Origin: Acidobacteriota bacterium
GTDB taxonomy: Bacteria > Acidobacteriota > Thermoanaerobaculia > Multivoradales > JAGPDF01
Assembly: GCA_014584695.1 (NCBI GenBank)
Contig: JACTMI010000034.1
Coordinates: 1-64,000, forward strand
DNA length: 64,000 nucleotides
Direction of reading: 5' to 3'
Shown in pieces: positions 1 to 64,000 of this stretch; within the stretch, counting starts at the first letter, position 1; every line of letters starts with the position of its first letter. The notes below the pieces were generated by a model. That model was not told the origin of the DNA and made no database searches. It saw nothing but the letters and a program-made list of their open reading frames with translations. Made by a program: the position numbers and the translations under genes.

Positions 1-3000
1 ACCGCCGCCAGCGCCGCGCGCTCTTGGGCGCCGCCGAGCTCCGCGGCGCCGAGCCGGGCCTCGGTCTCGAGCGGCAGCAGGCCCTCCGCGGCCGCCTCGG
101 CCGCCACCCGCGCCAGCTCCTCGAGCGCGGCGCGGCGGCGACCGCCGGCCGCCTCCGCCCGCGCCGCCACGATGCGGAGCTCCAGGCCCGGACCGAGACC
201 GAGGTCGCCGGCGCGGTCGAGGACCGGCTCGAGCTCGCGGCGCGCCTCGGCGGCTCGCCCGCGGGCGAGCGCCGCGCGCGCCAGGACCAGCCGGGCCGAC
301 GCCTCGAGGTCCGCGGCCGGCTCGGCCGGCAGGTTGCCGAGGACCTCGCGCGCGGTCGCGGCGGCGCTCTCCGGCGCCCGGTCGCCGTCCCAGCGGGCGA
401 GCATCAGTCGCAGGCGGTCGGCCGCCGCCGGCTCGCCGGTCGCGCGGCGCAGCGCCAGCGCTTCGATCCACCGGCCGCTGGCGCCGGCCAGGTCGCCGCG
501 CGCCGCCGCGAGCTCGCCGAGGCCGCCCAGCGCCGCCGCCTCCGCGCTCTTCTGGACCAGCGAGCGCGCGAGCGCCAGCGACTCCTCGAGCAGCGGCTCG
601 GCGCGGTCGAGCTCGCCAGCATCGAGATGGACCTGCGCGAGCGCGGCCAGGGCGCCGGCCTCACCCGCCCGCTCGCCGATCGACCGCCGGCCGGCCAGCG
701 ACTCCTCGAGCGCCGCCCGGGCGCCGCGCAGATCTCCCAGCCGGCGCCGGACCCCGCCCAGGCTCGCGAGCGCCGAGGCGACGCCGGCCGGATCCGAGAG
801 CGCGCGAAACTCGGCGAGCGCTTGCTCCAGCCGCTCGAGCGCGGCCGGCAGCTGGCCCAGCTCGGCCAGCGAGGCGGCGACGTTCGCCGAAGCGTAGGCG
901 GCACCGCGGCGGTTGCCGGTCTCGCGCGCCACCGCCTCGGCCTCCCGATACTGCCGCAGCGCCACGCCGGACTCGCCGCGCCGCCGCCGCACCACCGCCA
1001 GGTTGTTGAGGGCGAGCGCGGTGCCCCCGCGGTCGCCGCGCGCCCGGCAGAGCGCCAGCGCCGACTCGAAGGCCGACGCCGCGCCCGCGAGGTCGCCGCG
1101 GTCCATGCGCAGGCTGCCTTCGACGCTGCCGGCGGCGGCCTCGAGGCCCTGGTCCCCGGCCGCGCCCGCCAGCTCCCGCGCCCGCGCCACCACACGCAAG
1201 GCCTCCTCGGGCTCCCCCAGCTGGCGCAGCGCCCAGGCCCGACTGATCAGCGCCTCGGTCGCCAGCCGCCGCGCGCCGAGGCCTTCGGCGCGCGCGGCCG
1301 CCTGCTCGGCCGCCGCCGCCTGCCGGGGGAAGTCGGACCTCGCGGTCGCCGCCTCGGCTTCGGCCAGGTCCAGCCGGGGATCGCCGGCTTCGAGGCCCGG
1401 CAGGCGGCGCAGCGATTCGACCGCGGCGAGCGCCGCGTCCGGCTCGCCCGCCGCGGTGCGGGCGCGCGCCAGCGCCAGACCGTAGTCGATCGCGTCCGGC
1501 GCGGACGACCAGAGCGCTTGCCAGATCTCCGCCGCCCGCCGCCACTCGCCCGCGCTCTCGTAATAGCGCGCCTCGACCACGAGCCGTTCCGGCGCCGGTA
1601 GCTGGCGCGCCAACTCGAAGGCGCGCCGCGCCTCGGCGGTCGCGCGGTCGCCGAAACCGAGCGCCGCCCAGGCGGTGGCCAACGCCGAGCGAGCGAGGGC
1701 GTGATCCGGCTCGAGCTCGACCGCGCGCGCCAGCAGCTCCTGGGCGCGCTGCGGATCGAAGCGGCGCTGCGCGTCGAGCCCTTCGACGTAGAGCCGCGCC
1801 GCTTCGTTCGAGCTCGGAAAGAGCGAGGCCAGCGAGGCGCCGCGCGCGGTCGCCCCGAGCCGCTCGCGCAGCTTGGCGCCGGCGCGCGCCACGAGCTCGA
1901 ACAGCTCGCTCTCGGCGCCGCTCTCGGCGAGCGCGAGCGCGGTCTCGCCGGCCCGCGCGTCTTCGAGACGGAGATCGAGGCGCACCGGTCCGCCGCCGGG
2001 CAGCGCCGTGTAGCCGCCGGCGATCAGGTAGTCGGCCGCGAGCTGCGCGCGCAGTCGCTCCCGGGCCTCGACCGACGGCCGCTCGCCCGCGCCGAGGCCG
2101 AGGTCGAGCTCGGCGCGCGCCACCGCCGCGCCCGGCACCACTCGCAGCTCGCCGCCCTGGGCGAGCTCGGTCGCCAGCATCTCGCCGAGCGCGGTGCCGA
2201 GCCAGGCCGACTCCGGCCGCCCGGAGAGGTTCTCGAACGCGAGCACGGCGACCGCGCGGCGGGCCGCCGCCGGCCGCACCGCCGTCGTCCGGTCACGCAG
2301 GCTCTGCACCCGCAGGTAGGCCCAGAACGAGGCCCCGGCGAGCGCCACCAGCAGCAGCGCGGCCAAGGCCCGCTCGCGACGCTGCTTGGGCGAGGCGCGC
2401 GTCGGCGGGGGCTCTGCGGACACCGACGGCCCGGCTTCGCCGGCGGCGGACCGCGGCGCGGCAGCGGCGAGCCTCGCCGCGCTCTCGCTCTCGAGGGCGG
2501 CCAGGAACGCCGCGACGGAGGCGAAGCGGTCCTCCGCCCGGCGCGCGAGCGCCCGCTCGAGCGCGGCGCCCCAGCGCGGGTCGAGGTCGGGCGCGAAGCC
2601 GGCGAGCGGGGGCGGCGGCTCGGTCAGCCGCTTGGCCGCCGTCGACAGCGGCGTGTCGCCGCGGAACGGCAGCTCCCCGGCGAGCATCTCGTAGACGACC
2701 ACGCCGAGCGCGAACTGATCGACCGCCGGCGTGATCGGCTCGCCGGCCACCTGCTCCGGCGCCATGTAGGCCGGCGTGCCGACGACGCCGCCGGCGGCGG
2801 TCAACGTCATCGTGAAGGCGTCCTCGCTGCCACCGCCGCGCGCGATGCCGAAGTCCGTGACCACCGCGCGCTCGCCGCCCGGCCCGGGCACCAGGAAGAC
2901 GTTCTCGCTCTTGAAGTCGCGGTGGACGACGCCGGCCGCATGCGCGGCCTCGAGCGCCGCTCCCATCTGGCGCGCGATCGGCAGCGCGGCCTCGGCGCTC

Positions 3001-3593
3001 AGCCGGCCGGCGCGCTTGAGGCGCGCGGCGAGCGTCTCGCCCTCGAGCAGCTCCATGGTGAGAAAGACGATCGGCTCGGCCCCCGGCGCGCTCGCGTGGT
3101 AGCCGACGTCGAAGATCCGGCAGACGTTGGGATGGGTGACCCGGCGCGCCAGGTGGATCTCGCGCTTGAAGCGCTCGACCGCGCCCGCTTCGGCGGCGAC
3201 CGCGGGATGGATGGTCTTGAGCGCCAGCCGCTCGCGCAGCTCCGAGTCCTCGGCCTCGTAGACCTCGCCCATGCCGCCGCGGGCGAGGAAGCGGACGATC
3301 CGGTAGCGCCCGCCCACCACCGTCCCGGCGGCGAAGACCGGCGCCCCCGCCTCGCCCCCCAGCGGCCGGGTGGGACCGGAAGGGGTCGCGACCACGGGGC
3401 CACCCGCGGTCGCGGAGCGGGGCGGAGTCGTCGGCGGGGCGGCGCCCGCTGGCGACGGCCCGCCGGTGCGCCGGGTGTAGCGCTGGCCGCAGCTGGCGCA
3501 GACGACGCTCCCCGCTCCGGTCCGCGTGACCTCGTCCGGAATCGGGATCCGCGTCCCGCACTTGACGCACCGGAGACTCTGCGACGGGCTCAT
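1..3593 (-). CDS. Membrane-anchored Ser/Thr protein kinase with TPR region (C-terminus beyond window)
   Basis: Hanks-type kinase predicted to phosphorylate Ser/Thr on unknown targets, probably tethered to the inner membrane. About 1197 codons are visible and the C-terminus lies outside the window. The ATG at 3593 was chosen because it opens with a zinc-ribbon-like pair of CxxC motifs (C9/C12 and C32/C35). The kinase domain (about 95-370) shows a glycine loop (ARGGMGEVY), Lys126 in LALK, HRDFKSEN at 224 and DFG at 247, so it looks active. One hydrophobic segment at about 405-427 is followed by a TolB/CadC-like stretch (AVAVLAFENLSG) and then many Ala/Leu/Arg-rich TPR-like repeats to the edge. 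The kinase-TM-TPR layout is common in Acidobacteriota; the zinc ribbon in front is less usual. It is divergent from the fumarase gene. Substrate and trigger cannot be read from the sequence. Confidence 0.9.
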   Translation of the reverse strand, partial: MSPSQSLRCVKCGTRIPIPDEVTRTGAGSVVCASCGQRYTRRTGGPSPAGAAPPTTPPRSATAGGPVVATPSGPTRPLGGEAGAPVFAAGTVVGGRYRIVRFLARGGMGEVYEAEDSELRERLALKTIHPAVAAEAGAVERFKREIHLARRVTHPNVCRIFDVGYHASAPGAEPIVFLTMELLEGETLAARLKRAGRLSAEAALPIARQMGAALEAAHAAGVVHRDFKSENVFLVPGPGGERAVVTDFGIARGGGSEDAFTMTLTAAGGVVGTPAYMAPEQVAGEPITPAVDQFALGVVVYEMLAGELPFRGDTPLSTAAKRLTEPPPPLAGFAPDLDPRWGAALERALARRAEDRFASVAAFLAALESESAARLAAAAPRSAAGEAGPSVSAEPPPTRASPKQRRERALAALLLVALAGASFWAYLRVQSLRDRTTAVRPAAARRAVAVLAFENLSGRPESAWLGTALGEMLATELAQGGELRVVPGAAVARAELDLGLGAGERPSVEARERLRAQLAADYLIAGGYTALPGGGPVRLDLRLEDARAGETALALAESGAESELFELVARAGAKLRERLGATARGASLASLFPSSNEAARLYVEGLDAQRRFDPQRAQELLARAVELEPDHALARSALATAWAALGFGDRATAEARRAFELARQLPAPERLVVEARYYESAGEWRRAAEIWQALWSSAPDAIDYGLALARARTAAGEPDAALAAVESLRRLPGLEAGDPRLDLAEAEAATARSDFPRQAAAAEQAAARAEGLGARRLATEALISRAWALRQLGEPEEALRVVARARELAGAAGDQGLEAAAGSVEGSLRMDRGDLAGAASAFESALALCRARGDRGGTALALNNLAVVRRRRGESGVALRQYREAEAVARETGNRRGAAYASANVAASLAELGQLPAALERLEQALAEFRALSDPAGVASALASLGGVRRRLGDLRGARAALEESLAGRRSIGERAGEAGALAALAQVHLDAGELDRAEPLLEESLALARSLVQKSAEAAALGGLGELAAARGDLAGASGRWIEALALRRATGEPAAADRLRLMLARWDGDRAPESAAATAREVLGNLPAEPAADLEASARLVLARAALARGRAAEARRELEPVLDRAGDLGLGPGLELRIVAARAEAAGGRRRAALEELARVAAEAAAEGLLPLETEARLGAAELGGAQERAALAA

Positions 3594-3727
3594 CGGAGCT
3601 CTCGCCGCGACCTCGGCCCGGGCGGCGGGAGCGGCACCCTCCTCGATTGGCTGCGCGAATCATAGACGATCGCCGAGCCGGCTCCGGCCGCCGGTGGGCC
3701 GACTCCCCCAACGGGGGGGTCGTTTCC

Positions 3728-3757
3728 GCCCCCGCCTGTTGGATGATCAGCGGGGGC
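3728..3757. repeat. Perfect 8-bp inverted repeat in the kinase/fumarase intergenic region
   Basis: GCCCCCGC (3728-3735) and GCGGGGGC (3750-3757) flank a 14-nt AT-richer loop, between two divergent genes. A second short C-run/G-run inverted repeat sits just upstream, at about 3704-3717. It could be an operator or an RNA hairpin in the 5' leader of the fumarase mRNA. No protein partner can be named. Confidence 0.4.
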
Positions 3758-3830
3758 CCGAATCGGACAGGGCGGCCGGCGCGCCGGCCGTCGGCCCCAG
3801 CGACCGCCAACGACCCGACCGAGGAGCGCC

Positions 3831-5462
<1,632 letters not shown>

Positions 5463-5553
5463 GCGGGTGCCGCCGGGGCCCCGCCGCGCCGCCTCTTGAC
5501 AGGGCGTGGAAACCTCCCGCACGCTTCGCTTCTCGGCGACCGTCCACGCCCAA

Positions 5554-5591
5554 CCTCCAAGGCCCTCCCCCAGCGAGGGCGCCAGTGGAGG
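5554..5591. repeat. REP-like imperfect palindrome
   Basis: CCTCCA (5554-5559) pairs with TGGAGG (5586-5591), and GCCCTC (5562-5567) pairs with GAGGGC (5575-5580) around a CCCCAGC loop. The layered inverted repeat sits between fumA and the next gene. It resembles the short GC-rich palindromes dispersed between genes in many genomes, but no second full copy was seen in this window. It could also be the 3' hairpin of the fumA transcript. Confidence 0.4.
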
Positions 5592-5697
5592 CAAAGGGGG
5601 GCATACTCCCGGACCGCGAGTCACGAGGCCTACGCCCCGCCGCGTCGGCCGCGCCGCTGGGGGGCGCCGCCCGCGGCATGGACGTAGGAGGCTCGTG

Positions 5698-6444
5698 ATG
5701 CCCGTCGAGAAAGACCTCAAGCGTCGGATCCGTGCCCGCATGGCGAAGACCGGCGAGTCCTATACCGCAGCTCGCGCCCGGCTCGTCGCCAAGCGGACAA
5801 CTCCTGCTGAAGGCGTCGAAGCGCCGCCCGCCGTCACCGCGGCGGAGCCCGAACGGCTCGCCCTTCCTCCGGCGGCGGCCGCCGTGGATCTCGCCGCGCT
5901 CGCCGGCATGAGCGACGCGGCGATCCGCGCCAAGACCGGCTGCGATTGGCGGCGATGGGTCGAGGCGCTCGACTATGCCGGCGCCGCCGATTGGTCCCAT
6001 CGCGCCATCGCCCAACACGTGCACCAGGCCTTCGGCATCGGCGACTGGTGGGCGCAGACGGTCACCGTCGGCTACGAGCGGATCAAGGGGCTGCGCGAGA
6101 CCGGCCAGCGCCGCTCCGGCGATTACGAGGCGAGCAAGAGCCGCACCTTCGGGGTCCCGGTGGCCGAGCTCTATCGCGCTTGGTCGGACGGCCGGCGCCG
6201 CAAGCGCTGGCTGCTCGAAGCGGGCTTGAAGATCCGCACCGCGACGCCCGACCGGTCGCTGCGCATCACCTGGCCCGACGGCACCTCGGTCGAGCTCTGG
6301 TTCACGCCCAAGGGGGAGGCCAAGAGCGCTGTCCAGGTCCAGCACCGCAAGCTCGGAAGCCGAGAGGACGCCCTGCGGCGCAAGGCCTACTGGGCGGAAC
6401 GCCTCGCAGCGTTGGCCGCGCACCTCGCCGGGACCGCGAAGTAG
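5698..6444 (+). CDS. DUF4287/SRPBCC-like domain protein
   Basis: 248-residue cytoplasmic protein of unknown function. The N-terminus has a short basic motif (MAKTGESYTAARARLV). Residues about 65-150 look like a DUF4287-type helical region (a KTG motif, then HRAIAQHVHQAFGIGDWWAQ). The C-terminal half (from about 155, SKSRTFGVPVAELYRAWSD) resembles the start of SRPBCC/AHSA1-type lipid-binding folds. The frame is open upstream to 5506, but the ATG at 5698 is preceded by a strong AGGAGG at a good distance, so it was chosen. It stands alone and is followed at once by a strong hairpin (6450-6480). Proteins of this composite type are usually annotated only by domain. The domain assignment is from memory of the families and is moderately secure; no ligand is suggested. 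Confidence 0.75.
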   Translation: MPVEKDLKRRIRARMAKTGESYTAARARLVAKRTTPAEGVEAPPAVTAAEPERLALPPAAAAVDLAALAGMSDAAIRAKTGCDWRRWVEALDYAGAADWSHRAIAQHVHQAFGIGDWWAQTVTVGYERIKGLRETGQRRSGDYEASKSRTFGVPVAELYRAWSDGRRRKRWLLEAGLKIRTATPDRSLRITWPDGTSVELWFTPKGEAKSAVQVQHRKLGSREDALRRKAYWAERLAALAAHLAGTAK

Positions 6445-6449
6445 CTGCT

Positions 6450-6480
6450 CGGGGCGGGGCCCGCCGCGGGCCCCGCCCCG
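6450..6480 (+). terminator. Strong GC hairpin after the DUF4287-like gene
   Basis: A perfect 13-bp stem (6450-6462 with 6468-6480) closes a GCCGC loop 5 nt after the stop codon. No T-tract follows, so it may be a 3'-end stabiliser or a terminator that needs other factors. Confidence 0.5.
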
Positions 6481-6573
6481 CATCGATCGCCGCCGGGTTC
6501 GCCTTGACGGCCGCGCGCGGGACTGGCGGCGCTCAGGAATCTGGTGGCGTGAACGCCAGGCTAGAATCCGACC

Positions 6574-7104
6574 GTGGACTTCGCTGGAGTGCTGGCGCGG
6601 GTCACCGGGTTCCTCGCCGAGCGCGGCTTCGACGGCGCGCTCGTCGGAGGGGTCGGGCTCGCGGCCTACGGGCTCGCGCGGACGACGCTCGATCTCGATC
6701 TGGCCACCGAGCGGCGGGCGCAGGAGGCGGTGGTCGCGTTTCTGGAGGAGCTCGGGTACGAGACGCTCCATCGCTCGGCCGGATACTCGAATCACCTCCA
6801 CCCGGACCCCGAGCTGGGCCGGGTCGACCTCGTCTACCTCGACGAAGCGACCGCGGTTCGGTTCTTCGCCGCTTGCCGGAGCGTGCCGGGGCCGGGAGGG
6901 CTGCCGGTTCGGGTCGCGTCCCCGGAGCACCTCGCGGCGATGAAGGTGACGGCGATCAAGAACGATCCGACGCGGCTGCACCAGGACTTGGCCGACCTCC
7001 GCTTCCTGCTCGGCCTCCCCGGCATCGATCGCGAGGAAGTGAGACAGTACTTCTCGAAACATGGACTCCTCGGACACTACGAAGAGCTCGTCGAGAGCCT
7101 CTGA
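6574..7104 (+). CDS. Nucleotidyltransferase, AbiEii/AbiGii-toxin-like
   Basis: 176-residue protein of the minimal nucleotidyltransferase superfamily. The core motif GGVGLAAYGLARTTLDLDLA (about 25-44) gives the Gly-Gly helix and the DxD metal-binding pair. A later SPEHLAAMKVTAIKNDPTR and a C-terminal acidic helix match proteins usually annotated as AbiEii/AbiGii toxin-family or DUF6036-like. The start is GTG at 6574. The last 44 nt overlap the next small gene in another frame, so the two are probably co-translated as a pair. In known NTase toxin systems the enzyme transfers nucleotides to tRNA acceptors, but the partner here is not a recognisable AbiEi antitoxin, so a toxin role is unproven. 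It lies in an accessory stretch with VapBC and gene remnants nearby. Confidence 0.75.
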   Translation: MDFAGVLARVTGFLAERGFDGALVGGVGLAAYGLARTTLDLDLATERRAQEAVVAFLEELGYETLHRSAGYSNHLHPDPELGRVDLVYLDEATAVRFFAACRSVPGPGGLPVRVASPEHLAAMKVTAIKNDPTRLHQDLADLRFLLGLPGIDREEVRQYFSKHGLLGHYEELVESL

Positions 7105-7294
7105 CTCCGAGCCGCTCGACTTCGAGGCGGGGCTGCCGACCACGGTCGCCGACGTCGCGGCGCTGCGTGCGCTGCGCGCGCGGCGGGTCCCGGGGCTGCT
7201 CGAGCGGATCGACGACCTGTCCGCCGAGACGGTGGCCGCCGAGGTTACCGCCCGCCGCCGGACGCACGCGGGGTTCGAGCCCTTCCGGCTCTGA
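7061..7294 (+). CDS. Small partner protein of the nucleotidyltransferase
   Basis: 77-residue soluble protein with a low-complexity Ser-rich N-terminus and a helical core, LPTTVADVAALRALR (from about 26). It begins inside the end of the nucleotidyltransferase gene (44-nt overlap, different frame), the only strong clue to its role. Small proteins with an LPTT..DV.ALR motif are, from memory, often encoded next to such nucleotidyltransferases; an antitoxin or substrate-adaptor role is an inference. No DNA-binding motif is obvious. There is no good Shine-Dalgarno site for the ATG at 7061, which fits translational coupling. Confidence 0.6.
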   Translation: MDSSDTTKSSSRASDSEPLDFEAGLPTTVADVAALRALRARRVPGLLERIDDLSAETVAAEVTARRRTHAGFEPFRL

Positions 7295-7424
7295 GCTGCC
7301 GCCTGCGTCGAGGAGCATCCAACGGCTCCCAACGGCGATTGCGTTGCTGCGGTGCCGAGAGCGTCGCGTTCCGCCTCCGCCATTCGTTCTACGATGGACC
7401 ACGAGCCATGAGCGCGCCGCCCCC

Positions 7425-9095
7425 ATGACGAGCCCGCGATCGAGTCCCCGAGCGAGCCCCGCCCGCACTCGCGTGCTGCTTTCGGTTCTGCTGGTCCTGC
7501 CGGTCGCGGGCGCCTTCGCCGCGACCGTCACGGCCGCGCCGACCGTCTTTCATGTGCGCTTGGCCGAAGTCTCGGATGCGCCTCTCTCCGGCAGGCTGCT
7601 GGTCTTCGCGAAGGCGCTCGGCGCCGCCGACAAGGAGCCCCTCGCGAGCGTCGACAGGGATCAGATCGACACCCACGCGGTGGCGATCGCCGCCCAGGAG
7701 GTCGTGCACCTCGACCGCGGCGCGATCGTCGCGCTCGACGCCGACGTCGTGGCCTTCCCCAAGCCCTTCTCCCAACTCGAGCCCGGCCGCTACGCCGTGC
7801 AGGCGGTGTTGGACCGCGACCACAGTTACAACTACACCGGTCGTGGCCCGGGCGACGTGGTCAGCGGCGTGATCGAGATGAACCTGCCGGGTGATGCAGC
7901 CCGACACCTGACGCTGGCGACGGTCGTCCCCGAGTCCGATCCGCTCCAGCCCCTCCCGAACGTGCCGGCAGCCCTCAGGGAGAGGTATGGCATGGCCGCT
8001 GCCGACATCCATTCGCTCGATTTCTCCAGCCCGCTCCTCAGCCGCTTCTGGGGGCGTCAGGTTGCCCTTCGCGGATGGGTCGTGACTCCGCCGGACTATG
8101 CGGCCCACCCGGACCAGCGCTATCCGGCGGTCTACTTCACTCAAGGCTTCGGTGGCACGTTGCGCTCCCTCCACGACACCAGCGTCGCCCGCTGGGACGA
8201 GATGAAGCAGGGGAAGACGCCGCCGATGATCTGGGTGGCGATCGACCAGTCCAGTCCCACTGGCACGAGTGGGTTCGTCGACAGCGTCAACAATGGGCCT
8301 TGGGCCCAAGCGTTGACGGCGGAGTTGATCCCCTTCCTGGAACGCCAGTACCGCATGGACGCCACGCCTTCGGGCCGCCTGCTGACCGGACACTCCTCGG
8401 GTGGTTGGGCGGCGCTGTGGCTGCAGGTGAGCTTCCCTCGACTGTTCGGCGGTGCCTGGCCTACCGCGCCCGACCCGAGCGATTTTCACGACTTCCTGGG
8501 AGTCGACCTCTACGCGTCGGGCGCCAATCTCTACCGCGAACCCGATGGGTCGCCCCGGCCGCTGGCGCTCGACCAAGGCAAGACGCTGGTCGCCATCGAG
8601 GACTACGCGCGCCGAGAAGTCGTGCTCGGCGCCTACGGCGGCCAGATGGCGTCGTTTGATTGGGCCTTCTCACCGCGCGGTCCGGACGGCCGCCCGCTGC
8701 CCATGTTCGACCGCACGACGGGCGCCGTCGACCCGACCGTGATCGCCTACTGGAGGGAGCACTACGACGTAGCCGAGCGCCTCCGTCGCCACTGGTCCGA
8801 GCTCGAGGGCGACCGCCTCGACCGCAAGATCCACCTGACCGTGGGAACAGAGGATCAATTCCACCTCCAGGGCGCGGCGCGCCGGCTGGAAGCGACGATG
8901 AAAGCGCTTGGAGCGGAGCCTGACTTCCGTTACGTGGAAGGGCGAGGCCATTTCGACCTGTACACGGTAGCGGACGACCGCTGGGGCCTCTACCAGGCCA
9001 TCGCTTGGGAGATGTACGCGGTCGCGCGTCCTGCCTCGACCCAGCCAGTCAGCGCCCCTTCGACCTCGCCGCCCCCGGGCGTCGAGCGCCACTAG
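7425..9095 (+). CDS. Secreted esterase (esterase D/enterochelin-esterase-like alpha/beta hydrolase)
   Basis: 556-residue putative esterase of the PF00756 type. An N-terminal basic plus hydrophobic stretch (VLLSVLLVLPVAGAFAATVT, about 17-36) looks like a signal peptide, so the enzyme is likely periplasmic or outside. Residues about 40-200 form an extra N-terminal domain with no recognised family. The hydrolase core follows: YPAVYFTQGFGG (oxyanion side), the nucleophile elbow GHSSGG with Ser324, and a C-terminal GRGHFDLY carrying the likely catalytic His. The substrate is unknown; relatives cleave ester bonds in siderophores, acetylated sugars or S-formylglutathione. The ATG at 7425 is the nearest start giving a signal peptide. 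It is separated by about 130 bp from the upstream NTase pair, so it is probably independently transcribed. Confidence 0.85.
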   Translation: MTSPRSSPRASPARTRVLLSVLLVLPVAGAFAATVTAAPTVFHVRLAEVSDAPLSGRLLVFAKALGAADKEPLASVDRDQIDTHAVAIAAQEVVHLDRGAIVALDADVVAFPKPFSQLEPGRYAVQAVLDRDHSYNYTGRGPGDVVSGVIEMNLPGDAARHLTLATVVPESDPLQPLPNVPAALRERYGMAAADIHSLDFSSPLLSRFWGRQVALRGWVVTPPDYAAHPDQRYPAVYFTQGFGGTLRSLHDTSVARWDEMKQGKTPPMIWVAIDQSSPTGTSGFVDSVNNGPWAQALTAELIPFLERQYRMDATPSGRLLTGHSSGGWAALWLQVSFPRLFGGAWPTAPDPSDFHDFLGVDLYASGANLYREPDGSPRPLALDQGKTLVAIEDYARREVVLGAYGGQMASFDWAFSPRGPDGRPLPMFDRTTGAVDPTVIAYWREHYDVAERLRRHWSELEGDRLDRKIHLTVGTEDQFHLQGAARRLEATMKALGAEPDFRYVEGRGHFDLYTVADDRWGLYQAIAWEMYAVARPASTQPVSAPSTSPPPGVERH

Positions 9096-9228
9096 ATTCT
9101 GCGTTGATTGACTGCTCCGTATTGCTCCTGCCATATTGGCAAGCGGGAGACAGACTTCGTTCGTGCGGAGAGGCGATCGAAGGACGTTGTCGGAGGAGTC
9201 GTGGCGGTACCGGTACCTGACCCGACTT

Positions 9229-9366
9229 CCCTCTCCGAAGCGGCCCGTGACCGACGGCCCCTTCGCGGATGCCGAAGAGCTCGTGGCCGGGTTCTGGATC
9301 CGGAACGTGCGCTCCATCGACGAGGCCGTCGAGTGGGCCGAGGGACAGTGGCATTCGATTCCGTGA
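9229..9366 (+). pseudogene. YciI/DGPF-domain remnant
   Basis: In an open frame ending at the TGA at 9366, the peptide contains VTDGPFADAEELVAGFWI followed by VRSIDEAVEWA. This is the diagnostic central motif of YciI-like (DGPF) proteins, whose usual length is about 115-130 residues. Only about 45 residues are present: the N-terminal half is missing, and after EWAE the normal C-terminus is replaced by GQWHSIP and a stop. It looks like a both-ends-truncated fossil. It directly precedes the VapBC operator. Confidence 0.65.
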
Positions 9367-9368
9367 GT

Positions 9369-9384
9369 GTGTAGACTTCTACAC
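9369..9384. promoter_or_regulatory. Perfect palindrome, likely VapB operator
   Basis: GTGTAGACTTCTACAC is a perfect 7-bp inverted repeat with a 2-nt centre. It ends 12 nt before the vapB ATG, and GGGAG lies between. VapBC operons are typically autorepressed by VapB binding to palindromes at this place; that is the inference here. Confidence 0.65.
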
Positions 9385-9396
9385 AGGGAGTCGCAC

Positions 9397-9600
9397 ATGG
9401 CTACCAATCTCGCAATCGATCCCGATCTCCTGGACCGAGCGGTACGAGTCAGCGGCGAGCGCACGAAGAAGGCCGTCGTAACCAAGGCCCTTCAGGAGTT
9501 CATCGCTCGTCGCGAGCAGCGGCGCGTGGCCGAGCTTCTCGGCAAGCTCGAGTGGGACAAGTCGTTCGACTACAAGGCCGAGCGGTCTCGTCGCAAGTGA
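9397..9600 (+). CDS. vapB: Antitoxin, VapB family
   Basis: 67-residue antitoxin of a type II toxin-antitoxin module. The N-terminal half (NLAIDPDLLDRAVRVSGERT, then KKAVVTKALQEFIARRE) is the ribbon-helix-helix/VapB pattern expected to dimerise and bind DNA. The C-terminal half is charged (LLGKLEWDKSFDY) and would wrap around the toxin. A longer frame starts at 9367 but would begin inside the operator palindrome; the ATG at 9397 has GGGAG about 8 nt upstream and was preferred. Its stop overlaps the vapC GTG start (GTGA), so the two are translationally coupled. It is expected to repress its own promoter through the palindrome at 9369-9384. Confidence 0.9.
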   Translation: MATNLAIDPDLLDRAVRVSGERTKKAVVTKALQEFIARREQRRVAELLGKLEWDKSFDYKAERSRRK

Positions 9601-10025
9601 CTCTTCTGGTCGACACGAGCGTCTGGTCCTTGGCTCTTCGCCGGGACATCGAAGCTCCTGATCCCGAGGTGCACGAACTGAAGGAGGCACTGTTCGGTTC
9701 AGAGGTGGTCGTCACCACTGGCCTCGTCCTGCAGGAGCTCCTGCAAGGTTTCTCGGGCCCCAAGGCTCAGGCCCAGATCGTCGAGCGCTTCTCTGCCTTA
9801 CCGCTGCTTCAGCCCGATCGAGATGACCACGTCAACGCGGCGAGAGTGCGCAACATGTGTCGCAAGGCGGGTGTTCAACTCGGCACCATCGACGCATTGC
9901 TCGCGCAGCTCTGCATTCGCCACGACCTGACGCTTCTCACGACGGACAGGGACTTCACGCATGCGGCAGAGCATTGCCCGCTCCGAGTCTGGCCCGCCAG
10001 GGCACGACCGCGGCGCGATGCCTGA
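9597..10025 (+). CDS. vapC: Toxin, VapC family PIN-domain ribonuclease
   Basis: 142-residue PIN-domain endoribonuclease, the toxin of the VapBC pair. The conserved acidic residues are visible in order: Asp in LLVDTSVW near the N-terminus, Glu in LVLQELLQG, Asp in LGTIDALLAQLC and Asp in LLTTDRDF; these would chelate Mg/Mn at the active site. The GTG at 9597 was chosen because it overlaps the vapB stop. Known VapC toxins cut tRNA or rRNA to arrest growth, but the target here cannot be inferred. It ends about 32 bp before a degenerate YwqG-like fragment, so the module sits between two gene fossils, as expected for a mobile or addictive cassette in a decaying locus. Confidence 0.92.
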   Translation: MTLLVDTSVWSLALRRDIEAPDPEVHELKEALFGSEVVVTTGLVLQELLQGFSGPKAQAQIVERFSALPLLQPDRDDHVNAARVRNMCRKAGVQLGTIDALLAQLCIRHDLTLLTTDRDFTHAAEHCPLRVWPARARPRRDA

Positions 10026-10057
10026 CCCCTCACTGCCCCCGACATGCCACGGCAGGC

Positions 10058-10342
10058 TTCGCCGCCTTCCGCCCGCGGGATCCGGAGTCGGACCTCTACG
10101 ACGAGCTCCTGAACCGGACCTTCGAGGGCCAGCCGAAGCACCAGGTCGCGGGCTTCCCGTTCCCGATCCAGGACGACTCGATGGAGCTCGAGTGCCAGCT
10201 GGTCTGGAGCTCGAGTGCCAGCTGGTCACCCACGGCCTCTACCTCGGCGACCCGACCTGCTACCAGGATCCGCGCGTCGCCGAGCCCGAGCCCGGCGCCA
10301 GCAACTGGCGCCTCCTCCTCGATGCCACGGACGAGATCGCCC
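10058..10342 (+). pseudogene. YwqG/DUF1963 remnant, frameshifted
   Basis: The first frame gives DPESDLYDELL, HQVAGFPFPIQDDS and MELECQLV. After a tandem duplication the reading continues in another frame as THGLYLGDPTCYQDPR and EPGASNWRLLLD. Together these are the conserved central motifs of YwqG (DUF1963) proteins, whose usual C-terminal MWGDAG..YFWI block is absent. The 23-bp duplication at 10182-10227 shifts the frame. The fragment is cut at its 3' side where the arcC coding region ends. It is a degenerate, non-functional copy. Confidence 0.75.
10182..10227. repeat. Exact 23-bp tandem duplication
   Basis: Two perfect adjacent copies (10182-10204 and 10205-10227) encode the ELECQLV motif twice. 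Since 23 is not a multiple of three, the duplication itself causes the frameshift in the YwqG remnant. Zero divergence between copies suggests a recent event. Confidence 0.95.
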
Positions 10343-11278
10343 TCAGCCGAAGACGATTCCCTCGCAGGCGGCGTCGACGGTCGTCCCGGCCTCGCCGGCG
10401 AGGATCCGTGTCAGGTCTTCGAGCGCGCCGATCGCGGCGGGCTTGCCGGTGCGCTCGACGAAGCGGCGGGCGGCCATGACCTTCGGGCCCATCGAGCCGG
10501 CGGCGAACTCGTGGGCCGCGAGCGCCGCGGGGGAGGCGCGGCGGACGGGGCGCGCCGTCGGTGTGCCCCAGTCGAGGTAGACCGCGTCGGCGTCGGTGAG
10601 CATGACGAAGCGGTCGGCCCGCAGCTCGCGCGCGAGCAGCTCGGAGGCGAGGTCCTTGTCGATCACGCACTCGGTGCCGACCAGCCTGCGGTCGGCGCCC
10701 CGCTCGTACATCGTCGGGATGCCGCCGCCGCCGGCGGCGATCACGATCGTGCCGTGACGCAGCAGCCAGCGGATGGGCCGGATCTCGAAGATCCGCTGCG
10801 GCTCCGGCGAGGGCACGACCCGCCGGTAGTGGCCGCCGTCCAGCCGGAAGGTCCAGCCGCGATCGGCCGCGAGCCGGTCGGCCTCCTCGCGCTCGTAGAT
10901 CGGACCGATGAACTTCGTCGGGTGGTCGAACGCCGGATCGTCCGGATCGACCTCCACCATGGTGAGCAGCGTCGCCAGCGGCCGGTGGAAGGGCACCAGA
11001 TTGCCCAGCTCCTGCTCGATCATGTAGCCGATCATGCCCTCGGTCTGGGCGCCGAGGACATCGAGCGGGTAGGTCTCGACGTGGGCGTAGGCCGCGCCCT
11101 GGAGCGCCAGCAGTCCGACCTGCGGGCCGTTGCCGTGGCCGACCACGAGCTGGTGCTGGTCCGCGATCGGGGCGAGCGCCCGCGCCGCGGCGCGCACGTT
11201 GCGCCGCTGGTTCTCCGCGGTCATCGCCTCGCCGCGCTTGAGCAGCGCGTTGCCGCCGAGCGCCACCACGATCAGCAC
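10343..11278 (-). CDS. arcC: Carbamate kinase
   Basis: 311-residue carbamate kinase, which makes ATP from carbamoyl phosphate and ADP as the last step of the arginine deiminase or related citrulline catabolic routes; cytoplasmic. Diagnostic motifs: [10 protein letters not shown] at the N-terminus, [20 protein letters not shown], and a C-terminal [14 protein letters not shown] longer frame exists upstream, but the GTG at 11278 starts 5 nt after the arcB stop and gives the normal family length. It is co-transcribed with arcB. No arginine deiminase (arcA) or arginine/ornithine antiporter is in the window, so the source of citrulline is not visible here. Confidence in the function is high. Confidence 0.96.
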
Positions 11279-11283
11279 GGAGC

Positions 11284-12288
11284 TCAGTCCCCCAGGGTCG
11301 CGACCAGCAGCGCCTTGATGGTGTGCATCCGGTTCTCGGCCTGGTCGAAGGCGACGTTGGCCTCGGACTCGAAGACGTCGTGGGTCACCTCGAGCCCGTT
11401 GGCGAGGCCGTAGGTCTGAGCGATCTCGCGCCCGATCGTGGTCTCGGTGTCGTGGAAGGCGGGCAGGCAGTGCATGAACCGCGCACGCGGGTTGATCGTC
11501 GCGCGCATCAGATCGGCGTTGACCTGATAGGGGTGCAACAGCTCGATCCGCTCCCGCCAGATCTCCTTCGGCTCGCCGAGCGAGACCCACACGTCGGTGT
11601 GGACGAAGTCGGCCCCCGAGACCGCGCGGCGCGGATCCTCGGTCAGGGTCAGCCGCGCCCCCGACTGGCGCTCGAGATCCCGCGCAATGGCCACCATCTC
11701 GTCGGCGGGCCAGAGCTGCTTCGGACCGCAGATGCGCACGTCCATGCCCATCAGGCAGCCGGCGATCATCAGCGAATGGCTCATGTTGTTGCGGGTGTCA
11801 CCCAGGAAAGCGAACTTGATCTCCTGGATCGGCTTCTCGGCGTGCTCGCGCATGGTCATCACGTCGGCCAGCACCTGGGTGGGGTGGTACTGGTCGGTGA
11901 GGCCGTTGAACACCGGCACGCCGGCGTGCGCCGCCAGCACCTCGATGCCGCGCTGGCTGGCGCCGCGATACTCGATGGCGTCGTACATCCGGCCGAGCAC
12001 GCGCGCGGTGTCGGCGAAAGACTCCTTGTGGCCGAGCTGGGAGCCCGAGGGGTCGAGATAGGTCACGTGCGCGCCCTGGTCGAAGCAGGCGACCTCGAAG
12101 GCGCAGCGGGTGCGCGTCGAGGTCTTCTCGAAGATCAGACAGATGCACTTGCCCTCGAGGCGCCGCTGCTCGGTGCGGGCGTACTTGGCGTGCTTCAGGT
12201 CCTGGGCGAGGTCGAGCAGGAAGCGGAACTCGCGCTGGGTCAGATCCTGCACCTTGAGCAGCGAGCGGTTGCGCAGATTGAAGCTCAT
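11284..12288 (-). CDS. arcB: Ornithine carbamoyltransferase
   Basis: 334 residues. Interconverts ornithine plus carbamoyl phosphate and citrulline. Motifs: STRTRCAFE (carbamoyl phosphate loop), [18 protein letters not shown] and HCLPAFHD (ornithine/catalytic Cys loop). The ATG at 12288 has GAGGAG about 6 nt upstream; the frame is open further to 12357 without support. The length and sequence resemble the long OTC type used both anabolically (E. coli ArgF) and catabolically (ArcB). The immediate downstream arcC argues for the catabolic direction, yielding carbamoyl phosphate for ATP. It is divergent from the ABC transporter at 12442. A 10-bp direct repeat (two copies of TGAGACTCCC at 12371-12390) lies in the shared upstream region. 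Confidence 0.95.
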
Positions 12289-12441
12289 GGAGTTCTCCTC
12301 GGATCGCGGCCCCGGCGGCCGGCGGGCCGCCGCGCCGCGGCAGGAGTTTGATAGCACGAACGGCGCGCGCTGAGACTCCCTGAGACTCCCTGCCGGGACG
12401 GGGCGCGGCCGCCCCGGGGGGGCGAGCTAGGATTCGTCCCG

Positions 12442-13149
12442 ATGAGCGCCCCTGGTGTCGTGTTCCGCGCCCGCGCGCTGGCCCGGCGCTATCGCATGGG
12501 CGAGGTCGAAGTCCGGGCGCTCGCGGGGGTCGACCTCGACATCGGCGCCGGCGAGCTGGCCGTGGTCGCCGGGCCCTCCGGGAGCGGCAAATCGACCCTG
12601 CTCCACCTGCTCGGCGGCCTCGACGTCGCCGACCGCGGCAGCGTCGAGTTCGAGGGCCGCGATCTCGCGGCGCTGCCGGAGCGCGAGCGGACGCTCGTCC
12701 GTCGCCGACGGCTCGGCTTCGTCTTCCAAGCCTTTCACCTGGTGCCGGTCCTCTCGGCGCTCGAGAACGTCGAGTGGCCGCTCAGGATCGACGGCGTTCC
12801 CGCCGCGGAGTGCCGCCGGCGCGCGGCCGAGGCCCTGGCCCAGGTCGGCCTGGCGGAGCGGACCGCGCACCGGCCCGACCGCCTCTCCGGCGGCGAGCGG
12901 CAGCGCGTCGCGATCGCCCGCGCGCTCGTCCACCGCCCCGCCGCGGTGCTCGCCGACGAACCCACCGGCAACCTCGACTCGGCCACCGCCGCGGCCGTCG
13001 TCGGACTGATGGAGAGCCTGCGCCGCGAGCTCGGCACGACCTTCGTCCTGGCGACCCACGACCCCGCCCTGGTCGAGCGCGCCGGCCGCCGGATCCGCTT
13101 GAGCGACGGGCGGGTGGTCGAGGACACCGGCGCGGGGGCCGCGCCGTGA
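12442..13149 (+). CDS. ABC transporter ATP-binding protein, LolD/MacB-like
   Basis: 235-residue ATPase that would power a FtsX-type permease. Walker A GPSGSGKST (about 44-52), Q-loop FVFQAFHLVPVLSALENVEWP, signature LSGGERQRVAIARAL, Walker B AAVLADEPTGNLD and the H-loop LATHDP are all intact. The Q-loop sequence is typical of the LolD/MacB subfamily, which drives mechanotransmission rather than classical transport. The stop overlaps the permease GTG start (GTGA). The presence of a LolA-like gene as the third member makes lipoprotein release or envelope remodelling the best guess, but MacB-like export is not excluded. Confidence 0.9.
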   Translation: MSAPGVVFRARALARRYRMGEVEVRALAGVDLDIGAGELAVVAGPSGSGKSTLLHLLGGLDVADRGSVEFEGRDLAALPERERTLVRRRRLGFVFQAFHLVPVLSALENVEWPLRIDGVPAAECRRRAAEALAQVGLAERTAHRPDRLSGGERQRVAIARALVHRPAAVLADEPTGNLDSATAAAVVGLMESLRRELGTTFVLATHDPALVERAGRRIRLSDGRVVEDTGAGAAP

Positions 13150-14393
13150 TCTTCTTCGCCCTCGCCCTGCGCAACCTGGCGCGCAACCGGCGGCGGACCG
13201 CCGCCACGCTGGGCGTCGTGGCGGCGGGCACCGCCGCGCTGGTGCTCACCGCCGGATTCGTCCGCTTCTCCTTCGACGGCCTGCGCGAGGCGATGATCCA
13301 CGGCGGCCTCGGCCACCTCGAGGTGGCCACGCGCGCCGCCGTCGAGGCGCACGGTGCCGCGGCGCTCGACCGGCCGCTCGCCGCCGCGCTCGCCGACTGG
13401 CGGCCGCTGCGGGAGCGGCTCGAGCGGCTCCCCGACGTCGCCGCGGTGGGTGCCAACCTGCAGATCGTCGGGCTGGCCCAGGGCGCGGACGGCGCCTCGG
13501 CCTCCTTCGTCGGCGTCGGCGTCGAACCCGACCGCGAGCGCGCCATGGGGTTCGAAACCAAGCTCCGGCGCGGCGCCGGGCTCGCCGACGCGGCGCCCGC
13601 CGAGGGCGAGGACGAGGTGCTGCTCGCCGCCGGTCTCGCCGCGACCCTCGGCGCCGCTCCGGGCGACGTCGTGACCCTGCTCGCCGCCGGCGAGAGCGGC
13701 ATGCTGAACGCGCTCGACGTGCGCGTCGCGGGCATCCTCTCGACCGGCGTCGCCGAGCTCGACACGCGCTACCTCGAGGTCCACCTGGCGACCGCCGGCC
13801 GCCTGCTCGAGAGCGAGCGAGTGTCGAACCTGCTCATCGGACTCGACGACACCCGGGCGACCGAGCGCGCCCTCGCCGCGGCGCGCGCCGCGCTCGCCGG
13901 CTCCGATCCCGAGCTCGCGGTCACCCCCTGGACCGAGCGCGCGCTCTTTTACGAGCAGGTCCAGAACCTCTACCGCGGCATCTTCTGGTTCCTGGGCGCG
14001 ATCGTCTTCGTCCTGGTCGTCCTCGCGGCCTCGAACACCCTGGCGATGACGGTGATGGAGCGCGTCCGCGAGCTCGGCACGCTGCGCGCCATCGGCACCG
14101 GCCGCGGCCAGCTCGCCGCGCTGATCCTGGCCGAGGCGTTCTGGCTCGGTCTGCTGGGGGCGCTCGCGGGGGGCGCGCTGGGCCTCGCCGCGACCGGCGC
14201 GCTCAACGCCGCCGGGCTGCGCATGCCCCCCCCGCCCGGCGCCGTCGATCCGATCGACCTCCAGCTCGCCTACGTGCCGGAGGCCTTCGCGGGAGCGGCG
14301 ATCCTGATGGTCGGGGTGCTGCTGGTGGCGGCCCTGGCGCCGATCGCGCGCGCCGTGCGGCTGTCGATCGTCGAGGCGCTCGGGCATGTCTGA
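13146..14393 (+). CDS. ABC transporter permease, FtsX/LolCE-like
   Basis: 415-residue inner-membrane permease. One N-terminal transmembrane helix (about 17-37) is followed by a large periplasmic domain (about 40-270), then three C-terminal helices beginning at FWFLGAIVFVLVVLAASNT. This is the MacB/LolC/LolE topology (PF02687 C-terminal FtsX domain, with ERVRELGTLRAIGTGRGQ as the coupling loop). A homodimer is implied because there is only one permease gene, unlike the LolC/LolE pair. It is translationally coupled to the ATPase (GTGA) and overlaps the LolA-like gene by 8 nt. Confidence 0.9.
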   Translation: MIFFALALRNLARNRRRTAATLGVVAAGTAALVLTAGFVRFSFDGLREAMIHGGLGHLEVATRAAVEAHGAAALDRPLAAALADWRPLRERLERLPDVAAVGANLQIVGLAQGADGASASFVGVGVEPDRERAMGFETKLRRGAGLADAAPAEGEDEVLLAAGLAATLGAAPGDVVTLLAAGESGMLNALDVRVAGILSTGVAELDTRYLEVHLATAGRLLESERVSNLLIGLDDTRATERALAAARAALAGSDPELAVTPWTERALFYEQVQNLYRGIFWFLGAIVFVLVVLAASNTLAMTVMERVRELGTLRAIGTGRGQLAALILAEAFWLGLLGALAGGALGLAATGALNAAGLRMPPPPGAVDPIDLQLAYVPEAFAGAAILMVGVLLVAALAPIARAVRLSIVEALGHV

Positions 14394-15129
14394 GCGCGCC
14401 CCAAGGCTCCCGGTGTGGTCCCTCGCCGCCGTGGTCACCGCGGCCACCGCGGGCGCCGCCGGCGGCGCGGGCGCCGACCCGGCCGCGCTGCTCGCCGCAA
14501 CCGACCTCTTCGCCGCCGCGCCAGCCGAGCTGCGCCTGGCGCTCGAGGTCGGCGTCGAGGGCCGCGGCGAGCGGTCACCGCTCGAGCTCTGGCGGCGCGG
14601 CGACCAGCTCGCGCTGGTCCGCTTCCTGGCGCCGGCCGAGCGCGGCAAGTTCGTCCTGCGGCGCGACGGGGAGACCTGGTTCCTGGCCCCTGGCGCGCGC
14701 CGGCCGGTTCGGATGGGCGGCTCGTTCCGGCTCCACGGCGGCGCCGCGCTCGACGACCTGCTCGGCCTGTCGCTGGCGCGGGACTATCGCGTCGCCGCCC
14801 ACGAAGAGCGCCGCGGCGTCGCCACCCTCGACCTCGAGGCGGTCGCGCCCGGCGCCGCTTACCCCCGGGTCCGCTGGGTGGTGGATGCCGCGCGGCGCCG
14901 CCCGCTCCGCGCCGAGCTCGCCGCCCGCGGCGGCAAGGCGCTGCGGACGGTCGAGTTCCGCTCCTGGCTCGACGCCGCGCGGCTGATCCCCGGCGAGCTC
15001 GCCGTCGCCGATCTCGTCCGCCGCGTCAAGCTCGTGGTCCGGTTCCTCGAGGTCGAGGCCCGCCCGGTCCCCGAAGCGCTGTTCGATCTCGACGACCCCT
15101 CCGCCCGCACCGCGCTCGAGGAGCGCTGA
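14386..15129 (+). CDS. LolA-like outer-membrane lipoprotein-sorting protein
   Basis: 247-residue secreted protein with an N-terminal hydrophobic signal-like stretch (about 10-30). The body is a LolA/LolB-like open beta-barrel pattern: alternating strands with FLAPAERGKFVLRR, TWFLAPGARRPVRM and DDLLGLSLARDYRV. This resembles the proteins annotated as outer membrane lipoprotein-sorting protein that accompany MacB/LolD-type ABC operons. It would accept a lipophilic cargo from the permease in the periplasm. It begins inside the permease gene (8-nt overlap). The three-gene operon is a complete ATPase-permease-chaperone set. It is not the canonical LolA, and the cargo is unknown. Confidence 0.75.
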   Translation: MSERAPRLPVWSLAAVVTAATAGAAGGAGADPAALLAATDLFAAAPAELRLALEVGVEGRGERSPLELWRRGDQLALVRFLAPAERGKFVLRRDGETWFLAPGARRPVRMGGSFRLHGGAALDDLLGLSLARDYRVAAHEERRGVATLDLEAVAPGAAYPRVRWVVDAARRRPLRAELAARGGKALRTVEFRSWLDAARLIPGELAVADLVRRVKLVVRFLEVEARPVPEALFDLDDPSARTALEER

Positions 15130-15130
15130 C

Positions 15131-17326
15131 TCAGCCCGGTCGAACCTCGACCACGCCGGTGGCCACCGGGGCCTCGAGCCGGTCGCCGAACCAGGCGACG
15201 TCCTCGAGCACGAGGTCGATCGTGACCCGGTACTCGCCCGGTATCGGCGGCAGGTCGACGCGCACGGTGACGGCGACCTCCTCGCCCGGAGCGACCGCTC
15301 TCGGCAGGCGGGTCCGCCCTTCGCCGACCAGTCCGGGCCCGCCGTCGGCGGGCTCGATGCGGAATGCGAGCTGGACCGGCAGCACGGCGTCGGAGGTCCA
15401 TTCGAAGCTCGAGGTGTTGCGCAGCCGCAGTGGCACCAGCACGCCGCCGCCGGCATAGCCATAAGGGGGCAGCGGCGCCGAGAGGACGTCGCGGCCGAAC
15501 CCCGCGACCGGCGGTTCGTGGCGGCCGAGATAGCGGACGCGCGCCTTCGCCGGCCGCGGGCCGGGGGTCTCGATCGCGAGACGGATCGCCCGCACCCGGT
15601 AGGCGGGCTCCGCCGCCCACCAGAAGGGATGGACCCGCCACGCGGGTGCCGGCCGCACCGCCACCAGCCCGCCGGCCGGACCCGCGGCGTGCTCGGCGAG
15701 CGGGTAGCGGCGCTCGCCGCGCCAATCCGAGACGACCAGCGTCGCGCTGCCGACGTCGGTCGCTACCAGGAGCCGGAGTGGATCGCCCTCCCACGAAGTG
15801 GCCACCAGGACTTCGGCGGGCGCGGCGAGCGAGGAGAGGGTGAAGCTCCAGGCGTCGACGCGGGCGTTCGGATCGACGAAGCGGAGGAAGTCTTCCGACC
15901 AGTAGCGATCGCGCCGCCCGTCGAGATTCGACGCCGTCGACTCGTAGGGCAGCAGCCGGAAGAGCCCGGCGTAGGCGTGGCCCTGGCTGGTCGGCACCGG
16001 CTCGACGACGCCGCGCTGGGACGCCAGGGCCGAGCCGCCGGCGAGCGCCGCCACCAGCCAAGCCCCGAGCAGCAGCCGTCGGGGCGGCGCGGAGACGAGC
16101 GCCGCGAGCGCCAGCGGCAGCGCGGCGAGTACGTAGCGGTTGCCGAAGAAGGTCTCGCCGCCGAAGTAGTTGTCGGGCAGCCAGAGCAGGTAGAAAGCGG
16201 CGAGCAGCGCCCCGCCGCCGAGCGCCGCGAGGCCGACGCGATCGCGCCGGAAGAGGCCCCAGGCCGCGAGCGCGACCGCGCCCGGAAAGTAGATCAGCGC
16301 CCCGCTGTGGCGGCCGATCCAGAAGTAGAGCGTGGCGTAGGCCGTCACCCGCGGACGCGCCCGTGGCAGCGCGCCGAGCGACGAGGTGGCCAGAGTTTCC
16401 GCGGCAGAGAAGCGCTCGAGCGCGCGCGCGGAGTCGGCGCCCGCCGGCCAGCCGGTCTCGGCGGTGAAGGTCGCGCGCGGCGCCTTGTACGGATTGAGCG
16501 CCCCGGTGGCGGCCCAGCTCAGCGCGGCGACCGCCAGGTAGCCGGCGACGGCGCCGCCCAGAACCTGGAGCGCGTGCCGGCGCCGCCCGACCAGCAGGGC
16601 GGCCGCAACGGCGCCGACCGCGAGCAGCGCGTTGGGCTCGCGCAGCGAAGCGAGCAGACCGAGCAGCAGCCCGCCGGCGAGCGGGGCTCGCGGTGAGGCG
16701 AGCCAGCGCTCGAGCCGGCCGCGCGGCGCCGCCGCCACCGGACGCAGCCCCGCGAAGGCGAGCGTCGAGCCGGCGAGCGCCAGCGCGAGCTGCAGGGCCT
16801 CGCTCATCCGCCAGCCGACCCAGGCCACGGCCGCGCCCGCGCCGACGAAGGTCACGAGGATCCAGGAGGCCTCCAGCCGGCCGAAGCGGCGGCGCAGATC
16901 GGCCAACGCGAGCGCGAGGCCGCCGGCGAGGGCGGCCAGGTTGGCCGCCACGGGAGCCCATTCCCCCAGCAGCGGGACGAACGGCGCCGACAGCAACGGA
17001 TAGAGCAGCGGCTTCGAGTAGGCCACGCGCTCGTCGGCCCGCTGCAGGATGAGCGCCCGCGTCGGCTCGGCGGCCGCGAGGCGCTCCCGGTCCGGCGCGG
17101 TGAAACCGAGATCCAGATCGCGCGCCAGGCTCTCGGCCATCGCGACGTAGGTTCCTTCGTCGCCACGCAGCTGGGTGGCGGTCGGCCGCGCGAGCCCGAG
17201 CGTCGCGAGCAGCGCCAGCGCGCCGGCGGCGAGCAGCCGTGGCGACCAGGGCGAGCGCGCGACGGCGCCGGCCCGTCGTCGGAGCACGGAGAGCGGGGCG
17301 CGCGGGAAGGGGGAGGAGCTCGGCAT
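15131..17326 (-). CDS. Polytopic membrane glycosyltransferase-like protein with C-terminal beta-sandwich
   Basis: 731-residue multi-pass inner-membrane protein. After a first transmembrane helix the segment QLRGDEGTYVAMAESLARD carries the DE pair expected in the first periplasmic loop of GT-C (PMT/ArnT-like) enzymes. About ten hydrophobic helices follow, to about residue 480. The rest is periplasmic and ends in a beta-sandwich-like domain (about 620-731: NTSSFEW, VAPGEEVAVTV, IPGEYRVTIDLV, VAWFGD). The same pattern ends the divergently transcribed neighbour at 17460. A role in adding sugars from a lipid-linked donor is inferred from topology and the polysaccharide context. It converges tail to tail with the LolA-like gene, leaving one base between stops. 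Confidence 0.75.
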   Translation of the reverse strand: MPSSSPFPRAPLSVLRRRAGAVARSPWSPRLLAAGALALLATLGLARPTATQLRGDEGTYVAMAESLARDLDLGFTAPDRERLAAAEPTRALILQRADERVAYSKPLLYPLLSAPFVPLLGEWAPVAANLAALAGGLALALADLRRRFGRLEASWILVTFVGAGAAVAWVGWRMSEALQLALALAGSTLAFAGLRPVAAAPRGRLERWLASPRAPLAGGLLLGLLASLREPNALLAVGAVAAALLVGRRRHALQVLGGAVAGYLAVAALSWAATGALNPYKAPRATFTAETGWPAGADSARALERFSAAETLATSSLGALPRARPRVTAYATLYFWIGRHSGALIYFPGAVALAAWGLFRRDRVGLAALGGGALLAAFYLLWLPDNYFGGETFFGNRYVLAALPLALAALVSAPPRRLLLGAWLVAALAGGSALASQRGVVEPVPTSQGHAYAGLFRLLPYESTASNLDGRRDRYWSEDFLRFVDPNARVDAWSFTLSSLAAPAEVLVATSWEGDPLRLLVATDVGSATLVVSDWRGERRYPLAEHAAGPAGGLVAVRPAPAWRVHPFWWAAEPAYRVRAIRLAIETPGPRPAKARVRYLGRHEPPVAGFGRDVLSAPLPPYGYAGGGVLVPLRLRNTSSFEWTSDAVLPVQLAFRIEPADGGPGLVGEGRTRLPRAVAPGEEVAVTVRVDLPPIPGEYRVTIDLVLEDVAWFGDRLEAPVATGVVEVRPG

Positions 17327-17459
17327 CGGGATCTCGGCGCGCGGCCCTGACGCTCGCCGGGCGGGCCGGGAAGCCTATCTCAGCGGCCCGGGTCCGAGGG
17401 CCGGCCCGGCGCCCCGCCGGCTGCCCGGCCGAGCGAACGGCGATAGACTCGCGCGGCTC

Positions 17460-19757
17460 ATGTCGCGCACCTCTCGTCTCGTTTTCGGGTCGCTGGCCCT
17501 GTTCTTCGTCCTCTTTCCGCTCACGGTGCAGAAGCCGGGGCTGCCGATGAACCTGCGGTCGGACGAGCCGGCCTACTACCTCATGGCCCTCTCGCTCGCC
17601 CACGACGGCGACCTGGTCTGCGACCTCGGTGACATCCAGCGGCTGCGGCGGGAGTTCCCGCACACCGTGATCGAGAACCTGATCTTGATGACCGACGACG
17701 GCTGGCGGACGGTCTACTTCGGCAAGCCCTACGTCATCTCGCTGCTCGCCGCGCCGCTGGCGCGCTTCTTCGGCGCCGACGGCATCGTGGCGCTCAACAT
17801 GGCGCTGATGATGCTCACGGTCTGGCTGGGCGCCCGCTACCTGGCCCGTCACAACTCGGAAGGGGCCGCCCTGCTCTTCTCGGCCGGCTTCTTCCTGCTC
17901 TCGAACGCCTTCGTCTACGTCTTCTGGCTCCACACCGAGGTGCTCTGCATCGCCGCGGTCACCGTGTCGCTCTACCTCGCCTGGACCGACGGCGTCCCCG
18001 CTGCGGCGGGCGGCCGCTGGCGGCGGCTCCTGGGCGCGGTCTGGAACCCGAGCACGCGGCCGCTGTGGTCAGGGGCCGTGCTGATGGTGGCCGCCTACAA
18101 CAAGCCGGTCCTGGCGCTGCTGGGTCTGCCGGCCTTGTGGCGGTTCGGGCGCCAGCACGGGCGCCGCGCGGCGCTCGCTTGGCTGGGCGGCGCGGTGGCC
18201 GGCGCCGCGCTGCTGTGCGCCATCTCGATGGCGTTTACCGGCCACCCCTCCCCCTACCTCGGGGTCGAGCGGGCGGGGGTGCGCGTCGAGCACTACGACC
18301 GCATGCCGGTGGCGCCCGATCCGGCCGTCGCCGCCGGCGTCGAGCGGTCGCGCGAGCAGAGCCAACAGAACTCCTGGTGGTGGATCTTCCGCCTGCCCGA
18401 GATCGATCACCGCCTGCCGGAGAACCTGCTCTACTTCTTCCTCGGCCGCCACACCGGCCTCTTCCTCTACGCGCCCTTCTCGCTGGTCGCGTTGATTCTC
18501 TTCCTGGCCGGACGCGACCGGACTCGCGAGCGCTGGGCGCTCGTCGCCGCGCTCGCGGGCGTCGCGCTCTTCTTCCTCACCCTGATCCCGTTCAACTGGC
18601 ATGGCGGCGGCGGCTTCGTCGGCAACCGCTACTTCGTCAACGCTTACCCGGCCCTCCTCTTCCTGGTCACCCGGATCCCCGGCGCGGCCCAGCTCGCGGG
18701 CTATGGCCTGGCGGGGCTCTTCGTCGGCCCGCTGCTGTTCACCCCCTACGGCGCCCCGGTGCCCCACCCGACGCTGCAGTCCCACGTGCGCAACCGCCCG
18801 TTCCGCTTCTTCCCGTTCGAGATGACGATCACGCCGCAGATCCCCGGCTACCGGGGCCTCGCCGGTGCCGGCACCTGGTTCTTCGGGCGCCGCGACGTCG
18901 TCCATCCGGTCGGCGACGAGATCTGGGTGGGCGGCGGGCGGCCGGTCGAGATCTGGTTCCGCACCTACGAGCCGCTGCGCCGGCCGGTGTTCCAGATCGA
19001 GACCGTGGCCGCCCCCAACTACGTCCGGCTGCAGGTCGGCGACGCCAGCCAGGGCGTCCGCTTCGCGAGCTCGACGCCGCCGGACAACGCGACCCGCGTC
19101 GTGCTCGAGCCGAGCGTGCCGCGGCCCTTCCGGCCCGACGGCAGCCAGGAGCTCGTCTATCCGTACAAGTTCTGGATCACCGCCGACACGCAGGACTGGC
19201 GGACCGTGCCCTACCTGCCGAAGCCCCAGCTCGACCTCGACTTCGGCGGCGATCCGGGCTCGGCCGAGGCGCGCCCGCCCGGCGAACGGACTTGGCGCGA
19301 GGAGATGCCCGACCTGCACTACCTGGTCGGCGCGGCGATTTCGCTGCTGGGCGAGGAAGAGGAGCTCGCGGCCGACGTCTACGCGCTCGAGTGGGTCTCC
19401 GGCGAGCCGCCGCGCGAGCTGCGCGCCGACCGCCTCATCCGCCAGCCGGCAACCGTTCGCAACTCGAGCGCCGGGATCTGGCGCGCTCGCGGCGCGACGC
19501 GGGTCGCTCTCTCCTACCACTGGCGCCACGAAGAGGGGTCGGTGGCGATCTGGGAAGGAGCGCGCACGCTGCTGCCGCGAGACGTGCTCCCCGGCGAGGC
19601 GGTCGAGGTCCTGTTCGAGATCGCCACCCCGCGCGAGCCCGGCCGCTACCTGCTCGAGCTCGACGCCGTGCGCGAACGTCTCTCCTGGTTCTCGGAACGC
19701 AACCCCGCCTCGACGGTGCGGCTGCCCGTCGAGGTCGTGCCCGCCACCGGCCGCTGA
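17460..19757 (+). CDS. Polytopic membrane glycosyltransferase-like protein with C-terminal beta-sandwich
   Basis: 765-residue multi-pass membrane protein. It resembles the divergent neighbour in design: NLRSDEPAYYLMALSLAHD places a DE pair after the first helix, 9-11 hydrophobic segments follow to about residue 430, then a long periplasmic region. The last about 115 residues (NSSAGIW, LPRDVLPGEAVEVLF, PGRYLLELDAV, LSWFSE) parallel the end of the 15131-17326 product. The ATG at 17460 was chosen to begin just before the first hydrophobic helix; the frame is open to 17175 but overlaps the divergent promoter region. It is followed 8 nt later by a flippase gene. It is a likely GT-C glycosyltransferase or polysaccharide ligase-like enzyme; donor and acceptor are unknown. 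Confidence 0.75.
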   Translation: MSRTSRLVFGSLALFFVLFPLTVQKPGLPMNLRSDEPAYYLMALSLAHDGDLVCDLGDIQRLRREFPHTVIENLILMTDDGWRTVYFGKPYVISLLAAPLARFFGADGIVALNMALMMLTVWLGARYLARHNSEGAALLFSAGFFLLSNAFVYVFWLHTEVLCIAAVTVSLYLAWTDGVPAAAGGRWRRLLGAVWNPSTRPLWSGAVLMVAAYNKPVLALLGLPALWRFGRQHGRRAALAWLGGAVAGAALLCAISMAFTGHPSPYLGVERAGVRVEHYDRMPVAPDPAVAAGVERSREQSQQNSWWWIFRLPEIDHRLPENLLYFFLGRHTGLFLYAPFSLVALILFLAGRDRTRERWALVAALAGVALFFLTLIPFNWHGGGGFVGNRYFVNAYPALLFLVTRIPGAAQLAGYGLAGLFVGPLLFTPYGAPVPHPTLQSHVRNRPFRFFPFEMTITPQIPGYRGLAGAGTWFFGRRDVVHPVGDEIWVGGGRPVEIWFRTYEPLRRPVFQIETVAAPNYVRLQVGDASQGVRFASSTPPDNATRVVLEPSVPRPFRPDGSQELVYPYKFWITADTQDWRTVPYLPKPQLDLDFGGDPGSAEARPPGERTWREEMPDLHYLVGAAISLLGEEEELAADVYALEWVSGEPPRELRADRLIRQPATVRNSSAGIWRARGATRVALSYHWRHEEGSVAIWEGARTLLPRDVLPGEAVEVLFEIATPREPGRYLLELDAVRERLSWFSERNPASTVRLPVEVVPATGR

Positions 19758-19765
19758 GCCGCGCC

Positions 19766-21217
19766 GTGGCGAGCGCCGATACCGCTCGCGGCCTGCTGCG
19801 CTCCGGCGCCGCCGCGACCCTGGCGCAGCTCGTCCGGGTCGGCGCGCTGCTCGCGACACACCTGGTCGTCCGCCGCTACGTCGGACCCGACGAGTGGGGT
19901 CTCTGGGATTGGGTCCAGACCGTCTTCCTGGTGCTCGCGGCGGTGCGCGACCTGGGCGTGCCGAGCCACGCCGTCCGCCTCCGTCCGATGCCGATCGGCA
20001 ACCTCCTCGCCGTCGAGGCCGGCTGGGGCGGCGTGCTCGGCCTGGGCGTGGTCGCGCTGGCGCCGCTGATCGCCTCGCTGCTCGCCGAGCCCAGCGCGGA
20101 AGCGGTCGCGGTGCTTCGTCTGCTGACGATCTACCTCGTGCTCGAGGGCCTGACCGCGGTGGCTCTCGTCTGGTTCGAGGCCCGCCTGCGCATCGAGCGG
20201 ACCCTCGCTCCCGATCTCGCGCGCACCGCCACTTATTGCTCGATCGTCTTCGCCGGCGCCGCCGCCGGTTGGGGGGTCTGGTCGTTCGTGGCGGCGCAGA
20301 CCGCGAGCCAGGCGGTGCTGTGCGCCTGGCTCTGGATTCGGGCGCGCCGCGACGGCCTCGAGCTCCGGTACGAGGCGGGGCGCACGGGCGCTCTGGTGCG
20401 CTCGAGCCTCCCGATCGGCGCCATCTGGTTGCTCTCCCTGGCGGTCGCCTACGTCGATCCCTTCCTGCTCGGCACGCTCTTCCCGCGCGAAGCGGTCGGC
20501 CTCTACGCCTTCGCCTACTTCCTCGCCTTCCTGGTCTTCCGGGTCCTGCAGCAGCCGATCGGCCGCGCCCTCTACCCCGCCTTCGTCGCCTACCGCGACG
20601 ACCCGGCCCGCCAGTTCGACGCCTACCGTCACGGCACCGCCCTCTTCCTCGCTCTCGAGGTGCCGGCCGCGCTCTTCCTGGCGCTCAACGCCGACCTCGT
20701 CGTCGCCCTGCTGGGCGGCGAGATGTACCGCGGCTCCGCGGCCTACCTGGTGGTCCTCGCCTTCGCCCCCCTGGTCGACCCGCTCGGGCGTTTCGGCGGC
20801 GAGTACCTGATCGCGCGCCACCTCGACCGCGCGCGGGTCCTCTCGCTCGCGCTCCATCTGCTCGCGCTGGTGGTCGGGGGACTCCTGCTCTGCCGGGCCT
20901 TCGGCCCGATGGGGATGGCGTGGGCGAACTTCCTGCCGGCCGGCGCGCCGGTGGTCGCTTGGGCGCTCTGGCGGACCGCGCGCGGGCGGCTGGCGCCGCT
21001 CGCGCGCGATCTCGCCGAGGCCTACCTGGCGCCGGTCCTGCCGTTCGCGGCCGTCTGGTGGCTGGCGCCCGCGGGGGGGTGGGGCCGGCTCGGCTTCTCC
21101 GTGGCGGCGGGGCTCGCCTGTCTCGGGTGGCTGGTCTGGCGGCGGGGTGGCGAGCTGCGTGGCTTCTTCGCCACCGTCCCCGAGAGCGCCGGGCCACGCC
21201 CTCAACGACCTCAGTAG
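19766..21217 (+). CDS. Polysaccharide flippase, Wzx/MATE-like (MOP superfamily)
   Basis: 483-residue integral membrane protein with 12-14 predicted helices spread over the whole length. It has the N-terminal pattern of oligosaccharide flippases (LVVRRYVGPDEWGLWDWVQT) and a typical internal QQPIGRALYPAF. Such proteins flip undecaprenyl-linked oligosaccharides across the inner membrane. The GTG at 19766 lies 8 nt after the preceding stop. Its 3' end overlaps the convergent methyltransferase by 7 nt. It is probably co-transcribed with the membrane glycosyltransferase-like gene upstream, consistent with a Wzx-dependent surface glycan. Confidence 0.85.
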   Translation: MASADTARGLLRSGAAATLAQLVRVGALLATHLVVRRYVGPDEWGLWDWVQTVFLVLAAVRDLGVPSHAVRLRPMPIGNLLAVEAGWGGVLGLGVVALAPLIASLLAEPSAEAVAVLRLLTIYLVLEGLTAVALVWFEARLRIERTLAPDLARTATYCSIVFAGAAAGWGVWSFVAAQTASQAVLCAWLWIRARRDGLELRYEAGRTGALVRSSLPIGAIWLLSLAVAYVDPFLLGTLFPREAVGLYAFAYFLAFLVFRVLQQPIGRALYPAFVAYRDDPARQFDAYRHGTALFLALEVPAALFLALNADLVVALLGGEMYRGSAAYLVVLAFAPLVDPLGRFGGEYLIARHLDRARVLSLALHLLALVVGGLLLCRAFGPMGMAWANFLPAGAPVVAWALWRTARGRLAPLARDLAEAYLAPVLPFAAVWWLAPAGGWGRLGFSVAAGLACLGWLVWRRGGELRGFFATVPESAGPRPQRPQ

Positions 21218-22110
21218 CGGGCGACGACGGGCGGCAGCCGTCGCGGCAGCAGGCGCTCGAGGCGCTTCTTCAGCCCCTTCAGGGGCAGCAGCAGCCAGGG
21301 GTCGAGCGCGCGAGCGAGCGGCGAGAGCGGCGGCTGCGGCGCCGTCCGAGCCGGCTCGAGGTGGCGCGCGAACCAGCTCTGCTGTGGCGCGCGGTCAGCC
21401 GTCGCGCCCGGCAACTTGGTGGCCACGAAGAAGAGACCCACCTGTCGCGACCGAAAGCCGCCGTAGGCCAAGGTGTCCAAGCACCCGGGCTGGTAGCGGC
21501 GGATCTTCCAGGGCGCGGACTGGTAGCGCCCGCGGTGCCAGAACGGGCGATGCTCGAAGAACAGCGCCGCGTCGATGCGCCAGCCGTTCGTCGCGTAGAA
21601 GTCGTGGAAGAGCGTCGGCGAGTACATCCAGAAGCCGTGGTCGACGTGGTTCGAGGAGGGCGCCATGCCGTGGATCACCCGCCCTCCTTCGCGCAGCAGG
21701 GCGTGCAGGTTGCGGAAGACCTGCGGCTGGTCGAAGACGTGCTGGATCGTGCCGGCCTCGAAGACGGCGTCGAAGCGGCCAGCGAGCGTCGCCGGGACCG
21801 GCAGGTTCAGGTCGACGACGTGGTCGGCGCCCTCCCAGTCCGAGATGTCGCAGCTCTCGACTTCGGCGAATCCCAGACGCCGGAAGAGGTCACGATCCGA
21901 CAGGCAGCCGAGCCGCGCGAGCTCGGGCTGATGCGACAGCTCGACGGCTCCGGCGGGCGCGAGCGCGACCCCCTGCGCACCGGCCCAGTGCTCGAGCTCG
22001 CCGGCGGTCGCGTAGACGGCCATCTTGCCGAGCTCGAGCAGCCGGCCGCGGAAGGGGCGCGCGCGCGCCTCGTCGAGCAGCAGCCGGACGGTCCCGCGCG
22101 GAATCCCCAT
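21211..22110 (-). CDS. SAM-dependent methyltransferase
   Basis: 299 residues, class I Rossmann-type methyltransferase as judged by the central strand-loop pattern FDAVFEAGTIQHVFDQPQVF and LLREGGRVIHGMAPSSNH. The N-terminal SAM-binding glycine loop is not canonical (LLELGKMAVYAT instead of a clear GxGxG), and ADHVVDLNLP likely provides the acidic ribose-binding residue. The C-terminal tail is basic (LKGLKKRLERLLPRRLP), perhaps for membrane association. It lies 7 nt downstream of the SDR gene on the same strand. The setting suggests methylation of a sugar or a glycan terminus; the substrate is unknown. Confidence 0.75.
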   Translation of the reverse strand: MGIPRGTVRLLLDEARARPFRGRLLELGKMAVYATAGELEHWAGAQGVALAPAGAVELSHQPELARLGCLSDRDLFRRLGFAEVESCDISDWEGADHVVDLNLPVPATLAGRFDAVFEAGTIQHVFDQPQVFRNLHALLREGGRVIHGMAPSSNHVDHGFWMYSPTLFHDFYATNGWRIDAALFFEHRPFWHRGRYQSAPWKIRRYQPGCLDTLAYGGFRSRQVGLFFVATKLPGATADRAPQQSWFARHLEPARTAPQPPLSPLARALDPWLLLPLKGLKKRLERLLPRRLPPVVARY

Positions 22111-22117
22111 CGCCGGC

Positions 22118-23023
22118 TCAGAGCCTGCCGGCCGCCCGCTCGGCGCGGTACCAGCGAATGGTCTGGTCGAGGCCGTCGCCCAGCCCGGTCTCCGGCCGGA
22201 AGCCGGTGCGCGCGAAGGTCCGCTCGGGATCGGCGCGCCGGATCGCCTCGAGCGGGCGGTCGGCGAGCGCGCCCAGCTCCGGCGGCGGCGCGCCCAGCCG
22301 CGCCGCGATCTCGGTCGCCATGGTGCCGACGGTGACCGCCGTGCCGCTGCCGAGATCGAGGGTCGAGCCCTCGACGTGCGGAGCCTCGGCGCAGGCGACG
22401 AGGCCGCGCGCGACGTCCTCGACGAAGATCCAATCGATCGGCCGGTGGCCGGAGGTGATCCGCGCCGCCCGCCCGGCGAGCCCTTCGAGGATCGAGTACG
22501 GTACCAGCTTGGTCAGATCCGCCTGACCCGGGCCGTAGACCATGAAGATCCGCGCCACCACCACCGGCGCGCTGAAGAGCGAATGGAAGAGCCCAGCGTA
22601 GAGCGACTGCGCCGCCTTGGCGGCGGCGTACGGCGAGCCGGGCACCTCCCCGGCCGTGAGATCGGGCTCCTCCATCGAGCCGGCGAGGACGATCCTCCGG
22701 CAGCCGGCGCGGCTCGCCGCCACCAGCAGGTGGACCGCCGTCTCGAGGTTGGCGTGGAAGGCGGTCCGGACGTGCTCGAGCTCCCGCCGGCCCGAGACCC
22801 AGCTGCCCAGGTGGAAGACCAGCTCCGGCCGCGCGCGCTCGAAGGCGCGGTCGACCGCTTCGGCGTCGGTGAGGTCGCAACGGATCCAGTCGAGCCCCGG
22901 CCACGCCGGGCGCTCCGCGCGGGAGATCCCCGTCACGCGGGCACCCCGCTCGACCAGCTCCCGCACGAGCCGCGCGCCGACGAACCCCGAGGCGCCGGTG
23001 ACCAGGATCGAGGAGTCGCGCAT
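22118..23023 (-). CDS. NAD-dependent epimerase/dehydratase (extended SDR)
   Basis: 301-residue Rossmann-fold nucleotide-sugar enzyme. N-terminal ILVTGASGFVGARLV is the NAD(P)-binding motif, LVFHLGSWVSG the cofactor region, and YAAAK the catalytic Tyr-Lys pair, with Ser in LAGSMEE. The central VARIFMVYGPGQ and the HRPIDWIFVEDVARG block are standard for nucleotide-sugar 4-epimerases, 4,6-dehydratases or 4-reductases. It forms a two-gene unit with the methyltransferase and is divergent from the glycosyltransferase at 23109 (85-bp shared upstream region). The exact sugar is not deducible; CDP-linked substrates are possible because rfbF lies nearby. Confidence 0.85.
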   Translation of the reverse strand: MRDSSILVTGASGFVGARLVRELVERGARVTGISRAERPAWPGLDWIRCDLTDAEAVDRAFERARPELVFHLGSWVSGRRELEHVRTAFHANLETAVHLLVAASRAGCRRIVLAGSMEEPDLTAGEVPGSPYAAAKAAQSLYAGLFHSLFSAPVVVARIFMVYGPGQADLTKLVPYSILEGLAGRAARITSGHRPIDWIFVEDVARGLVACAEAPHVEGSTLDLGSGTAVTVGTMATEIAARLGAPPPELGALADRPLEAIRRADPERTFARTGFRPETGLGDGLDQTIRWYRAERAAGRL

Positions 23024-23108
23024 CCTCCGCAGAGCCTATCGCGCGGCCGGCGGCTCGCGGGCCGCCGCGCTCCTCCCGCCGCGCGCCGTGATACCTTCCC
23101 GCCTCGCG

Positions 23109-24317
23109 ATGCGTTGGCGCAGTCTTCCGGGCCGCGTCCGCCGGCTGGCCGAGCGCGAGCTCCGCAAGTTGCGCGGAATCGACGAGCGCGTCGTGCGTCT
23201 CGCCGCCGCGGGGGGGCCGGCGCGGGCCCGCGCTCTCTTTTCTTACATCGTCGACCCCTTCCTGCTGCCTGCCGGCAGTGAGCTGCCTCACTCCCACACC
23301 CACTTCTGGGAATCGTGGACCATGGCGCGGACGCTCGCTGAGCTCGGCTTCGAAGTCGACGCCATCCACTGGACGAACCGGACCTTCGTCCCGCGCGAGC
23401 CCTACGAGCTGTTCGTCGACGTCCGGCTGAATCTCGAGCGACTCGGGCCGGCGCTCGGCGCCGACTGCCTCAAGGTGATGCACGCCGAGACCGCGCATCC
23501 CTCCTTCTACAACCCGGCGCAGCGGGCCCGGCTCGCGGCGCTCGCCTCGCGCCGCGGCATCCGTCTCGCCCCGTTCAAGCTGCTCGAGGAGAACCGCGCC
23601 ATCGAGCACGCGGACTGCGCCACGCTGGTCGGCAACGAGCGGACGCAGGCGACTTACCGCTTCGCCGGCAAACCGCTCTTCCCGGTGCCGATCTCGCAGC
23701 CGCTGCTCTATCCCTTCCCGGAGGACAAGGACTTCGCGGCCGCCCGGCACGGCTTTCTCTGGTTCGGCAGCGGCGGCATGGTCCACAAGGGCCTCGACCT
23801 CGTGCTCGACGCGTTCGCCGGCCTGCCCGGCCACCGGCTCGAAGTCTGTGGCCCGGTCGAACGGGAGCGCGCCTTCGAGGCCGCTTACGCGCGCGAGCTG
23901 TACCGCACGCCGAACATCCGGACCCACGGCTGGATCGACATCGCCGCGCCCGGCTTCCTCGCGCTGACGCGCGGGGCCCTCGCCCTCGTCTACCCGTCCT
24001 GCTCCGAGGGGCAGAACGGCGGCACGGTGACCTGCCTGCATGCCGGGCTGCTCGCCGTCGTGACGCCCGAGGTCGGCGTCGACGTCGCCCCCTCGTTCGG
24101 CGTGCTGCTCGACCAGCCCTCGGTGGAGGCGATCCGGGCCGCGGTGGTCGCGCTCTCGGAGCGCGCTCCGGGCGAGCTCGCCGCGATGGCCCGCGCCGCC
24201 TGGCGGTTCGCCCGCGACCACCACACCCGCGAGCGCTTCGCGGCCGAGTACCGGCGCGCGATCACCCAGATCCTCGAGCGCTTCCGCCCGGCGCTCGCTC
24301 GGCGGCTGGCGCTCTGA
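23109..24317 (+). CDS. Glycosyltransferase, GT-B fold (group 1-like)
   Basis: 402-residue cytoplasmic or peripheral glycosyltransferase. The C-terminal half contains FLWFGSGGMVHKGLDLVLDAF, HRLEVCGPVE, THGWIDI and a PSCSEGQNGG acidic loop in the place of the usual E-x7-E donor-binding motif of GT4-like enzymes. The N-terminal half (HTHFWESWTMARTLAELG) is the acceptor Rossmann domain. The ATG at 23109 was chosen near the start of conservation; the frame is open far upstream over the divergent gene. It is the first gene of a six-gene run (to 29231) devoted to glycan assembly. Donor sugar unknown. Confidence 0.85.
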   Translation: MRWRSLPGRVRRLAERELRKLRGIDERVVRLAAAGGPARARALFSYIVDPFLLPAGSELPHSHTHFWESWTMARTLAELGFEVDAIHWTNRTFVPREPYELFVDVRLNLERLGPALGADCLKVMHAETAHPSFYNPAQRARLAALASRRGIRLAPFKLLEENRAIEHADCATLVGNERTQATYRFAGKPLFPVPISQPLLYPFPEDKDFAAARHGFLWFGSGGMVHKGLDLVLDAFAGLPGHRLEVCGPVERERAFEAAYARELYRTPNIRTHGWIDIAAPGFLALTRGALALVYPSCSEGQNGGTVTCLHAGLLAVVTPEVGVDVAPSFGVLLDQPSVEAIRAAVVALSERAPGELAAMARAAWRFARDHHTRERFAAEYRRAITQILERFRPALARRLAL

Positions 24318-24333
24318 TCCCACACCGACTGCG

Positions 24334-25083
24334 ATGCTCGACGCCCTCTACCTCTCGCCTCACCTCGACGACGCCGTGCTCTCCTGCGGCGGCCGGATCG
24401 CCGCCGCGGCGGCCCGCGGTGAGCGTGTGCTCGTCGCCACGCTCTTCACCGCCGACGAACCGGTCGAGGCCCCCTCGCCGCTCGCCGCCGACCTGCGCCG
24501 TTGGTGGCGGCTGCCCGCCGGCGAGGTCATGAAGGCCCGCCGCGCCGAGGACGAGATCGCCGTCCGCTCGCTCGGCGCCGAGCCGCTCCATCTGGGCCTG
24601 GCCGAAGCGCCCTACCGCTTCTCCCCCGACGGCGCAGCGCTCTATCCCTCGCTCGCTTCGCTCTACGGTCGACTCGCCGCGCAGGACGAGCCGGCGATCG
24701 CGGCGGCCGCCGCGCGGATTGGCGAGCTCCCCTCCGCCCGCTGGGTGGCCGTGCCGCTGGGAGTCGGCGGCCACGTCGACCACCTCGCCGTCCGGCGCGC
24801 CGCCGAGGCGAGCGGGCGCGAGCTCGCCTACTACGAGGAGTTCCCCTATTCGGAGTGGAAGTGGTTCGCGATCCGGCGGGCGCTGGGCGAACGCTCCTCC
24901 TGGGCCGCGGAGGTGCTGCCGCTGTCACCCGAGCTCGTCGAGCGCCGGCTCCGCGCGATCCAGGCCTATGCCTCCCAGGTGCCCTCGATGTTCCGCACCG
25001 AGGCCCGGCTGCGCAAGCAGCTCCGGCGCCAGCTCCGGCGCGCCGGCGGCGAGCGGCTCTGGCGCAGGCGGCCTGTGCCGTGA
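24334..25083 (+). CDS. PIG-L/LmbE-family deacetylase
   Basis: 249-residue metal-dependent N-deacetylase. The zinc-binding motif is near the N-terminus (LSPHLDDAVLSCGG: His, Asp, Asp), and the distal His comes in VGGHVDHLAVRRAA. Family members remove acetyl groups from N-acetyl-hexosamines in glycans, glycolipids or low-molecular-weight thiols. Here the neighbours (glycosyltransferases, SDR, rfbF) favour deacetylation of a polysaccharide sugar. The gene starts 16 nt after the glycosyltransferase, and its stop overlaps the next gene's GTG (GTGA). The Arg-rich C-terminus (RKQLRRQLRRAGGERLWRRR) may bind membrane or nucleotide. Confidence 0.88.
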   Translation: MLDALYLSPHLDDAVLSCGGRIAAAAARGERVLVATLFTADEPVEAPSPLAADLRRWWRLPAGEVMKARRAEDEIAVRSLGAEPLHLGLAEAPYRFSPDGAALYPSLASLYGRLAAQDEPAIAAAAARIGELPSARWVAVPLGVGGHVDHLAVRRAAEASGRELAYYEEFPYSEWKWFAIRRALGERSSWAAEVLPLSPELVERRLRAIQAYASQVPSMFRTEARLRKQLRRQLRRAGGERLWRRRPVP

Positions 25084-26012
25084 GGGTCCTCGTCACCGGC
25101 GGTGCTGGCTTCATCGGCAGCCACGCCGTGGATCGTCTGCGCGCCGACGGTCACGAGCTGCTCGTCCTCGACGACCTCTCCTCGGGCCGGCTCGAGAACC
25201 TGCCGTCCGAGGTTCCCTGCGAGGTCGCCGATTTCGCCGCGGCAGCACGCTCGGGCCTGCTCGAGCGCTTTCGCCCCGCGGCCATCGTTCACTTCGCCGC
25301 CCAGGTCGACGCCCGGCGGAGCGTCGCCGAGCCGGTGGTCGACGCCCGCATCAACCTGATCGACACCTTGGAGCTGCTCGCCGCCGGACGCCGGTCGGGC
25401 GCGCGCCGCGTCGTCTTCGCCAGCTCGGCCGCCGTCTACGGCGAGCCGGATCGGATTCCGACCCCGGAGGGGGCGGCGACCCGACCGATCTCCCCCTACG
25501 GCGCCGGCAAGCGGGCAGTCGAGCTCTATCTCGACGCTCTCGCGGCGACCGGTGGGCTCTCCTTCGCCGCCCTGCGCTTCGCCAACGTCTACGGTCCGCG
25601 GCAGGGCGCGATCGGGGAGGCCGGCGTGGTCGCCACCTTTTGCCGCCGCCTGGCCTCCGGAGGGGTGCCGGAGATCCACGGCGATGGCGGGCAGACGCGG
25701 GACTATGTCTACGTCACGGACGTCGCCCGGGCCGTCGCGCTCGCCCTGGTGAGCGACGTCGACGGCGTCTGGAACGTCTCGACCGGCGTCGAGACGTCGG
25801 TCAACGAGCTGTTCGCACGGCTCGCCGAGACCCTCGCCCCCGGCGTCCGGGCACCGCACGGAGAGGCCCGGCCGGGCGATCCGCGCCGCTCCGCGCTAAG
25901 CTTCGCTCGCATCGAGCGGGAGCTCGGCTGGCGGCCGCGCACCTCCCTGGCGGAGGGGCTCGCCGCGACCGCGGCCTGGTTTCTCGCGGGGGAGGGAAAG
26001 AGCTCGCCATGA
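25080..26012 (+). CDS. NAD-dependent nucleotide-sugar epimerase (GalE-like)
   Basis: 310-residue extended SDR closely patterned on UDP-glucose 4-epimerase. VLVTGGAGFIGSHAVD is the NAD motif, VHFAAQVDARRSV and FASSAAVYGE hold the catalytic Ser region, ISPYGAGKRAVE the YxxxK pair, and LRFANVYGPRQ the substrate loop. It probably interconverts UDP-hexose epimers or supplies uronic or deoxy sugars for the local glycan. The GTG at 25080 overlaps the PIG-L stop, and its own stop overlaps the rfbF ATG, so the three are coupled. Sequence alone does not separate a UDP-Glc/Gal enzyme from UDP-GlcNAc/GlcA forms. Confidence 0.88.
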   Translation: MRVLVTGGAGFIGSHAVDRLRADGHELLVLDDLSSGRLENLPSEVPCEVADFAAAARSGLLERFRPAAIVHFAAQVDARRSVAEPVVDARINLIDTLELLAAGRRSGARRVVFASSAAVYGEPDRIPTPEGAATRPISPYGAGKRAVELYLDALAATGGLSFAALRFANVYGPRQGAIGEAGVVATFCRRLASGGVPEIHGDGGQTRDYVYVTDVARAVALALVSDVDGVWNVSTGVETSVNELFARLAETLAPGVRAPHGEARPGDPRRSALSFARIERELGWRPRTSLAEGLAATAAWFLAGEGKSSP

Positions 26013-26812
26013 CTGCGACGCCGAATCGCGAGATGCCGGTGGTGATCCTGTGCGGCGGTCAGGGCACCCGCCTGCGCGAGCACACCGAGAATCTGCCCAA
26101 GCCGATGGTCGAGATCGGCGAGCAGCCGATCCTCTGGCACATCATGAAGCTCTACGGCGCGCGCGGCTTCGAGCGCTTCGTGCTCTGCCTCGGCTACAAG
26201 GGCTGGTCGATCAAGCAGTATTTCCTGCGCTACCACGAGATGCGCCGGGACTTCACGGTGTCGATGCGCGGCGACCCGCCGGACGTGCTCTTCCACAACC
26301 AGGTCGGCGAGGAGAACTGGCGGGTCACCTGCGCCGAGACCGGCGCCGACAGCGGCACCGGCGGCCGGCTCAAGCTGGTCGAGCGCTTCGTCGACGCCGA
26401 CACCTTCTGCTTCACCTACGGCGACGCCGTCGGCACGGTGGACCTCGACGCGCTGCTCGCCTTCCACCGCGCCCAGGGGCGGATCGCCACCGTGACCGGG
26501 GTCCACCCGACCTCGCGCTACGGCGAGATGAAGGTCGAAGGGGGCCGCGCGGTCGAGTTCAACGAGAAGCCGACGGTCGCCGAGGGGGTGGTCTCGGGCG
26601 GCTTCTTCGTCTTCGAGCGGCGGGTCTTCGACTACCTGGGAGAAGATCCGCGGATCTTCCTCGAGGCCGAGCCGCTGCAGCGGCTGGCCCGCGACGGCGA
26701 GCTCTCGGTCTACGTCCACGAGGGTTTCTGGCATCCCATGGACACCTATCGCGACTGGCTCCACCTGAACGAGCTCTGGAAGTCCGGCCGAGCGCCGTGG
26801 CGGGTCTGGTGA
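26009..26812 (+). CDS. rfbF: Glucose-1-phosphate cytidylyltransferase
   Basis: 267 residues. Makes CDP-glucose from CTP and glucose 1-phosphate, the first step towards CDP-3,6-dideoxyhexoses. The nucleotidyl-transfer signature VVILCGGQGTRLREHTEN is at the N-terminus. Further RfbF motifs are PKPMVEIGEQPILWHIM, CLGYKGWSIKQYF, TYGDAVGTVDL and a C-terminal EGFWHPMDTYRD. Length and motifs fit RfbF (DdhA). The CDP-glucose 4,6-dehydratase (RfbG) and the RfbH dehydrase expected next are not obvious here, although one of the two local SDRs could stand in for the dehydratase. It is coupled by ATGA on the left and by an overlapping GTG start on the right. Confidence 0.95.
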   Translation: MTATPNREMPVVILCGGQGTRLREHTENLPKPMVEIGEQPILWHIMKLYGARGFERFVLCLGYKGWSIKQYFLRYHEMRRDFTVSMRGDPPDVLFHNQVGEENWRVTCAETGADSGTGGRLKLVERFVDADTFCFTYGDAVGTVDLDALLAFHRAQGRIATVTGVHPTSRYGEMKVEGGRAVEFNEKPTVAEGVVSGGFFVFERRVFDYLGEDPRIFLEAEPLQRLARDGELSVYVHEGFWHPMDTYRDWLHLNELWKSGRAPWRVW

Positions 26813-27603
26813 CCCCGACCGGAGCGGCATTCGAACCGCCGTCCGCGCCGGGCGGCCCCGCGCTCTCGGTCGTGGTGCCGCTCTACGACGAAGAAGAGAA
26901 CCTCCCCGAGCTCGACCGCGAGATCCGCACCGCGCTGGCACCGCTCGGCCTGGCCTACGAGGTGATCTACGTCGACGACGGCTCGCGCGACGGCAGCCTC
27001 GAGGTGCTCCGCGGCTTGGCCGCGAGCGACCCGCGGCTGCGCGTCCTGCGCCACCGCCACAACGCCGGGCAGTCGGCCGCGCTCGCCGCCGGCTTCCGCG
27101 CCGCCCGCGGCGAGCTGGTGGCGACCCTCGACGCCGACCTCCAGAACGATCCGGCCGATCTGCCCCGCCTGCTGGCGAAGCTCGAGGAGGGCTTCGACCT
27201 GGTCTCCGGCGTGCGGACCGAGCGGCGGGACAGCTGGGTGCGCCGGGTCTCCTCGCGCATCGCCAACGCGGTGCGCAACTGGGCGACCGCGGAGTCGATC
27301 ACCGACGTCGGCTGCTCGCTCAAGATCTACCGCGCGCGCCACCTGCGCCACCTGCCGCTGTTTTCGGGCATGCACCGGTTCCTGCCCACGCTGGCGCGCT
27401 GGAACGGGGCGACACGGGTCGCCGAGCTCGCCGTCCACCACCGGCCGCGCCGCTTCGGCGTCGCCAAGTACGGCATCGGCAACCGGCTCTTCCGCGCGCT
27501 CGCCGATCTCTTCGCCGTGCGCTGGATGCGGAGCCGCTGGATCGACCCGGCCAACGCCGAGGAGGTCGAAGTCACGCACCGCACGGGAGGTGCCGGCCGA
27601 TGA
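26809..27603 (+). CDS. Glycosyltransferase family 2 (DPM1/ArnC-like, soluble)
   Basis: 264-residue GT-A enzyme. SVVVPLYDEEENLPELDREI opens the fold, VIYVDDGSRDGS binds the nucleotide, and LDADLQNDP supplies the metal-binding DxD. These features match polyprenyl-phosphate hexose synthases (dolichol-phosphate mannose synthase/ArnC types), but the C-terminal transmembrane helices of ArnC/GtrB are missing, so it resembles the short soluble class. It would make a polyprenyl-phosphate sugar, the donor for the GT39 enzyme encoded next. GTG at 26809 overlaps the rfbF stop; an in-frame GTG at 26797 is an alternative. The stop overlaps the next ATG (ATGA). Confidence 0.9.
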   Translation: MTPTGAAFEPPSAPGGPALSVVVPLYDEEENLPELDREIRTALAPLGLAYEVIYVDDGSRDGSLEVLRGLAASDPRLRVLRHRHNAGQSAALAAGFRAARGELVATLDADLQNDPADLPRLLAKLEEGFDLVSGVRTERRDSWVRRVSSRIANAVRNWATAESITDVGCSLKIYRARHLRHLPLFSGMHRFLPTLARWNGATRVAELAVHHRPRRFGVAKYGIGNRLFRALADLFAVRWMRSRWIDPANAEEVEVTHRTGGAGR

Positions 27604-29231
27604 GCTGGGCCGAGCGGATCCTGCTGCTGCTGCTCGGCCTCGTCCTCTTCCTGCCCGGCCTCGGCGCGCGCGATCTCTGGAACCCGGACGAGCCGCGCTA
27701 CGCCGTGGTGGCGCGCGAGATGCTCGAGCGCGGCGACTGGCTGGTACCGCACCTGAACGACCGCCTCTACGCGGAGAAGCCGCCGCTCCACTTCTGGTCG
27801 ATCGCGGCGCTGTCGAAGCTCGCCGGTGGCGTCAGCGAGGTGACCGCCCGTCTCCCCTCGGTCTTGGCCGCGGTGCTGGCGCTCTTCTTCCTTTTCGACC
27901 TCTCCCGCCGGCTGTTCGATCGCGAGGTCGCCTGGACCGCGGTCCTGGTCTTCACGACCGCCGCGAAGATCCTCTGGCAGGGGCGGATCGGCCAGATCGA
28001 CATGACGCTGGTCGCGCTGGTGACGCTGGCGATGGCCTGCTTCGTGCGCGGCCTGACCGAGCGGCGCGACGGGTACTTCCGGCTCTTCTTCGTCGCCGCC
28101 GGGCTGGCGACGCTCGCCAAGGGACCGGTCGGCCTGCTGCCGCCGCTGCTGGCGATCGTGGCCTTCGCGCTCGCGACCGGCCGCCGCGACCTCCTGGGCC
28201 GGATGCGGATCCCGACCGGTCTCGCGCTCTGGGCGGCGATCGTCCTCGCCTGGCTCGCGCCGGCGATCCTCTCGGCGGGGCGCGAGTACTTCGACATCAT
28301 CGTCCTGCGCCAGAACCTCACCCGTTATGCCGAGCCGTGGCATCACCAGCAGCCCTGGTACTACTACCTCGAGGTGATCCCGGCGGACTTCTTCCCCTGG
28401 TCGTTCTTCCTGCCGGGGGCGATCTGGATCGGCTGGCGGCGGTTTGTCGCCGAAGAGCGGCGCGGCTACGCCTTCGCCCTCGCCTGGGCGTTCGTGACCC
28501 TGCTCTTCTTCAGCTTCTCGCCCGGCAAGCGAACCGTCTACGTCCTCACGATGTACCCGGCGCTCGCGCTGCTGGTCGCGGCCTCTTTCGTGGAGATCCG
28601 GCGCAGCTGGCCGCGCCTGCGCGGCTGGCTAGTCGTGCCGGCGGCCGTCCTCGCGCTGCTGGCGACGCTCGTGCCGGCGGCCGGTTTCTACCTCGTCCGC
28701 TTCCGGCCCGAGCGAATCTCCCGCCGCCTCGCCGAGCTCGAGCCGCTCGGCCCCGGCGTGTTGCCGCTCCTGCTCCTCTTCGGCATCGGGCTCTCGGTCG
28801 CCGCGCTCGCGGCGCTGCTCGGCGCGCTGCGCGGCTCGACGCGGCGGGTGACCGGCGCGCTCGCCACCGGCATGGGCGCGGTCGCGGTCGCCGCCGCCGT
28901 GCTGCTGCTGCCCCGCTTCGACGCGGTCAAGTCCGCGCGGCCGCTCGCCGAGCATCTGGTCGAAATCGCCGCTCCGGACGAGCCCTACGCCATCTGGCCA
29001 CGTCTCGACCCGACCTTCGTCTTCTACTCCCACCGGTTCGCGGTCGAGCTGCGCGGCGAGGAGCATTTGCGCGCCTTCGTCGCCGGCCCCGGCCGCGTCT
29101 GGCTCCTCGCCGAGCGCGACGACTGGGCCCGCCTCGCCCCGCCCCTCCCCCTGGTCGAAATCGACCGCGACCCCGACCTCCGGGAAGGCTACCTCCTCCT
29201 CACCCGGCCGGAGCCTGCCCCCGCGCCTTGA
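27600..29231 (+). CDS. ArnT-like glycosyltransferase family 39 membrane protein
   Basis: 543-residue polytopic inner-membrane enzyme. After helix 1, LWNPDEPRYAVVAREMLERG gives the catalytic DE region of GT39/GT83 (PMT/ArnT) proteins. KPPLHFWSIA and ILWQGRIGQIDM are further ArnT-like motifs. About 11 helices fill residues 5-430 and a short periplasmic domain closes the protein (YAIWPRLDPTFVFYS). It transfers a sugar from a polyprenyl-phosphate donor, probably made by the preceding GT2, to a periplasmic acceptor such as lipid A or a glycan. It is coupled to the GT2 (ATGA) and is the last gene of the operon. The 3' end, from the stop region on, was copied in the 206-bp tandem duplication that follows. 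Confidence 0.88.
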   Translation: MSWAERILLLLLGLVLFLPGLGARDLWNPDEPRYAVVAREMLERGDWLVPHLNDRLYAEKPPLHFWSIAALSKLAGGVSEVTARLPSVLAAVLALFFLFDLSRRLFDREVAWTAVLVFTTAAKILWQGRIGQIDMTLVALVTLAMACFVRGLTERRDGYFRLFFVAAGLATLAKGPVGLLPPLLAIVAFALATGRRDLLGRMRIPTGLALWAAIVLAWLAPAILSAGREYFDIIVLRQNLTRYAEPWHHQQPWYYYLEVIPADFFPWSFFLPGAIWIGWRRFVAEERRGYAFALAWAFVTLLFFSFSPGKRTVYVLTMYPALALLVAASFVEIRRSWPRLRGWLVVPAAVLALLATLVPAAGFYLVRFRPERISRRLAELEPLGPGVLPLLLLFGIGLSVAALAALLGALRGSTRRVTGALATGMGAVAVAAAVLLLPRFDAVKSARPLAEHLVEIAAPDEPYAIWPRLDPTFVFYSHRFAVELRGEEHLRAFVAGPGRVWLLAERDDWARLAPPLPLVEIDRDPDLREGYLLLTRPEPAPAP

Positions 29232-29615
29232 ACGCCGGCCCGGCAGGCTCGACAGCCTCCGGTCTCCCGCCGCGCGGATGGGCAGTACCAGAGAAAAGCA
29301 AGAGCGTTCTGTTGAAGGGGTCGGTGGGCTGGTGCTGGTGTGTTCGCCGAGACGTCCGCGGCGACCGTCAGCACGCCGACGCCGCCGACGCCGCCAGCTC
29401 CGGCACCAGCTCCAGCTCCCCTGCCTCCGCGCCTTGAAGGCCGGGCCCGCTGGGCTGACGACCTCCGGTCGCCGGGCGCGCGGCCGGGCGGAAGCAGAGA
29501 GAAGCAAAAGCGTTCTGTTGAAGGGGTCGGTGGCCTGGCGCGGGTGGGTCCGCCGCCACGTCCGCGGCGGCCGTCAGCACGCCAGCGCCACCGGCGCCGC
29601 CAGCTCCGGCTAGCT
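29225..29615. repeat. 206-bp tandem duplication containing the 3' end of the ArnT-like gene
   Basis: Copy 1 (29225-29430) and partial copy 2 (29431 to about 29615) align at a constant offset of 206 bp. GCCTTGA is at 29225 and 29431, CGTTCTGTTG at 29305 and 29511, and GTCAGCAC at 29367 and 29573. The first copy starts within the last codons and stop of the ArnT-like gene. Copies differ by many substitutions, so the event is not recent. No plausible protein is encoded on either strand. Confidence 0.85.
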
Positions 29616-29842
29616 TGCTCACGGCCGTGGCCTCCGCCAATGCCTCACCGGAGAGTCACCCAAGACCCCGAAACCCAAGCCTTCCTTCTAAGGAGCTTTT
29701 CGCTTTTCGCCCCTTGCCTCTTTCCCTCTCGACTTCGCGTCTGCCTGCACTGCGGTCGCACGGCACTCGAAGGGCCGGTTTCACGTCGGGGCTGGGCGGT
29801 CAGGAAGGCCGAGGGGCAGGAGGGCGGGCGGGGGGGCCCGGG
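29616..29842. other. Non-coding gap, AT-richer, with a weak terminator-like hairpin
   Basis: No gene is supported in this stretch between the duplication and the convergent glycosyltransferase. Base composition is visibly less GC-rich around 29640-29740. A small TCCTT/AAGGA hairpin (29683-29694), followed by GCTTTT and CGCTTTT, could terminate the upstream operon on the plus strand, but the stem is only 5 bp. Confidence 0.35.
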
Positions 29843-30712
29843 TCAGTCGTCGTCGGGGCGCTTCCAGGTGGTGACGCTGTCGTCGAAGGCGGGCAGGCGG
29901 AGGTCCTCGCCGCGGGCGGCGCGGATGCGGTACTCCCAGAGGCGGGCGTACTTCAACAAGACGCCGAAAGCCTGGAGGGTGCAGACGACGAAGCCGTGCG
30001 TGCCGTCGAGGAAGCCGCGCTGGACGACGTAGGTGCGCAGGAAGCGCCAGAGCGGACGCAGCGCGAGCTCGACGAAGCCCGAGCGGCGGCCGTCGCGGAA
30101 TGCCTGGGCGGCCCCCCACTCGGCGTAGTTCAGGAACTTCGGAAAGTACTGGTCGAACGTGCGGAAGGTGTAGTGGAGGAAGGGGTGCGCGAGCACCGGC
30201 ACCGGCCCCTCGATCTCGAGGTCGGCGTGGACCCGGCGGTTCGGGTAGCGCCCCTTGTCGCGCCGGAACAGCCGCACCACCTTGTCCGTCGACCAGCCGG
30301 AGTGGCGGATCACCTTGTCGATGAAGACGTTCTCGCGCCGGATGTAGTAGCCGTTGACCGCCGGTCGGGTGGCGAGCACGGTCAGAATCTCGCGCGCCAG
30401 GGGCTCCGGCACCCGCTCGTCCGCGTCGATGATCAGCACCCAGTCGTGCTGGACCCGGTCGATCGCCCAGTTCTTCTGCGCCGCGGAGCCGAAATACTCG
30501 CGCTGCATCACCGTCACCGGATAGCGCTTCGCACCCTCGACCGTGCGGTCGGTCGAGAACGAGTCGACCAGCAGGATCTCGTCGGCCCACAGCACCGACT
30601 CGATGCACTCGGCGACGTTGACCTCCTCGTTGAAGGTGGTGATGATCACCGAGACGGCTTGCCGGCCCGGCGCGGCGCGCAGCGCTTCGAGGGTCGAGGT
30701 CTTGGCGGCCAC
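29843..30712 (-). CDS. Glycosyltransferase family 2 (WaaE/KdtX-like)
   Basis: 289-residue GT-A enzyme with SVIITTFNEEVNVAECIESV at the N-terminus, LLVDSFSTDRTVE as the nucleotide-binding strand, and VLIIDADERVPE holding the metal-binding acid residues. The following GYYIRRENVFIDKVIRHSGW and RLFRRDKGRYPNRRVHADLE are typical of the WaaE/KdtX group, which add glucose to the lipopolysaccharide inner core. The C-terminal part (YFPKFLNYAEWGA, FLDGTHGFVVCTLQAFGV) is amphipathic and suggests membrane association. It starts 4 nt after ymdB and belongs to the rny-ymdB transcript, an odd pairing of RNA turnover and envelope genes. Confidence 0.88.
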   Translation of the reverse strand: MAAKTSTLEALRAAPGRQAVSVIITTFNEEVNVAECIESVLWADEILLVDSFSTDRTVEGAKRYPVTVMQREYFGSAAQKNWAIDRVQHDWVLIIDADERVPEPLAREILTVLATRPAVNGYYIRRENVFIDKVIRHSGWSTDKVVRLFRRDKGRYPNRRVHADLEIEGPVPVLAHPFLHYTFRTFDQYFPKFLNYAEWGAAQAFRDGRRSGFVELALRPLWRFLRTYVVQRGFLDGTHGFVVCTLQAFGVLLKYARLWEYRIRAARGEDLRLPAFDDSVTTWKRPDDD

Positions 30713-30716
30713 GGGG

Positions 30717-31505
30717 TCACACCTCCCGGTCGGGAATCAGCAGGCGCTCGATGGCGCGCGCGCGGCCGGTCGACTCGTCGACGTCGATCACCGCCGCGGC
30801 CAGCCGGACGTCGCGCTTGGCCACCTCGAAAGTCGACGGCGTCTGCAGCAGGAAGCGCTGCAGCACCCGGTCGGCGCGGAAGCCGATCACGCCCTCGTAC
30901 GGTCCGGTCATGCCGGCGTCGGTCAGGAAGGCCGTGCCGCCCGGCAGCACCCGTTCGTCGGCGGTCGGCACGTGGGTGTGCGTCCCCACCACCGCCGAGA
31001 CGCGGCCGTCGAGGTAGACGCCGAGCGCCTGCTTCTCGCTCGTCGCCTCGGCGTGGAAGTCGACGAAGATCACCTTGGCGCGCCCGCCGATCTCGGCCAG
31101 CAAGCGGTCGGCGGCGGCGAAGGGCGAGTCGACGTTCCTCAGGAAGACCTGGCCTTCCAGGTTCACCGTCGCCACCGGCACCCCCGCGGCGGTTTCGCCC
31201 AGGTGGAGGCCGCGGCCGGGATTGCCGGCCGGGTAGTTGTCCGGCCGCAGCAGCCGCGGCTCGCGCTCGAGCAGGTCCGCGACCTCCTTCTTGTCCCAGA
31301 TGTGGTTGCCGGAGGTCAGGCAATGGATCGGCAGCTCGTCGAGCTCCTCGAGCACGTCCGGGGTGACGCCGAAACCGCCCGCGGCGTTCTCGACGTTGAC
31401 GATCACGTAGTCGGCGCGGTGCTCGTCGACCAGGCGCGGCAGCAGCCGGCCGAGCGCCTTGCGCCCGGGCTTGCCGATCACGTCGCCGACGAACAGGATC
31501 TTCAC
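30717..31505 (-). CDS. ymdB: YmdB-type metallophosphoesterase (2',3'-cyclic nucleotide phosphodiesterase)
   Basis: 262 residues. Calcineurin-like phosphoesterase of the YmdB/TIGR00282 family; the Bacillus protein hydrolyses 2',3'-cAMP and affects development. Metal ligands are visible in [36 protein letters not shown] and [13 protein letters not shown]. The GTG at 31505 overlaps the rny stop (GTGA). The rny-ymdB pairing is conserved in many phyla and ties the product to RNA turnover. Cytoplasmic, with no signal peptide. Confidence 0.95.
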
Positions 31506-33070
31506 TTCGCGTACTCGACCGCGCGCGTCTCGCGGATCACGGTGACGCGGATCTGCCCCGGATAGGTCAGCTCCGCCTCGATCTTGCGCGCCACCTCCTT
31601 CGACAGCCAGAGCGCCTCCTCGTCGGAGAGCTTGCCGCTGTCGACGATGATCCGCACCTCGCGGCCGGCTTGGATGGCGAAGCTCTTCTGCACCCCCTTG
31701 AAGGCGCCGGCGATCTCCTCGAGCTTCTGCAGCCGCTGCACGTAGCTCTCGAGCACCTCGCGGCGGGCGCCCGGCCGGGCGGCGGAGAGCGCGTCGGAGG
31801 CGGTCACCAGCACCGCCTCGACCGAGCGCGGATCGTAGTCGCCATGGTGGCAGGCCATGGCGTGGACCACCTCCTCCGACTCGCCGTACTTGCGCAGCAG
31901 CTCGATGCCGAGCTCGAGGTGGGTGCCGTCGACCTCGCGGTCGATCGCCTTGCCGATGTCGTGCAGCAGGCCCGCGCGCTTGGCGACCGCGACGTTGACC
32001 TTGAGCTCGCCGGCCATGGCGGCGGCCAGGAAAGCCACCTCCTTGGAGTGCTGGAGCACGTTCTGGCCGTAGCTGTAGCGGTAGCGGAGCCGGCCGAGCA
32101 GCTTGACCAGCTCCGGATGCATGCCGGGGATCTTGAGCTCGAGCAGGGCGGCGTCGCCGTCCTGCTGGATCCGCTGCTCGAACTCCGCCTTGACCTTCTC
32201 GACCACTTCCTCGATGCGCGCGGGGTGGATCCGCCCGTCGGCGATCAGCCGCTCGAGCGCCACCCGCGCGATCTCGCGCCGGAAGGGGTCGAAGCCGGAG
32301 AGGATCACCGCTTCCGGCGTGTCGTCGACGATCAGGTCGACGCCGGTCGCCATCTCCAGGGCGCGGATGTTGCGCCCCTCGCGGCCGATGATGCGGCCCT
32401 TCATCTCGTCGCTCGGCAGCTCGACCACCGAGACCGTGGTTTCCGAGACGTAGTCGGAGGCCAGGCGCTGCACCGCCAGCCCCATCAGCCACTGCGCCTT
32501 GCGACTGCCCTGCTCGCGCGCCTCGTCCTCGATCCGCTTGACGATGTGGGCGGCCTCGATCTTGGCTTCGTTCTCGAGCGAGCGGACCAGCTCCTCCTTG
32601 GCCTGCTGCGCGGTCAGCCCGGCGACCTGCTCGAGCCGCTGGCGGGCCTCGGCGCCGAGCCGCTCGATCTCGCGCTCGCGCTCCTCGGCGGCGCGCTCGC
32701 GGCCGTCGACCGCCTTCTCGCGCCCGCCCAACTCGCGGTCGCGCTGGTCCTGCTGCTCCTGGCGCTTGTCGAGCGCGTCCTCTTTCTGGGTCAGCCGCCG
32801 CTCGATCGCCTCGATCTCCGAGCGGCGCTTGCGCGAGGCGGTTTCGAACTCGCCGCGCGCCTGGAGCAGCTTTTCCTTGGCTGCGAGGTCGGCCTCGCGC
32901 ACCTTCGTCTCGGCTTCGCGGCGCGCCTCCTCGAGCACCCGCTCGGCTTGGCGGCGGGCCTCGACGACGGTGTCCCGCGCGGCGCGCCGGGTCTGCGCCC
33001 AGGCGAAGCCCAGGGCGGCCAGCGCCAGCACGAGTCCGCCGGCGATCCACAAGAGAGAAGTCATACCCAC
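31502..33070 (-). CDS. rny: Ribonuclease Y
   Basis: 522-residue membrane-anchored endoribonuclease that starts bulk mRNA decay. An N-terminal transmembrane helix (about 5-25) is followed by a long charged coiled coil (about 30-200) and a KH domain (about 210-275, with [15 protein letters not shown]). The HD phosphodiesterase domain comes next ([18 protein letters not shown] with the HD pair; [11 protein letters not shown] further on). The order and length match RNase Y exactly. The ATG at 33070 has a GGGGGTG-like site upstream. It lies after zapA and the 6S RNA candidate on the same strand. Confidence 0.97.
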
Positions 33071-33156
33071 ACCCCCGGGACGAGGGGGGAGGCGAGAAGG
33101 CCGGGCGCCGGAAGGTGTGCGGACACCCCCCGAGACGGCTGTGAGCGACGCGGCGC

Positions 33157-33331
33157 CTAGAACCTGAAGCGCGTCAGGTGGGTGTCCTCATGAGCGGCCC
33201 TCAGCGTCCCGGTCGAAGCCGGGCAGGCACAGACCGCGCGGATGTTGGACTCCCGGGTAACGAATGTTGGTTCTACGGTGCGTCGGCTCATCAGCAACCG
33301 CTCAGGGGGTGCCGCAACTCCTGGATTCTCT
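33157..33331 (-). ncRNA. ssrS: 6S RNA candidate
   Basis: On the minus strand the segment has the elements of 6S RNA. A closing stem pairs AGAATCCAGGAGTTGC (5' side) with GCGCTTCAGGTTCT (3' side). A 5' CCCCCTGAGCGG element and a 3' GAGGACACCCACCTG element correspond to conserved bubble-flanking motifs of known 6S RNAs. An apical hairpin, CCCGGCTTCGACCGGG, lies between them. It sits directly downstream of zapA, the classic position of ssrS in Proteobacteria. 6S RNA binds the housekeeping RNA polymerase holoenzyme and represses transcription in stationary phase. Ends are approximate; no covariance model was run. Confidence 0.75.
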
Positions 33332-33362
33332 CGGCCTCGCCGACCGCTGGCCGCCGTCCCGT

Positions 33363-33659
33363 TCACGTCAGGACTCCGGTCAGACGCTCGGCGAGCGCCG
33401 TCACCCGTGTCTCGATCTCGCCCCGTTCCCCTTCGAAGTGCTGCCGGTTCCGGGACAATTCGTCGGCCAAGTTGAGCGCCACCAGGATGGCGAGCCGGGA
33501 CGGATCCACCTGGTGCAGGTGTCCGGCCAGCTCCCGCATCCGGCGATCGACCTCGCCGGCGAGCTCCGTCAAGTGTTCCGGATCCTGGCTGCTCCGCAAG
33601 ACGTAGGTCGCACCGAAAATCTCGACTTCCTGCGCGGTGACGACCTCGTTGTCGCTCAT
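33363..33659 (-). CDS. zapA: Cell division protein ZapA
   Basis: 98-residue FtsZ-bundling protein. The fold is visible as an N-terminal beta region (VEIFGATYVLRSSQDPEHL) and a helix with DPSRLAILVALNLADELSR. A C-terminal coiled coil follows (EGERGEIETRVTALAERL). The ATG at 33659 was chosen over an upstream frame because it gives the normal length and AAGGAG lies upstream. The neighbours pheT, a ZapB-like gene and the 6S RNA candidate repeat an arrangement known from other bacteria (zapA-ssrS). Confidence 0.92.
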   Translation of the reverse strand: MSDNEVVTAQEVEIFGATYVLRSSQDPEHLTELAGEVDRRMRELAGHLHQVDPSRLAILVALNLADELSRNRQHFEGERGEIETRVTALAERLTGVLT

Positions 33660-33726
33660 CCTTCCGAGCTCCTTGCGGCCAACCGAGGACCTGGGGACCA
33701 ACGGAAGTGTATACCAGGAAAGGCCT

Positions 33727-33960
33727 TCACCCGCGCGGGGCGAGCGCTTCGAGCCGCCCGACCAGGGCCTCGACGCGGCGCCGGATCTCGTCGCGGTCCT
33801 TGCGCCAGGCGGCGGCCCCGTCCCCGCGCGCCCCGTTGCGCGCGGTCTCGAGCTCGGCCACGCGGCGTTCGAGCCGCGCGTTCTCCTCGGTCAGGGCTTC
33901 GATCCGTGCGATCGCCGCGGCGACTCGCGCTTCGAGTGGCTCCAGGAACTCCAGGCTCAT
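33727..33960 (-). CDS. ZapB-like small coiled-coil protein
   Basis: 77-residue protein that is almost entirely helical with heptad spacing (LEFLEPLEARVAAAIARIE, ALTEENARLERRVAELE). It starts within the pheT stop (ATGA) and is followed 67 nt later by zapA. Size, coiled coil and position match the ZapB-like proteins encoded next to zapA in many genomes, where they link the Z-ring to chromosome or pole factors. Sequence similarity in such short coiled coils is weak, so the call rests mainly on context. Confidence 0.75.
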   Translation of the reverse strand: MSLEFLEPLEARVAAAIARIEALTEENARLERRVAELETARNGARGDGAAAWRKDRDEIRRRVEALVGRLEALAPRG

Positions 33961-36176
33961 CGCTCCCCCTCCCGGGCGACACCGAAGCGCCGCTCCAGCT
34001 CGGCCGCGAGAGCGCTCTGACGGGCGTTGACCTCGTCCTGGGTCAGCGTGCGCTCCCCGGCGTTGTATTCGAAGGTGATCGTGGTGGCGACGGCGCCCGC
34101 GGGCACGCCGGCACCGCGGTAGCGCTCCTTGAGCGCGAAGCCGGCCAGATACTCGACGCCGAAGCCGCGGATCGCCGACTCCAGGTCGGACCAGGAGAGC
34201 GACTCCGGGTGCGTCAGCGTCAGGTCGGCGGCCACCCCCGGGACCCGCGGCGGGGCCACCACCGGGCGGCTCGGGCCCTGGAGCGGAAAGCGGTCGAGCC
34301 GCACCTCGCCGGCGAAGAGCGCGAACGGCGTCTCGGCGCCGGCGACTCTGCCGAACCAGCCGGCCAGCTCGCCGCTGGCGTCGCGCCACTCGGCGCCGGT
34401 GCCGCTCAAGACCCCGGCCAGCTCCGCCGGCTGGGCGCGCCAACCCGCCTCCCCGAGCTGCGCGAACAGCGCTTCGAGGAGGCCCTTGAAACCCATCAGA
34501 TCGAGCTCGCCGTGGCGATCCCACGGGCCACCGAAGCTCCCCCCGGCGACCGCGGCGAGCGCCTCGATCTCCGCCCCCTCGCCACCGGGGAAGAGGTGCC
34601 CGACCTCGAACAGGCGCACCCCCGCGGCGCCCCGGCGGCCGTTCGCCTCCGCGGCCTCGACCAGGTTCGGCACCAGCGATCGGCGCAGCACCGCGTAGCG
34701 CTCCGAGAGCGGGTTGGCGAGCGCGAGCGGCGGCCCCGAGCGGGCGAGAGCGGGGAAACGCTCGTCGGCCGCGGCGGCGTGGAAGGCGAAGTGGATCCCC
34801 TCGGCGAAGCCGAGCGCCGCGCACGCGCTCTGGGCGCGGCCCCGCAGGTCGTGCACCGGGTTGGCGCCGGCGTCGACCCCGACCAGCGCCGGCAGCGTCG
34901 AGGGCACGCGATCCAGGCCGGCGTGCCGCAACAGCTCCTCGAACAGGTCTTGGGCGTAGGCCGTGGGCCGCGCTGGATCGCCGCCCCGGCGGGGCTCGAA
35001 GTCCACCGCGCGAAAACTCGGCACGGCGCCGGTCCAGACTCGACCGGCGCCCCGCTCCGGCGCGAACCCGAGGCCGGCCAGAATGCGCTCGATCTCGCCG
35101 TCGTCGAACGGCATGCCGACGAAGCGCTCGAGCGCCGCGGCCTCGACCCGCCAGGCGACCGCCGGCGGCCGCCGGGCGATCGCGTCGACCGCGAGCTCCT
35201 CGACGCTGCCACCCGCGACCTCGACGATCAACGCCACGCAGCGCCGTGAAGCCTCGTCGCAGACGGCGAAGTCGGCGCCGCGCTCGAAGCGGTGCGAAGC
35301 GTCGGTGTGCAGCCCGAGCCGCTTGGCGCCGACCCGGATCCGCTTGCGCTCGAAGTGAGCGCTTTCGAGCAGCAGGTCGACGGTCGCGCCGGTCACCTCG
35401 GTGGCGAGCCCCCCCATGACGCCGGCGAGCGCCACCGCCCGCTCGCGATCCGCGATGACCAGGATCTCCGGGTCGAGCTCCCGCTCCTTGCCGTCGAGCG
35501 TCGTCAGCCGCTCGCCCGGGCGCGCGCGGCGGACGCGGATCTCGCCTCCGGGAATCGTGGCGAGATCGAAGGCGTGCAGGGGCTGCCCCAACTCCCAGAG
35601 GACGAAGTTCGTGGCGTCGACGACGTTGTTGATCGAGCGCTGTCCGATCGCCTCGAGCCGCGCTCTCAGCCAGTCGGGCGAGGGGCCCACCTTCACCCCT
35701 CGAATCACCCTGGCGACGTACCGCGGGCAGCCCTCGGCGTCCTCGAGAATCACGGACCCTGTACTTCCATCGGAAGAAGAGCTGCCATAGAAGGGGGTCG
35801 ACGGACGCATCAGCGGCTGGCCGAGCGCGACCGCCAGCTCGCGCGCGACGCCGAAGTGACACATGCAGTCGGGCCGATTGGAGGTGACGTCGATGTCGAG
35901 AACGTAGTCCACCCCGCCCGCACCCACATCCGAGCCGGCACCCACCCCTGCACCGGCACCTGCACCCGAGCCCAGCGGCCGCTCCGCCATCCCCTCTACC
36001 GCCAAGCCCACAGCAGTGAGCTTGTTCCCTATCTGGGAGCTTTTCTCTCTTTCTTCTTCTTCCAGGTCTCCGCCGCGGCCGCTCGCCACGGCGAAGCGGT
36101 GCCGGCCGGCGGCGTCCTTCTCCAGCCGGAACGGCAGGTCGACGTAATCCGCGAGCCAGGCGAGGGAGAACTCCAC
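33957..36176 (-). CDS. pheT: Phenylalanine-tRNA ligase beta subunit, lacking the EMAP-type OB domain
   Basis: 739-residue beta chain of the (alpha-beta)2 PheRS. It contains B1 (MEFSLAWLADYVDLP), the B3/B4 editing domain (YVLDIDVTSNRPDC, NFVLWELGQPLHAFD), a B5 domain (about 335-400), the catalytic-like B6/B7 core and a C-terminal FDX-anticodon-binding domain (about 640-739). Between B1 and the editing domain the usual EMAP/OB tRNA-binding module is missing; a Gly/Ala linker (about 69-88, GAGAGAGVGAGS) takes its place. The chain remains long because of insertions elsewhere, including an acidic stretch (DLEEEEREKSS). It starts 4 nt after pheS and its stop overlaps the next ATG. Confidence 0.95.
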   Translation of the reverse strand: MEFSLAWLADYVDLPFRLEKDAAGRHRFAVASGRGGDLEEEEREKSSQIGNKLTAVGLAVEGMAERPLGSGAGAGAGVGAGSDVGAGGVDYVLDIDVTSNRPDCMCHFGVARELAVALGQPLMRPSTPFYGSSSSDGSTGSVILEDAEGCPRYVARVIRGVKVGPSPDWLRARLEAIGQRSINNVVDATNFVLWELGQPLHAFDLATIPGGEIRVRRARPGERLTTLDGKERELDPEILVIADRERAVALAGVMGGLATEVTGATVDLLLESAHFERKRIRVGAKRLGLHTDASHRFERGADFAVCDEASRRCVALIVEVAGGSVEELAVDAIARRPPAVAWRVEAAALERFVGMPFDDGEIERILAGLGFAPERGAGRVWTGAVPSFRAVDFEPRRGGDPARPTAYAQDLFEELLRHAGLDRVPSTLPALVGVDAGANPVHDLRGRAQSACAALGFAEGIHFAFHAAAADERFPALARSGPPLALANPLSERYAVLRRSLVPNLVEAAEANGRRGAAGVRLFEVGHLFPGGEGAEIEALAAVAGGSFGGPWDRHGELDLMGFKGLLEALFAQLGEAGWRAQPAELAGVLSGTGAEWRDASGELAGWFGRVAGAETPFALFAGEVRLDRFPLQGPSRPVVAPPRVPGVAADLTLTHPESLSWSDLESAIRGFGVEYLAGFALKERYRGAGVPAGAVATTITFEYNAGERTLTQDEVNARQSALAAELERRFGVAREGER

Positions 36177-36180
36177 GGCG

Positions 36181-37239
36181 TCAGCCCCGCACCTGCCGCA
36201 GCAGCCGCTCGTCGCTTTCGAACAGCGAGCGGATGTTGGGCAGACCCCATTTGTTCATCGCCACGCGGTCGAGCCCGAGACCGAAGGCGAAGCCGGAGTA
36301 GCGGTCGGGATCGAGGTCGCAGTTCTCGAGCACCCGCGGGTCGACCATGCCGGCGCCCAGGATCTCCATCCAGCCGGTGCCGGAGCAGGTCGCGCAGCCG
36401 CCACCGCCGCACAGCTGGCAGGAGATGTCGACCTCGCACGAGGGCTCGGTGAACGGAAAGTAGCTCGGCCGCAGGCGCACCCGCGTCCGCTCGGAGAAGA
36501 GGCGGTGCAGGAAGGCCTCCAGCGTGCCGTGCAGGTCGCCGACGGTGACCCCCTCGCCGACGCACAGGCCCTCGACCTGGTGGAACATCGGCGAGTGGCG
36601 CAGGTCGTTGTCGTTGCGGAAGACGCGTCCGGGGCAGATCACCCGGATCGGCGGCCGCCGCGCGAGCAGCGTCCGGATCTGCACCGGCGAGGTGTGCGTG
36701 CGCAGCAGCCGGCCGTCCGCGAGCATCAGGGTGTCCTGGGCATCGCGCGCCGGGTGATCGTCGGGGAAGTTCAGGAGCGCGAAGTTGAAGCGGTCGGATT
36801 CGACCTCGGGCCCCTCGGCGACGCTGTAGCCCAGGCCGCGGAAGATCTCCTCGATCTGGCGCGCGACCAGGGTCACCGGGTGGAGCGAGCCCACCGCGGG
36901 GCGGCGGCCGGGCAGTGTCACGTCCTCGCGCGCCGAGCGCCGGAGCGCTTCCGCTTCGGCTGCGGCGAGACGCCGCTCCCGCTCCTCGAGCGCCGCCTCG
37001 ACGCGGCTCTTCAGCCGATTGAAGGCCTGGCCGAAGGCGCGCTTGTCGGCGGCGCGCGGAATCAGCGCCTGGAGCAGGCGCAGCCGCCCCTGACGCGCCC
37101 CCGCCCACTCGACCCGCAGAGCGTCCCAGGCGGCCCGGTCGGCGGCGCCCAAGATCGCCGCCTCGGCCTCGCCGGCCAGCCGGTCGAGCTCGGCGGCGGT
37201 CGGGACCGCGCCCTCCGGGGCCGCGCCCGCCCCGCTCAC
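36181..37239 (-). CDS. pheS: Phenylalanine-tRNA ligase alpha subunit
   Basis: 352-residue catalytic chain of PheRS, a class II synthetase that charges tRNA-Phe. The N-terminal coiled coil spans about residues 10-100. HPVTLVARQIEEIF begins the catalytic core; THTSPVQIRTLL, CPGRVFRNDNDLRHSPMFH (motif 2), FTEPSCEVDI and GLGLDRVAM (motif 3) follow. The GTG at 37239 lies 4 nt after rplT and gives the normal length; the frame is open further inside rplT but is not needed. A CxxCGGGGCxxC element (CQLCGGGGCATC) inside the core may bind zinc; a similar cysteine cluster occurs in some bacterial PheS. Confidence 0.96.
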   Translation of the reverse strand: MSGAGAAPEGAVPTAAELDRLAGEAEAAILGAADRAAWDALRVEWAGARQGRLRLLQALIPRAADKRAFGQAFNRLKSRVEAALEERERRLAAAEAEALRRSAREDVTLPGRRPAVGSLHPVTLVARQIEEIFRGLGYSVAEGPEVESDRFNFALLNFPDDHPARDAQDTLMLADGRLLRTHTSPVQIRTLLARRPPIRVICPGRVFRNDNDLRHSPMFHQVEGLCVGEGVTVGDLHGTLEAFLHRLFSERTRVRLRPSYFPFTEPSCEVDISCQLCGGGGCATCSGTGWMEILGAGMVDPRVLENCDLDPDRYSGFAFGLGLDRVAMNKWGLPNIRSLFESDERLLRQVRG

Positions 37240-37243
37240 CGGC

Positions 37244-37633
37244 TCAAGCCTTGGCCGGCGCGGCCCGATCGACCTTCTCGAGCGCCTGGCGCGCGAGGTC
37301 GACCAGGTTGGCGAACGGCTGCTTGTCCTCGCCCGCCGCCAGCTGCGCCAGGACCTTGCGGTCGAGCTCGCAGCCGGCCAGCTTGAGCCCCTGGACGAAG
37401 CGGTTGTAGGAGAGGCCGTGCTCGTGCACCGCCGCATTGATGCGGACGATCCAGAGCGAGCGGAACTGACGCTTCTTCTGGCGACGGTCCCGGGTGGCGA
37501 ACTTGCCGGCCCGGTCGACCGCCTGCTTGGCCATGCGGTAGGCGTTCGACTTGGTGCCGAAGAACCCGCTCGACCGCTTGAGGACCTTCTTGCGCTTCTG
37601 GGCCCGCTTGGGCCCGCGCTTGACGCGCGACAT
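37244..37633 (-). CDS. rplT: 50S ribosomal protein L20
   Basis: 129-residue L20, an early assembly protein of the large subunit that binds 23S rRNA. The basic N-terminal arm (MSRVKRGPKRAQKRKKVLK) and the globular part (FRSLWIVRINAAVHEHGLSY, FVQGLKLAGCELDRKVLAQL) are standard. About ten C-terminal residues beyond the usual end are Ala/Lys rich. The ATG at 37633 was chosen because it restores the conserved start; upstream frame extension lacks support. It lies between rpmI and pheS, in the conserved infC-rpmI-rplT order. In E. coli L20 represses its own operon by binding a leader; no such leader fold was recognised here. Confidence 0.97.
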   Translation of the reverse strand: MSRVKRGPKRAQKRKKVLKRSSGFFGTKSNAYRMAKQAVDRAGKFATRDRRQKKRQFRSLWIVRINAAVHEHGLSYNRFVQGLKLAGCELDRKVLAQLAAGEDKQPFANLVDLARQALEKVDRAAPAKA

Positions 37634-37759
37634 GCTCGAACCTCGTTGTCTCGCTCCGGCGCCTCGCCGGAGCGGCCCAGGCCAGGCCCGCAAGGGCCCG
37701 GCTCCCGCCGCGCCGGACAGGTTCGATCCGGCGCCGGCGGAGTGTGAACGGTACGGAGC

Positions 37760-37951
37760 TCAGGCTCCGAGCAGGCTCTTGACGACTCTGCCGAGGGCGC
37801 CGGTCTGTTCGACCTCGCGGCGCAGGCGGCGCTTCCGGGACCGGGTCTTCTTGGTCAGGATGTGCCGCTTCATCGACTGGTGGCGCAGGATCTTGCCGGT
37901 GCCGGTCTTCTTGAACCGCTTGGCGGCGCCCTTGTGGGTCTTCTTCTTCAC
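37760..37951 (-). CDS. rpmI: 50S ribosomal protein L35
   Basis: 63-residue ribosomal protein. It begins with the typical [19 protein letters not shown] and continues with [16 protein letters not shown], a highly basic sequence that binds 23S rRNA. The GTG at 37951 was chosen: AGGAGAG lies about 7 nt upstream and the N-terminus then matches the family. The longer upstream frame is not supported. It is placed between infC and rplT as in most bacteria. Confidence 0.96.
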
Positions 37952-38091
37952 GACGCTCTCTCCTTTTCTCGCTCGGGACCGGCGGGAGGCGTCTTCGGGT
38001 ACCGGCGGTGCCGGCCCGAATCCCGTCCGTGTCCGCCGCACCGGCGAAAGCGCCGGCGCGGAGCCCCGGTCCCTCGACCGGGGCGGGCCGC

Positions 38092-38655
38092 TCAACCCTC
38101 GGCGGCCGAAGCCGGACCCTCCGGCTTCTTCGCCGCGGCCTTCTCCTTCCGGCCGGGTCCGAAGATCAGGTGCATCCGGTTGCCCGCCATCTCCGCGGTG
38201 CCTTCCTGGACGCCGCGCTCGCCGATGTCGGCCGAGAGCTTCCTCATCAAACTCAAGCCGAGCTCCGGCTTCGACATCTCACGGCCGCGGAACTGCACCG
38301 TCGCCTTGACCTTGTCTCCCTCCTCGAGGAAGCGCAGGGCGTTGCGCAGCTTGACCCCGTAGTCGTGGTCGTCGATGTTGGGCCGGAACTTGACCTCCTT
38401 GACCTGGAACTGCTTCTGCTTCTTCTTCGAGTCGTGCGCCTTCTTCTTCTGCTGGTACAGGAACTTGCCGAAATCCATGATGCGGCAGACCGGAGGGCGC
38501 GCGGCCGGCGCGACCTCGACCAGGTCGAATCCCTGCTCCTTGGCCAAGCGCAGCGCCTGGTCGATGGGAACGACGCCGAGCTGAGCTCCTTCGGCGTCGA
38601 TCAGGCGAACCTCGCGGACTCGAATGCCCTCGTTCGTGCGTGCGGTCTTGTCGAT
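38092..38655 (-). CDS. infC: Translation initiation factor IF-3, probable ATC start
   Basis: 187-residue IF-3, which keeps 30S subunits free and proofreads the initiator tRNA and start codon. The N-terminal domain ([36 protein letters not shown]) and the C-terminal domain ([32 protein letters not shown]) are both present. No ATG, GTG or TTG precedes the conserved N-terminus in frame at a fitting place. A TTG at 38547 would delete about 36 conserved residues. An ATC at 38655 has a purine-rich GGGGGGAG just upstream, and IF-3 genes are well known to use AUU/AUC/AUA starts for autoregulation. The C-terminal tail is Lys/Ala rich. Confidence 0.93.
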
Positions 38656-38757
38656 GCGCGGCTCCCCCCTCTTCGAGCCTGTCCGGGACCTCTTCCCGGC
38701 CTCGCGGCCGCGCCATCCGGGCGCCGGCCGACTCCGCTCCTGCGGCGACGGCGAATT

Positions 38758-40707
38758 CTAGCCGACTTCCCCAGCCGCCGGCAAAGCCGCCGCCCGCCGC
38801 GCCGCCTGGTCCACCAGCCGCCGGGTCAGCTCGGCGAGCGGGATCGGCCCGAGGTCCTCGCCGCCGCGGGTGCGGACCGCCGCCGCGCCGGCCTGGAGCT
38901 CCTTCTCGCCCACCACCAGCATGTAGGGGATCTTGGCCAACTGGGCCTGCCGGATCTTGTAGCCGAGCTTCTCGTTGGACACGTCGACCTCGACGCGCAG
39001 GCCGGCTTCGCCGAGCCGCGCCGCGACTTCGCCGCCGTAGGCGAGGAAGCGCTCCGACAGCGGCAGCACCTTGGCCTGGACCGGCGCCAGCCAGAACGGC
39101 AGGGCTCCGGCGGTGTGCTCGATCAGGATGCCGAGAAAGCGCTCGACCGAGCCGAGCATGGCGCGGTGGATCATCACCGGCCGGCGGAAGGAGCCGTCGG
39201 CGGCGACGTACTCGAGCTCGAAGCGCTGCGGCAGCTGGTAGTCGAGCTGGACCGTGCCGAGCTGCCATTGGCGGCCGATCGCGTCGCTGACGCGGAAGTC
39301 GATCTTGGGCCCGTAGAAGGCGCCGTCGCCGGCGTTGACGGTGTAGGCGAGACCGTTGGTGTCGAGCGCGCGGCAGAGCCCCGCCTCGGCGACCTCCCAC
39401 TGCTCGTCGCTGCCCACCCGCTTGTCCGGTCGGGTCCCGACGCCGATCGCGACGTCGCGGAACTCGAAGGTCCGGTAGATGTCGAGGATGATCCCCACCG
39501 CGCGCATCACCTCGGCCTCGACCTGATCGTCGGTGCAGAAGACGTGAGCGTCGTCCTGGGCGAAGGAGCGGACGCGCGTCAAACCCGAGGTGACGCCGGA
39601 GCGCTCGTAGCGGTGCAGCCGGCCGAAGTCGGCGTAGCGGATCGGCAGATCGCGGTAGGAGCGCTTGCCGGTCTGGTAGATCAGGCAGTGGGTCGGGCAG
39701 TTCATCGGCTTGACGGCGTACTGCCGCTCGTCGAGCTCGGTGAAGAACATGTTCTCGCGGTAGTTGGCCCAATGGCCGGAGGTGTGCCAGAGCTCGACGT
39801 CGAGGATCTGCGGCGTCACCACCTCGCCGTAGCCGTGGCGCGCGTTGAGCTCGCGCACGTAGCCGATCAGGCCGTTGTAGACCGCTGCCCCCTTGGGATG
39901 AAAGAAGGGCGAGGCGGGCGCCAGCGGGCTGAAGCTCCACAGGTCGAGCTCGGGCCCGAGCCGGCGATGGTCGCGCGCGCGCGCCTCCTCGAGCGCCCGG
40001 TCGTAGGCCTCGAGCTCGCGCGCCGAGCCGAAGGCGGTGCCGTAGATCCGCTGCAGCCGTTCGTTGCGCTCGTCACCCTTGAAGTAGACGCCGGAGGCCT
40101 CGAGCAGCCGGATGGCGCCGATCTGCGACACCCGCTGGGCGTGCGGTCCGCGGCAGAGGTCGAGGAAGCGGCCGTGGCGGTAGAGGGTGATCGTCTCGCC
40201 CGCCGGAATGTCCTTCAGGCGCTCGAGCTTCAAGTCGTTGCCGAGCTCGCGGAAGATCCGCTCGGCTTCGTCGCGGGTGACCTCGAGCCGCTCGAACGTC
40301 GAGTCCTCGGCCAGGATCTCGCGCATCTTGGCCTCGATCGCCGCGAGATCCTCGGGCGTGAAAGCGCGCGCGAAGCGGAAGTCGTACTGGAACTTCTCCG
40401 AGTGGTCCTTGCGGCCGGCGTCGTAGAGCGCCTCGGGCCAGAGCCGGGTCACGGCGTCGGCCAGCACGTGCTCGGCCGAGTGGCGGATGAAATCGCCCGC
40501 CTCCGGGCTCTTGGCGGTGTAGAGGCGGAACGCGCCGCTCCGCCCGAGGGGCGTGCGCAGGTCGACCGGCGCCCCGTCGAGCGCGGCGCCGACCGCGTCG
40601 GCGGCCAGGCGCGGACCGATGGCACGCGCCACCTCGAGCGGCGTGGTGCCGGCCGGAACGGAGCGTTCCGAACCGTCGGGCAGCGTCAATACGATCTCCG
40701 AGCTCAT
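38758..40707 (-). CDS. thrS: Threonine-tRNA ligase
   Basis: 649-residue class II synthetase that charges tRNA-Thr. In order: a TGS domain (1-60), the editing domain with HSAEHVLADAVTRLWP, the catalytic core with RYADFGRLHRYERSG (motif 2) and the zinc Cys in KPMNCPTHCLIY, HRAMLGSVERFLGILIEH (motif 3), and a C-terminal anticodon-binding domain (about 545-640). Length and domain order are standard. The ATG at 40707 is near the start of similarity. It heads the thrS-infC-rpmI-rplT-pheST cluster and follows two tRNA-Val genes on the same strand. Confidence 0.97.
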   Translation of the reverse strand: MSSEIVLTLPDGSERSVPAGTTPLEVARAIGPRLAADAVGAALDGAPVDLRTPLGRSGAFRLYTAKSPEAGDFIRHSAEHVLADAVTRLWPEALYDAGRKDHSEKFQYDFRFARAFTPEDLAAIEAKMREILAEDSTFERLEVTRDEAERIFRELGNDLKLERLKDIPAGETITLYRHGRFLDLCRGPHAQRVSQIGAIRLLEASGVYFKGDERNERLQRIYGTAFGSARELEAYDRALEEARARDHRRLGPELDLWSFSPLAPASPFFHPKGAAVYNGLIGYVRELNARHGYGEVVTPQILDVELWHTSGHWANYRENMFFTELDERQYAVKPMNCPTHCLIYQTGKRSYRDLPIRYADFGRLHRYERSGVTSGLTRVRSFAQDDAHVFCTDDQVEAEVMRAVGIILDIYRTFEFRDVAIGVGTRPDKRVGSDEQWEVAEAGLCRALDTNGLAYTVNAGDGAFYGPKIDFRVSDAIGRQWQLGTVQLDYQLPQRFELEYVAADGSFRRPVMIHRAMLGSVERFLGILIEHTAGALPFWLAPVQAKVLPLSERFLAYGGEVAARLGEAGLRVEVDVSNEKLGYKIRQAQLAKIPYMLVVGEKELQAGAAAVRTRGGEDLGPIPLAELTRRLVDQAARRAAALPAAGEVG

Positions 40708-40796
40708 CGTCGTCGCCGATCTGGACCGAAGCGGGGGAAAGAGGGCGCCGCCGGACCGCTCACGCGGAGGCGGTTCGCGGCGTGCTGCGGACGGCC

Positions 40797-40873
40797 TGGT
40801 AGGCGCTCGCGGACTCGAACCGCGGACCTCTTCCGTGTGAAGGAAGCGCTCTAACCAACTGAGCTAAGCGCCT
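40797..40873 (-). tRNA. tRNA-Val (CAC)
   Basis: The minus strand folds as a full cloverleaf: acceptor AGGCGCT/AGCGCCT, D-arm TAGCTCAGTTGGTTAGAGC, anticodon stem CTTCC/GGAAG with loop TTCACAC (anticodon CAC), and T-arm GGTTCGAGTCC. CCA is encoded after discriminator A. It reads GTG codons. It lies 44 bp downstream of the second tRNA-Val. Confidence 0.96.
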
Positions 40874-40917
40874 GCGCATCGTCCTGTCGTTCCTCACCGC
40901 CGGCACGAGAGGGATCG

Positions 40918-40994
40918 TGGTAGGCCCGAGTGGACTCGAACCACCGACCTCTTCGATGTCAACGAAGCGCTCTAACCAACTGAGCTACGGGCCT
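40918..40994 (-). tRNA. tRNA-Val (GAC)
   Basis: Cloverleaf on the minus strand with acceptor AGGCCCG/CGGGCCT, anticodon stem CTTCG/CGAAG and loop TTGACAT (anticodon GAC), T-arm GGTTCGAGTCC, and encoded CCA. It reads GTC/GTT codons. It forms a tandem valine tRNA pair with the gene at 40797; probably one transcript. Confidence 0.96.
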
Positions 40995-41080
40995 TTGAGC
41001 GGTCCTCTCCCGGCGGTCCGGGACCCGGAAAGGTAGCAGAGCGCTCGAACCACTGTCAAACCGGTGAAGGCCGTTTCCAA

Positions 41081-41215
41081 GGGGAGGGCACGCGCCCTCC
41101 CCTCGGCCAGCGGAGTGAATCCGCTGGCCTCACCCCTCCGCGGTCGCTCGCCTGGCGGCTCGCTCCGCTGGTCTCGCTTCTCCGCGGTCGCGAGCCTGGC
41201 GGCTCGCTCTCCGGA
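41081..41215. repeat. Cluster of perfect palindromes with a 46-bp direct repeat
   Basis: Three perfect hairpins follow one another: GGGGAGGGC/GCCCTCCCC (41081-41102, ACGC loop), GGCCAGCGGA/TCCGCTGGCC (41105-41129, GTGAA loop) and GCGAGCC/GGCTCGC (41192-41209, TGGC loop). A segment beginning CTCCGCGGTCG is repeated at 41136 and 41182 (period 46). No protein is supported. It lies between the tRNA-Val genes and the end of the rRNA methyltransferase gene. The third hairpin has a near twin at 53099-53129. Confidence 0.8.
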
Positions 41216-41226
41216 TGAGCCGGAGA

Positions 41227-42420
41227 TCAGCGCGGGCCGGCGGAGCGGGCGAGCCAGCCTTTGAGGTACTCGCCCTGGAGGTGGGCGACGTCGATCGGGT
41301 GGTCGGGCGCCGCCGCGAGCGGCGCCAGGAGCTGGAGCCGGACGCCGGCCTCGGCGGTGGCGGCGAAGAGGATCTGGCGGAAGAGCTTGGCGTCGACGGC
41401 GCCGCTGCAGCTGAAGGCGAGCAGGTAGCCGTCGGGCTCGAGGCGGGCGAGCGCCAGCCGGAGCAGGTCCTTGTAGGCGCGGGCCGCGGCGTCGACCGCG
41501 TCGCGCCGGCGGGCGAGCGGCGGTGGATCGCAAACCACCACGCCGTAGCGGTCGCGGCGCTCCCGCAGGTCGGCGAAGACGTCGGCCTCGACCCGTTCTA
41601 CGGCCCCGGGATCGAGGCCGTTGAGCTCGACCAGGCGCCCGGCGGTCGCGAGCAGGCGGCCGGCGGACTCGACCAGGGTCGCCCGCCGGGCGCCGGCGGC
41701 GAGCGCGGCGAGCGAGAAGCCGCCGGCGTGGGCGAACAGATCGAGGACGCTCCGGCCCGCCGCGAGCCGCGCGCCGAGCGCCCGGTTCTCCCGCTGGTCG
41801 CAGTACCAGCCGGTCTTCTGCCCGCTGCCGATCTCGGCGGCGACGACGAGGCCGTTCTCCCGGAACAGCGATTCGGCTGGCACCTCGCCCGCGATCGCCA
41901 GGTTGTCGAGCGCCAGCCCCTCCTCGCGCCGGGCGGCGAGATCGCCGAGATGGAGGATGACGCTGCCCGGAAACGCCTCGGCGAGCGCCGCGTAGGCCAG
42001 ATCGCGCAGGCGATCCAAACCGGCGACGGTGATCTGGGAGACCAGCACCGAGCCGAAGCGGTCGACCGTCCACCCGGGCAGCCCGTCGCCCTCGGCGTTG
42101 ACCACCCGATAGCCGTCCGTGTCGGCGCGGACGACGGTCCGCCGCAGCTCGAGCGCGCGCGCGAGCCGCGCGCGGAAGAAGTCGAGGTCGACGCGCGCGA
42201 CGCCGGCGCCCAGCAAGCGCGCGCGGATGCGCGAGCGCGCGCTGTGGAAGGCGAGGCCCAGCGGCTCGCCCGCGGCCGTCTCGACCGCGGCGAGCGGCGC
42301 GTCGGCGGGTCCCTCCGCGCTCGCCACCGCGCCCGAGAACAGCCACGGGTGGCCATCCTCGAGCGCCCGTTCCCGCCCCGGACCGAGGCGGAGACGGATC
42401 ACTGCCGGTTCAGCCGCCAC
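41227..42420 (-). CDS. Class I SAM-dependent rRNA methyltransferase, RlmI-like
   Basis: 397-residue methyltransferase expected to modify a cytosine (m5C) of 23S rRNA. An N-terminal PUA domain (about 7-80: RLGPGRERALEDGHPWLFSG) binds RNA, a central EEHEE-like region follows, and the Rossmann domain begins at SGQKTGWYCDQREN and VLDLFAHAGGFSLAA (SAM loop). The catalytic block CDPPPLARRR has Pro where RlmI usually has DPPxF, and the later Cys in LAFSCSGAVD matches the second catalytic region. The ATG at 42420 overlaps the end of the upstream phosphodiesterase gene by 11 nt. Confidence 0.88.
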   Translation of the reverse strand: MAAEPAVIRLRLGPGRERALEDGHPWLFSGAVASAEGPADAPLAAVETAAGEPLGLAFHSARSRIRARLLGAGVARVDLDFFRARLARALELRRTVVRADTDGYRVVNAEGDGLPGWTVDRFGSVLVSQITVAGLDRLRDLAYAALAEAFPGSVILHLGDLAARREEGLALDNLAIAGEVPAESLFRENGLVVAAEIGSGQKTGWYCDQRENRALGARLAAGRSVLDLFAHAGGFSLAALAAGARRATLVESAGRLLATAGRLVELNGLDPGAVERVEADVFADLRERRDRYGVVVCDPPPLARRRDAVDAAARAYKDLLRLALARLEPDGYLLAFSCSGAVDAKLFRQILFAATAEAGVRLQLLAPLAAAPDHPIDVAHLQGEYLKGWLARSAGPR

Positions 42421-44422
42421 GCTCGATCTCGGCCAGCATGGCGCGGACGCGAGGCTGGCGCGGCTCGAGCGCCAGCGAACGGCGCAGCGCCTCGACCGCG
42501 GCCGCGCGGTCGCCGGCGCAGAGCGCCGCGAGCGCCGCGCTCGCGTGCACGGCCGCGTCCCGGGGCTCGAGGTCGAGCGCGCGCGCGAAATCGCCGCGGG
42601 CCCCGGCGCAGTCGCCGAGCTCGACCCGGTAGCGGCCGCGGAAGATCCAGTACTCGCGCTCCTCCGGTCGCGCCTGGACGGCGCGGTCGACGAGGGCGAG
42701 ACTCCTGCGCACGTCCCCTGCGCGCTGGTAACCGATGGCGCGGCCGACCAGGAAACGTGTCCCCTCCGGCAGCTCGTGCGCCACGGCGCGGACCAGCAGG
42801 TCGTCGGCGGCGTCGAGCTCGCCGGTGGCGTAGACCAGGTCCGAGAGGTTCCAGAGCGCCGAAGCGTTGTCGGGATCGAGCTCGACCGCCCGCTCGAAGG
42901 CAGAGCGCGCGCCCGCCGGGTCGCCCTGGCCGAGCAGGATCACCCCTTCGTTGTTCCAGGAGCCGGCGGTGCGGGTCGAGCCGGCGGCGAGCGCGGCCTC
43001 CGGCGCGCGCGTCGGCTCGCCGGCGCCGATGTAACCCAGGGCCTGGAGCTTCGCGATTTCCTCGTCCGCCCCCCGCGCGGCGACCGCGGGCACCGCCGGA
43101 CTCTGGCGCGCGCGCAGCTCGCGGAAGGGCGCCGCGTAGTCGAAGGGGGGCTCGTCGGGGGGCTCGACGCCCGGCAGCGGCTGGCGCTCGGCGCCGGCCG
43201 CGGCGGGCAGGCCAGCGAGCGCCAGGAGCGTCGGGAAGAGCTGGCGCAGGGTCGCGTTCGGCCCGCGGCCGGGCGCGACGCCGGGCCCGGCGACGAGGTA
43301 GATCCCCTCCTTGCGGTGCCACTTGGCGGCCGTCGCGTTGGCGAAGCTCGACAGGCGCTCGGGCCGCCCCTCGCCCCAGTAGAAGCCGTGGTCGGAAGCG
43401 AGAACGAGCGTGCCCCCGGCGGCGCGCGCCCGCTCGGCGCACTCGCCCAGCCGCCGGTCGACGTCGCGGAAGTAGAGCTCGGGGACCCGCCGGTAGCGCT
43501 CGTACTCCTCGGCTGGGATCGAGGCTTGCCGCGGCGGCGCGTAGGGGGCGAAGACGTGGCCGATGCTGTCGGTGCCCTGGAGGTAGAGCACGGTGAGGTC
43601 CGGCGGCCCTTCGTCCCAGGCCTGCAGGAAGAGGCGGTGGTAGAGCTCGGTCTCGACCAGGATCCGCCGCAGCGCCGAGATCGGATGCTCGTAGGGGCGG
43701 GTCGACTCCGCGTGGGCACGGTACTCGGCCTCGTCCAGCCAGGGGAGGTAACCCCGCAGCGCGGCGTGACCGGTGTCGCTCCAGACCGCGCGCAGCGTGG
43801 CGAGAGCCCGCGGCTGTGCCTCCGGGGGGTAGACCGCGCCCGGCGGCGGCTCGTCCTCGATGTTGAGAAAGCCGAACAGCCGGTCCGAGACCAGGGTGCC
43901 GGCGACCGCCTCGGCGGGATAGGTCGCCCAGAGCCCGAGCACCGCCACCCGCTTGCCCGCCCAGGTGGCGGCGTTCCAGAGCGCCGGCGCTCGCCGCTCT
44001 TCGCGGGTGATCGGCTCGCGCACGCCGCTGCCGGGCTGGAAGCGGCTGAAGTCGAGCACGCCGTGCTCGAGCGGCGAGACGCCGGTCATCATCGTCGTCC
44101 AGAGCAGCGGCGAGAGCGGCGGCGTCTCGGTCTCGAGCTCGCCCCAGCTCGCCTCCGCCCGCAGCCGCCGCAAGTTCGGCATCGCTCCCGACTCGATCCA
44201 GGGCGCCATCGCCTGCCAGTCGGCGCCGTCCCAACCGACGAACAGCACCGGTGGCCGTGCCCGCGCGCGGACCTCGAGCGCCCCCAGCGTCCGCGGCCGC
44301 TCGGCCGGGGCCGCGGCGGCGGGCGCCGCGGCGGGAGCCTCACCCGCCCGGCAGGAGAGCAGCGCCGGCACCAGGACGGCGAGGGCGAAGGGCGAGAGGG
44401 CCTGAGGGAGGAAGCGGCGCAC
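42410..44422 (-). CDS. Phosphodiesterase/alkaline phosphatase-superfamily lipoprotein with TPR domain
   Basis: 670 residues. A signal peptide with lipobox (VPALLSCRAG, Cys about 24) predicts a membrane-anchored periplasmic lipoprotein. The catalytic domain (about 55-420) is of the type I phosphodiesterase/nucleotide pyrophosphatase class. VLFVGWDGADW has the first metal Asp, PPLSPLLWTTMMTG the nucleophile Thr, QGTDSIGHVF a metal Asp/His pair, and LASDHGFYWGEG the second Asp-His. Residues about 470-665 form four to five TPRs (NNEGVILLGQGDPAGARSAF and following). The substrate is unknown; related enzymes hydrolyse phosphodiesters or transfer phospho-groups on glycans. A terminator hairpin lies just upstream of the start. 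The enzyme-TPR fusion is common in Acidobacteriota-like genomes but little studied. Confidence 0.85.
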   Translation of the reverse strand: MRRFLPQALSPFALAVLVPALLSCRAGEAPAAAPAAAAPAERPRTLGALEVRARARPPVLFVGWDGADWQAMAPWIESGAMPNLRRLRAEASWGELETETPPLSPLLWTTMMTGVSPLEHGVLDFSRFQPGSGVREPITREERRAPALWNAATWAGKRVAVLGLWATYPAEAVAGTLVSDRLFGFLNIEDEPPPGAVYPPEAQPRALATLRAVWSDTGHAALRGYLPWLDEAEYRAHAESTRPYEHPISALRRILVETELYHRLFLQAWDEGPPDLTVLYLQGTDSIGHVFAPYAPPRQASIPAEEYERYRRVPELYFRDVDRRLGECAERARAAGGTLVLASDHGFYWGEGRPERLSSFANATAAKWHRKEGIYLVAGPGVAPGRGPNATLRQLFPTLLALAGLPAAAGAERQPLPGVEPPDEPPFDYAAPFRELRARQSPAVPAVAARGADEEIAKLQALGYIGAGEPTRAPEAALAAGSTRTAGSWNNEGVILLGQGDPAGARSAFERAVELDPDNASALWNLSDLVYATGELDAADDLLVRAVAHELPEGTRFLVGRAIGYQRAGDVRRSLALVDRAVQARPEEREYWIFRGRYRVELGDCAGARGDFARALDLEPRDAAVHASAALAALCAGDRAAAVEALRRSLALEPRQPRVRAMLAEIERGG

Positions 44423-44435
44423 GATCGGCTCGGCA

Positions 44436-44469
44436 AGAGAAAAGGGGCCTCGCCGAAGCGAGGCCCCCG
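44436..44469 (-). terminator. Intrinsic terminator
   Basis: On the minus strand a perfect 10-bp stem, GGGGCCTCGC/GCGAGGCCCC, with a 4-nt loop (TTCG as read on the minus strand) is followed by TTTTCTCTT. This is a classic rho-independent terminator. It ends the transcript coming from the small secreted gene and the TonB-receptor remnant, before the phosphodiesterase gene. Confidence 0.85.
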
Positions 44470-44494
44470 ATCCTACCGGAACCGCGGCGACCGC

Positions 44495-44638
44495 TTAGAA
44501 GCGGAAACGCACTCCGACGCGGATGTTGCGCTGCCCGGTGAAGGCCGTCCCCTTGCGGAGGAAGTCCGGGTTGGGCGCCGTCGCGCGCGGGTTGGACAGC
44601 TGGCCGAGCGGCTGCAAGGTGGCGCCGGCGTGCTGCAA
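44495..44638 (-). pseudogene. 3'-end remnant of a TonB-dependent receptor
   Basis: The minus-strand reading ends in LQPLGQLSNPRATAPNP and then NIRVGVRFRF before a TAA. This is nearly the same ending as the intact receptor at 45561 (LQPVGQLSNPRATSPNP ... SIRVGMRFRF). About 47 C-terminal codons survive; upstream the frame loses similarity and no start or barrel is present. It is followed by a terminator with the same GCCTCGC stem as that of the intact gene. It represents the tail of a deleted or recombined paralogue. Confidence 0.85.
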
Positions 44639-44842
44639 GCCGTCATGAGCATGTCTCGCCCCGAGCGTCTCGATCCCGCGCAGCAGGTTCGGCCGGCCTC
44701 ACCATCGCTTCCGGCGCGCGCCTGCCGCTAGCACCAGAAGTGCAGCGTGCGCGTAGCTCACCTCACGCCGCCTTTGGGTCAACTGGCGAATCCTGCCCCA
44801 CTACCCATAGGCGGCACACTCCTTCATCCTCGGCAGAAGGTC

Positions 44843-45202
44843 TCAGCACCCTGAGAACTGGCTGCAGGGTGCTCCAATGTAGAACGTACACAAAGCGTCG
44901 AAGGAACTGTCACATGCGGTCTGCGCGCCATTGCTATAGCAAGCCGTGCAGATCGACGAGGTACCACAATCCTCCGCGTAGTAGAGAACCATCGGAGTTC
45001 CCAGGCTTGTGTTGCCGGTCTTGGTGAGCCCGCCGGCGCACCCGTTGTGGTAGAAGCCGATCTCGTTCCCGGAGGCGTCAAGGTGCCAACGCTCGATCTC
45101 CTGAGACGGTAGCGCCTGGACCTCTTGCGAGCGAGTCCCCAGAATCTGAATGGTCGCCGCCACGAGCATGACAAAGACGATGAAACTGAGAATCCTCTTC
45201 AT
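44843..45202 (-). CDS. Small secreted cysteine-rich protein
   Basis: 119-residue protein of unknown family. The ATG at 45202 was chosen over an upstream frame because GGGAGG lies 5 nt before it and it begins directly with a signal peptide (MKRILSFIVFVMLVAATIQ). The mature part has eight cysteines (NGCAGG, AEDCGTSSICTACYS, TACDSS, ALCTFY, APC, SGC), which suggests four disulfides and an extracytoplasmic, compact product. The base composition is clearly less GC-rich than the neighbours. It lies between the intact TonB receptor and the receptor remnant, 293 bp after the former's terminator. It superficially resembles small secreted DUF6289-type proteins of similar bacteria, but this is not a confident match. 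No function is proposed. Confidence 0.75.
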   Translation of the reverse strand: MKRILSFIVFVMLVAATIQILGTRSQEVQALPSQEIERWHLDASGNEIGFYHNGCAGGLTKTGNTSLGTPMVLYYAEDCGTSSICTACYSNGAQTACDSSFDALCTFYIGAPCSQFSGC

Positions 45203-45501
45203 ACTGCCTCCCATAGTGAGCAACTGCGGTTTCTTTGCTTCGACGCCACAGCACCGACGATCACACTTCCGTCCGTTCACGGTCAGTGAACCAAGTCACA
45301 CGAAGCTGGTTGGCCACCAACCAGCTCCTCTCGCACCCCGTGTGCGCTGCTCTCGTACCTCGCGGCGCAAGCTACACGACCGTGCCGACTGCGACATCTC
45401 TGCAGCGGGAGCGTGCGATCGAATCCGCTTCCTGGTTGGGGCGCGCACCGATCTCGGCATGCGCACCAGGAGCATTCGTACTTCTGGCGCTCGCTACACG
45501 C
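45203..45501. other. Intergenic region with a perfect 10-bp hairpin
   Basis: Non-coding, moderately GC-rich leader of the small secreted gene. AGCTGGTTGG (45304-45313) and CCAACCAGCT (45317-45326) form a perfect inverted repeat with a CCA centre, about 100 bp before the gene start on the minus strand. It could be an operator or a structured 5' UTR. I found no convincing promoter by eye. Confidence 0.4.
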
Positions 45502-45539
45502 AGAATGGGGAGCCTCGCGAATGCGAGGCCCCCCATTCT
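45502..45539 (-). terminator. Terminator-like hairpin after the TonB receptor gene
   Basis: AGAATGGGG-A-GCCTCGC (45502-45518) pairs with GCGAGGC-C-CCCCATTCT (45523-45539) around GAAT: 16 bp with a single mismatch. It lies about 20 bp past the receptor stop codon on the minus strand. The inner GCCTCGC/GCGAGGC stem is the same as in the terminator at 44436-44469. Confidence 0.8.
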
Positions 45540-45560
45540 TTCAAGCAGTGCGCCTGTTGC

Positions 45561-48485
45561 TCAGAAGCGGAAGCGCATACCGACGCGAATGCTGCGTGGC
45601 TCGGTGTAGTCCGAATTCCGGTTGCCGCCTCGCTTGAGGAAGCTCGGGTTCGGCGAGGTCGCGCGAGGGTTGGAGAGCTGACCCACGGGCTGCAGGCTTC
45701 CCGGCTGGTGTTGCAGCGCTGCCCCCTCTCCGCAGAGGTCATCCGGAATTCCAGCGCAGAAACCGTCTTCGGCTCGGTTGTAGCGCTGGTCGAGACGACG
45801 GATCGACTGCCGGTCGAGGAGGTTGAAGATGTCCACTAGGAAGTGGAGCTCGTAGTCCCCGATCCTCAGGGGATAGCCGACGTGGAGATCCATCTCGTAG
45901 TCCGACGGACCCCGGCCCAGCGAGCCGCGCGGCGTCAGGTAGTGCTCGTAGTTCGCGTAACCGAACGAGTAGCCCTGGGCCGTCAGCGGAGTTCCCGACT
46001 GCCAGTACGCCGACGCGCCGAGGTTCAGGCCCTCGAGCGCACCATCCTGGAATGTGTAGCTGCCATTCAGCTTGACGACGTGAGTGCGGTCCGTCGAGAG
46101 CTTGCCGTACGCGTTGATGAGAAAGTCCGCGTAGTCGAACGCCGAGTTGATGTTGGGATCGAGCTGACCCGTCGAGTTCTGGAACAGTCCGTCGTAGTTA
46201 CCCTCGAGCTCGGACCACAGGTAGCTGGCGTAGAGCTGCCAGCCGTTCGAGTAGCGCTTGCGGGCGTTGAGTTCGATACCAGTGTACTCGCGGCTGGCCT
46301 CGACTGCGGGTACCGACGAGTAATCGTAGAACGTCATCGTCCTGCCGATGCCTCTGCCCGGATTGGCGATGAAGTAGCTCCCTTCCTCGATGATCAGGAA
46401 GTCCTCGATCACCCGTCCGAGATCCCGCCAGGTTGCCTGGATGCCGACCGCAAAGTTCGGCGCGATCTCGCGCTCGAAGCCGAGGATCGCTTCGTCGATG
46501 TACTGTCCCTTGAGGTTCGGATCGACCGGTTCCTGGCCGCCGAGCAGCGAGGAGCGCAGCGGAGCGCTCGGGTCGGGCTGGCGGTTGTTCGGATCGGGCG
46601 AGAAGTTGTAGCAGAAGCAGATCACCTCGCCACCGAACGCCCGGATGTTGATGTCCATCGGGATGTTCTCGTAATAGCGACCGTAGGAGCCGTAGAGCTT
46701 CGAGCGCCCGTTGGCCTGCGGATCCCAGATGAACGACAGCCGCGGCGCCCAGTTGTCGTCGAGCTTGAAGGCGGACTCGCCATCGCGGTTCTTGACGTCC
46801 TGCATCTCCCAACGCAGCCCGACGTTGAGCGTGAAGTTCGGCGCGATCTTCCAGGCGGTCTGAGCGTATGCAGCGGTCGAATCCGAATCCGGCTCTGAGG
46901 TCAGCGGAAACGCTACCTGCCAGGTCGAGGGGTCATCGCGATTGAAGCCTGGCGCCCGATCGTTCACGTAGTAGCGGTGGCGATAGAAGATCTGGCTGCC
47001 AGTGGCGGCGCTGCTGCGCAGCTTGTAGATGATCTGTCCGGCGCCACCCTGCTTGCGGTCGATACTAGCCTTCATGTTCTCCTGGTCGGCGCCGAACTTG
47101 ACCTCGAACTTGCCGACGTACTTCGAGACGTCGACCTTGAAGACTTCGCGGCGGAACTCCGAGTCCTGGTGGTACGCGAAGCCGCCAGTCCGCACGTTGG
47201 GAGAGACGGTTTGGTCGAGGCTCAGAGGAATCGTGGATCCGAGGCCGCCGGTGATGTTCTCTTCCTGGTGAAGGCCGACGAGGGCGTCGACCACCCACGA
47301 GCCACCGAAGACGCCATCGTAACGGAGCGTGTAGTCGTCGCTGCCGATGTCGAGCGTGCCCAGATAGGTGCTGGGAGTGCCGGCAATGGCGAAGATGTTG
47401 CCTTCGCGAGTCTCCGGATCCCCGAAAATCGACGCTGAGAGGTTGTTGCTGCTGTTGATTCGCCAGGTCAGCTTGGCGGCGTAGAGGTCGCTCTCGCGGT
47501 CCAGCGGGATGACCGTGCCGACGGCCGGCGTGCCCGGAACCACCTGGCCCGCGGCTGTCCTGAAGGGCCGAATCACCTCGGTTTCGTCGCTGCGCTCGAC
47601 CCGGTTGTAGGCGCCGAAGAACCACGCCCGATCCTTGACGAAGTAGCCACCCAACGCGAACCCGAAGTCGTTCCGCTCCACGGTGGTCGAGACGGTCGTC
47701 GTGTCGAGTGGGCGCTTGTCAAGCGTCTCATTGTCGCTTCGGAGGTCGCCACCCTCGTAGAACCCAAAGACGTCTCCCTTGAACTCGTTGCCGCCCGACT
47801 TGGTGATGGCGTTGATCAGGCCTCCGGTCATTCGCCCGTACTCGGCGGGCAGGCCACCGGTCTTGACCTCGACCTCCTGGATGAAATCGAAGTTCAGGGT
47901 CTTGCCCTGCTCACCGCGCTCGACCCCAGTGGTGTTCAACCCTTCGATGACGTAGTTGTTCTCCGCCCCCGTCGAGCCATAGATCGTCGCGCCGACCGGG
48001 TCGGCGCCCGCGCCCGTGGCGACTTTCGAGATGGCGTAGAAGTCGCGCGCCAGGGGAACGCGCTCAAAAGTGTCCGCCGAAACCGAAAGGCCCGTGGTGG
48101 CGCTCGACGTGTCGACGATGGGCGCCTCGCCCATCACCGTCAGCTCCCCAGCGAAGGCCCCGGTCATCGTCAGCTCGAGCGTCACCGTTCGATCGATGCC
48201 GACGCGAATGTCGCGCTGTTCGACGGTGTTGAAGCCATCGAGCGTCGCCGTGACCGTGTAGTTGCCCGGCGGCAGGCTCAGCAGCCGAAACGTACCATCG
48301 TTGCCGGAGACGCCGCTGATGGTGCCCGGCAAGACCGAGCTGGTCGCGGTAAGCGACACTCCCGGCAACGTGGCACCGTTCGAGTCTTTGACGGTGCCTT
48401 GGATTCTCCCGGTCGTCTGGGCGAATCCGGCGGAGGCGGCGAGCATCGCGACGACGAACAGCGCTGCGATCTTCGTCCACTTCAT
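45561..48485 (-). CDS. TonB-dependent receptor with carboxypeptidase regulatory-like domain
   Basis: 974-residue outer-membrane beta-barrel transporter. Signal peptide 1-23 (MKWTKIAALFVVAMLAASAG). A carboxypeptidase-regulatory-like Ig-type domain (about 26-110: GRIQGTVKDSNGATLPGVSL ... LPPGNYTVTATLDGF) comes before the plug (about 125-240: EVEVKTGGLPAEYGRMTGG, NAITKSGGNEF). A 22-strand-like barrel ends in the aromatic SIRVGMRFRF. This Oar-like architecture dominates in Acidobacteriota and typically serves uptake of oligosaccharides or other large substrates; the ligand is unknown. AGGAGG lies 6 nt before the ATG. The 5' leader contains a perfect hairpin (48514-48532). It is divergent from the VWFA gene. 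Confidence 0.93.
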   Translation of the reverse strand: MKWTKIAALFVVAMLAASAGFAQTTGRIQGTVKDSNGATLPGVSLTATSSVLPGTISGVSGNDGTFRLLSLPPGNYTVTATLDGFNTVEQRDIRVGIDRTVTLELTMTGAFAGELTVMGEAPIVDTSSATTGLSVSADTFERVPLARDFYAISKVATGAGADPVGATIYGSTGAENNYVIEGLNTTGVERGEQGKTLNFDFIQEVEVKTGGLPAEYGRMTGGLINAITKSGGNEFKGDVFGFYEGGDLRSDNETLDKRPLDTTTVSTTVERNDFGFALGGYFVKDRAWFFGAYNRVERSDETEVIRPFRTAAGQVVPGTPAVGTVIPLDRESDLYAAKLTWRINSSNNLSASIFGDPETREGNIFAIAGTPSTYLGTLDIGSDDYTLRYDGVFGGSWVVDALVGLHQEENITGGLGSTIPLSLDQTVSPNVRTGGFAYHQDSEFRREVFKVDVSKYVGKFEVKFGADQENMKASIDRKQGGAGQIIYKLRSSAATGSQIFYRHRYYVNDRAPGFNRDDPSTWQVAFPLTSEPDSDSTAAYAQTAWKIAPNFTLNVGLRWEMQDVKNRDGESAFKLDDNWAPRLSFIWDPQANGRSKLYGSYGRYYENIPMDINIRAFGGEVICFCYNFSPDPNNRQPDPSAPLRSSLLGGQEPVDPNLKGQYIDEAILGFEREIAPNFAVGIQATWRDLGRVIEDFLIIEEGSYFIANPGRGIGRTMTFYDYSSVPAVEASREYTGIELNARKRYSNGWQLYASYLWSELEGNYDGLFQNSTGQLDPNINSAFDYADFLINAYGKLSTDRTHVVKLNGSYTFQDGALEGLNLGASAYWQSGTPLTAQGYSFGYANYEHYLTPRGSLGRGPSDYEMDLHVGYPLRIGDYELHFLVDIFNLLDRQSIRRLDQRYNRAEDGFCAGIPDDLCGEGAALQHQPGSLQPVGQLSNPRATSPNPSFLKRGGNRNSDYTEPRSIRVGMRFRF

Positions 48486-48845
48486 CTACATCCTCCTTCT
48501 CGGTTGAGAAAACTGCCGAGCACGGCTCGGCATGATCGAACAGATGTTCAGAAACTGCCCGTGGAGCTGCAACTCCCGTACCCTCGGAATGCGAGCCGGA
48601 ATGCAAGGAGCAACTCGTGTACTGACAAAGACTTCACATCCCACGGCGGATCCGGCTCGCCACTCGTTCTGCATTTTTCTGGACTGCTTTCACCGGTTTG
48701 AACTGCCCACGGCGGCACCGGCCCGGAGGAGCCCTCCCGGTCCCCGGGGCGGCCAGCTTTGGCCCCGGCATACCGCTTGCGACGGATCCGTTTACGATAG
48801 CAGGAAGCTGAGGCAATTCCATCCCCCCCAGGTACGAGGTTCACC
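48486..48845. other. Divergent regulatory region between the TonB receptor and VWFA genes
   Basis: About 360 bp without a gene. It contains the inverted repeat TGCCGAGC-ACG-GCTCGGCA (48514-48532), 29 bp before the receptor start on the minus strand. Next to it lies the palindromic CGAACAGATGTTCA (48537-48550), which resembles the Gram-positive-type SOS box. The stretch is less GC-rich than the rest. Promoters must lie here for both genes, but no -35/-10 pair was convincing. Confidence 0.5.
48514..48532. promoter_or_regulatory. Perfect 8-bp inverted repeat in the TonB receptor leader
   Basis: TGCCGAGC and GCTCGGCA with an ACG centre. Position and symmetry fit an operator or an mRNA hairpin close to the ribosome-binding site of the receptor gene. 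Confidence 0.45.
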
Positions 48846-50546
48846 ATGCCCCGCTCTCAGGCCCTCCGACACGCGCTGCTTCCCATCCTGCTCCTGATGA
48901 GCACCGGCGCTCCGGCGCAAGAGGCGCCGCCCGAGAGCCGCCCGTTCACCGAGACCGTCGACGTGCGCGTGGTCAACGTCGACGTGGTCGTCACCGACCG
49001 CGACGGCCAGCCGGTCCAGGGTCTCGAGCGGGGGGACTTCGTGGTGCTCGAGGACGGCCGTCCCCAGGAGGTCACCAACTTCTACCGGGTCGAGGGGCCG
49101 CGCCTCCAGAGCGACGGCCAGGACGGCTGGGAGGTGATCGGCGCGGATTCGAGCTTCCGGCGGCGGGTATTGCTGCTGATCGACAACAACTTCATCACCA
49201 CTCCCATGCGGGACGCCGCCCTCGAGGTGCTCCAGAGCTATCTCGACCAGAAGTTCGACGGCAGCTACGAATGGGCCGTCGTAGCAGTCGGCGACGAGGT
49301 TCGTATTCTGGAACCCTTCGGCCCAGACAAGCTCCGCGTGCGCGCCGCGCTCGACCGAGTCAAGGCAATGCCGACGTTCGCCAGCCGTTACAGGATCGAG
49401 CGCTTCTTCCTGAACGACCCGGTCCGGGTGCGGCGCGGTGAGCGTGAGGAGGCTGCGATGGGCTCGGACTCCCAAGGCGGCGGCGATCGGCAGTTCCATC
49501 AAGCGCTCCGGTTCGAGTCCAAGTTCAACGTCGCGTCCACGCTCGACGCCTTCCGGCGCACTTCCAACGCGATGGTCCAGTCGTTTCGGGCCAACTCCAG
49601 TCTGCCCGGAAACAAGGTCCTGGTCTGGATTACCGGTGGAGTGCCCATGCTTCCCGAGTACGGCTTCCAGGGCGAAGCCGGCGCCGCTCGCGGCTCCGTT
49701 TCGAGTCAGGATGCAACGCTTCGGGGATACCAGACCGAGCTGCGGGCACTCGTGGACGCTACCGCCTGGGAGGCCAATGCCGCGCAGTTCAAGGTCTACC
49801 CAATCAAGGTGCCGGGCCTGCAGGTCCAGACCCCGCAGAGCGATGTCGGCTACCGGTCGAGTGGGGTGAGCATTGGCTCCGAGACCTTCTCGTCACCGAT
49901 CGAAGTCGACGACCACGACACCGCGCAGCTGTCGCTCGCGCTCGGCACCGGCGGCCTCTACCTGACCTCCAACCGGACGCTCGAGTCGTTCGAACGGGCC
50001 GACCGGGACACCACGACCTACTACTCGCTCGGCTACCGCCCGAGCCGCCCCGAGGACGGCAAGCTGCACCGGATCGAGGTCCAGGTGACCAAGCCCGGGC
50101 TGGTGGTGCGCTCCCGCACCGGCTACGTCGATCTCTCCCGCGAGCAGAAGCTCGAGATGGTGCTGGCGACCCCGCTCCCCTTCCCGCGGGAGAAGGGCTC
50201 GCTGCCGGTCCAGATCGACATCCAGCGCCGGGAGCGGGGTGAAGTGGTGGCGGTGGCCCGCCTCCCCTCGAAGCTCCTGACCTTCCTGCCCGAGGGCGAG
50301 TTCTTCGTCGGCAAGGTCAAGATCTACCTGACCATCCACGACCAGAAGGGCAACCTGGTCGACCTGGTGAGCCAGCACCAGGATCTGCGCTTCCCCGCCA
50401 CCCAGCGGGCGGACGCGCTCGCCGGCGAGTTCCGCTACGGGCTGAAGTTCAAGCTCAAGGAGAAGGGCGACTACGTCGTCTCGGTGACGGTGCGCGACGA
50501 AGCGACCGACGAGATCGGCACCGCCTTCTCGAACGTCCACATCTGA
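48846..50546 (+). CDS. Secreted VWFA-domain protein (Acidobacterial VWFA-related type)
   Basis: 566 residues with a signal peptide (HALLPILLLMSTGAPAQ, cleavage near 25). A short beta domain (about 38-85: VDVRVVNVDVVVTDRDGQPV, then GLERGDFVVLEDGRPQ) precedes the von Willebrand A domain (about 105-370). This combination is the one described as the VWFA-related Acidobacterial domain, very abundant in that phylum. The MIDAS start reads VLLLIDNNF, not the canonical DxSxS, so metal-dependent adhesion may be altered. TGGVPML and YYSLGYRPSRPEDGKLHRIE mark the later conserved blocks; a C-terminal beta domain (about 430-566) follows. Predicted extracytoplasmic, role unknown. It is divergent from the TonB receptor and convergent with a secreted TPR protein. 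Confidence 0.88.
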   Translation: MPRSQALRHALLPILLLMSTGAPAQEAPPESRPFTETVDVRVVNVDVVVTDRDGQPVQGLERGDFVVLEDGRPQEVTNFYRVEGPRLQSDGQDGWEVIGADSSFRRRVLLLIDNNFITTPMRDAALEVLQSYLDQKFDGSYEWAVVAVGDEVRILEPFGPDKLRVRAALDRVKAMPTFASRYRIERFFLNDPVRVRRGEREEAAMGSDSQGGGDRQFHQALRFESKFNVASTLDAFRRTSNAMVQSFRANSSLPGNKVLVWITGGVPMLPEYGFQGEAGAARGSVSSQDATLRGYQTELRALVDATAWEANAAQFKVYPIKVPGLQVQTPQSDVGYRSSGVSIGSETFSSPIEVDDHDTAQLSLALGTGGLYLTSNRTLESFERADRDTTTYYSLGYRPSRPEDGKLHRIEVQVTKPGLVVRSRTGYVDLSREQKLEMVLATPLPFPREKGSLPVQIDIQRRERGEVVAVARLPSKLLTFLPEGEFFVGKVKIYLTIHDQKGNLVDLVSQHQDLRFPATQRADALAGEFRYGLKFKLKEKGDYVVSVTVRDEATDEIGTAFSNVHI

Positions 50547-50562
50547 CCGCCGCCGCGGCGGT
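50546..50562. terminator. Short GC hairpin between convergent genes
   Basis: ACCGCCGC and GCGGCGGT form an almost gapless palindrome directly after the VWFA stop and 6 bp before the stop of the convergent TPR gene. Without a T-tract it is only a possible bidirectional 3'-end element. Confidence 0.3.
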
Positions 50563-50567
50563 GGCGC

Positions 50568-51518
50568 TCACTTGAGGTAGGCCAACATCTCCTTGGCGGT
50601 GGCGGCATCCGGGTCGCTGGGCGCCATGCCGACGAAGGTCTCGAGGTGCTGCTTCGCCTTGGCGCTGTCGCCCTGGCTGACGTAGCACATGCCGAGCATG
50701 AAGTGGGTCTTGGCGAAGCCGGAGTCACCGGCCACGGCCTGCTCGAACAGCGCCAGGGCCTCGCCCATGTTGCCGGCGTTGTACTCGCGCACACCCTGGT
50801 TGTAGAGGTCCATCGCCCCCGCCTTGGGGTCGACCGCCGCGAGCTCGACCGCGATCGCCCGCGCCTTGTCGGTCTGGCCGAGCTGCTGGTAGCCCTCGGC
50901 CAGGATGCGCAGCGCTTTGGCGTCCTGGGCGTCGAGGGCATGCGCCTTCTCCGCATGCTCGACCGCCCGCGCGTAGTCCTTGCCGGTGAACGAGAGGGTC
51001 GCGAGAGCGGTCCAGGCCGCCCCGAGATCCGGGTCGAGCCCGATCGCCTCTTCGAACTTCGTCTTCGCCGTTGCCTCGTCGCCCTGCTGGGCCGCCTCCG
51101 CCCCCTCGTTGAACACCAGCACCGCCTTGTCGGCGTTCGAGAGCTCGCGGCCGGCGGCGACGCCCAGGCGGGCGGCCTCGAGGGTCAGCATCTGGATGTC
51201 GCGCTTCTCGTTCGAGCTGATCGGGACCTTGAAGCTCTGCTCCAGCGTCTGATAGCCCTCCTTCTCGAAGCGGTAGGTGTAGACGCGGGTGGCGTCGACC
51301 AGGGTGACGGCGTAGTTCCCCTTCGAGTCGCTCTTCTCCTCGACCTTGAAGGAGCCGACGTCGGGCAAGGTGACGGTGATCTTGACCCCCGGTACCGGCT
51401 TACCGGTCTCGTCGGTGATCGAGCCGTGGACACGGCCCTGCGCGACGGCGAGGAGCGCCGACGCCCCGGCCGCGGCGAGCGCCAGGATCCAGGCGGCGGT
51501 GTGGCGATGTCTGGACAT
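50568..51518 (-). CDS. Secreted carboxypeptidase-regulatory-like/TPR protein
   Basis: 316 residues. The signal peptide (AAWILALAAAGASALLAVAQ) is followed by one carboxypeptidase-regulatory-like beta domain (about 28-105: GRVHGSITDETGKPVPGVKI). Four to five TPRs follow (about 130-310: KFEEAIGLDPDLGAAWTALA, LDAQDAKALRILAEGYQQLG, GMCYVSQGDSAKAKQHLETF). It is predicted periplasmic, acting as a protein-protein scaffold. The ATG at 51518 has GGAGGT 4 nt upstream and was preferred over more upstream starts. It shares its N-terminal domain type with the nearby TonB receptor, which suggests a common envelope role, but no operon link exists. Confidence 0.85.
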   Translation of the reverse strand: MSRHRHTAAWILALAAAGASALLAVAQGRVHGSITDETGKPVPGVKITVTLPDVGSFKVEEKSDSKGNYAVTLVDATRVYTYRFEKEGYQTLEQSFKVPISSNEKRDIQMLTLEAARLGVAAGRELSNADKAVLVFNEGAEAAQQGDEATAKTKFEEAIGLDPDLGAAWTALATLSFTGKDYARAVEHAEKAHALDAQDAKALRILAEGYQQLGQTDKARAIAVELAAVDPKAGAMDLYNQGVREYNAGNMGEALALFEQAVAGDSGFAKTHFMLGMCYVSQGDSAKAKQHLETFVGMAPSDPDAATAKEMLAYLK

Positions 51519-51727
51519 TTCGACCTCCATGGCGAGCGGCCCAGGGCCGCTCCTCGTGGACTCATATTCTAGACGCATGCCAGGGCGCCCCGCCCCGGCC
51601 ACCGGGGCGGGCTCCGATAGGATCGGGCCAGCGTCGGCGGCTGCGCGATCTCGCGCCCCGCCGCGGACCCCTCGATGCCCCGAAGACGTCGGCACCGCTC
51701 GCTGCCCGGCCGGATCCGGTCCACCCG

Positions 51728-53086
51728 ATGACACCCGTCGTCGGCTGGCTCGCCACCGGTGGCTCGCTCCCCGGCCTCCAGCTCGAACCCTGGGTCGGTC
51801 TCGGGCTGGGCCTCCTGCTGGTGGCGCTCAACGGTTTCTTCGTCGCCGCCGAGTTCGCCCTCGCCAAGGTGAGGCCGACCCAGATCGAGCCCCACGCGCA
51901 GCGCGGGGACCAGCGCGGCCGGGTCGGCGCCAACATGCTGCGCCACCTCGACGCCTACCTGTCGGCGACGCAGCTCGGCATCACCCTCGCCTCGATCGCC
52001 CTCGGCTGGGTCGGTGAGCCCGCCTTCGCCTGGATCGTCCGGCCGCTGGTCGAACGGCTGCCGGCGGCGAGCCCCGCGCTGGTCCATTCGATCTCGCTCA
52101 CGGCTTCGTTCGTCGCCGTGTCGATCCTGCACATCATCTTCGGCGAGCTGGTGCCGAAATCGATCGCCATCCGGGCCCCGGAGGCGACGACGCTGTGGAC
52201 GTCGATCCCGCTCTACCTGTTCTATTGGATCGCCTTCCCCGCCATCTGGCTGCTCAACCGCACCGCCAACGGCTTCCTGCGGCTGGTCGGCGTCCAGCCG
52301 GCGTCCGAGCACGAGCTGGCGCACTCGGAGGACGAGGTCCGGCTGTTGCTCGCCTCGGACCAGAGCTCGCGTCTGTCGGAGTCCAAACGGGACCTCTTGA
52401 CCAACGTCTTCGCGCTCTCGGAGCGCGTGGCGCGGCAGGTGATGGTGCCCCGCTCGGACGTCGTCTTCCTGTCGACGGAACGGCCGCTCGAGGAGAATCT
52501 CGCGCTCGCGCGCCGCACCGGCCACACCCGCTTCCCGCTCTGCGAGGGCGAGCTCGACCGGATCCTCGGCGTCGTTCACATCAAGGACATCTTCCGCGCC
52601 GACCAGCTGCCGGCGGATCTGCGCCAGGTGGCCCGGCCGGTGAAGTTCGTGCCCGAGACGATCAAGCTCGACCAGCTGCTGGCGCGGATGCGCTCCGAGC
52701 GCCTCCACCTCGCGGCCGTGGTCGACGAGTATGGCGGCGTCTCCGGCCTGATCACGCTCGAAAACGTGATCGAGGAGATCGTGGGCCCGATCCAGGACGA
52801 GTTCGACGCCGAACGGCCGGAGCTGGTCGATCGCGGCGACGGCGTCTACCAGGTCTCGGGCGCGATGCTGGTGCTCGACCTCGAGGACGAGCTCGGGCTC
52901 GAGATCTCCGACCGCGACGCCGACACCATCGCCGGTGTCGTCCTCTCGGCGCTCGGGCGGCGGCCGCGCCTGGGCGACCAGGTGGAGCTCGCCGGCGTCT
53001 CGCTCGAGATCCTGGAGGTGCAAGGGACGCGGATTCGCTCCCTGCTCCTGCGCGTGCCCCCGGCCGCAGGCCCCGACGACCGGTGA
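51728..53086 (+). CDS. CNNM/CorC-HlyC-family membrane protein with CBS domains
   Basis: 452-residue inner-membrane protein. The DUF21/CNNM transmembrane domain (about 20-190) has four hydrophobic segments and NGFFVAAEFALAKVRPTQIE. A CBS pair (about 215-335: VMVPRSDVVFLSTERPLEE, VVHIKDIFRADQLP, AAVVDEYGGVSGLITLENVI) and a C-terminal CorC_HlyC transporter-associated domain (about 350-440) follow. Family members are linked to Mg2+/Co2+ efflux; the old hemolysin label is misleading. It is transcribed away from the TPR gene, with a 209-bp gap between them, and ends at a hairpin shared with the convergent proS gene. Confidence 0.92.
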   Translation: MTPVVGWLATGGSLPGLQLEPWVGLGLGLLLVALNGFFVAAEFALAKVRPTQIEPHAQRGDQRGRVGANMLRHLDAYLSATQLGITLASIALGWVGEPAFAWIVRPLVERLPAASPALVHSISLTASFVAVSILHIIFGELVPKSIAIRAPEATTLWTSIPLYLFYWIAFPAIWLLNRTANGFLRLVGVQPASEHELAHSEDEVRLLLASDQSSRLSESKRDLLTNVFALSERVARQVMVPRSDVVFLSTERPLEENLALARRTGHTRFPLCEGELDRILGVVHIKDIFRADQLPADLRQVARPVKFVPETIKLDQLLARMRSERLHLAAVVDEYGGVSGLITLENVIEEIVGPIQDEFDAERPELVDRGDGVYQVSGAMLVLDLEDELGLEISDRDADTIAGVVLSALGRRPRLGDQVELAGVSLEILEVQGTRIRSLLLRVPPAAGPDDR

Positions 53087-53098
53087 GTCGATCGAAAG

Positions 53099-53129
53099 GG
53101 AGGTCGCGAGCCTCGCGGCTCGCTCCTCC
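53099..53129. terminator. Long hairpin between convergent corC-like and proS genes
   Basis: GGAGG-TC-GCGAGCC (53099-53112) pairs with GGCTCGC-T-CCTCC (53117-53129) around TCGC. It may terminate both converging transcripts. The GCGAGCC/GGCTCGC core and its GTC leader recur at 41189-41209, so it also belongs to a small repeat family. Confidence 0.55.
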
Positions 53130-53188
53130 AGTTCTACTGCCGGTGATCTTGCGGCGGGCTTGGGGCGTCCGAGGACGCTTGCCCGAGT

Positions 53189-54913
53189 TCAGGCGCGCAG
53201 GCGCTCGATCAGCTCGAGGACCTTGGCCGCCGCCTCGGCCAGCGGCACCAGCTGCTTCTGCCGGTCGCGGCGCAGCGACAGCTCGGCCTGACCCGCGGCG
53301 AAGGACTTGCCGCCCACCACCGCGCGCACCGGCACGCCGACCAGGTCGGCGTCCTTGAACTTGACCCCTGGCCGCTCGTCGCGATCGTCCAGCAGGACGT
53401 CGACGCCGCGTGACTCGAGCTCGGCGGCCAGCGCCTCGGCCGCCGCCATCGCCGCCGGATCGTTCGGCGTCAGCGCGAGCACCAGCACGCTCCACGGCGC
53501 CAGCGGCAGCGGCCAGACGATGCCGTCGGCGTCGTGCCCCTGCTCGATCGCCGCCGCCACCGTCCGACCGATGCCGAGACCGTAGCAGCCCATGATCATC
53601 GGCCGGTTCACCCCCGCTTCGTCGGTGAACTCGCACTTCATCGCCTCGGAGTACTTGGCGCCGAGCTTGAAGATGTGGCCGACTTCGATCCCCCGGGAGA
53701 TGGCGAGCGCGGCACCGCACCTCGGACAGGGGTCGCCGTCCCCCACCAGGACCAGATCGGCGAACTCCGACGGCGAGTTCTCCGCGCTCCAGTTCACCCC
53801 CACCAGGTGGAAGCCCTCTTCGTCCGCTCCACAGGCGAAGTTGCGCGCGTCGCGCACCGAGAGATCCCCCAGGAGCCGGACGTTGCGGGCGCGCAGCCCG
53901 CGCGGGCCGACGTAGCCGAGCGTCAGTCCGAGCTCGGCGACGACGCGCTCGGCGCTCGCCAGCTCGAGGTGATGGGTGCCGGGCAGCTGGTTCAGCAGCT
54001 TGACCTCGTTGACCTCGCGGTCACCGCGCACGAGGACGGCGACCAGTCCGTGCTCGGTGTTGTAGATCAGCGCCTTGACCAACCGGCTCGCGGGGATGCC
54101 GAGGAACTGGGCGACCTCTTCTATGGTCTTTCGTCCCGGGGTCTCCACCTTCTCGGCTGCCTGGCGCGCCTGCTCGGAGGGAACCTCCCAGGCGCCGCGC
54201 TCGGCCTTCTCGACGTTCGCGCCGTAGCCGCACGTCGAGCAGTGCGCGACCGCGCTCTCGCCGGTGGCGGCGGTGACCATGAACTCGTGCGACGAGGAGC
54301 CGCCGATCGTGCCGGTGTCCGCCTCGACCATGGTGTAGTCGAGCCCGCAGGCCGCGAAGATCCGGCGATAGGCGTCGCGCATCGCCGAGTAGACCTGGTC
54401 CAGGCTCTCCTCGGTCGCCGAGAACGAGTAGGCGTCCTTCATCAGGAACTCGCGACCGCGCATCAGCCCGAAGCGGGGCCGGATCTCGTCGCGGAACTTG
54501 GTCTGGATCTGGTAGAGGTTGAATGGGAGCTGCCGGTAGCTGCGCACGTCCCGGCGGACGAAATCCGTCACCACCTCCTCGTGGGTGGGTCCGAAGCAGA
54601 ACTCGCGCTCGTGGCGGTCGCGGATGCGCAGCAGCTCCTTGCCGTAGCGCTGCCAGCGCCCCGACTCGACCCACAGCTCCGCCGGCTGGATCGCGGGCAT
54701 CGAGAGCTCGACCGCGCCGGCGGCGTCCATCTCCCGCCGCACGATCGCCATCAGCTTGGACAGCGACCGCCAACCAGCCGGCAGGTAGCTGTAGATGCCG
54801 GCCGCGAGCTTCTTGATCATGCCGGCGCGCACCATCAACTGGTGCGAGACCACCTCCGCGTCGCTCGGCACTTCGCGGGTGGTGAACAGGTAGTACTGGC
54901 TCCAACGATTCAT
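53189..54913 (-). CDS. proS: Proline-tRNA ligase, bacterial type with editing insertion
   Basis: 574-residue class II synthetase charging tRNA-Pro. The core includes SHQLMVRAGMIKKLAAGIYS, FCFGPTHEEVVTDFVRR, QTKFRDEIRPRFGLMRGREF (motif 2), and MGCYGLGIGRTVAAAIEQ (motif 3). The YbaK-like insertion domain (about 225-400), which hydrolyses Ala-tRNA-Pro, is present between motifs 2 and 3. The C-terminal anticodon-binding domain spans about 475-570. The ATG at 54913 overlaps the stop of the upstream TPR gene (ATGA), so it is translated as the last member of a coupled set. Confidence 0.97.
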   Translation of the reverse strand: MNRWSQYYLFTTREVPSDAEVVSHQLMVRAGMIKKLAAGIYSYLPAGWRSLSKLMAIVRREMDAAGAVELSMPAIQPAELWVESGRWQRYGKELLRIRDRHEREFCFGPTHEEVVTDFVRRDVRSYRQLPFNLYQIQTKFRDEIRPRFGLMRGREFLMKDAYSFSATEESLDQVYSAMRDAYRRIFAACGLDYTMVEADTGTIGGSSSHEFMVTAATGESAVAHCSTCGYGANVEKAERGAWEVPSEQARQAAEKVETPGRKTIEEVAQFLGIPASRLVKALIYNTEHGLVAVLVRGDREVNEVKLLNQLPGTHHLELASAERVVAELGLTLGYVGPRGLRARNVRLLGDLSVRDARNFACGADEEGFHLVGVNWSAENSPSEFADLVLVGDGDPCPRCGAALAISRGIEVGHIFKLGAKYSEAMKCEFTDEAGVNRPMIMGCYGLGIGRTVAAAIEQGHDADGIVWPLPLAPWSVLVLALTPNDPAAMAAAEALAAELESRGVDVLLDDRDERPGVKFKDADLVGVPVRAVVGGKSFAAGQAELSLRRDRQKQLVPLAEAAAKVLELIERLRA

Positions 54914-56780
54914 CGCTTCTGGCGCCTCCGCACCCGCTCGAGCAGGCGCGCGGAATCCTTCATGCACTCCATCATCCGCTCCTCGAGCGCGCCCACGCGG
55001 GGCTCGAGGCTGCGCGCGCGGCCGAACGCCCCCCGCGCCCGCTCCTCGTCGCCGGAGGCGAGCAGCGCCATGCCGAGATGGGTGAGCGTGGTCGGCGAGG
55101 GTCCGAGCTCGTTCGAGCGCGCCAGGCAATCGACGGCCTGCGTGTACTCCTTGCGCTTGTAGTGGACCCAGCCGAGCGCCGCGAGCGGAAACTGCTTGAG
55201 CTCGTCGGGCGCCAGGTCGAGGGCGCGTCGCGCGTACTCCAGCGCCTCGTCGAGGTCCTCCTCCATCTCGGCCAGGTTGTAGGCCATCTCGTAATAGGCG
55301 ATCGTGCGCGCGAAGGGCGAGGTGCCGTCGGCGAGCAGCGCGCGGCCGATGCGGTTGCCCTCGCGGTACTTGCCTTCGCTGCGCAACGCCGCGATCAAGG
55401 CCGCCGAGGCGGTGGTGCGCAGCATCTCGCTCGGATTGAGCTCGAGCACGCGGCGCGCGGCCCGTTCGAGCTCGTCGCGCTTTTCGAGCGACAGGCAAGC
55501 GAGCGCATAGGACATCAGCAGCGCCGGATTGTCCGGCTCCTCGCTGAGAGCCCGCTGATAGAGCGCCAGCGCCTCGCCGGCCTCGCCCCTGCCGAGGTGC
55601 TCCTCGGCGCGGGCGATCGACTTGCCGACGGCGCCCTCGAGCCCCGGCAAGGGTTCGCCGATGCGGCCCGACAGGAAGTGCACGAGGTCCTGGTAGCGGA
55701 GCCGGCGCGGGTTGAGGCGCTGCGCTTCGCGGAACGACTCCAGCGCTTTCTGGTTCCAGTGCCGGTCGAGATAGGCGAGCCCGAGCAGGTAGTGGGCCTC
55801 TTCGAAGGCCGGGTCCAGCCGCACCGCCTCTTGCAGGCAGAAGATGGCCTTGGTGGCGCGGCCCATCTCGTAGTGGCAGTTGCCGAGCACGTAGAGCGCC
55901 TGCGGCACCGCGTCGAGCTCGACGGCGCGCTCGAGGTAGGCCACCGCGCGCGACAGGTCGCCGTGCGAGGCGTAGACCGCGCCCAGCGAGAAATGGGGCA
56001 GGAAGGCCTCGGGGTACTCCGCGATGGCGCGCTTGAGCAACGCCTCGGCGCGCGTGAAATCGCCCCGCTCGTGACAGATCACCCCCGAGAAGACCAGCGC
56101 CTCGAACTGGTCCGGCTTCTCGCGCAGCACGCGCTCGAAGTAGCCGAGCGCCGCGTCCGGGTCGCCCTCGTTGAAGGTGGTCTCGCCGAGGAAGAGCAGC
56201 AACTCGTAGTTGTCGCGATCGAGCTTCAGCGCCTGCTCGAGGCTGCGCCGCGCGCGCTCGACGTCGAAGGCGAAGAGCGCGTACTCGGCGTCCTCGAGAT
56301 GCTGCTGGAAGAGCTTGCGACGTTCGCCGTGGTAGAGCGCTCCGACGCGGTCCTTGACCGCGACGAAGCGCTCTCGCTTCTCGAGCGCCTGCAGCTGATA
56401 GTCCATCTTGGACTGCCAGAGATCGCTCCACTCCTCGCGGCCGATCAGGCGGCGCCGTTCCAGCAGCTCACGCAGGGTCGCGAAGCCGGTCTGCGAAACC
56501 AGCAGGTTCTTCTCCTGCTTCTGCACCGCGGAGACCAGCTTGCCGACCGTCTCGGCGGTCCGCTTGACCGCCTCCTCCAGGATCGAGACGCGCTCGAGCA
56601 GGTGCTCGTCGAGCGAGAAATCCGAGTCGCGGTCGCCCTCGAACGGCTCGCCCTCGCCGCCCGGAGCGCCCGAGATCACCATCAGCCGCTGGTGACAACG
56701 GACGCACAGCTCCTGGTCGATCGAGTTCGCCGTGCCGCAGGCCTGACAGAGCAGGGTGTGGGGAACGAGCACGGCGCGGC

Positions 56781-56784
<4 letters not shown>
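54910..56784 (-). CDS. Zinc-ribbon TPR protein
   Basis: 624-residue cytoplasmic protein. An N-terminal zinc ribbon (CQACGTANS, then CVRCHQRL) is followed by a coiled coil (about 60-110). About twelve TPRs (about 160-610: [60 protein letters not shown]) fill the rest. There is no signal peptide or membrane segment. GTG at 56784 overlaps the hbd stop (GTGA), and its own stop overlaps the proS ATG. It is likely a scaffold; the partner cannot be read from sequence. Coupling to proS may be merely positional. Similar zinc-ribbon/TPR architectures occur in Acidobacteriota without known function. Confidence 0.8.
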
Positions 56785-57641
<857 letters not shown>

Positions 57642-57708
57642 CGATGGATCGACCCCCACCGACGGAGCCTATGGGCCGCCGCGCGAGAGGGTCAAGCGAG
57701 GCGGGGAA

Positions 57709-58659
57709 TCAGCGGCCGCCGAGGGCGATGCCGGGCAGGGCGGGTGAGAACCAGGGCTCACGCCGTCCGAACTTGGTCCGGAGCGCCGCTCCGACGCCGA
57801 CCAGGGTGGCGGCGCTCCAGGCCCAAGTGCCGAGGTGGGGTACGAACTTCACCGCGCCGAGCACCAGGACGCCGGCGACCGCGGCGTGCAGGGCCAGCAC
57901 GCGGCGATGCGTGACCCGTCGCACCAGCCACGAGCCCAGCGCGTGGAAGATCGCGACCACGCCCCAGAGCTTGGCGAGCAGCGCCGCGAGCGCGACCAGG
58001 ACCAGCATCGGCACCGCCACCAGCGCGGGCAAGACGGCGGAGAACAGCAGCGCGGTGAGCACGGCGGCGCAAACCCCGACCAGGCCGGTCGCGAAGCAGG
58101 CGAGTGGCGCGTGCGCGATTTCCTCGGCGGTGGCGAGCAGCGCCCGGCCGCCGGTGGCGAAGAGCAGCAGTGACAGGGCGAGCCAGGCGGCCACCAGGCC
58201 GAGCTTGGCCGCCAGGACGAGCGGCGAGCCGGCCGACAGTCCGAGGCTCGGTCCCTCGAGCAGCGTCAGCCAGGCGCGCGAGAAGGTCGGGTAGGCGACC
58301 GAACGGCCGCCGAGCCGCGCGCCGCGCTCGGCCCGCAGCACGCCGCCGAGCACGTTGACGTCGCCGTCGACGACGGCGCTCGCGGCGAGCACCGCATCGC
58401 CGCCCAGCACCGTGATGCCGCCGCGGACGGAACCCTCGACACGCACCGAGCCGTTGAGCGCCGCCACCCCCGCCAGCGCCTCGCCGCGAATCACCACGTC
58501 GCGCCCCACGGCGACGATCTGGTGGCGCGCCAGGCTGTCCACCTCGAGCACGAGCGCCTCGGGGCGGCCCACTTCGGACTCGACGGCTCCGGCGGCCGCG
58601 GCGGCGAAGAGCGCCGCGAGCGCGCTCGCGCGCCAGGCACGCGGGACTCCGGGGATCAC
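57709..58659 (-). CDS. Membrane protein with N-terminal bactofilin-like polymer-forming domain
   Basis: 316 residues. A signal-like helix (ASALAALFAAAAAGAVES) is followed by a right-handed-beta, bactofilin-like segment (about 40-125: VVIRGEALAGVAALNGSVRV, GGITVLGGDAVLAASAVVDG). Three to five transmembrane helices follow (about 150-290: LVAAWLALSLLLFATG, VLPALVAVPMLVLVALAALL). Such polymer-forming-domain/membrane fusions may sense or mark the envelope. GTG at 58659 overlaps the anti-sigma stop, so it is part of the ECF-sigma operon and is a likely member of its regulatory circuit. Function inferred only from context. Confidence 0.75.
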   Translation of the reverse strand: MIPGVPRAWRASALAALFAAAAAGAVESEVGRPEALVLEVDSLARHQIVAVGRDVVIRGEALAGVAALNGSVRVEGSVRGGITVLGGDAVLAASAVVDGDVNVLGGVLRAERGARLGGRSVAYPTFSRAWLTLLEGPSLGLSAGSPLVLAAKLGLVAAWLALSLLLFATGGRALLATAEEIAHAPLACFATGLVGVCAAVLTALLFSAVLPALVAVPMLVLVALAALLAKLWGVVAIFHALGSWLVRRVTHRRVLALHAAVAGVLVLGAVKFVPHLGTWAWSAATLVGVGAALRTKFGRREPWFSPALPGIALGGR

Positions 58660-59231
58660 CGCGCGCGGCGCTCCGCGACCGCGCCGGCCGCGCGCGGTGT
58701 CCGGCGCACGAGCCGGAACAGCAGGTAGTTGAGACCCAGAACGAGGACACCGGCGGTCAGTAGGTTGACGGGCGAGGCAGCGAGCCACTCCCGGACACCC
58801 AGTCCGAGGCCACGCCAGGAGGCCAGCATCAGCCCGCCGCCCGCGACCAGCGCGGCGCGGAACAGGTCGGCGAGCGCGAGGAAGGCGCCCAAGGAGCCGC
58901 CGGTCGCATCGAGACCGACCGCGGCGCCGCCCAGCAGCACCGACGCGGCCCCGCCCAGGAGCAGGAGCAGCGCGAAGGGGAGCCGCCAAGCACGCAGCGT
59001 CCGAGCCTCCCAGGGGGCCGGCTCGAGCGCGGCCAGGACCTCGCGCGCGAAGCCGGGGCGCACGGGCACCGTGGATCTCGCCAGACGCTCGGCCAGCGCG
59101 CGCGAGGCGCGCTCTTCGCGGCGGCACTCCGCGCAGCCCTCGAGGTGCTCCTCGAGCCGCGCGCGCTCGGGCGCGCCGAGCTCGCCATCGATCGCGCTGT
59201 CCAGCCACTCGCGGTAGCGTTCGTGCTCCAT
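58656..59231 (-). CDS. Anti-sigma factor with N-terminal zinc finger
   Basis: 191-residue membrane protein. The zinc-binding anti-sigma motif is at the N-terminus (HERYREWLDSAIDGELGAPE, then HLEGCAECRREE), the pattern that binds ECF sigma factors. Three to four hydrophobic segments follow (about 85-175, FALLLLLGGAASVLLGGAAV onward), anchoring it in the inner membrane with the zinc domain in the cytoplasm. ATG at 59231 overlaps the sigma stop by one base (TGATG). It presumably holds the sigma factor inactive until an envelope signal is received. Confidence 0.9.
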   Translation of the reverse strand: MEHERYREWLDSAIDGELGAPERARLEEHLEGCAECRREERASRALAERLARSTVPVRPGFAREVLAALEPAPWEARTLRAWRLPFALLLLLGGAASVLLGGAAVGLDATGGSLGAFLALADLFRAALVAGGGLMLASWRGLGLGVREWLAASPVNLLTAGVLVLGLNYLLFRLVRRTPRAAGAVAERRAR

Positions 59232-59839
59232 CACATCTCCTCTCCGCCGCTCGCCCGGAGCTCGGGCTCGAGCGCCGCCTTGAGCATCTGGCGGGCGCGG
59301 AACAGCTTGTTCTTGACCGTGCCGAGCGGCATCGCCTTGGCCTGGGCGATCTCGTCGTAGGCCAGCTCGCCGTAGTGCCGCAACAGAATCAGCTCGCGGT
59401 ACTCCCACGGCAGACCGTCGATCGCCGCGCGGATCCGCAGGTCGCGCTCCTTCGTCTCCATGACCTCGAGCGCCCCCGGGCCCTCGGCCTCGAGGTCGAG
59501 GTCGTAGGTCCCCTCACCGCCGTCCTCGTCCGGGCGGGTGATCGGCACCAGCCGGAACCGACGCTTGCGGATGACGTCGATCGCCGCGTTCTGAGCGACC
59601 CGAAAGAGCCAGGTCGAGAAGCGGTACTGCGGATCGAAGCGGTCGAGCGCCTGGTACACGCGAACGAAGACCTCCTGCGCCAGATCGTGCGCCTCGTCGA
59701 GATTGCGCACCAGGCGGTAGAGGTAGTTGACCAACCGCGCCTGGTAGCGCTCCACCAGCTCTCCGAAGCGCTCCCGGTCCCCGGCGAGGACCGACCGCAC
59801 CAACTCTTCGTCCGGAGGGGATCGAGGGTCGGGCGGCAT
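59231..59839 (-). CDS. ECF-type RNA polymerase sigma factor (RpoE-like)
   Basis: 202-residue sigma-70 family protein. Region 2 (about 25-95: FGELVERYQARLVNYLYRLV, DEAHDLAQEVFVRVYQALDR, STWLFRVAQNAAIDVIRKR) and region 4 (about 140-195: LPWEYRELILLRHYGELAYD, GTVKNKLFRARQML) are intact with an acidic linker between. The ATG at 59839 was preferred to the track start at 59962, whose extra 41 residues are Pro/Ala rich and atypical. It heads a coupled operon with its anti-sigma factor and the bactofilin-like membrane protein. Its regulon is unknown; autoregulation is common. Confidence 0.93.
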   Translation of the reverse strand: MPPDPRSPPDEELVRSVLAGDRERFGELVERYQARLVNYLYRLVRNLDEAHDLAQEVFVRVYQALDRFDPQYRFSTWLFRVAQNAAIDVIRKRRFRLVPITRPDEDGGEGTYDLDLEAEGPGALEVMETKERDLRIRAAIDGLPWEYRELILLRHYGELAYDEIAQAKAMPLGTVKNKLFRARQMLKAALEPELRASGGEEM

Positions 59840-60016
59840 CGCGAGATACGTGTCTCCGGCTGGGAAGGTTGCAGCCCCGGACCCGGCGGACCGGGCGGAT
59901 TCCGGGGCCGATTCGCTCCTCGCGAGGGGCGGATCGGGCCTCTGGAGGGGGGAGCGCGCCACGTGGCGCGCCCGCCGGGCTCCCGGCCGGGGGCGGCGAG
60001 AGGGGATCTTACCGGG

Positions 60017-62080
60017 TTAGTCGATCTCCCGGGCGCGCAGGATCCGGTCGCCCTGCCGCAGCTCGTCGAGGACCTCTTCCCCGGCCACGACCCGCCCGAA
60101 GACCGTGTAGCCGCCGTCGAGATGGGGCTGGGGCGAGAGCGTGACGAAGAACTGGCTCCCCCCGGTGTCCGGGCCCGACAGCGCCATGCCGACCGCGCCG
60201 CGCTGGTAGCGCAGGCGGTTGATCTCGTCGCGCAGGGTGTAGCCGGGTCCGCCCCAGCCGTCCCCGCGCGGGTCGCCGCCCTGGACCACGAAGTCGGGCA
60301 CCACCCGGTGCCAGGTGAGGCCGTCGAAGTAGCCCTGGGTCGCCAGCTTGAGAAACGACAGGCAGGTGAGGGGCGCTTCGGGGCAGTCGAGGCGCAGGCG
60401 CAGCGAACCCCGCTCGGTCTCGAGCTCCACCAGCGGGCGGCGCGCGGTCTGCGCCAGGACCTCCCGGTAGTAGGCGAGATCGCGGCCTGTCGCCACCGGG
60501 CCGACCTCGGGGCGGGGCGCCCCGAGAGCCTCCAGCGCCTCGGCCGCGGCGCGGCGAACCAGTCGTTCGCGGTCCCTGGCGAGCGGTTCGAGCGCCGCGA
60601 TCACCGCTCCGGTTTCGCGCGGCTCCGATCGCCCGCGCGCGGCGAGCGCGCGCACCCCCGCCAAGCGGGCGTCCGGCGCGGCATCGGCCGCGCTCGCGAT
60701 GACCAACTCCTCGAGTCGCTCGACCGGCAGCTCGGGCGAGGCCGCGAGGCGATCGAGCGCCGTTGCCCGGACGGTGAGATCGGCGTCGGCGAGGAAGGGT
60801 GCCAACCAGTCGAGCGCGGGAGAGGACCCCGGAAGGCCGCCCAGCGCGTCGATCACGGCGACGCGGACGCTGGGCTCCGGATCCCGCGCCAGCGCCTCGA
60901 GCGACTCGAGCGACCCGAGCGTGTCGAGCGTCTCGAGCGTCTCGACCGCGGCGAGCGCCGCCGCGGCGGCCGCCGCCGCCCGCCGCAGCCGCCGGTCGGG
61001 GGACGCCGCGGCGGCGCGCACCAGCTCCGCGCCGTCGGCGACCCGGCCCGCCACCAGCGCGGCCAAGGCCAGCTCCCGCTGCCGCGGCTCGCCCGTCGCC
61101 CACGCTGCCCGCAGCCGGGCTTCGAGCTCGGGGTCCGGCAGGAACGGGCCGGCCGCTTCGAGCGCCGCCGCCCTCACCCCCGGCGCCTCGGCGGCGAGGG
61201 CCGCGACGAGCGCCGCCGGCCAACCGTCCGGGCGCAGCGCCGTGCCCCGCGACAGGATCTTCGCCGCCGCGCGCAGGGCCTGGATTCGGGGTCCCGGCGC
61301 GGGGGCTTCGACGAGCGGCAACAGAGCGGCCAGGTCCGCCACCCCGCCGACCTCTCCCAGGCCTCGCGCCGCCCAGGCGCGCGTGAAGCCGCCCGGGTCG
61401 CCGAGCAGGGAGAGCAGGAGGCTGCGTCCCTCGGGACGGGCCTCGCGGCCGAGGGCGTAGGCCGCTCCCTCCCGCACTGCCAGCGGGCCGGCGAGCAGCA
61501 GCTCGCGGGCGACGTCGACCTGCGCCGGCTCCCGAAAGCGGAACAGGAAGGGGGCCAGCCGCTGCGGGCCTTCGTCTCCGACCAGCGCCCCGAGCACCCG
61601 CCGCACGTCGGCGAGCGGCGCCCCGAGCTTGCCGAGCGCCTCGACGGCCAGAGCCCCGCACTCCCGGTCGTCGTCGACCGCCGCTCGCAGCAGGGCCGGC
61701 GCCGCCGCCACGTCGCCCAGCTCGCCCAGGGCGAAGGCGGCCGCCCGCCGCACCGCGACGTCGCCATCCACCAGCAGGCCCTGGAGCAGGCTCCGTCCGC
61801 GGGGCTCGCCGATGCGGCCGAGCGCCACGGCGAGCGCCTCGCGCGTCGCGGCGGAGCGGCTCAGCATGACGCCCAGCGTCTCGGCGTCGAAGAGCCGCCG
61901 GTCGCTCATCAGCAGGAGCAGCGCGCGGCCCTCGAGGTCGGCATCGACGCCCCTCGAAACCACGGCGGGCGCTGCCGTGGGCGCCGGCGGCGCGGGCCGA
62001 GGGGTCGCGGTGCAGCCACCGAGCAGCAGCGCGAGCGCACAGGGCCAGGAGAGCGGACGGCAGAAGGGAAGACGGCGCAT
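60017..62080 (-). CDS. Lipoprotein with HEAT repeats and C-terminal cyclophilin-type peptidyl-prolyl isomerase
   Basis: 687 residues. A signal peptide with lipobox (ALALLLGGCTA, Cys about 23) predicts lipid anchoring in the envelope. Residues about 45-510 are alpha-solenoid HEAT-like repeats (LVDGDVAVRRAAAFALGELG and many similar units). The C-terminal part (about 520-687) is a cyclophilin: TWHRVVPDFVVQGGDP, GSQFFVTLS and HLDGGYTVFGRV match the catalytic Arg/Phe and cyclophilin signature. It probably folds or holds envelope proteins, combining a docking scaffold and prolyl isomerase. It is divergent from ccmA (30 bp). The fusion order is unusual. Confidence 0.9.
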   Translation of the reverse strand: MRRLPFCRPLSWPCALALLLGGCTATPRPAPPAPTAAPAVVSRGVDADLEGRALLLLMSDRRLFDAETLGVMLSRSAATREALAVALGRIGEPRGRSLLQGLLVDGDVAVRRAAAFALGELGDVAAAPALLRAAVDDDRECGALAVEALGKLGAPLADVRRVLGALVGDEGPQRLAPFLFRFREPAQVDVARELLLAGPLAVREGAAYALGREARPEGRSLLLSLLGDPGGFTRAWAARGLGEVGGVADLAALLPLVEAPAPGPRIQALRAAAKILSRGTALRPDGWPAALVAALAAEAPGVRAAALEAAGPFLPDPELEARLRAAWATGEPRQRELALAALVAGRVADGAELVRAAAASPDRRLRRAAAAAAAALAAVETLETLDTLGSLESLEALARDPEPSVRVAVIDALGGLPGSSPALDWLAPFLADADLTVRATALDRLAASPELPVERLEELVIASAADAAPDARLAGVRALAARGRSEPRETGAVIAALEPLARDRERLVRRAAAEALEALGAPRPEVGPVATGRDLAYYREVLAQTARRPLVELETERGSLRLRLDCPEAPLTCLSFLKLATQGYFDGLTWHRVVPDFVVQGGDPRGDGWGGPGYTLRDEINRLRYQRGAVGMALSGPDTGGSQFFVTLSPQPHLDGGYTVFGRVVAGEEVLDELRQGDRILRAREID

Positions 62081-62110
62081 GTTCCAATGCTAATCCGGTA
62101 GGCTCCCGCG

Positions 62111-62725
62111 GTGGCCGCGCACTGCCTGGAATTTCACGATCTGACCCGGCGCTTCGGGCGGCTTTCCGTCCTGACGCGGGTCTCCGGCCGGGTGGAGGGG
62201 GGTTCCACGCTGCTGGTGCGGGGCAAGAACGGCAGCGGCAAGTCGACCCTGCTGCGCTGCCTGGCCGGCCTCCTCGCTCCGGATGCCGGGACCATCCGCG
62301 CGGTCGAGGAGGGGCGGGAGCTCGAGGGCGCGCTGCGGCGGCGGCGCGTCGGCTACGTGGCGCCGGATCTGGCGCTCTACGAGGAGCTGTCGGTGCTCGA
62401 GAACCTCGAGTTCTTCGCGCGGCTGCGCGGCGTCGCCGTCGAGCGCGCCCGGGAGCTGGCCGACCGGCTCTGGCTGCCCACCGACCGGGGCGCGGGAGCG
62501 CTCTCCTCGGGGATGCGCCAGCGGCTGCGCTGGGCCTGGGCACTCCTCCATCGCCCCCGGCTGCTGCTGCTCGACGAGCCGTTCCAGAACCTCGACGCCG
62601 AAGGCGAGCAGGCGCTGCGCGGCGCGCTCACCGATCACCTGGCTTCCGGCGGTCTCGCGGTGGTGGCGAGCCCCACGCCTCTCCCGCTCGACGGCGGTGT
62701 CGATGAGCTCGACCTGGATCGCTGA
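62111..62725 (+). CDS. ccmA: Haem exporter ATPase CcmA
   Basis: 204-residue ABC ATPase of the system I cytochrome c maturation pathway, working with CcmB/C/D/E in haem handling and release of holo-CcmE. Walker A VRGKNGSGKSTLL (near 37), signature LSSGMRQRLRWAWALL, and Walker B LLLLDEPFQNLD are present. The signature has SSGM instead of SGGQ, as seen in CcmA relatives. The GTG at 62111 is the first plausible start. It overlaps ccmB by 23 nt. Its identity is strengthened by ccmB and ccmC immediately downstream. Confidence 0.88.
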   Translation: MAAHCLEFHDLTRRFGRLSVLTRVSGRVEGGSTLLVRGKNGSGKSTLLRCLAGLLAPDAGTIRAVEEGRELEGALRRRRVGYVAPDLALYEELSVLENLEFFARLRGVAVERARELADRLWLPTDRGAGALSSGMRQRLRWAWALLHRPRLLLLDEPFQNLDAEGEQALRGALTDHLASGGLAVVASPTPLPLDGGVDELDLDR

Positions 62726-63380
62726 GGCCGCGGCGGTCTTCGCCAAGGACTGGCGCTGCGAGCTGCGCGCCCGTCACGCGGTGACGACGCTCGGGCTGTT
62801 CGCGGTCACGTCGCTGATCGTCGCGAGCCTCGCGCTCGGCCCGGTCGGCATCGCCCCGGCGGAGCGGATCGCCTTCGCGCCGGTGCTGATCTGGCTGATC
62901 CTCCTGTTCTCCTCGGCCGCCGGTCTGCCCCGGGTCTTCGTCCACGAGGAGGAGTCGCGCACCGCCACCGCGCTGCGGCTCGCGGCGACGCCGTCGGCGG
63001 TCTTCGTCGGCAAGGCCGCGCACTCGTTTTCGGTCCTGCTCGCGGTCGAGGCGGTGGTCGCGCCCCTCGCTCTGGCGCTGCTCCAGATCGAGGCGACCCG
63101 CGTCGGCATGCTGGCAGCGGCGCTGGTGCTCGGGGGCTTCGGCCTGGCGGTCGCGTCGACGCTGCTGGCGGCCATCGTCGCCCAGGGGCGCGGCCGTACG
63201 ACGCTGTTCGCAGCGCTCGCGTTTCCGGTCCTGGTCCCCCTCCTGGCGCTGGCCGTGGTGCTCACGCGGGCGGCCTTTGGAGCCACCCCCCCGGAGGGGG
63301 TCCTGATGCAGCTGCTTCTGTATGATGCTTCCGTAACGGTTGCGGGGCTGATGCTGTTCCCCGCGGTGTGGAACCCATGA
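62703..63380 (+). CDS. ccmB: Haem exporter membrane protein CcmB
   Basis: 225-residue integral membrane protein with six hydrophobic helices. The opening KDWRCELRARHAVTTLGLFAV and the cytoplasmic loop FVHEEESRTATALRLAATP are typical for CcmB. It forms the ABC complex with CcmA. ATG at 62703 begins inside ccmA (23-nt overlap), and its stop overlaps the ccmC ATG (ATGA), giving tight coupling. Confidence 0.93.
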   Translation: MSSTWIAEAAAVFAKDWRCELRARHAVTTLGLFAVTSLIVASLALGPVGIAPAERIAFAPVLIWLILLFSSAAGLPRVFVHEEESRTATALRLAATPSAVFVGKAAHSFSVLLAVEAVVAPLALALLQIEATRVGMLAAALVLGGFGLAVASTLLAAIVAQGRGRTTLFAALAFPVLVPLLALAVVLTRAAFGATPPEGVLMQLLLYDASVTVAGLMLFPAVWNP

Positions 63381-64000
63381 CGCGACCCTCCTCCGGGCCT
63401 TCTCGGCTCCAGCTGCTCCCGTGGCTCCTGTGGCTCTGGCTGGCGGCCGTGATCGTGGCCGCCTTCCACTACGCTCCGCTCGCTTCCGGCTTCATCGGCG
63501 AGTCGAGCCGGATTCTCTTCTTCCACGTGCCGATGGCTTGGGTTTCCTTCGTCGCCTTCGTGGCGGCGGGGGTCTGGAGCCTGCGCTATCTCGCCGGCCG
63601 GCGGAATCCGCGCCACGACGTGGCCGCCGAAGCGGCGGTCGAGCTCGGGCTGGTCTTCGGGGTGGCCGCCACGGTGACCGGCGCCATCTGGGCGAAGATC
63701 ATGTGGGGCGCTTACTGGAACTGGGACCCCCGCCAGACCTCGATCCTGGTGGCGCTGCTGTTCTACGCCGCCTACTTGGCGCTGCGCGTCGCGGTCGAAG
63801 ACGCGCCGACCCGGGGTCGCCTGGCGGCGGCCTACGCCATCCTCGGCCTGGTGGTGGCGCCTTTCCTCTACTTCGTGCTGCCGCGGCTCGGTTTCACGCT
63901 CCACCCCGACGCCGTGATCAACACCCAGGGGAAGATCGAGGTCGAGGCCAGGATGTTCCATGTCCTGATCGCGAGCGCGGGCGCCTTCACGGCGCTCTTC
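63377..64000 (+). CDS. ccmC: Haem exporter protein CcmC (truncated by the window edge)
   Basis: The first 208 codons are present. Haem-handling membrane protein of system I with a periplasmic tryptophan-rich motif, here WGAYWNWDPRQTS, flanked by conserved His residues (FFHVPMAW before; LHPDAVINTQG and EARMFHVL after). It passes haem to the chaperone CcmE. About five to six helices are seen. The C-terminus and the rest of the ccm operon (ccmE, ccmF and others) lie beyond the window. Confidence 0.93.
   Translation, partial: MTRPSSGPSRLQLLPWLLWLWLAAVIVAAFHYAPLASGFIGESSRILFFHVPMAWVSFVAFVAAGVWSLRYLAGRRNPRHDVAAEAAVELGLVFGVAATVTGAIWAKIMWGAYWNWDPRQTSILVALLFYAAYLALRVAVEDAPTRGRLAAAYAILGLVVAPFLYFVLPRLGFTLHPDAVINTQGKIEVEARMFHVLIASAGAFTALF

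Follow-up and report, generated by a model that had tools for sequence, protein, structure and literature searches.

The gap between zapA and rny on the minus strand of an Acidobacteriota contig contains a canonical 6S RNA gene (ssrS), a reading to which we give a probability of about 0.96. 6S RNA is a small RNA that in many bacteria restrains the main RNA polymerase while growth is slow. It was studied here within a window, meaning the whole analysed stretch of 64,000 nucleotides. The RNA itself and its position will hold little surprise for a specialist, and together they make an ordinary but sound find; what holds mild interest is how widely the zapB-zapA-6S-rny-ymdB gene order occurs.

A search of the entire window with all 4227 Rfam families gave three matches above cut-off, two of them tRNAs and the third a 6S RNA. 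The 6S match (RF00013) scores 61.0 bits against a gathering cut-off of 46.4 (E 1.3e-9) and spans positions 1-187 of the 187-position model. A 6S candidate between zapA and rny had been proposed from the sequence alone, with this very covariance-model search set beforehand as the refuting test; the search was positive over the full model, and covariation in relatives lends independent support. 6S-flavo (RF01685) and Ms1 RNA are related polymerase-binding RNAs in other phyla (see also PMC9130861); neither matched in the window, where the match is to RF00013.

Many relatives exceed the score of 61, the phylum reaching as high as 117, a shortfall that might be expected of a decayed 6S copy or pseudogene. 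However, this is the only 6S match in the genome (4.35 Mb in 48 contigs, 97.8% complete), all of its helices are intact, and it scores 157 bits with R1, a covariance model made from 25 sequences of the same order only, the window being one of those 25. Decay is therefore a most improbable explanation, and a canonical 6S gene is the preferred reading.

The extent of the gene needed correction. The sequence-only reading had placed it at 33157-33331, which adds 20 nt of leader and omits the last 34 nt, and with them all of the closing stem's 3' strand; the true extent is 33123-33311. Its closing stem and apical hairpin are both present. Of the two motifs that it cited, GGACACCCACCTG is indeed the conserved 3' element (33187-33175), whereas CCCCCTGAG (33309-33301) was misassigned: it lies within the 5' strand of the closing stem, pairs with CTCGGGGGGTG at the 3' end, and is not the pRNA-template element. 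In the Rfam alignment, it is GTAGAACCAAC (33276-33266) that corresponds to the pRNA template of E. coli. The features of the locus are collected in Table 1.

Table 1. Genes, helices and predicted elements at the 6S locus (window coordinates)
Feature	Coordinates	Strand	Basis
pheT	33957..36176	-	PF03483, PF17759 and PF03147 above cut-off
zapB-family coiled-coil gene, start overlaps pheT stop	33727..33960	-	PF06005 ZapB, 56.6 bits (cut-off 31.5)
zapA	33363..33659	-	PF05164, 65.4 bits
Weak -10-like hexamer GAGAAT, 13 nt upstream of 6S 5' end	33325..33330	-	inference
6S RNA gene (ssrS), 189 nt, 5' end 33311	33123..33311	-	RF00013 full length and R1
Closing stem, 5' strand (nt 1-25), holds CCCCCTGAG	33287..33311	-	25-relative consensus; 8 of 22 pairs compensatory
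P2 (downstream helix bordering central bubble), 5' strand, TAGAACC	33269..33275	-	99.4% paired in the order
Predicted pRNA template, with C at 33266 as start site, giving 5'-GUUGGUUCUACGGU	33266..33279	-	homologous to the E. coli and B. subtilis start sites; C46 invariant in 25 of 25
Central bubble, 5' strand (nt 44-57)	33255..33268	-	unpaired in consensus structure
Upstream arm and apical hairpin (nt 58-132)	33180..33254	-	order and 70-row alignments
Central bubble, 3' strand (nt 133-147)	33165..33179	-	unpaired in consensus structure
Alternative 3'-bubble hairpin CCTGA-CGCGCT-TCAGG	33163..33178	-	93.9% paired, 70 sequences
P2, 3' strand, GGTTCTA	33158..33164	-	order and 70-row alignments
Closing stem, 3' strand (nt 165-188)	33124..33147	-	25-relative consensus, window mapping
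rny, RNase Y	31502..33070	-	TIGR03319, 714.9 bits
ymdB, metallophosphoesterase	30717..31505	-	TIGR00282, 276.1 bits (cut-off 254)

The 189-nt strand has a predicted folding energy of -96.8 kcal/mol (z = -5.0), and none of 200 shuffled sequences was as stable. The order alignment consists of 25 sequences including the window, the other members being 62-80% identical to it. Its consensus has 50 pairs, 18 of which are compensatory (both sides changed), and 97.0% of the cells are paired. The covariation score is 0.210. None of 500 shuffled alignments reached it (0.130), and sliding the partner strand gave 0.035-0.080. A 70-row alignment drawn from several phyla gives larger values, with 44 of the 50 pairs changed on both sides, five of the seven P2 pairs compensatory across phyla, and a score of 0.446, where shuffling gives 0.179 and sliding no more than 0.099; this alignment was fitted to the model and so leans towards it. 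The result is two helical arms, supported by covariation, around a central bubble that lies between the P2 helix and the apical arm, which is the architecture of the 6S family.

A 69-codon open reading frame (33157-33366, minus strand) overlaps the 6S gene and was considered as a small protein gene. The frame has no Pfam match, base changes in the region follow the pairing, and no frame is open across the 25 aligned relatives (the best is open in 8 of 25). With neither a family match nor a conserved frame, the small-protein reading was rejected as extremely improbable.

The central bubble also provides a candidate start site for product RNA. The cytosine at nucleotide 46 is invariant in all 25 order sequences and is homologous to U44 of E. 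coli and C40 of B. subtilis, where pRNA synthesis starts; from this the pRNA is predicted to be 5'-GUUGGUUCUACGGU. A GG at positions 4/5 or 5/6 has been described as conserved among pRNAs (PMC8414754), and the predicted product (GUUGGUUCUACGG) carries one at 4/5. The pRNA of B. subtilis 6S-1 is GUUCGGUCAAAACUA (PMC12005410), and it resembles the predicted window pRNA in starting with GUU (GUUCGGUC..., PMC12005410), just as the two RNAs share a C at the start site (predicted in the window) and a short 3'-bubble hairpin.

The hairpin on the 3' side of the bubble is an alternative to P2, since its two outer pairs involve the same GG that P2 uses. Across the 70 sequences its covariation score is 0.278, versus 0.112 shuffled and 0.010-0.120 slid, and its inner pair occurs as all four Watson-Crick types (G-C, A-U, C-G and U-A). 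In E. coli the corresponding hairpin, with 9 bp rather than the 5 bp of the window, arises once pRNA synthesis opens P2, while the shorter hairpin of B. subtilis 6S-1 is present already in the free RNA (PMC8876501). The window hairpin could act in either the E. coli-like or the B. subtilis-like manner, and by analogy it may promote release.

By homology with the known systems, the transcript would fold into a rod of closing stem, central bubble and apical arm, which would mimic an open promoter and capture the RNA polymerase holoenzyme containing the housekeeping sigma factor. The genome encodes an RpoD-type housekeeping sigma factor (TIGR02393, 402.5 bits). As growth slows, 6S would keep the holoenzyme off DNA promoters; a rise in NTPs would then allow polymerase to copy the RNA from the central bubble, starting opposite nucleotide 46 and generating the predicted pRNA. 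Release would presumably follow when the pRNA opens P2: the 3' strand, no longer paired, could then close the conserved CCUGA/UCAGG hairpin, and polymerase would be let go. We infer that the window 6S is expressed, binds polymerase, directs pRNA synthesis and is subject to growth-phase control.

In length, rod shape, central bubble and conserved blocks, the window RNA is like the E. coli-type 6S/SsrS (RF00013), which also shares the upstream zapB-zapA pair and a 3'-bubble hairpin with bases in common with P2. It differs in its phylum and in having rny downstream instead of ygfA. The minus-strand order is pheT-zapB-zapA-6S-rny-ymdB, so that both the zapA adjacency and the downstream rny-ymdB pair noticed by the sequence-only reading hold. 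The window shares with the beta/gamma-Proteobacteria a zapB-zapA pair directly ahead of ssrS and in its orientation, the context in those groups being zapB-zapA-ssrS-(ygfA)-EVE (PMC7641849); no ygfA or EVE gene lies downstream of the window 6S, and rny and ymdB are found instead. The ZapB-family gene shares 4 nt with the end of pheT and could easily be missed in annotation. Elsewhere in the window, two direct 191-nt copies (29214-29404 and 29420-29610; 83% identical, 206 nt from start to start) have a large ORF on the plus strand (27600-29231) to one side and an ORF on the minus strand (29843-30712) to the other.

The zapA stop codon is 51 nt from the 6S gene and the 6S 3' end is 52 nt from the rny start, and this close spacing suggests that zapB, zapA, 6S and rny are co-transcribed. 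A separate promoter just upstream of 6S is also possible. A scan of the locus found no sigma-70 consensus promoter or intrinsic terminator, although such a scan has little power when the genome is GC-rich and belongs to another phylum. A hand-made profile of 24 order relatives shows only AT-richness, from about -20 up to the first 6S nucleotide, and clear TTGAC...TAAGAT/TATAAT-like elements precede 6S in some other acidobacteria (for example at loci L114, L118, L138 and L140). The 6S RNA may thus be made from its own promoter or be cut from a zapB-zapA-6S-rny transcript.

The short distance to rny, and the conservation of the order with rny, would also suit a cis-regulatory structure in the rny mRNA, either a leader or a processing element, rather than a free 6S RNA. 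This is very unlikely: the fold and the conserved blocks correspond to RF00013 over its full length, and the structure is independent of rny, because other Acidobacteriota have 6S ahead of ymdB or away from any rny, and elsewhere rarA or ygfA separates 6S from rny. Canonical 6S RNA remains the preferred reading, and a more elaborate link between the two genes can be imagined in which 6S and RNase Y have been regulatory partners since ancient times, with RNase Y maturing 6S from the zapB-zapA-6S-rny transcript and the cut setting rny expression. Gene order alone suggests this, several 6S genes of the phylum are not adjacent to rny, and we regard the idea as a long shot.

The RNase Y genes closest to that of the window, in a named genome collection, belong to Thermoanaerobaculia and Acidobacteriota bins (67-75% identity; L032-L035), and the next, at less than 58%, are from other phyla. 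This one conserved protein points to Acidobacteriota, close to Thermoanaerobaculia, as the home of the genome. Rfam alone finds 6S in 50 of 59 genomes of the order and in 199 of 297 across the phylum. Loss of 6S in the nine remaining order genomes was considered and rejected for six of them, in which R1 recovers the gene, bringing the total to 56 of 59. The last three have no assembled site: in one rny is 59 nt from the contig start, in another it is fragmentary, and in the third no rny was found. R1 likewise recovers 6S in five of six same-class genomes scored as absent by Rfam. Ten acidobacterial genomes from other classes, all fairly complete, give no 6S match with either model (G059, G060, G068, G069, G075, G084, G089, G091, G093 and G097); they may have lost the gene or carry a strongly diverged one, for which R1 may be too narrow.

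The neighbourhood is uniform close to the window and looser further away. Every order locus from the first search (L001-L031), and all five same-class loci recovered with R1, have zapA upstream and rny downstream. Among the 30 best-scoring loci of the phylum, a biased choice, zapA is detected in 27, rny follows in 19, ymdB follows without rny in three, and neither is detected in eight. Acidobacteriota loci with 6S before ymdB, or with no rny nearby, include L112, L122, L132, L120, L125 and L128.

The same arrangement recurs through Acidobacteriota and extends to Desulfobacterota- and Nitrospirota-type contigs. Outside the phylum, rny has 6S upstream of it in contigs whose names include Deltaproteobacteria, Desulfobacteraceae, Nitrospirae and CSSED10-310, with R1 and Rfam agreeing on the places, and the ORF preceding 6S is ZapA by Pfam in all ten non-phylum contigs tested. 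The zapA-ssrS order is, as originally claimed, kept here outside the Proteobacteria, but this is not unusual, since zapA-6S-rny-ymdB is widespread. Three genomes reached through Desulfuromonadales/deltaproteobacterial contigs (G346, loci L146/L156; G348, L148/L155; G344, L149/L157) each have two above-cut-off Rfam 6S matches, with no zapA or rny detected beside them.

Some contigs carry additional genes between 6S and rny: ygfA (5-formyltetrahydrofolate cyclo-ligase) in L036 and L064, rarA/mgsA in L038 and L058, and both in L092. Alcanivorax and other Gammaproteobacteria have zapA-6S-ygfA (PMC9788540), ygfA is beside 6S in several groups (PMC9130861), and rarA is the gene next to 6S in B. subtilis and in lactic acid bacteria (PMC8414754); the window has zapA and rny in place of this Firmicutes neighbour. 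Because the contigs bearing rarA or ygfA link these known contexts, they suggest one old neighbourhood that was trimmed differently by lineage, a proposal made from gene order. A literature search that left out the principal accounts of 6S occurrence and synteny (Barrick 2005, Wehner 2014) found no paper naming zapB-zapA-6S-rny-ymdB for Acidobacteriota.

An acidobacterial lineage that has received little study now has a well-supported 6S RNA, and several phyla prove to share the neighbourhood of zapB-zapA-6S with rny-ymdB. The rarA/ygfA intermediates connect the proteobacterial zapA-ssrS-ygfA order with rarA, the Firmicutes neighbour of 6S. The zapA-rny gap is a place to seek diverged 6S genes, and a lineage-specific model recovered 6S in genomes that the fast standard search missed. 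If the pairing of 6S with RNase Y were true, it would tie together polymerase control, RNA decay and cell division.
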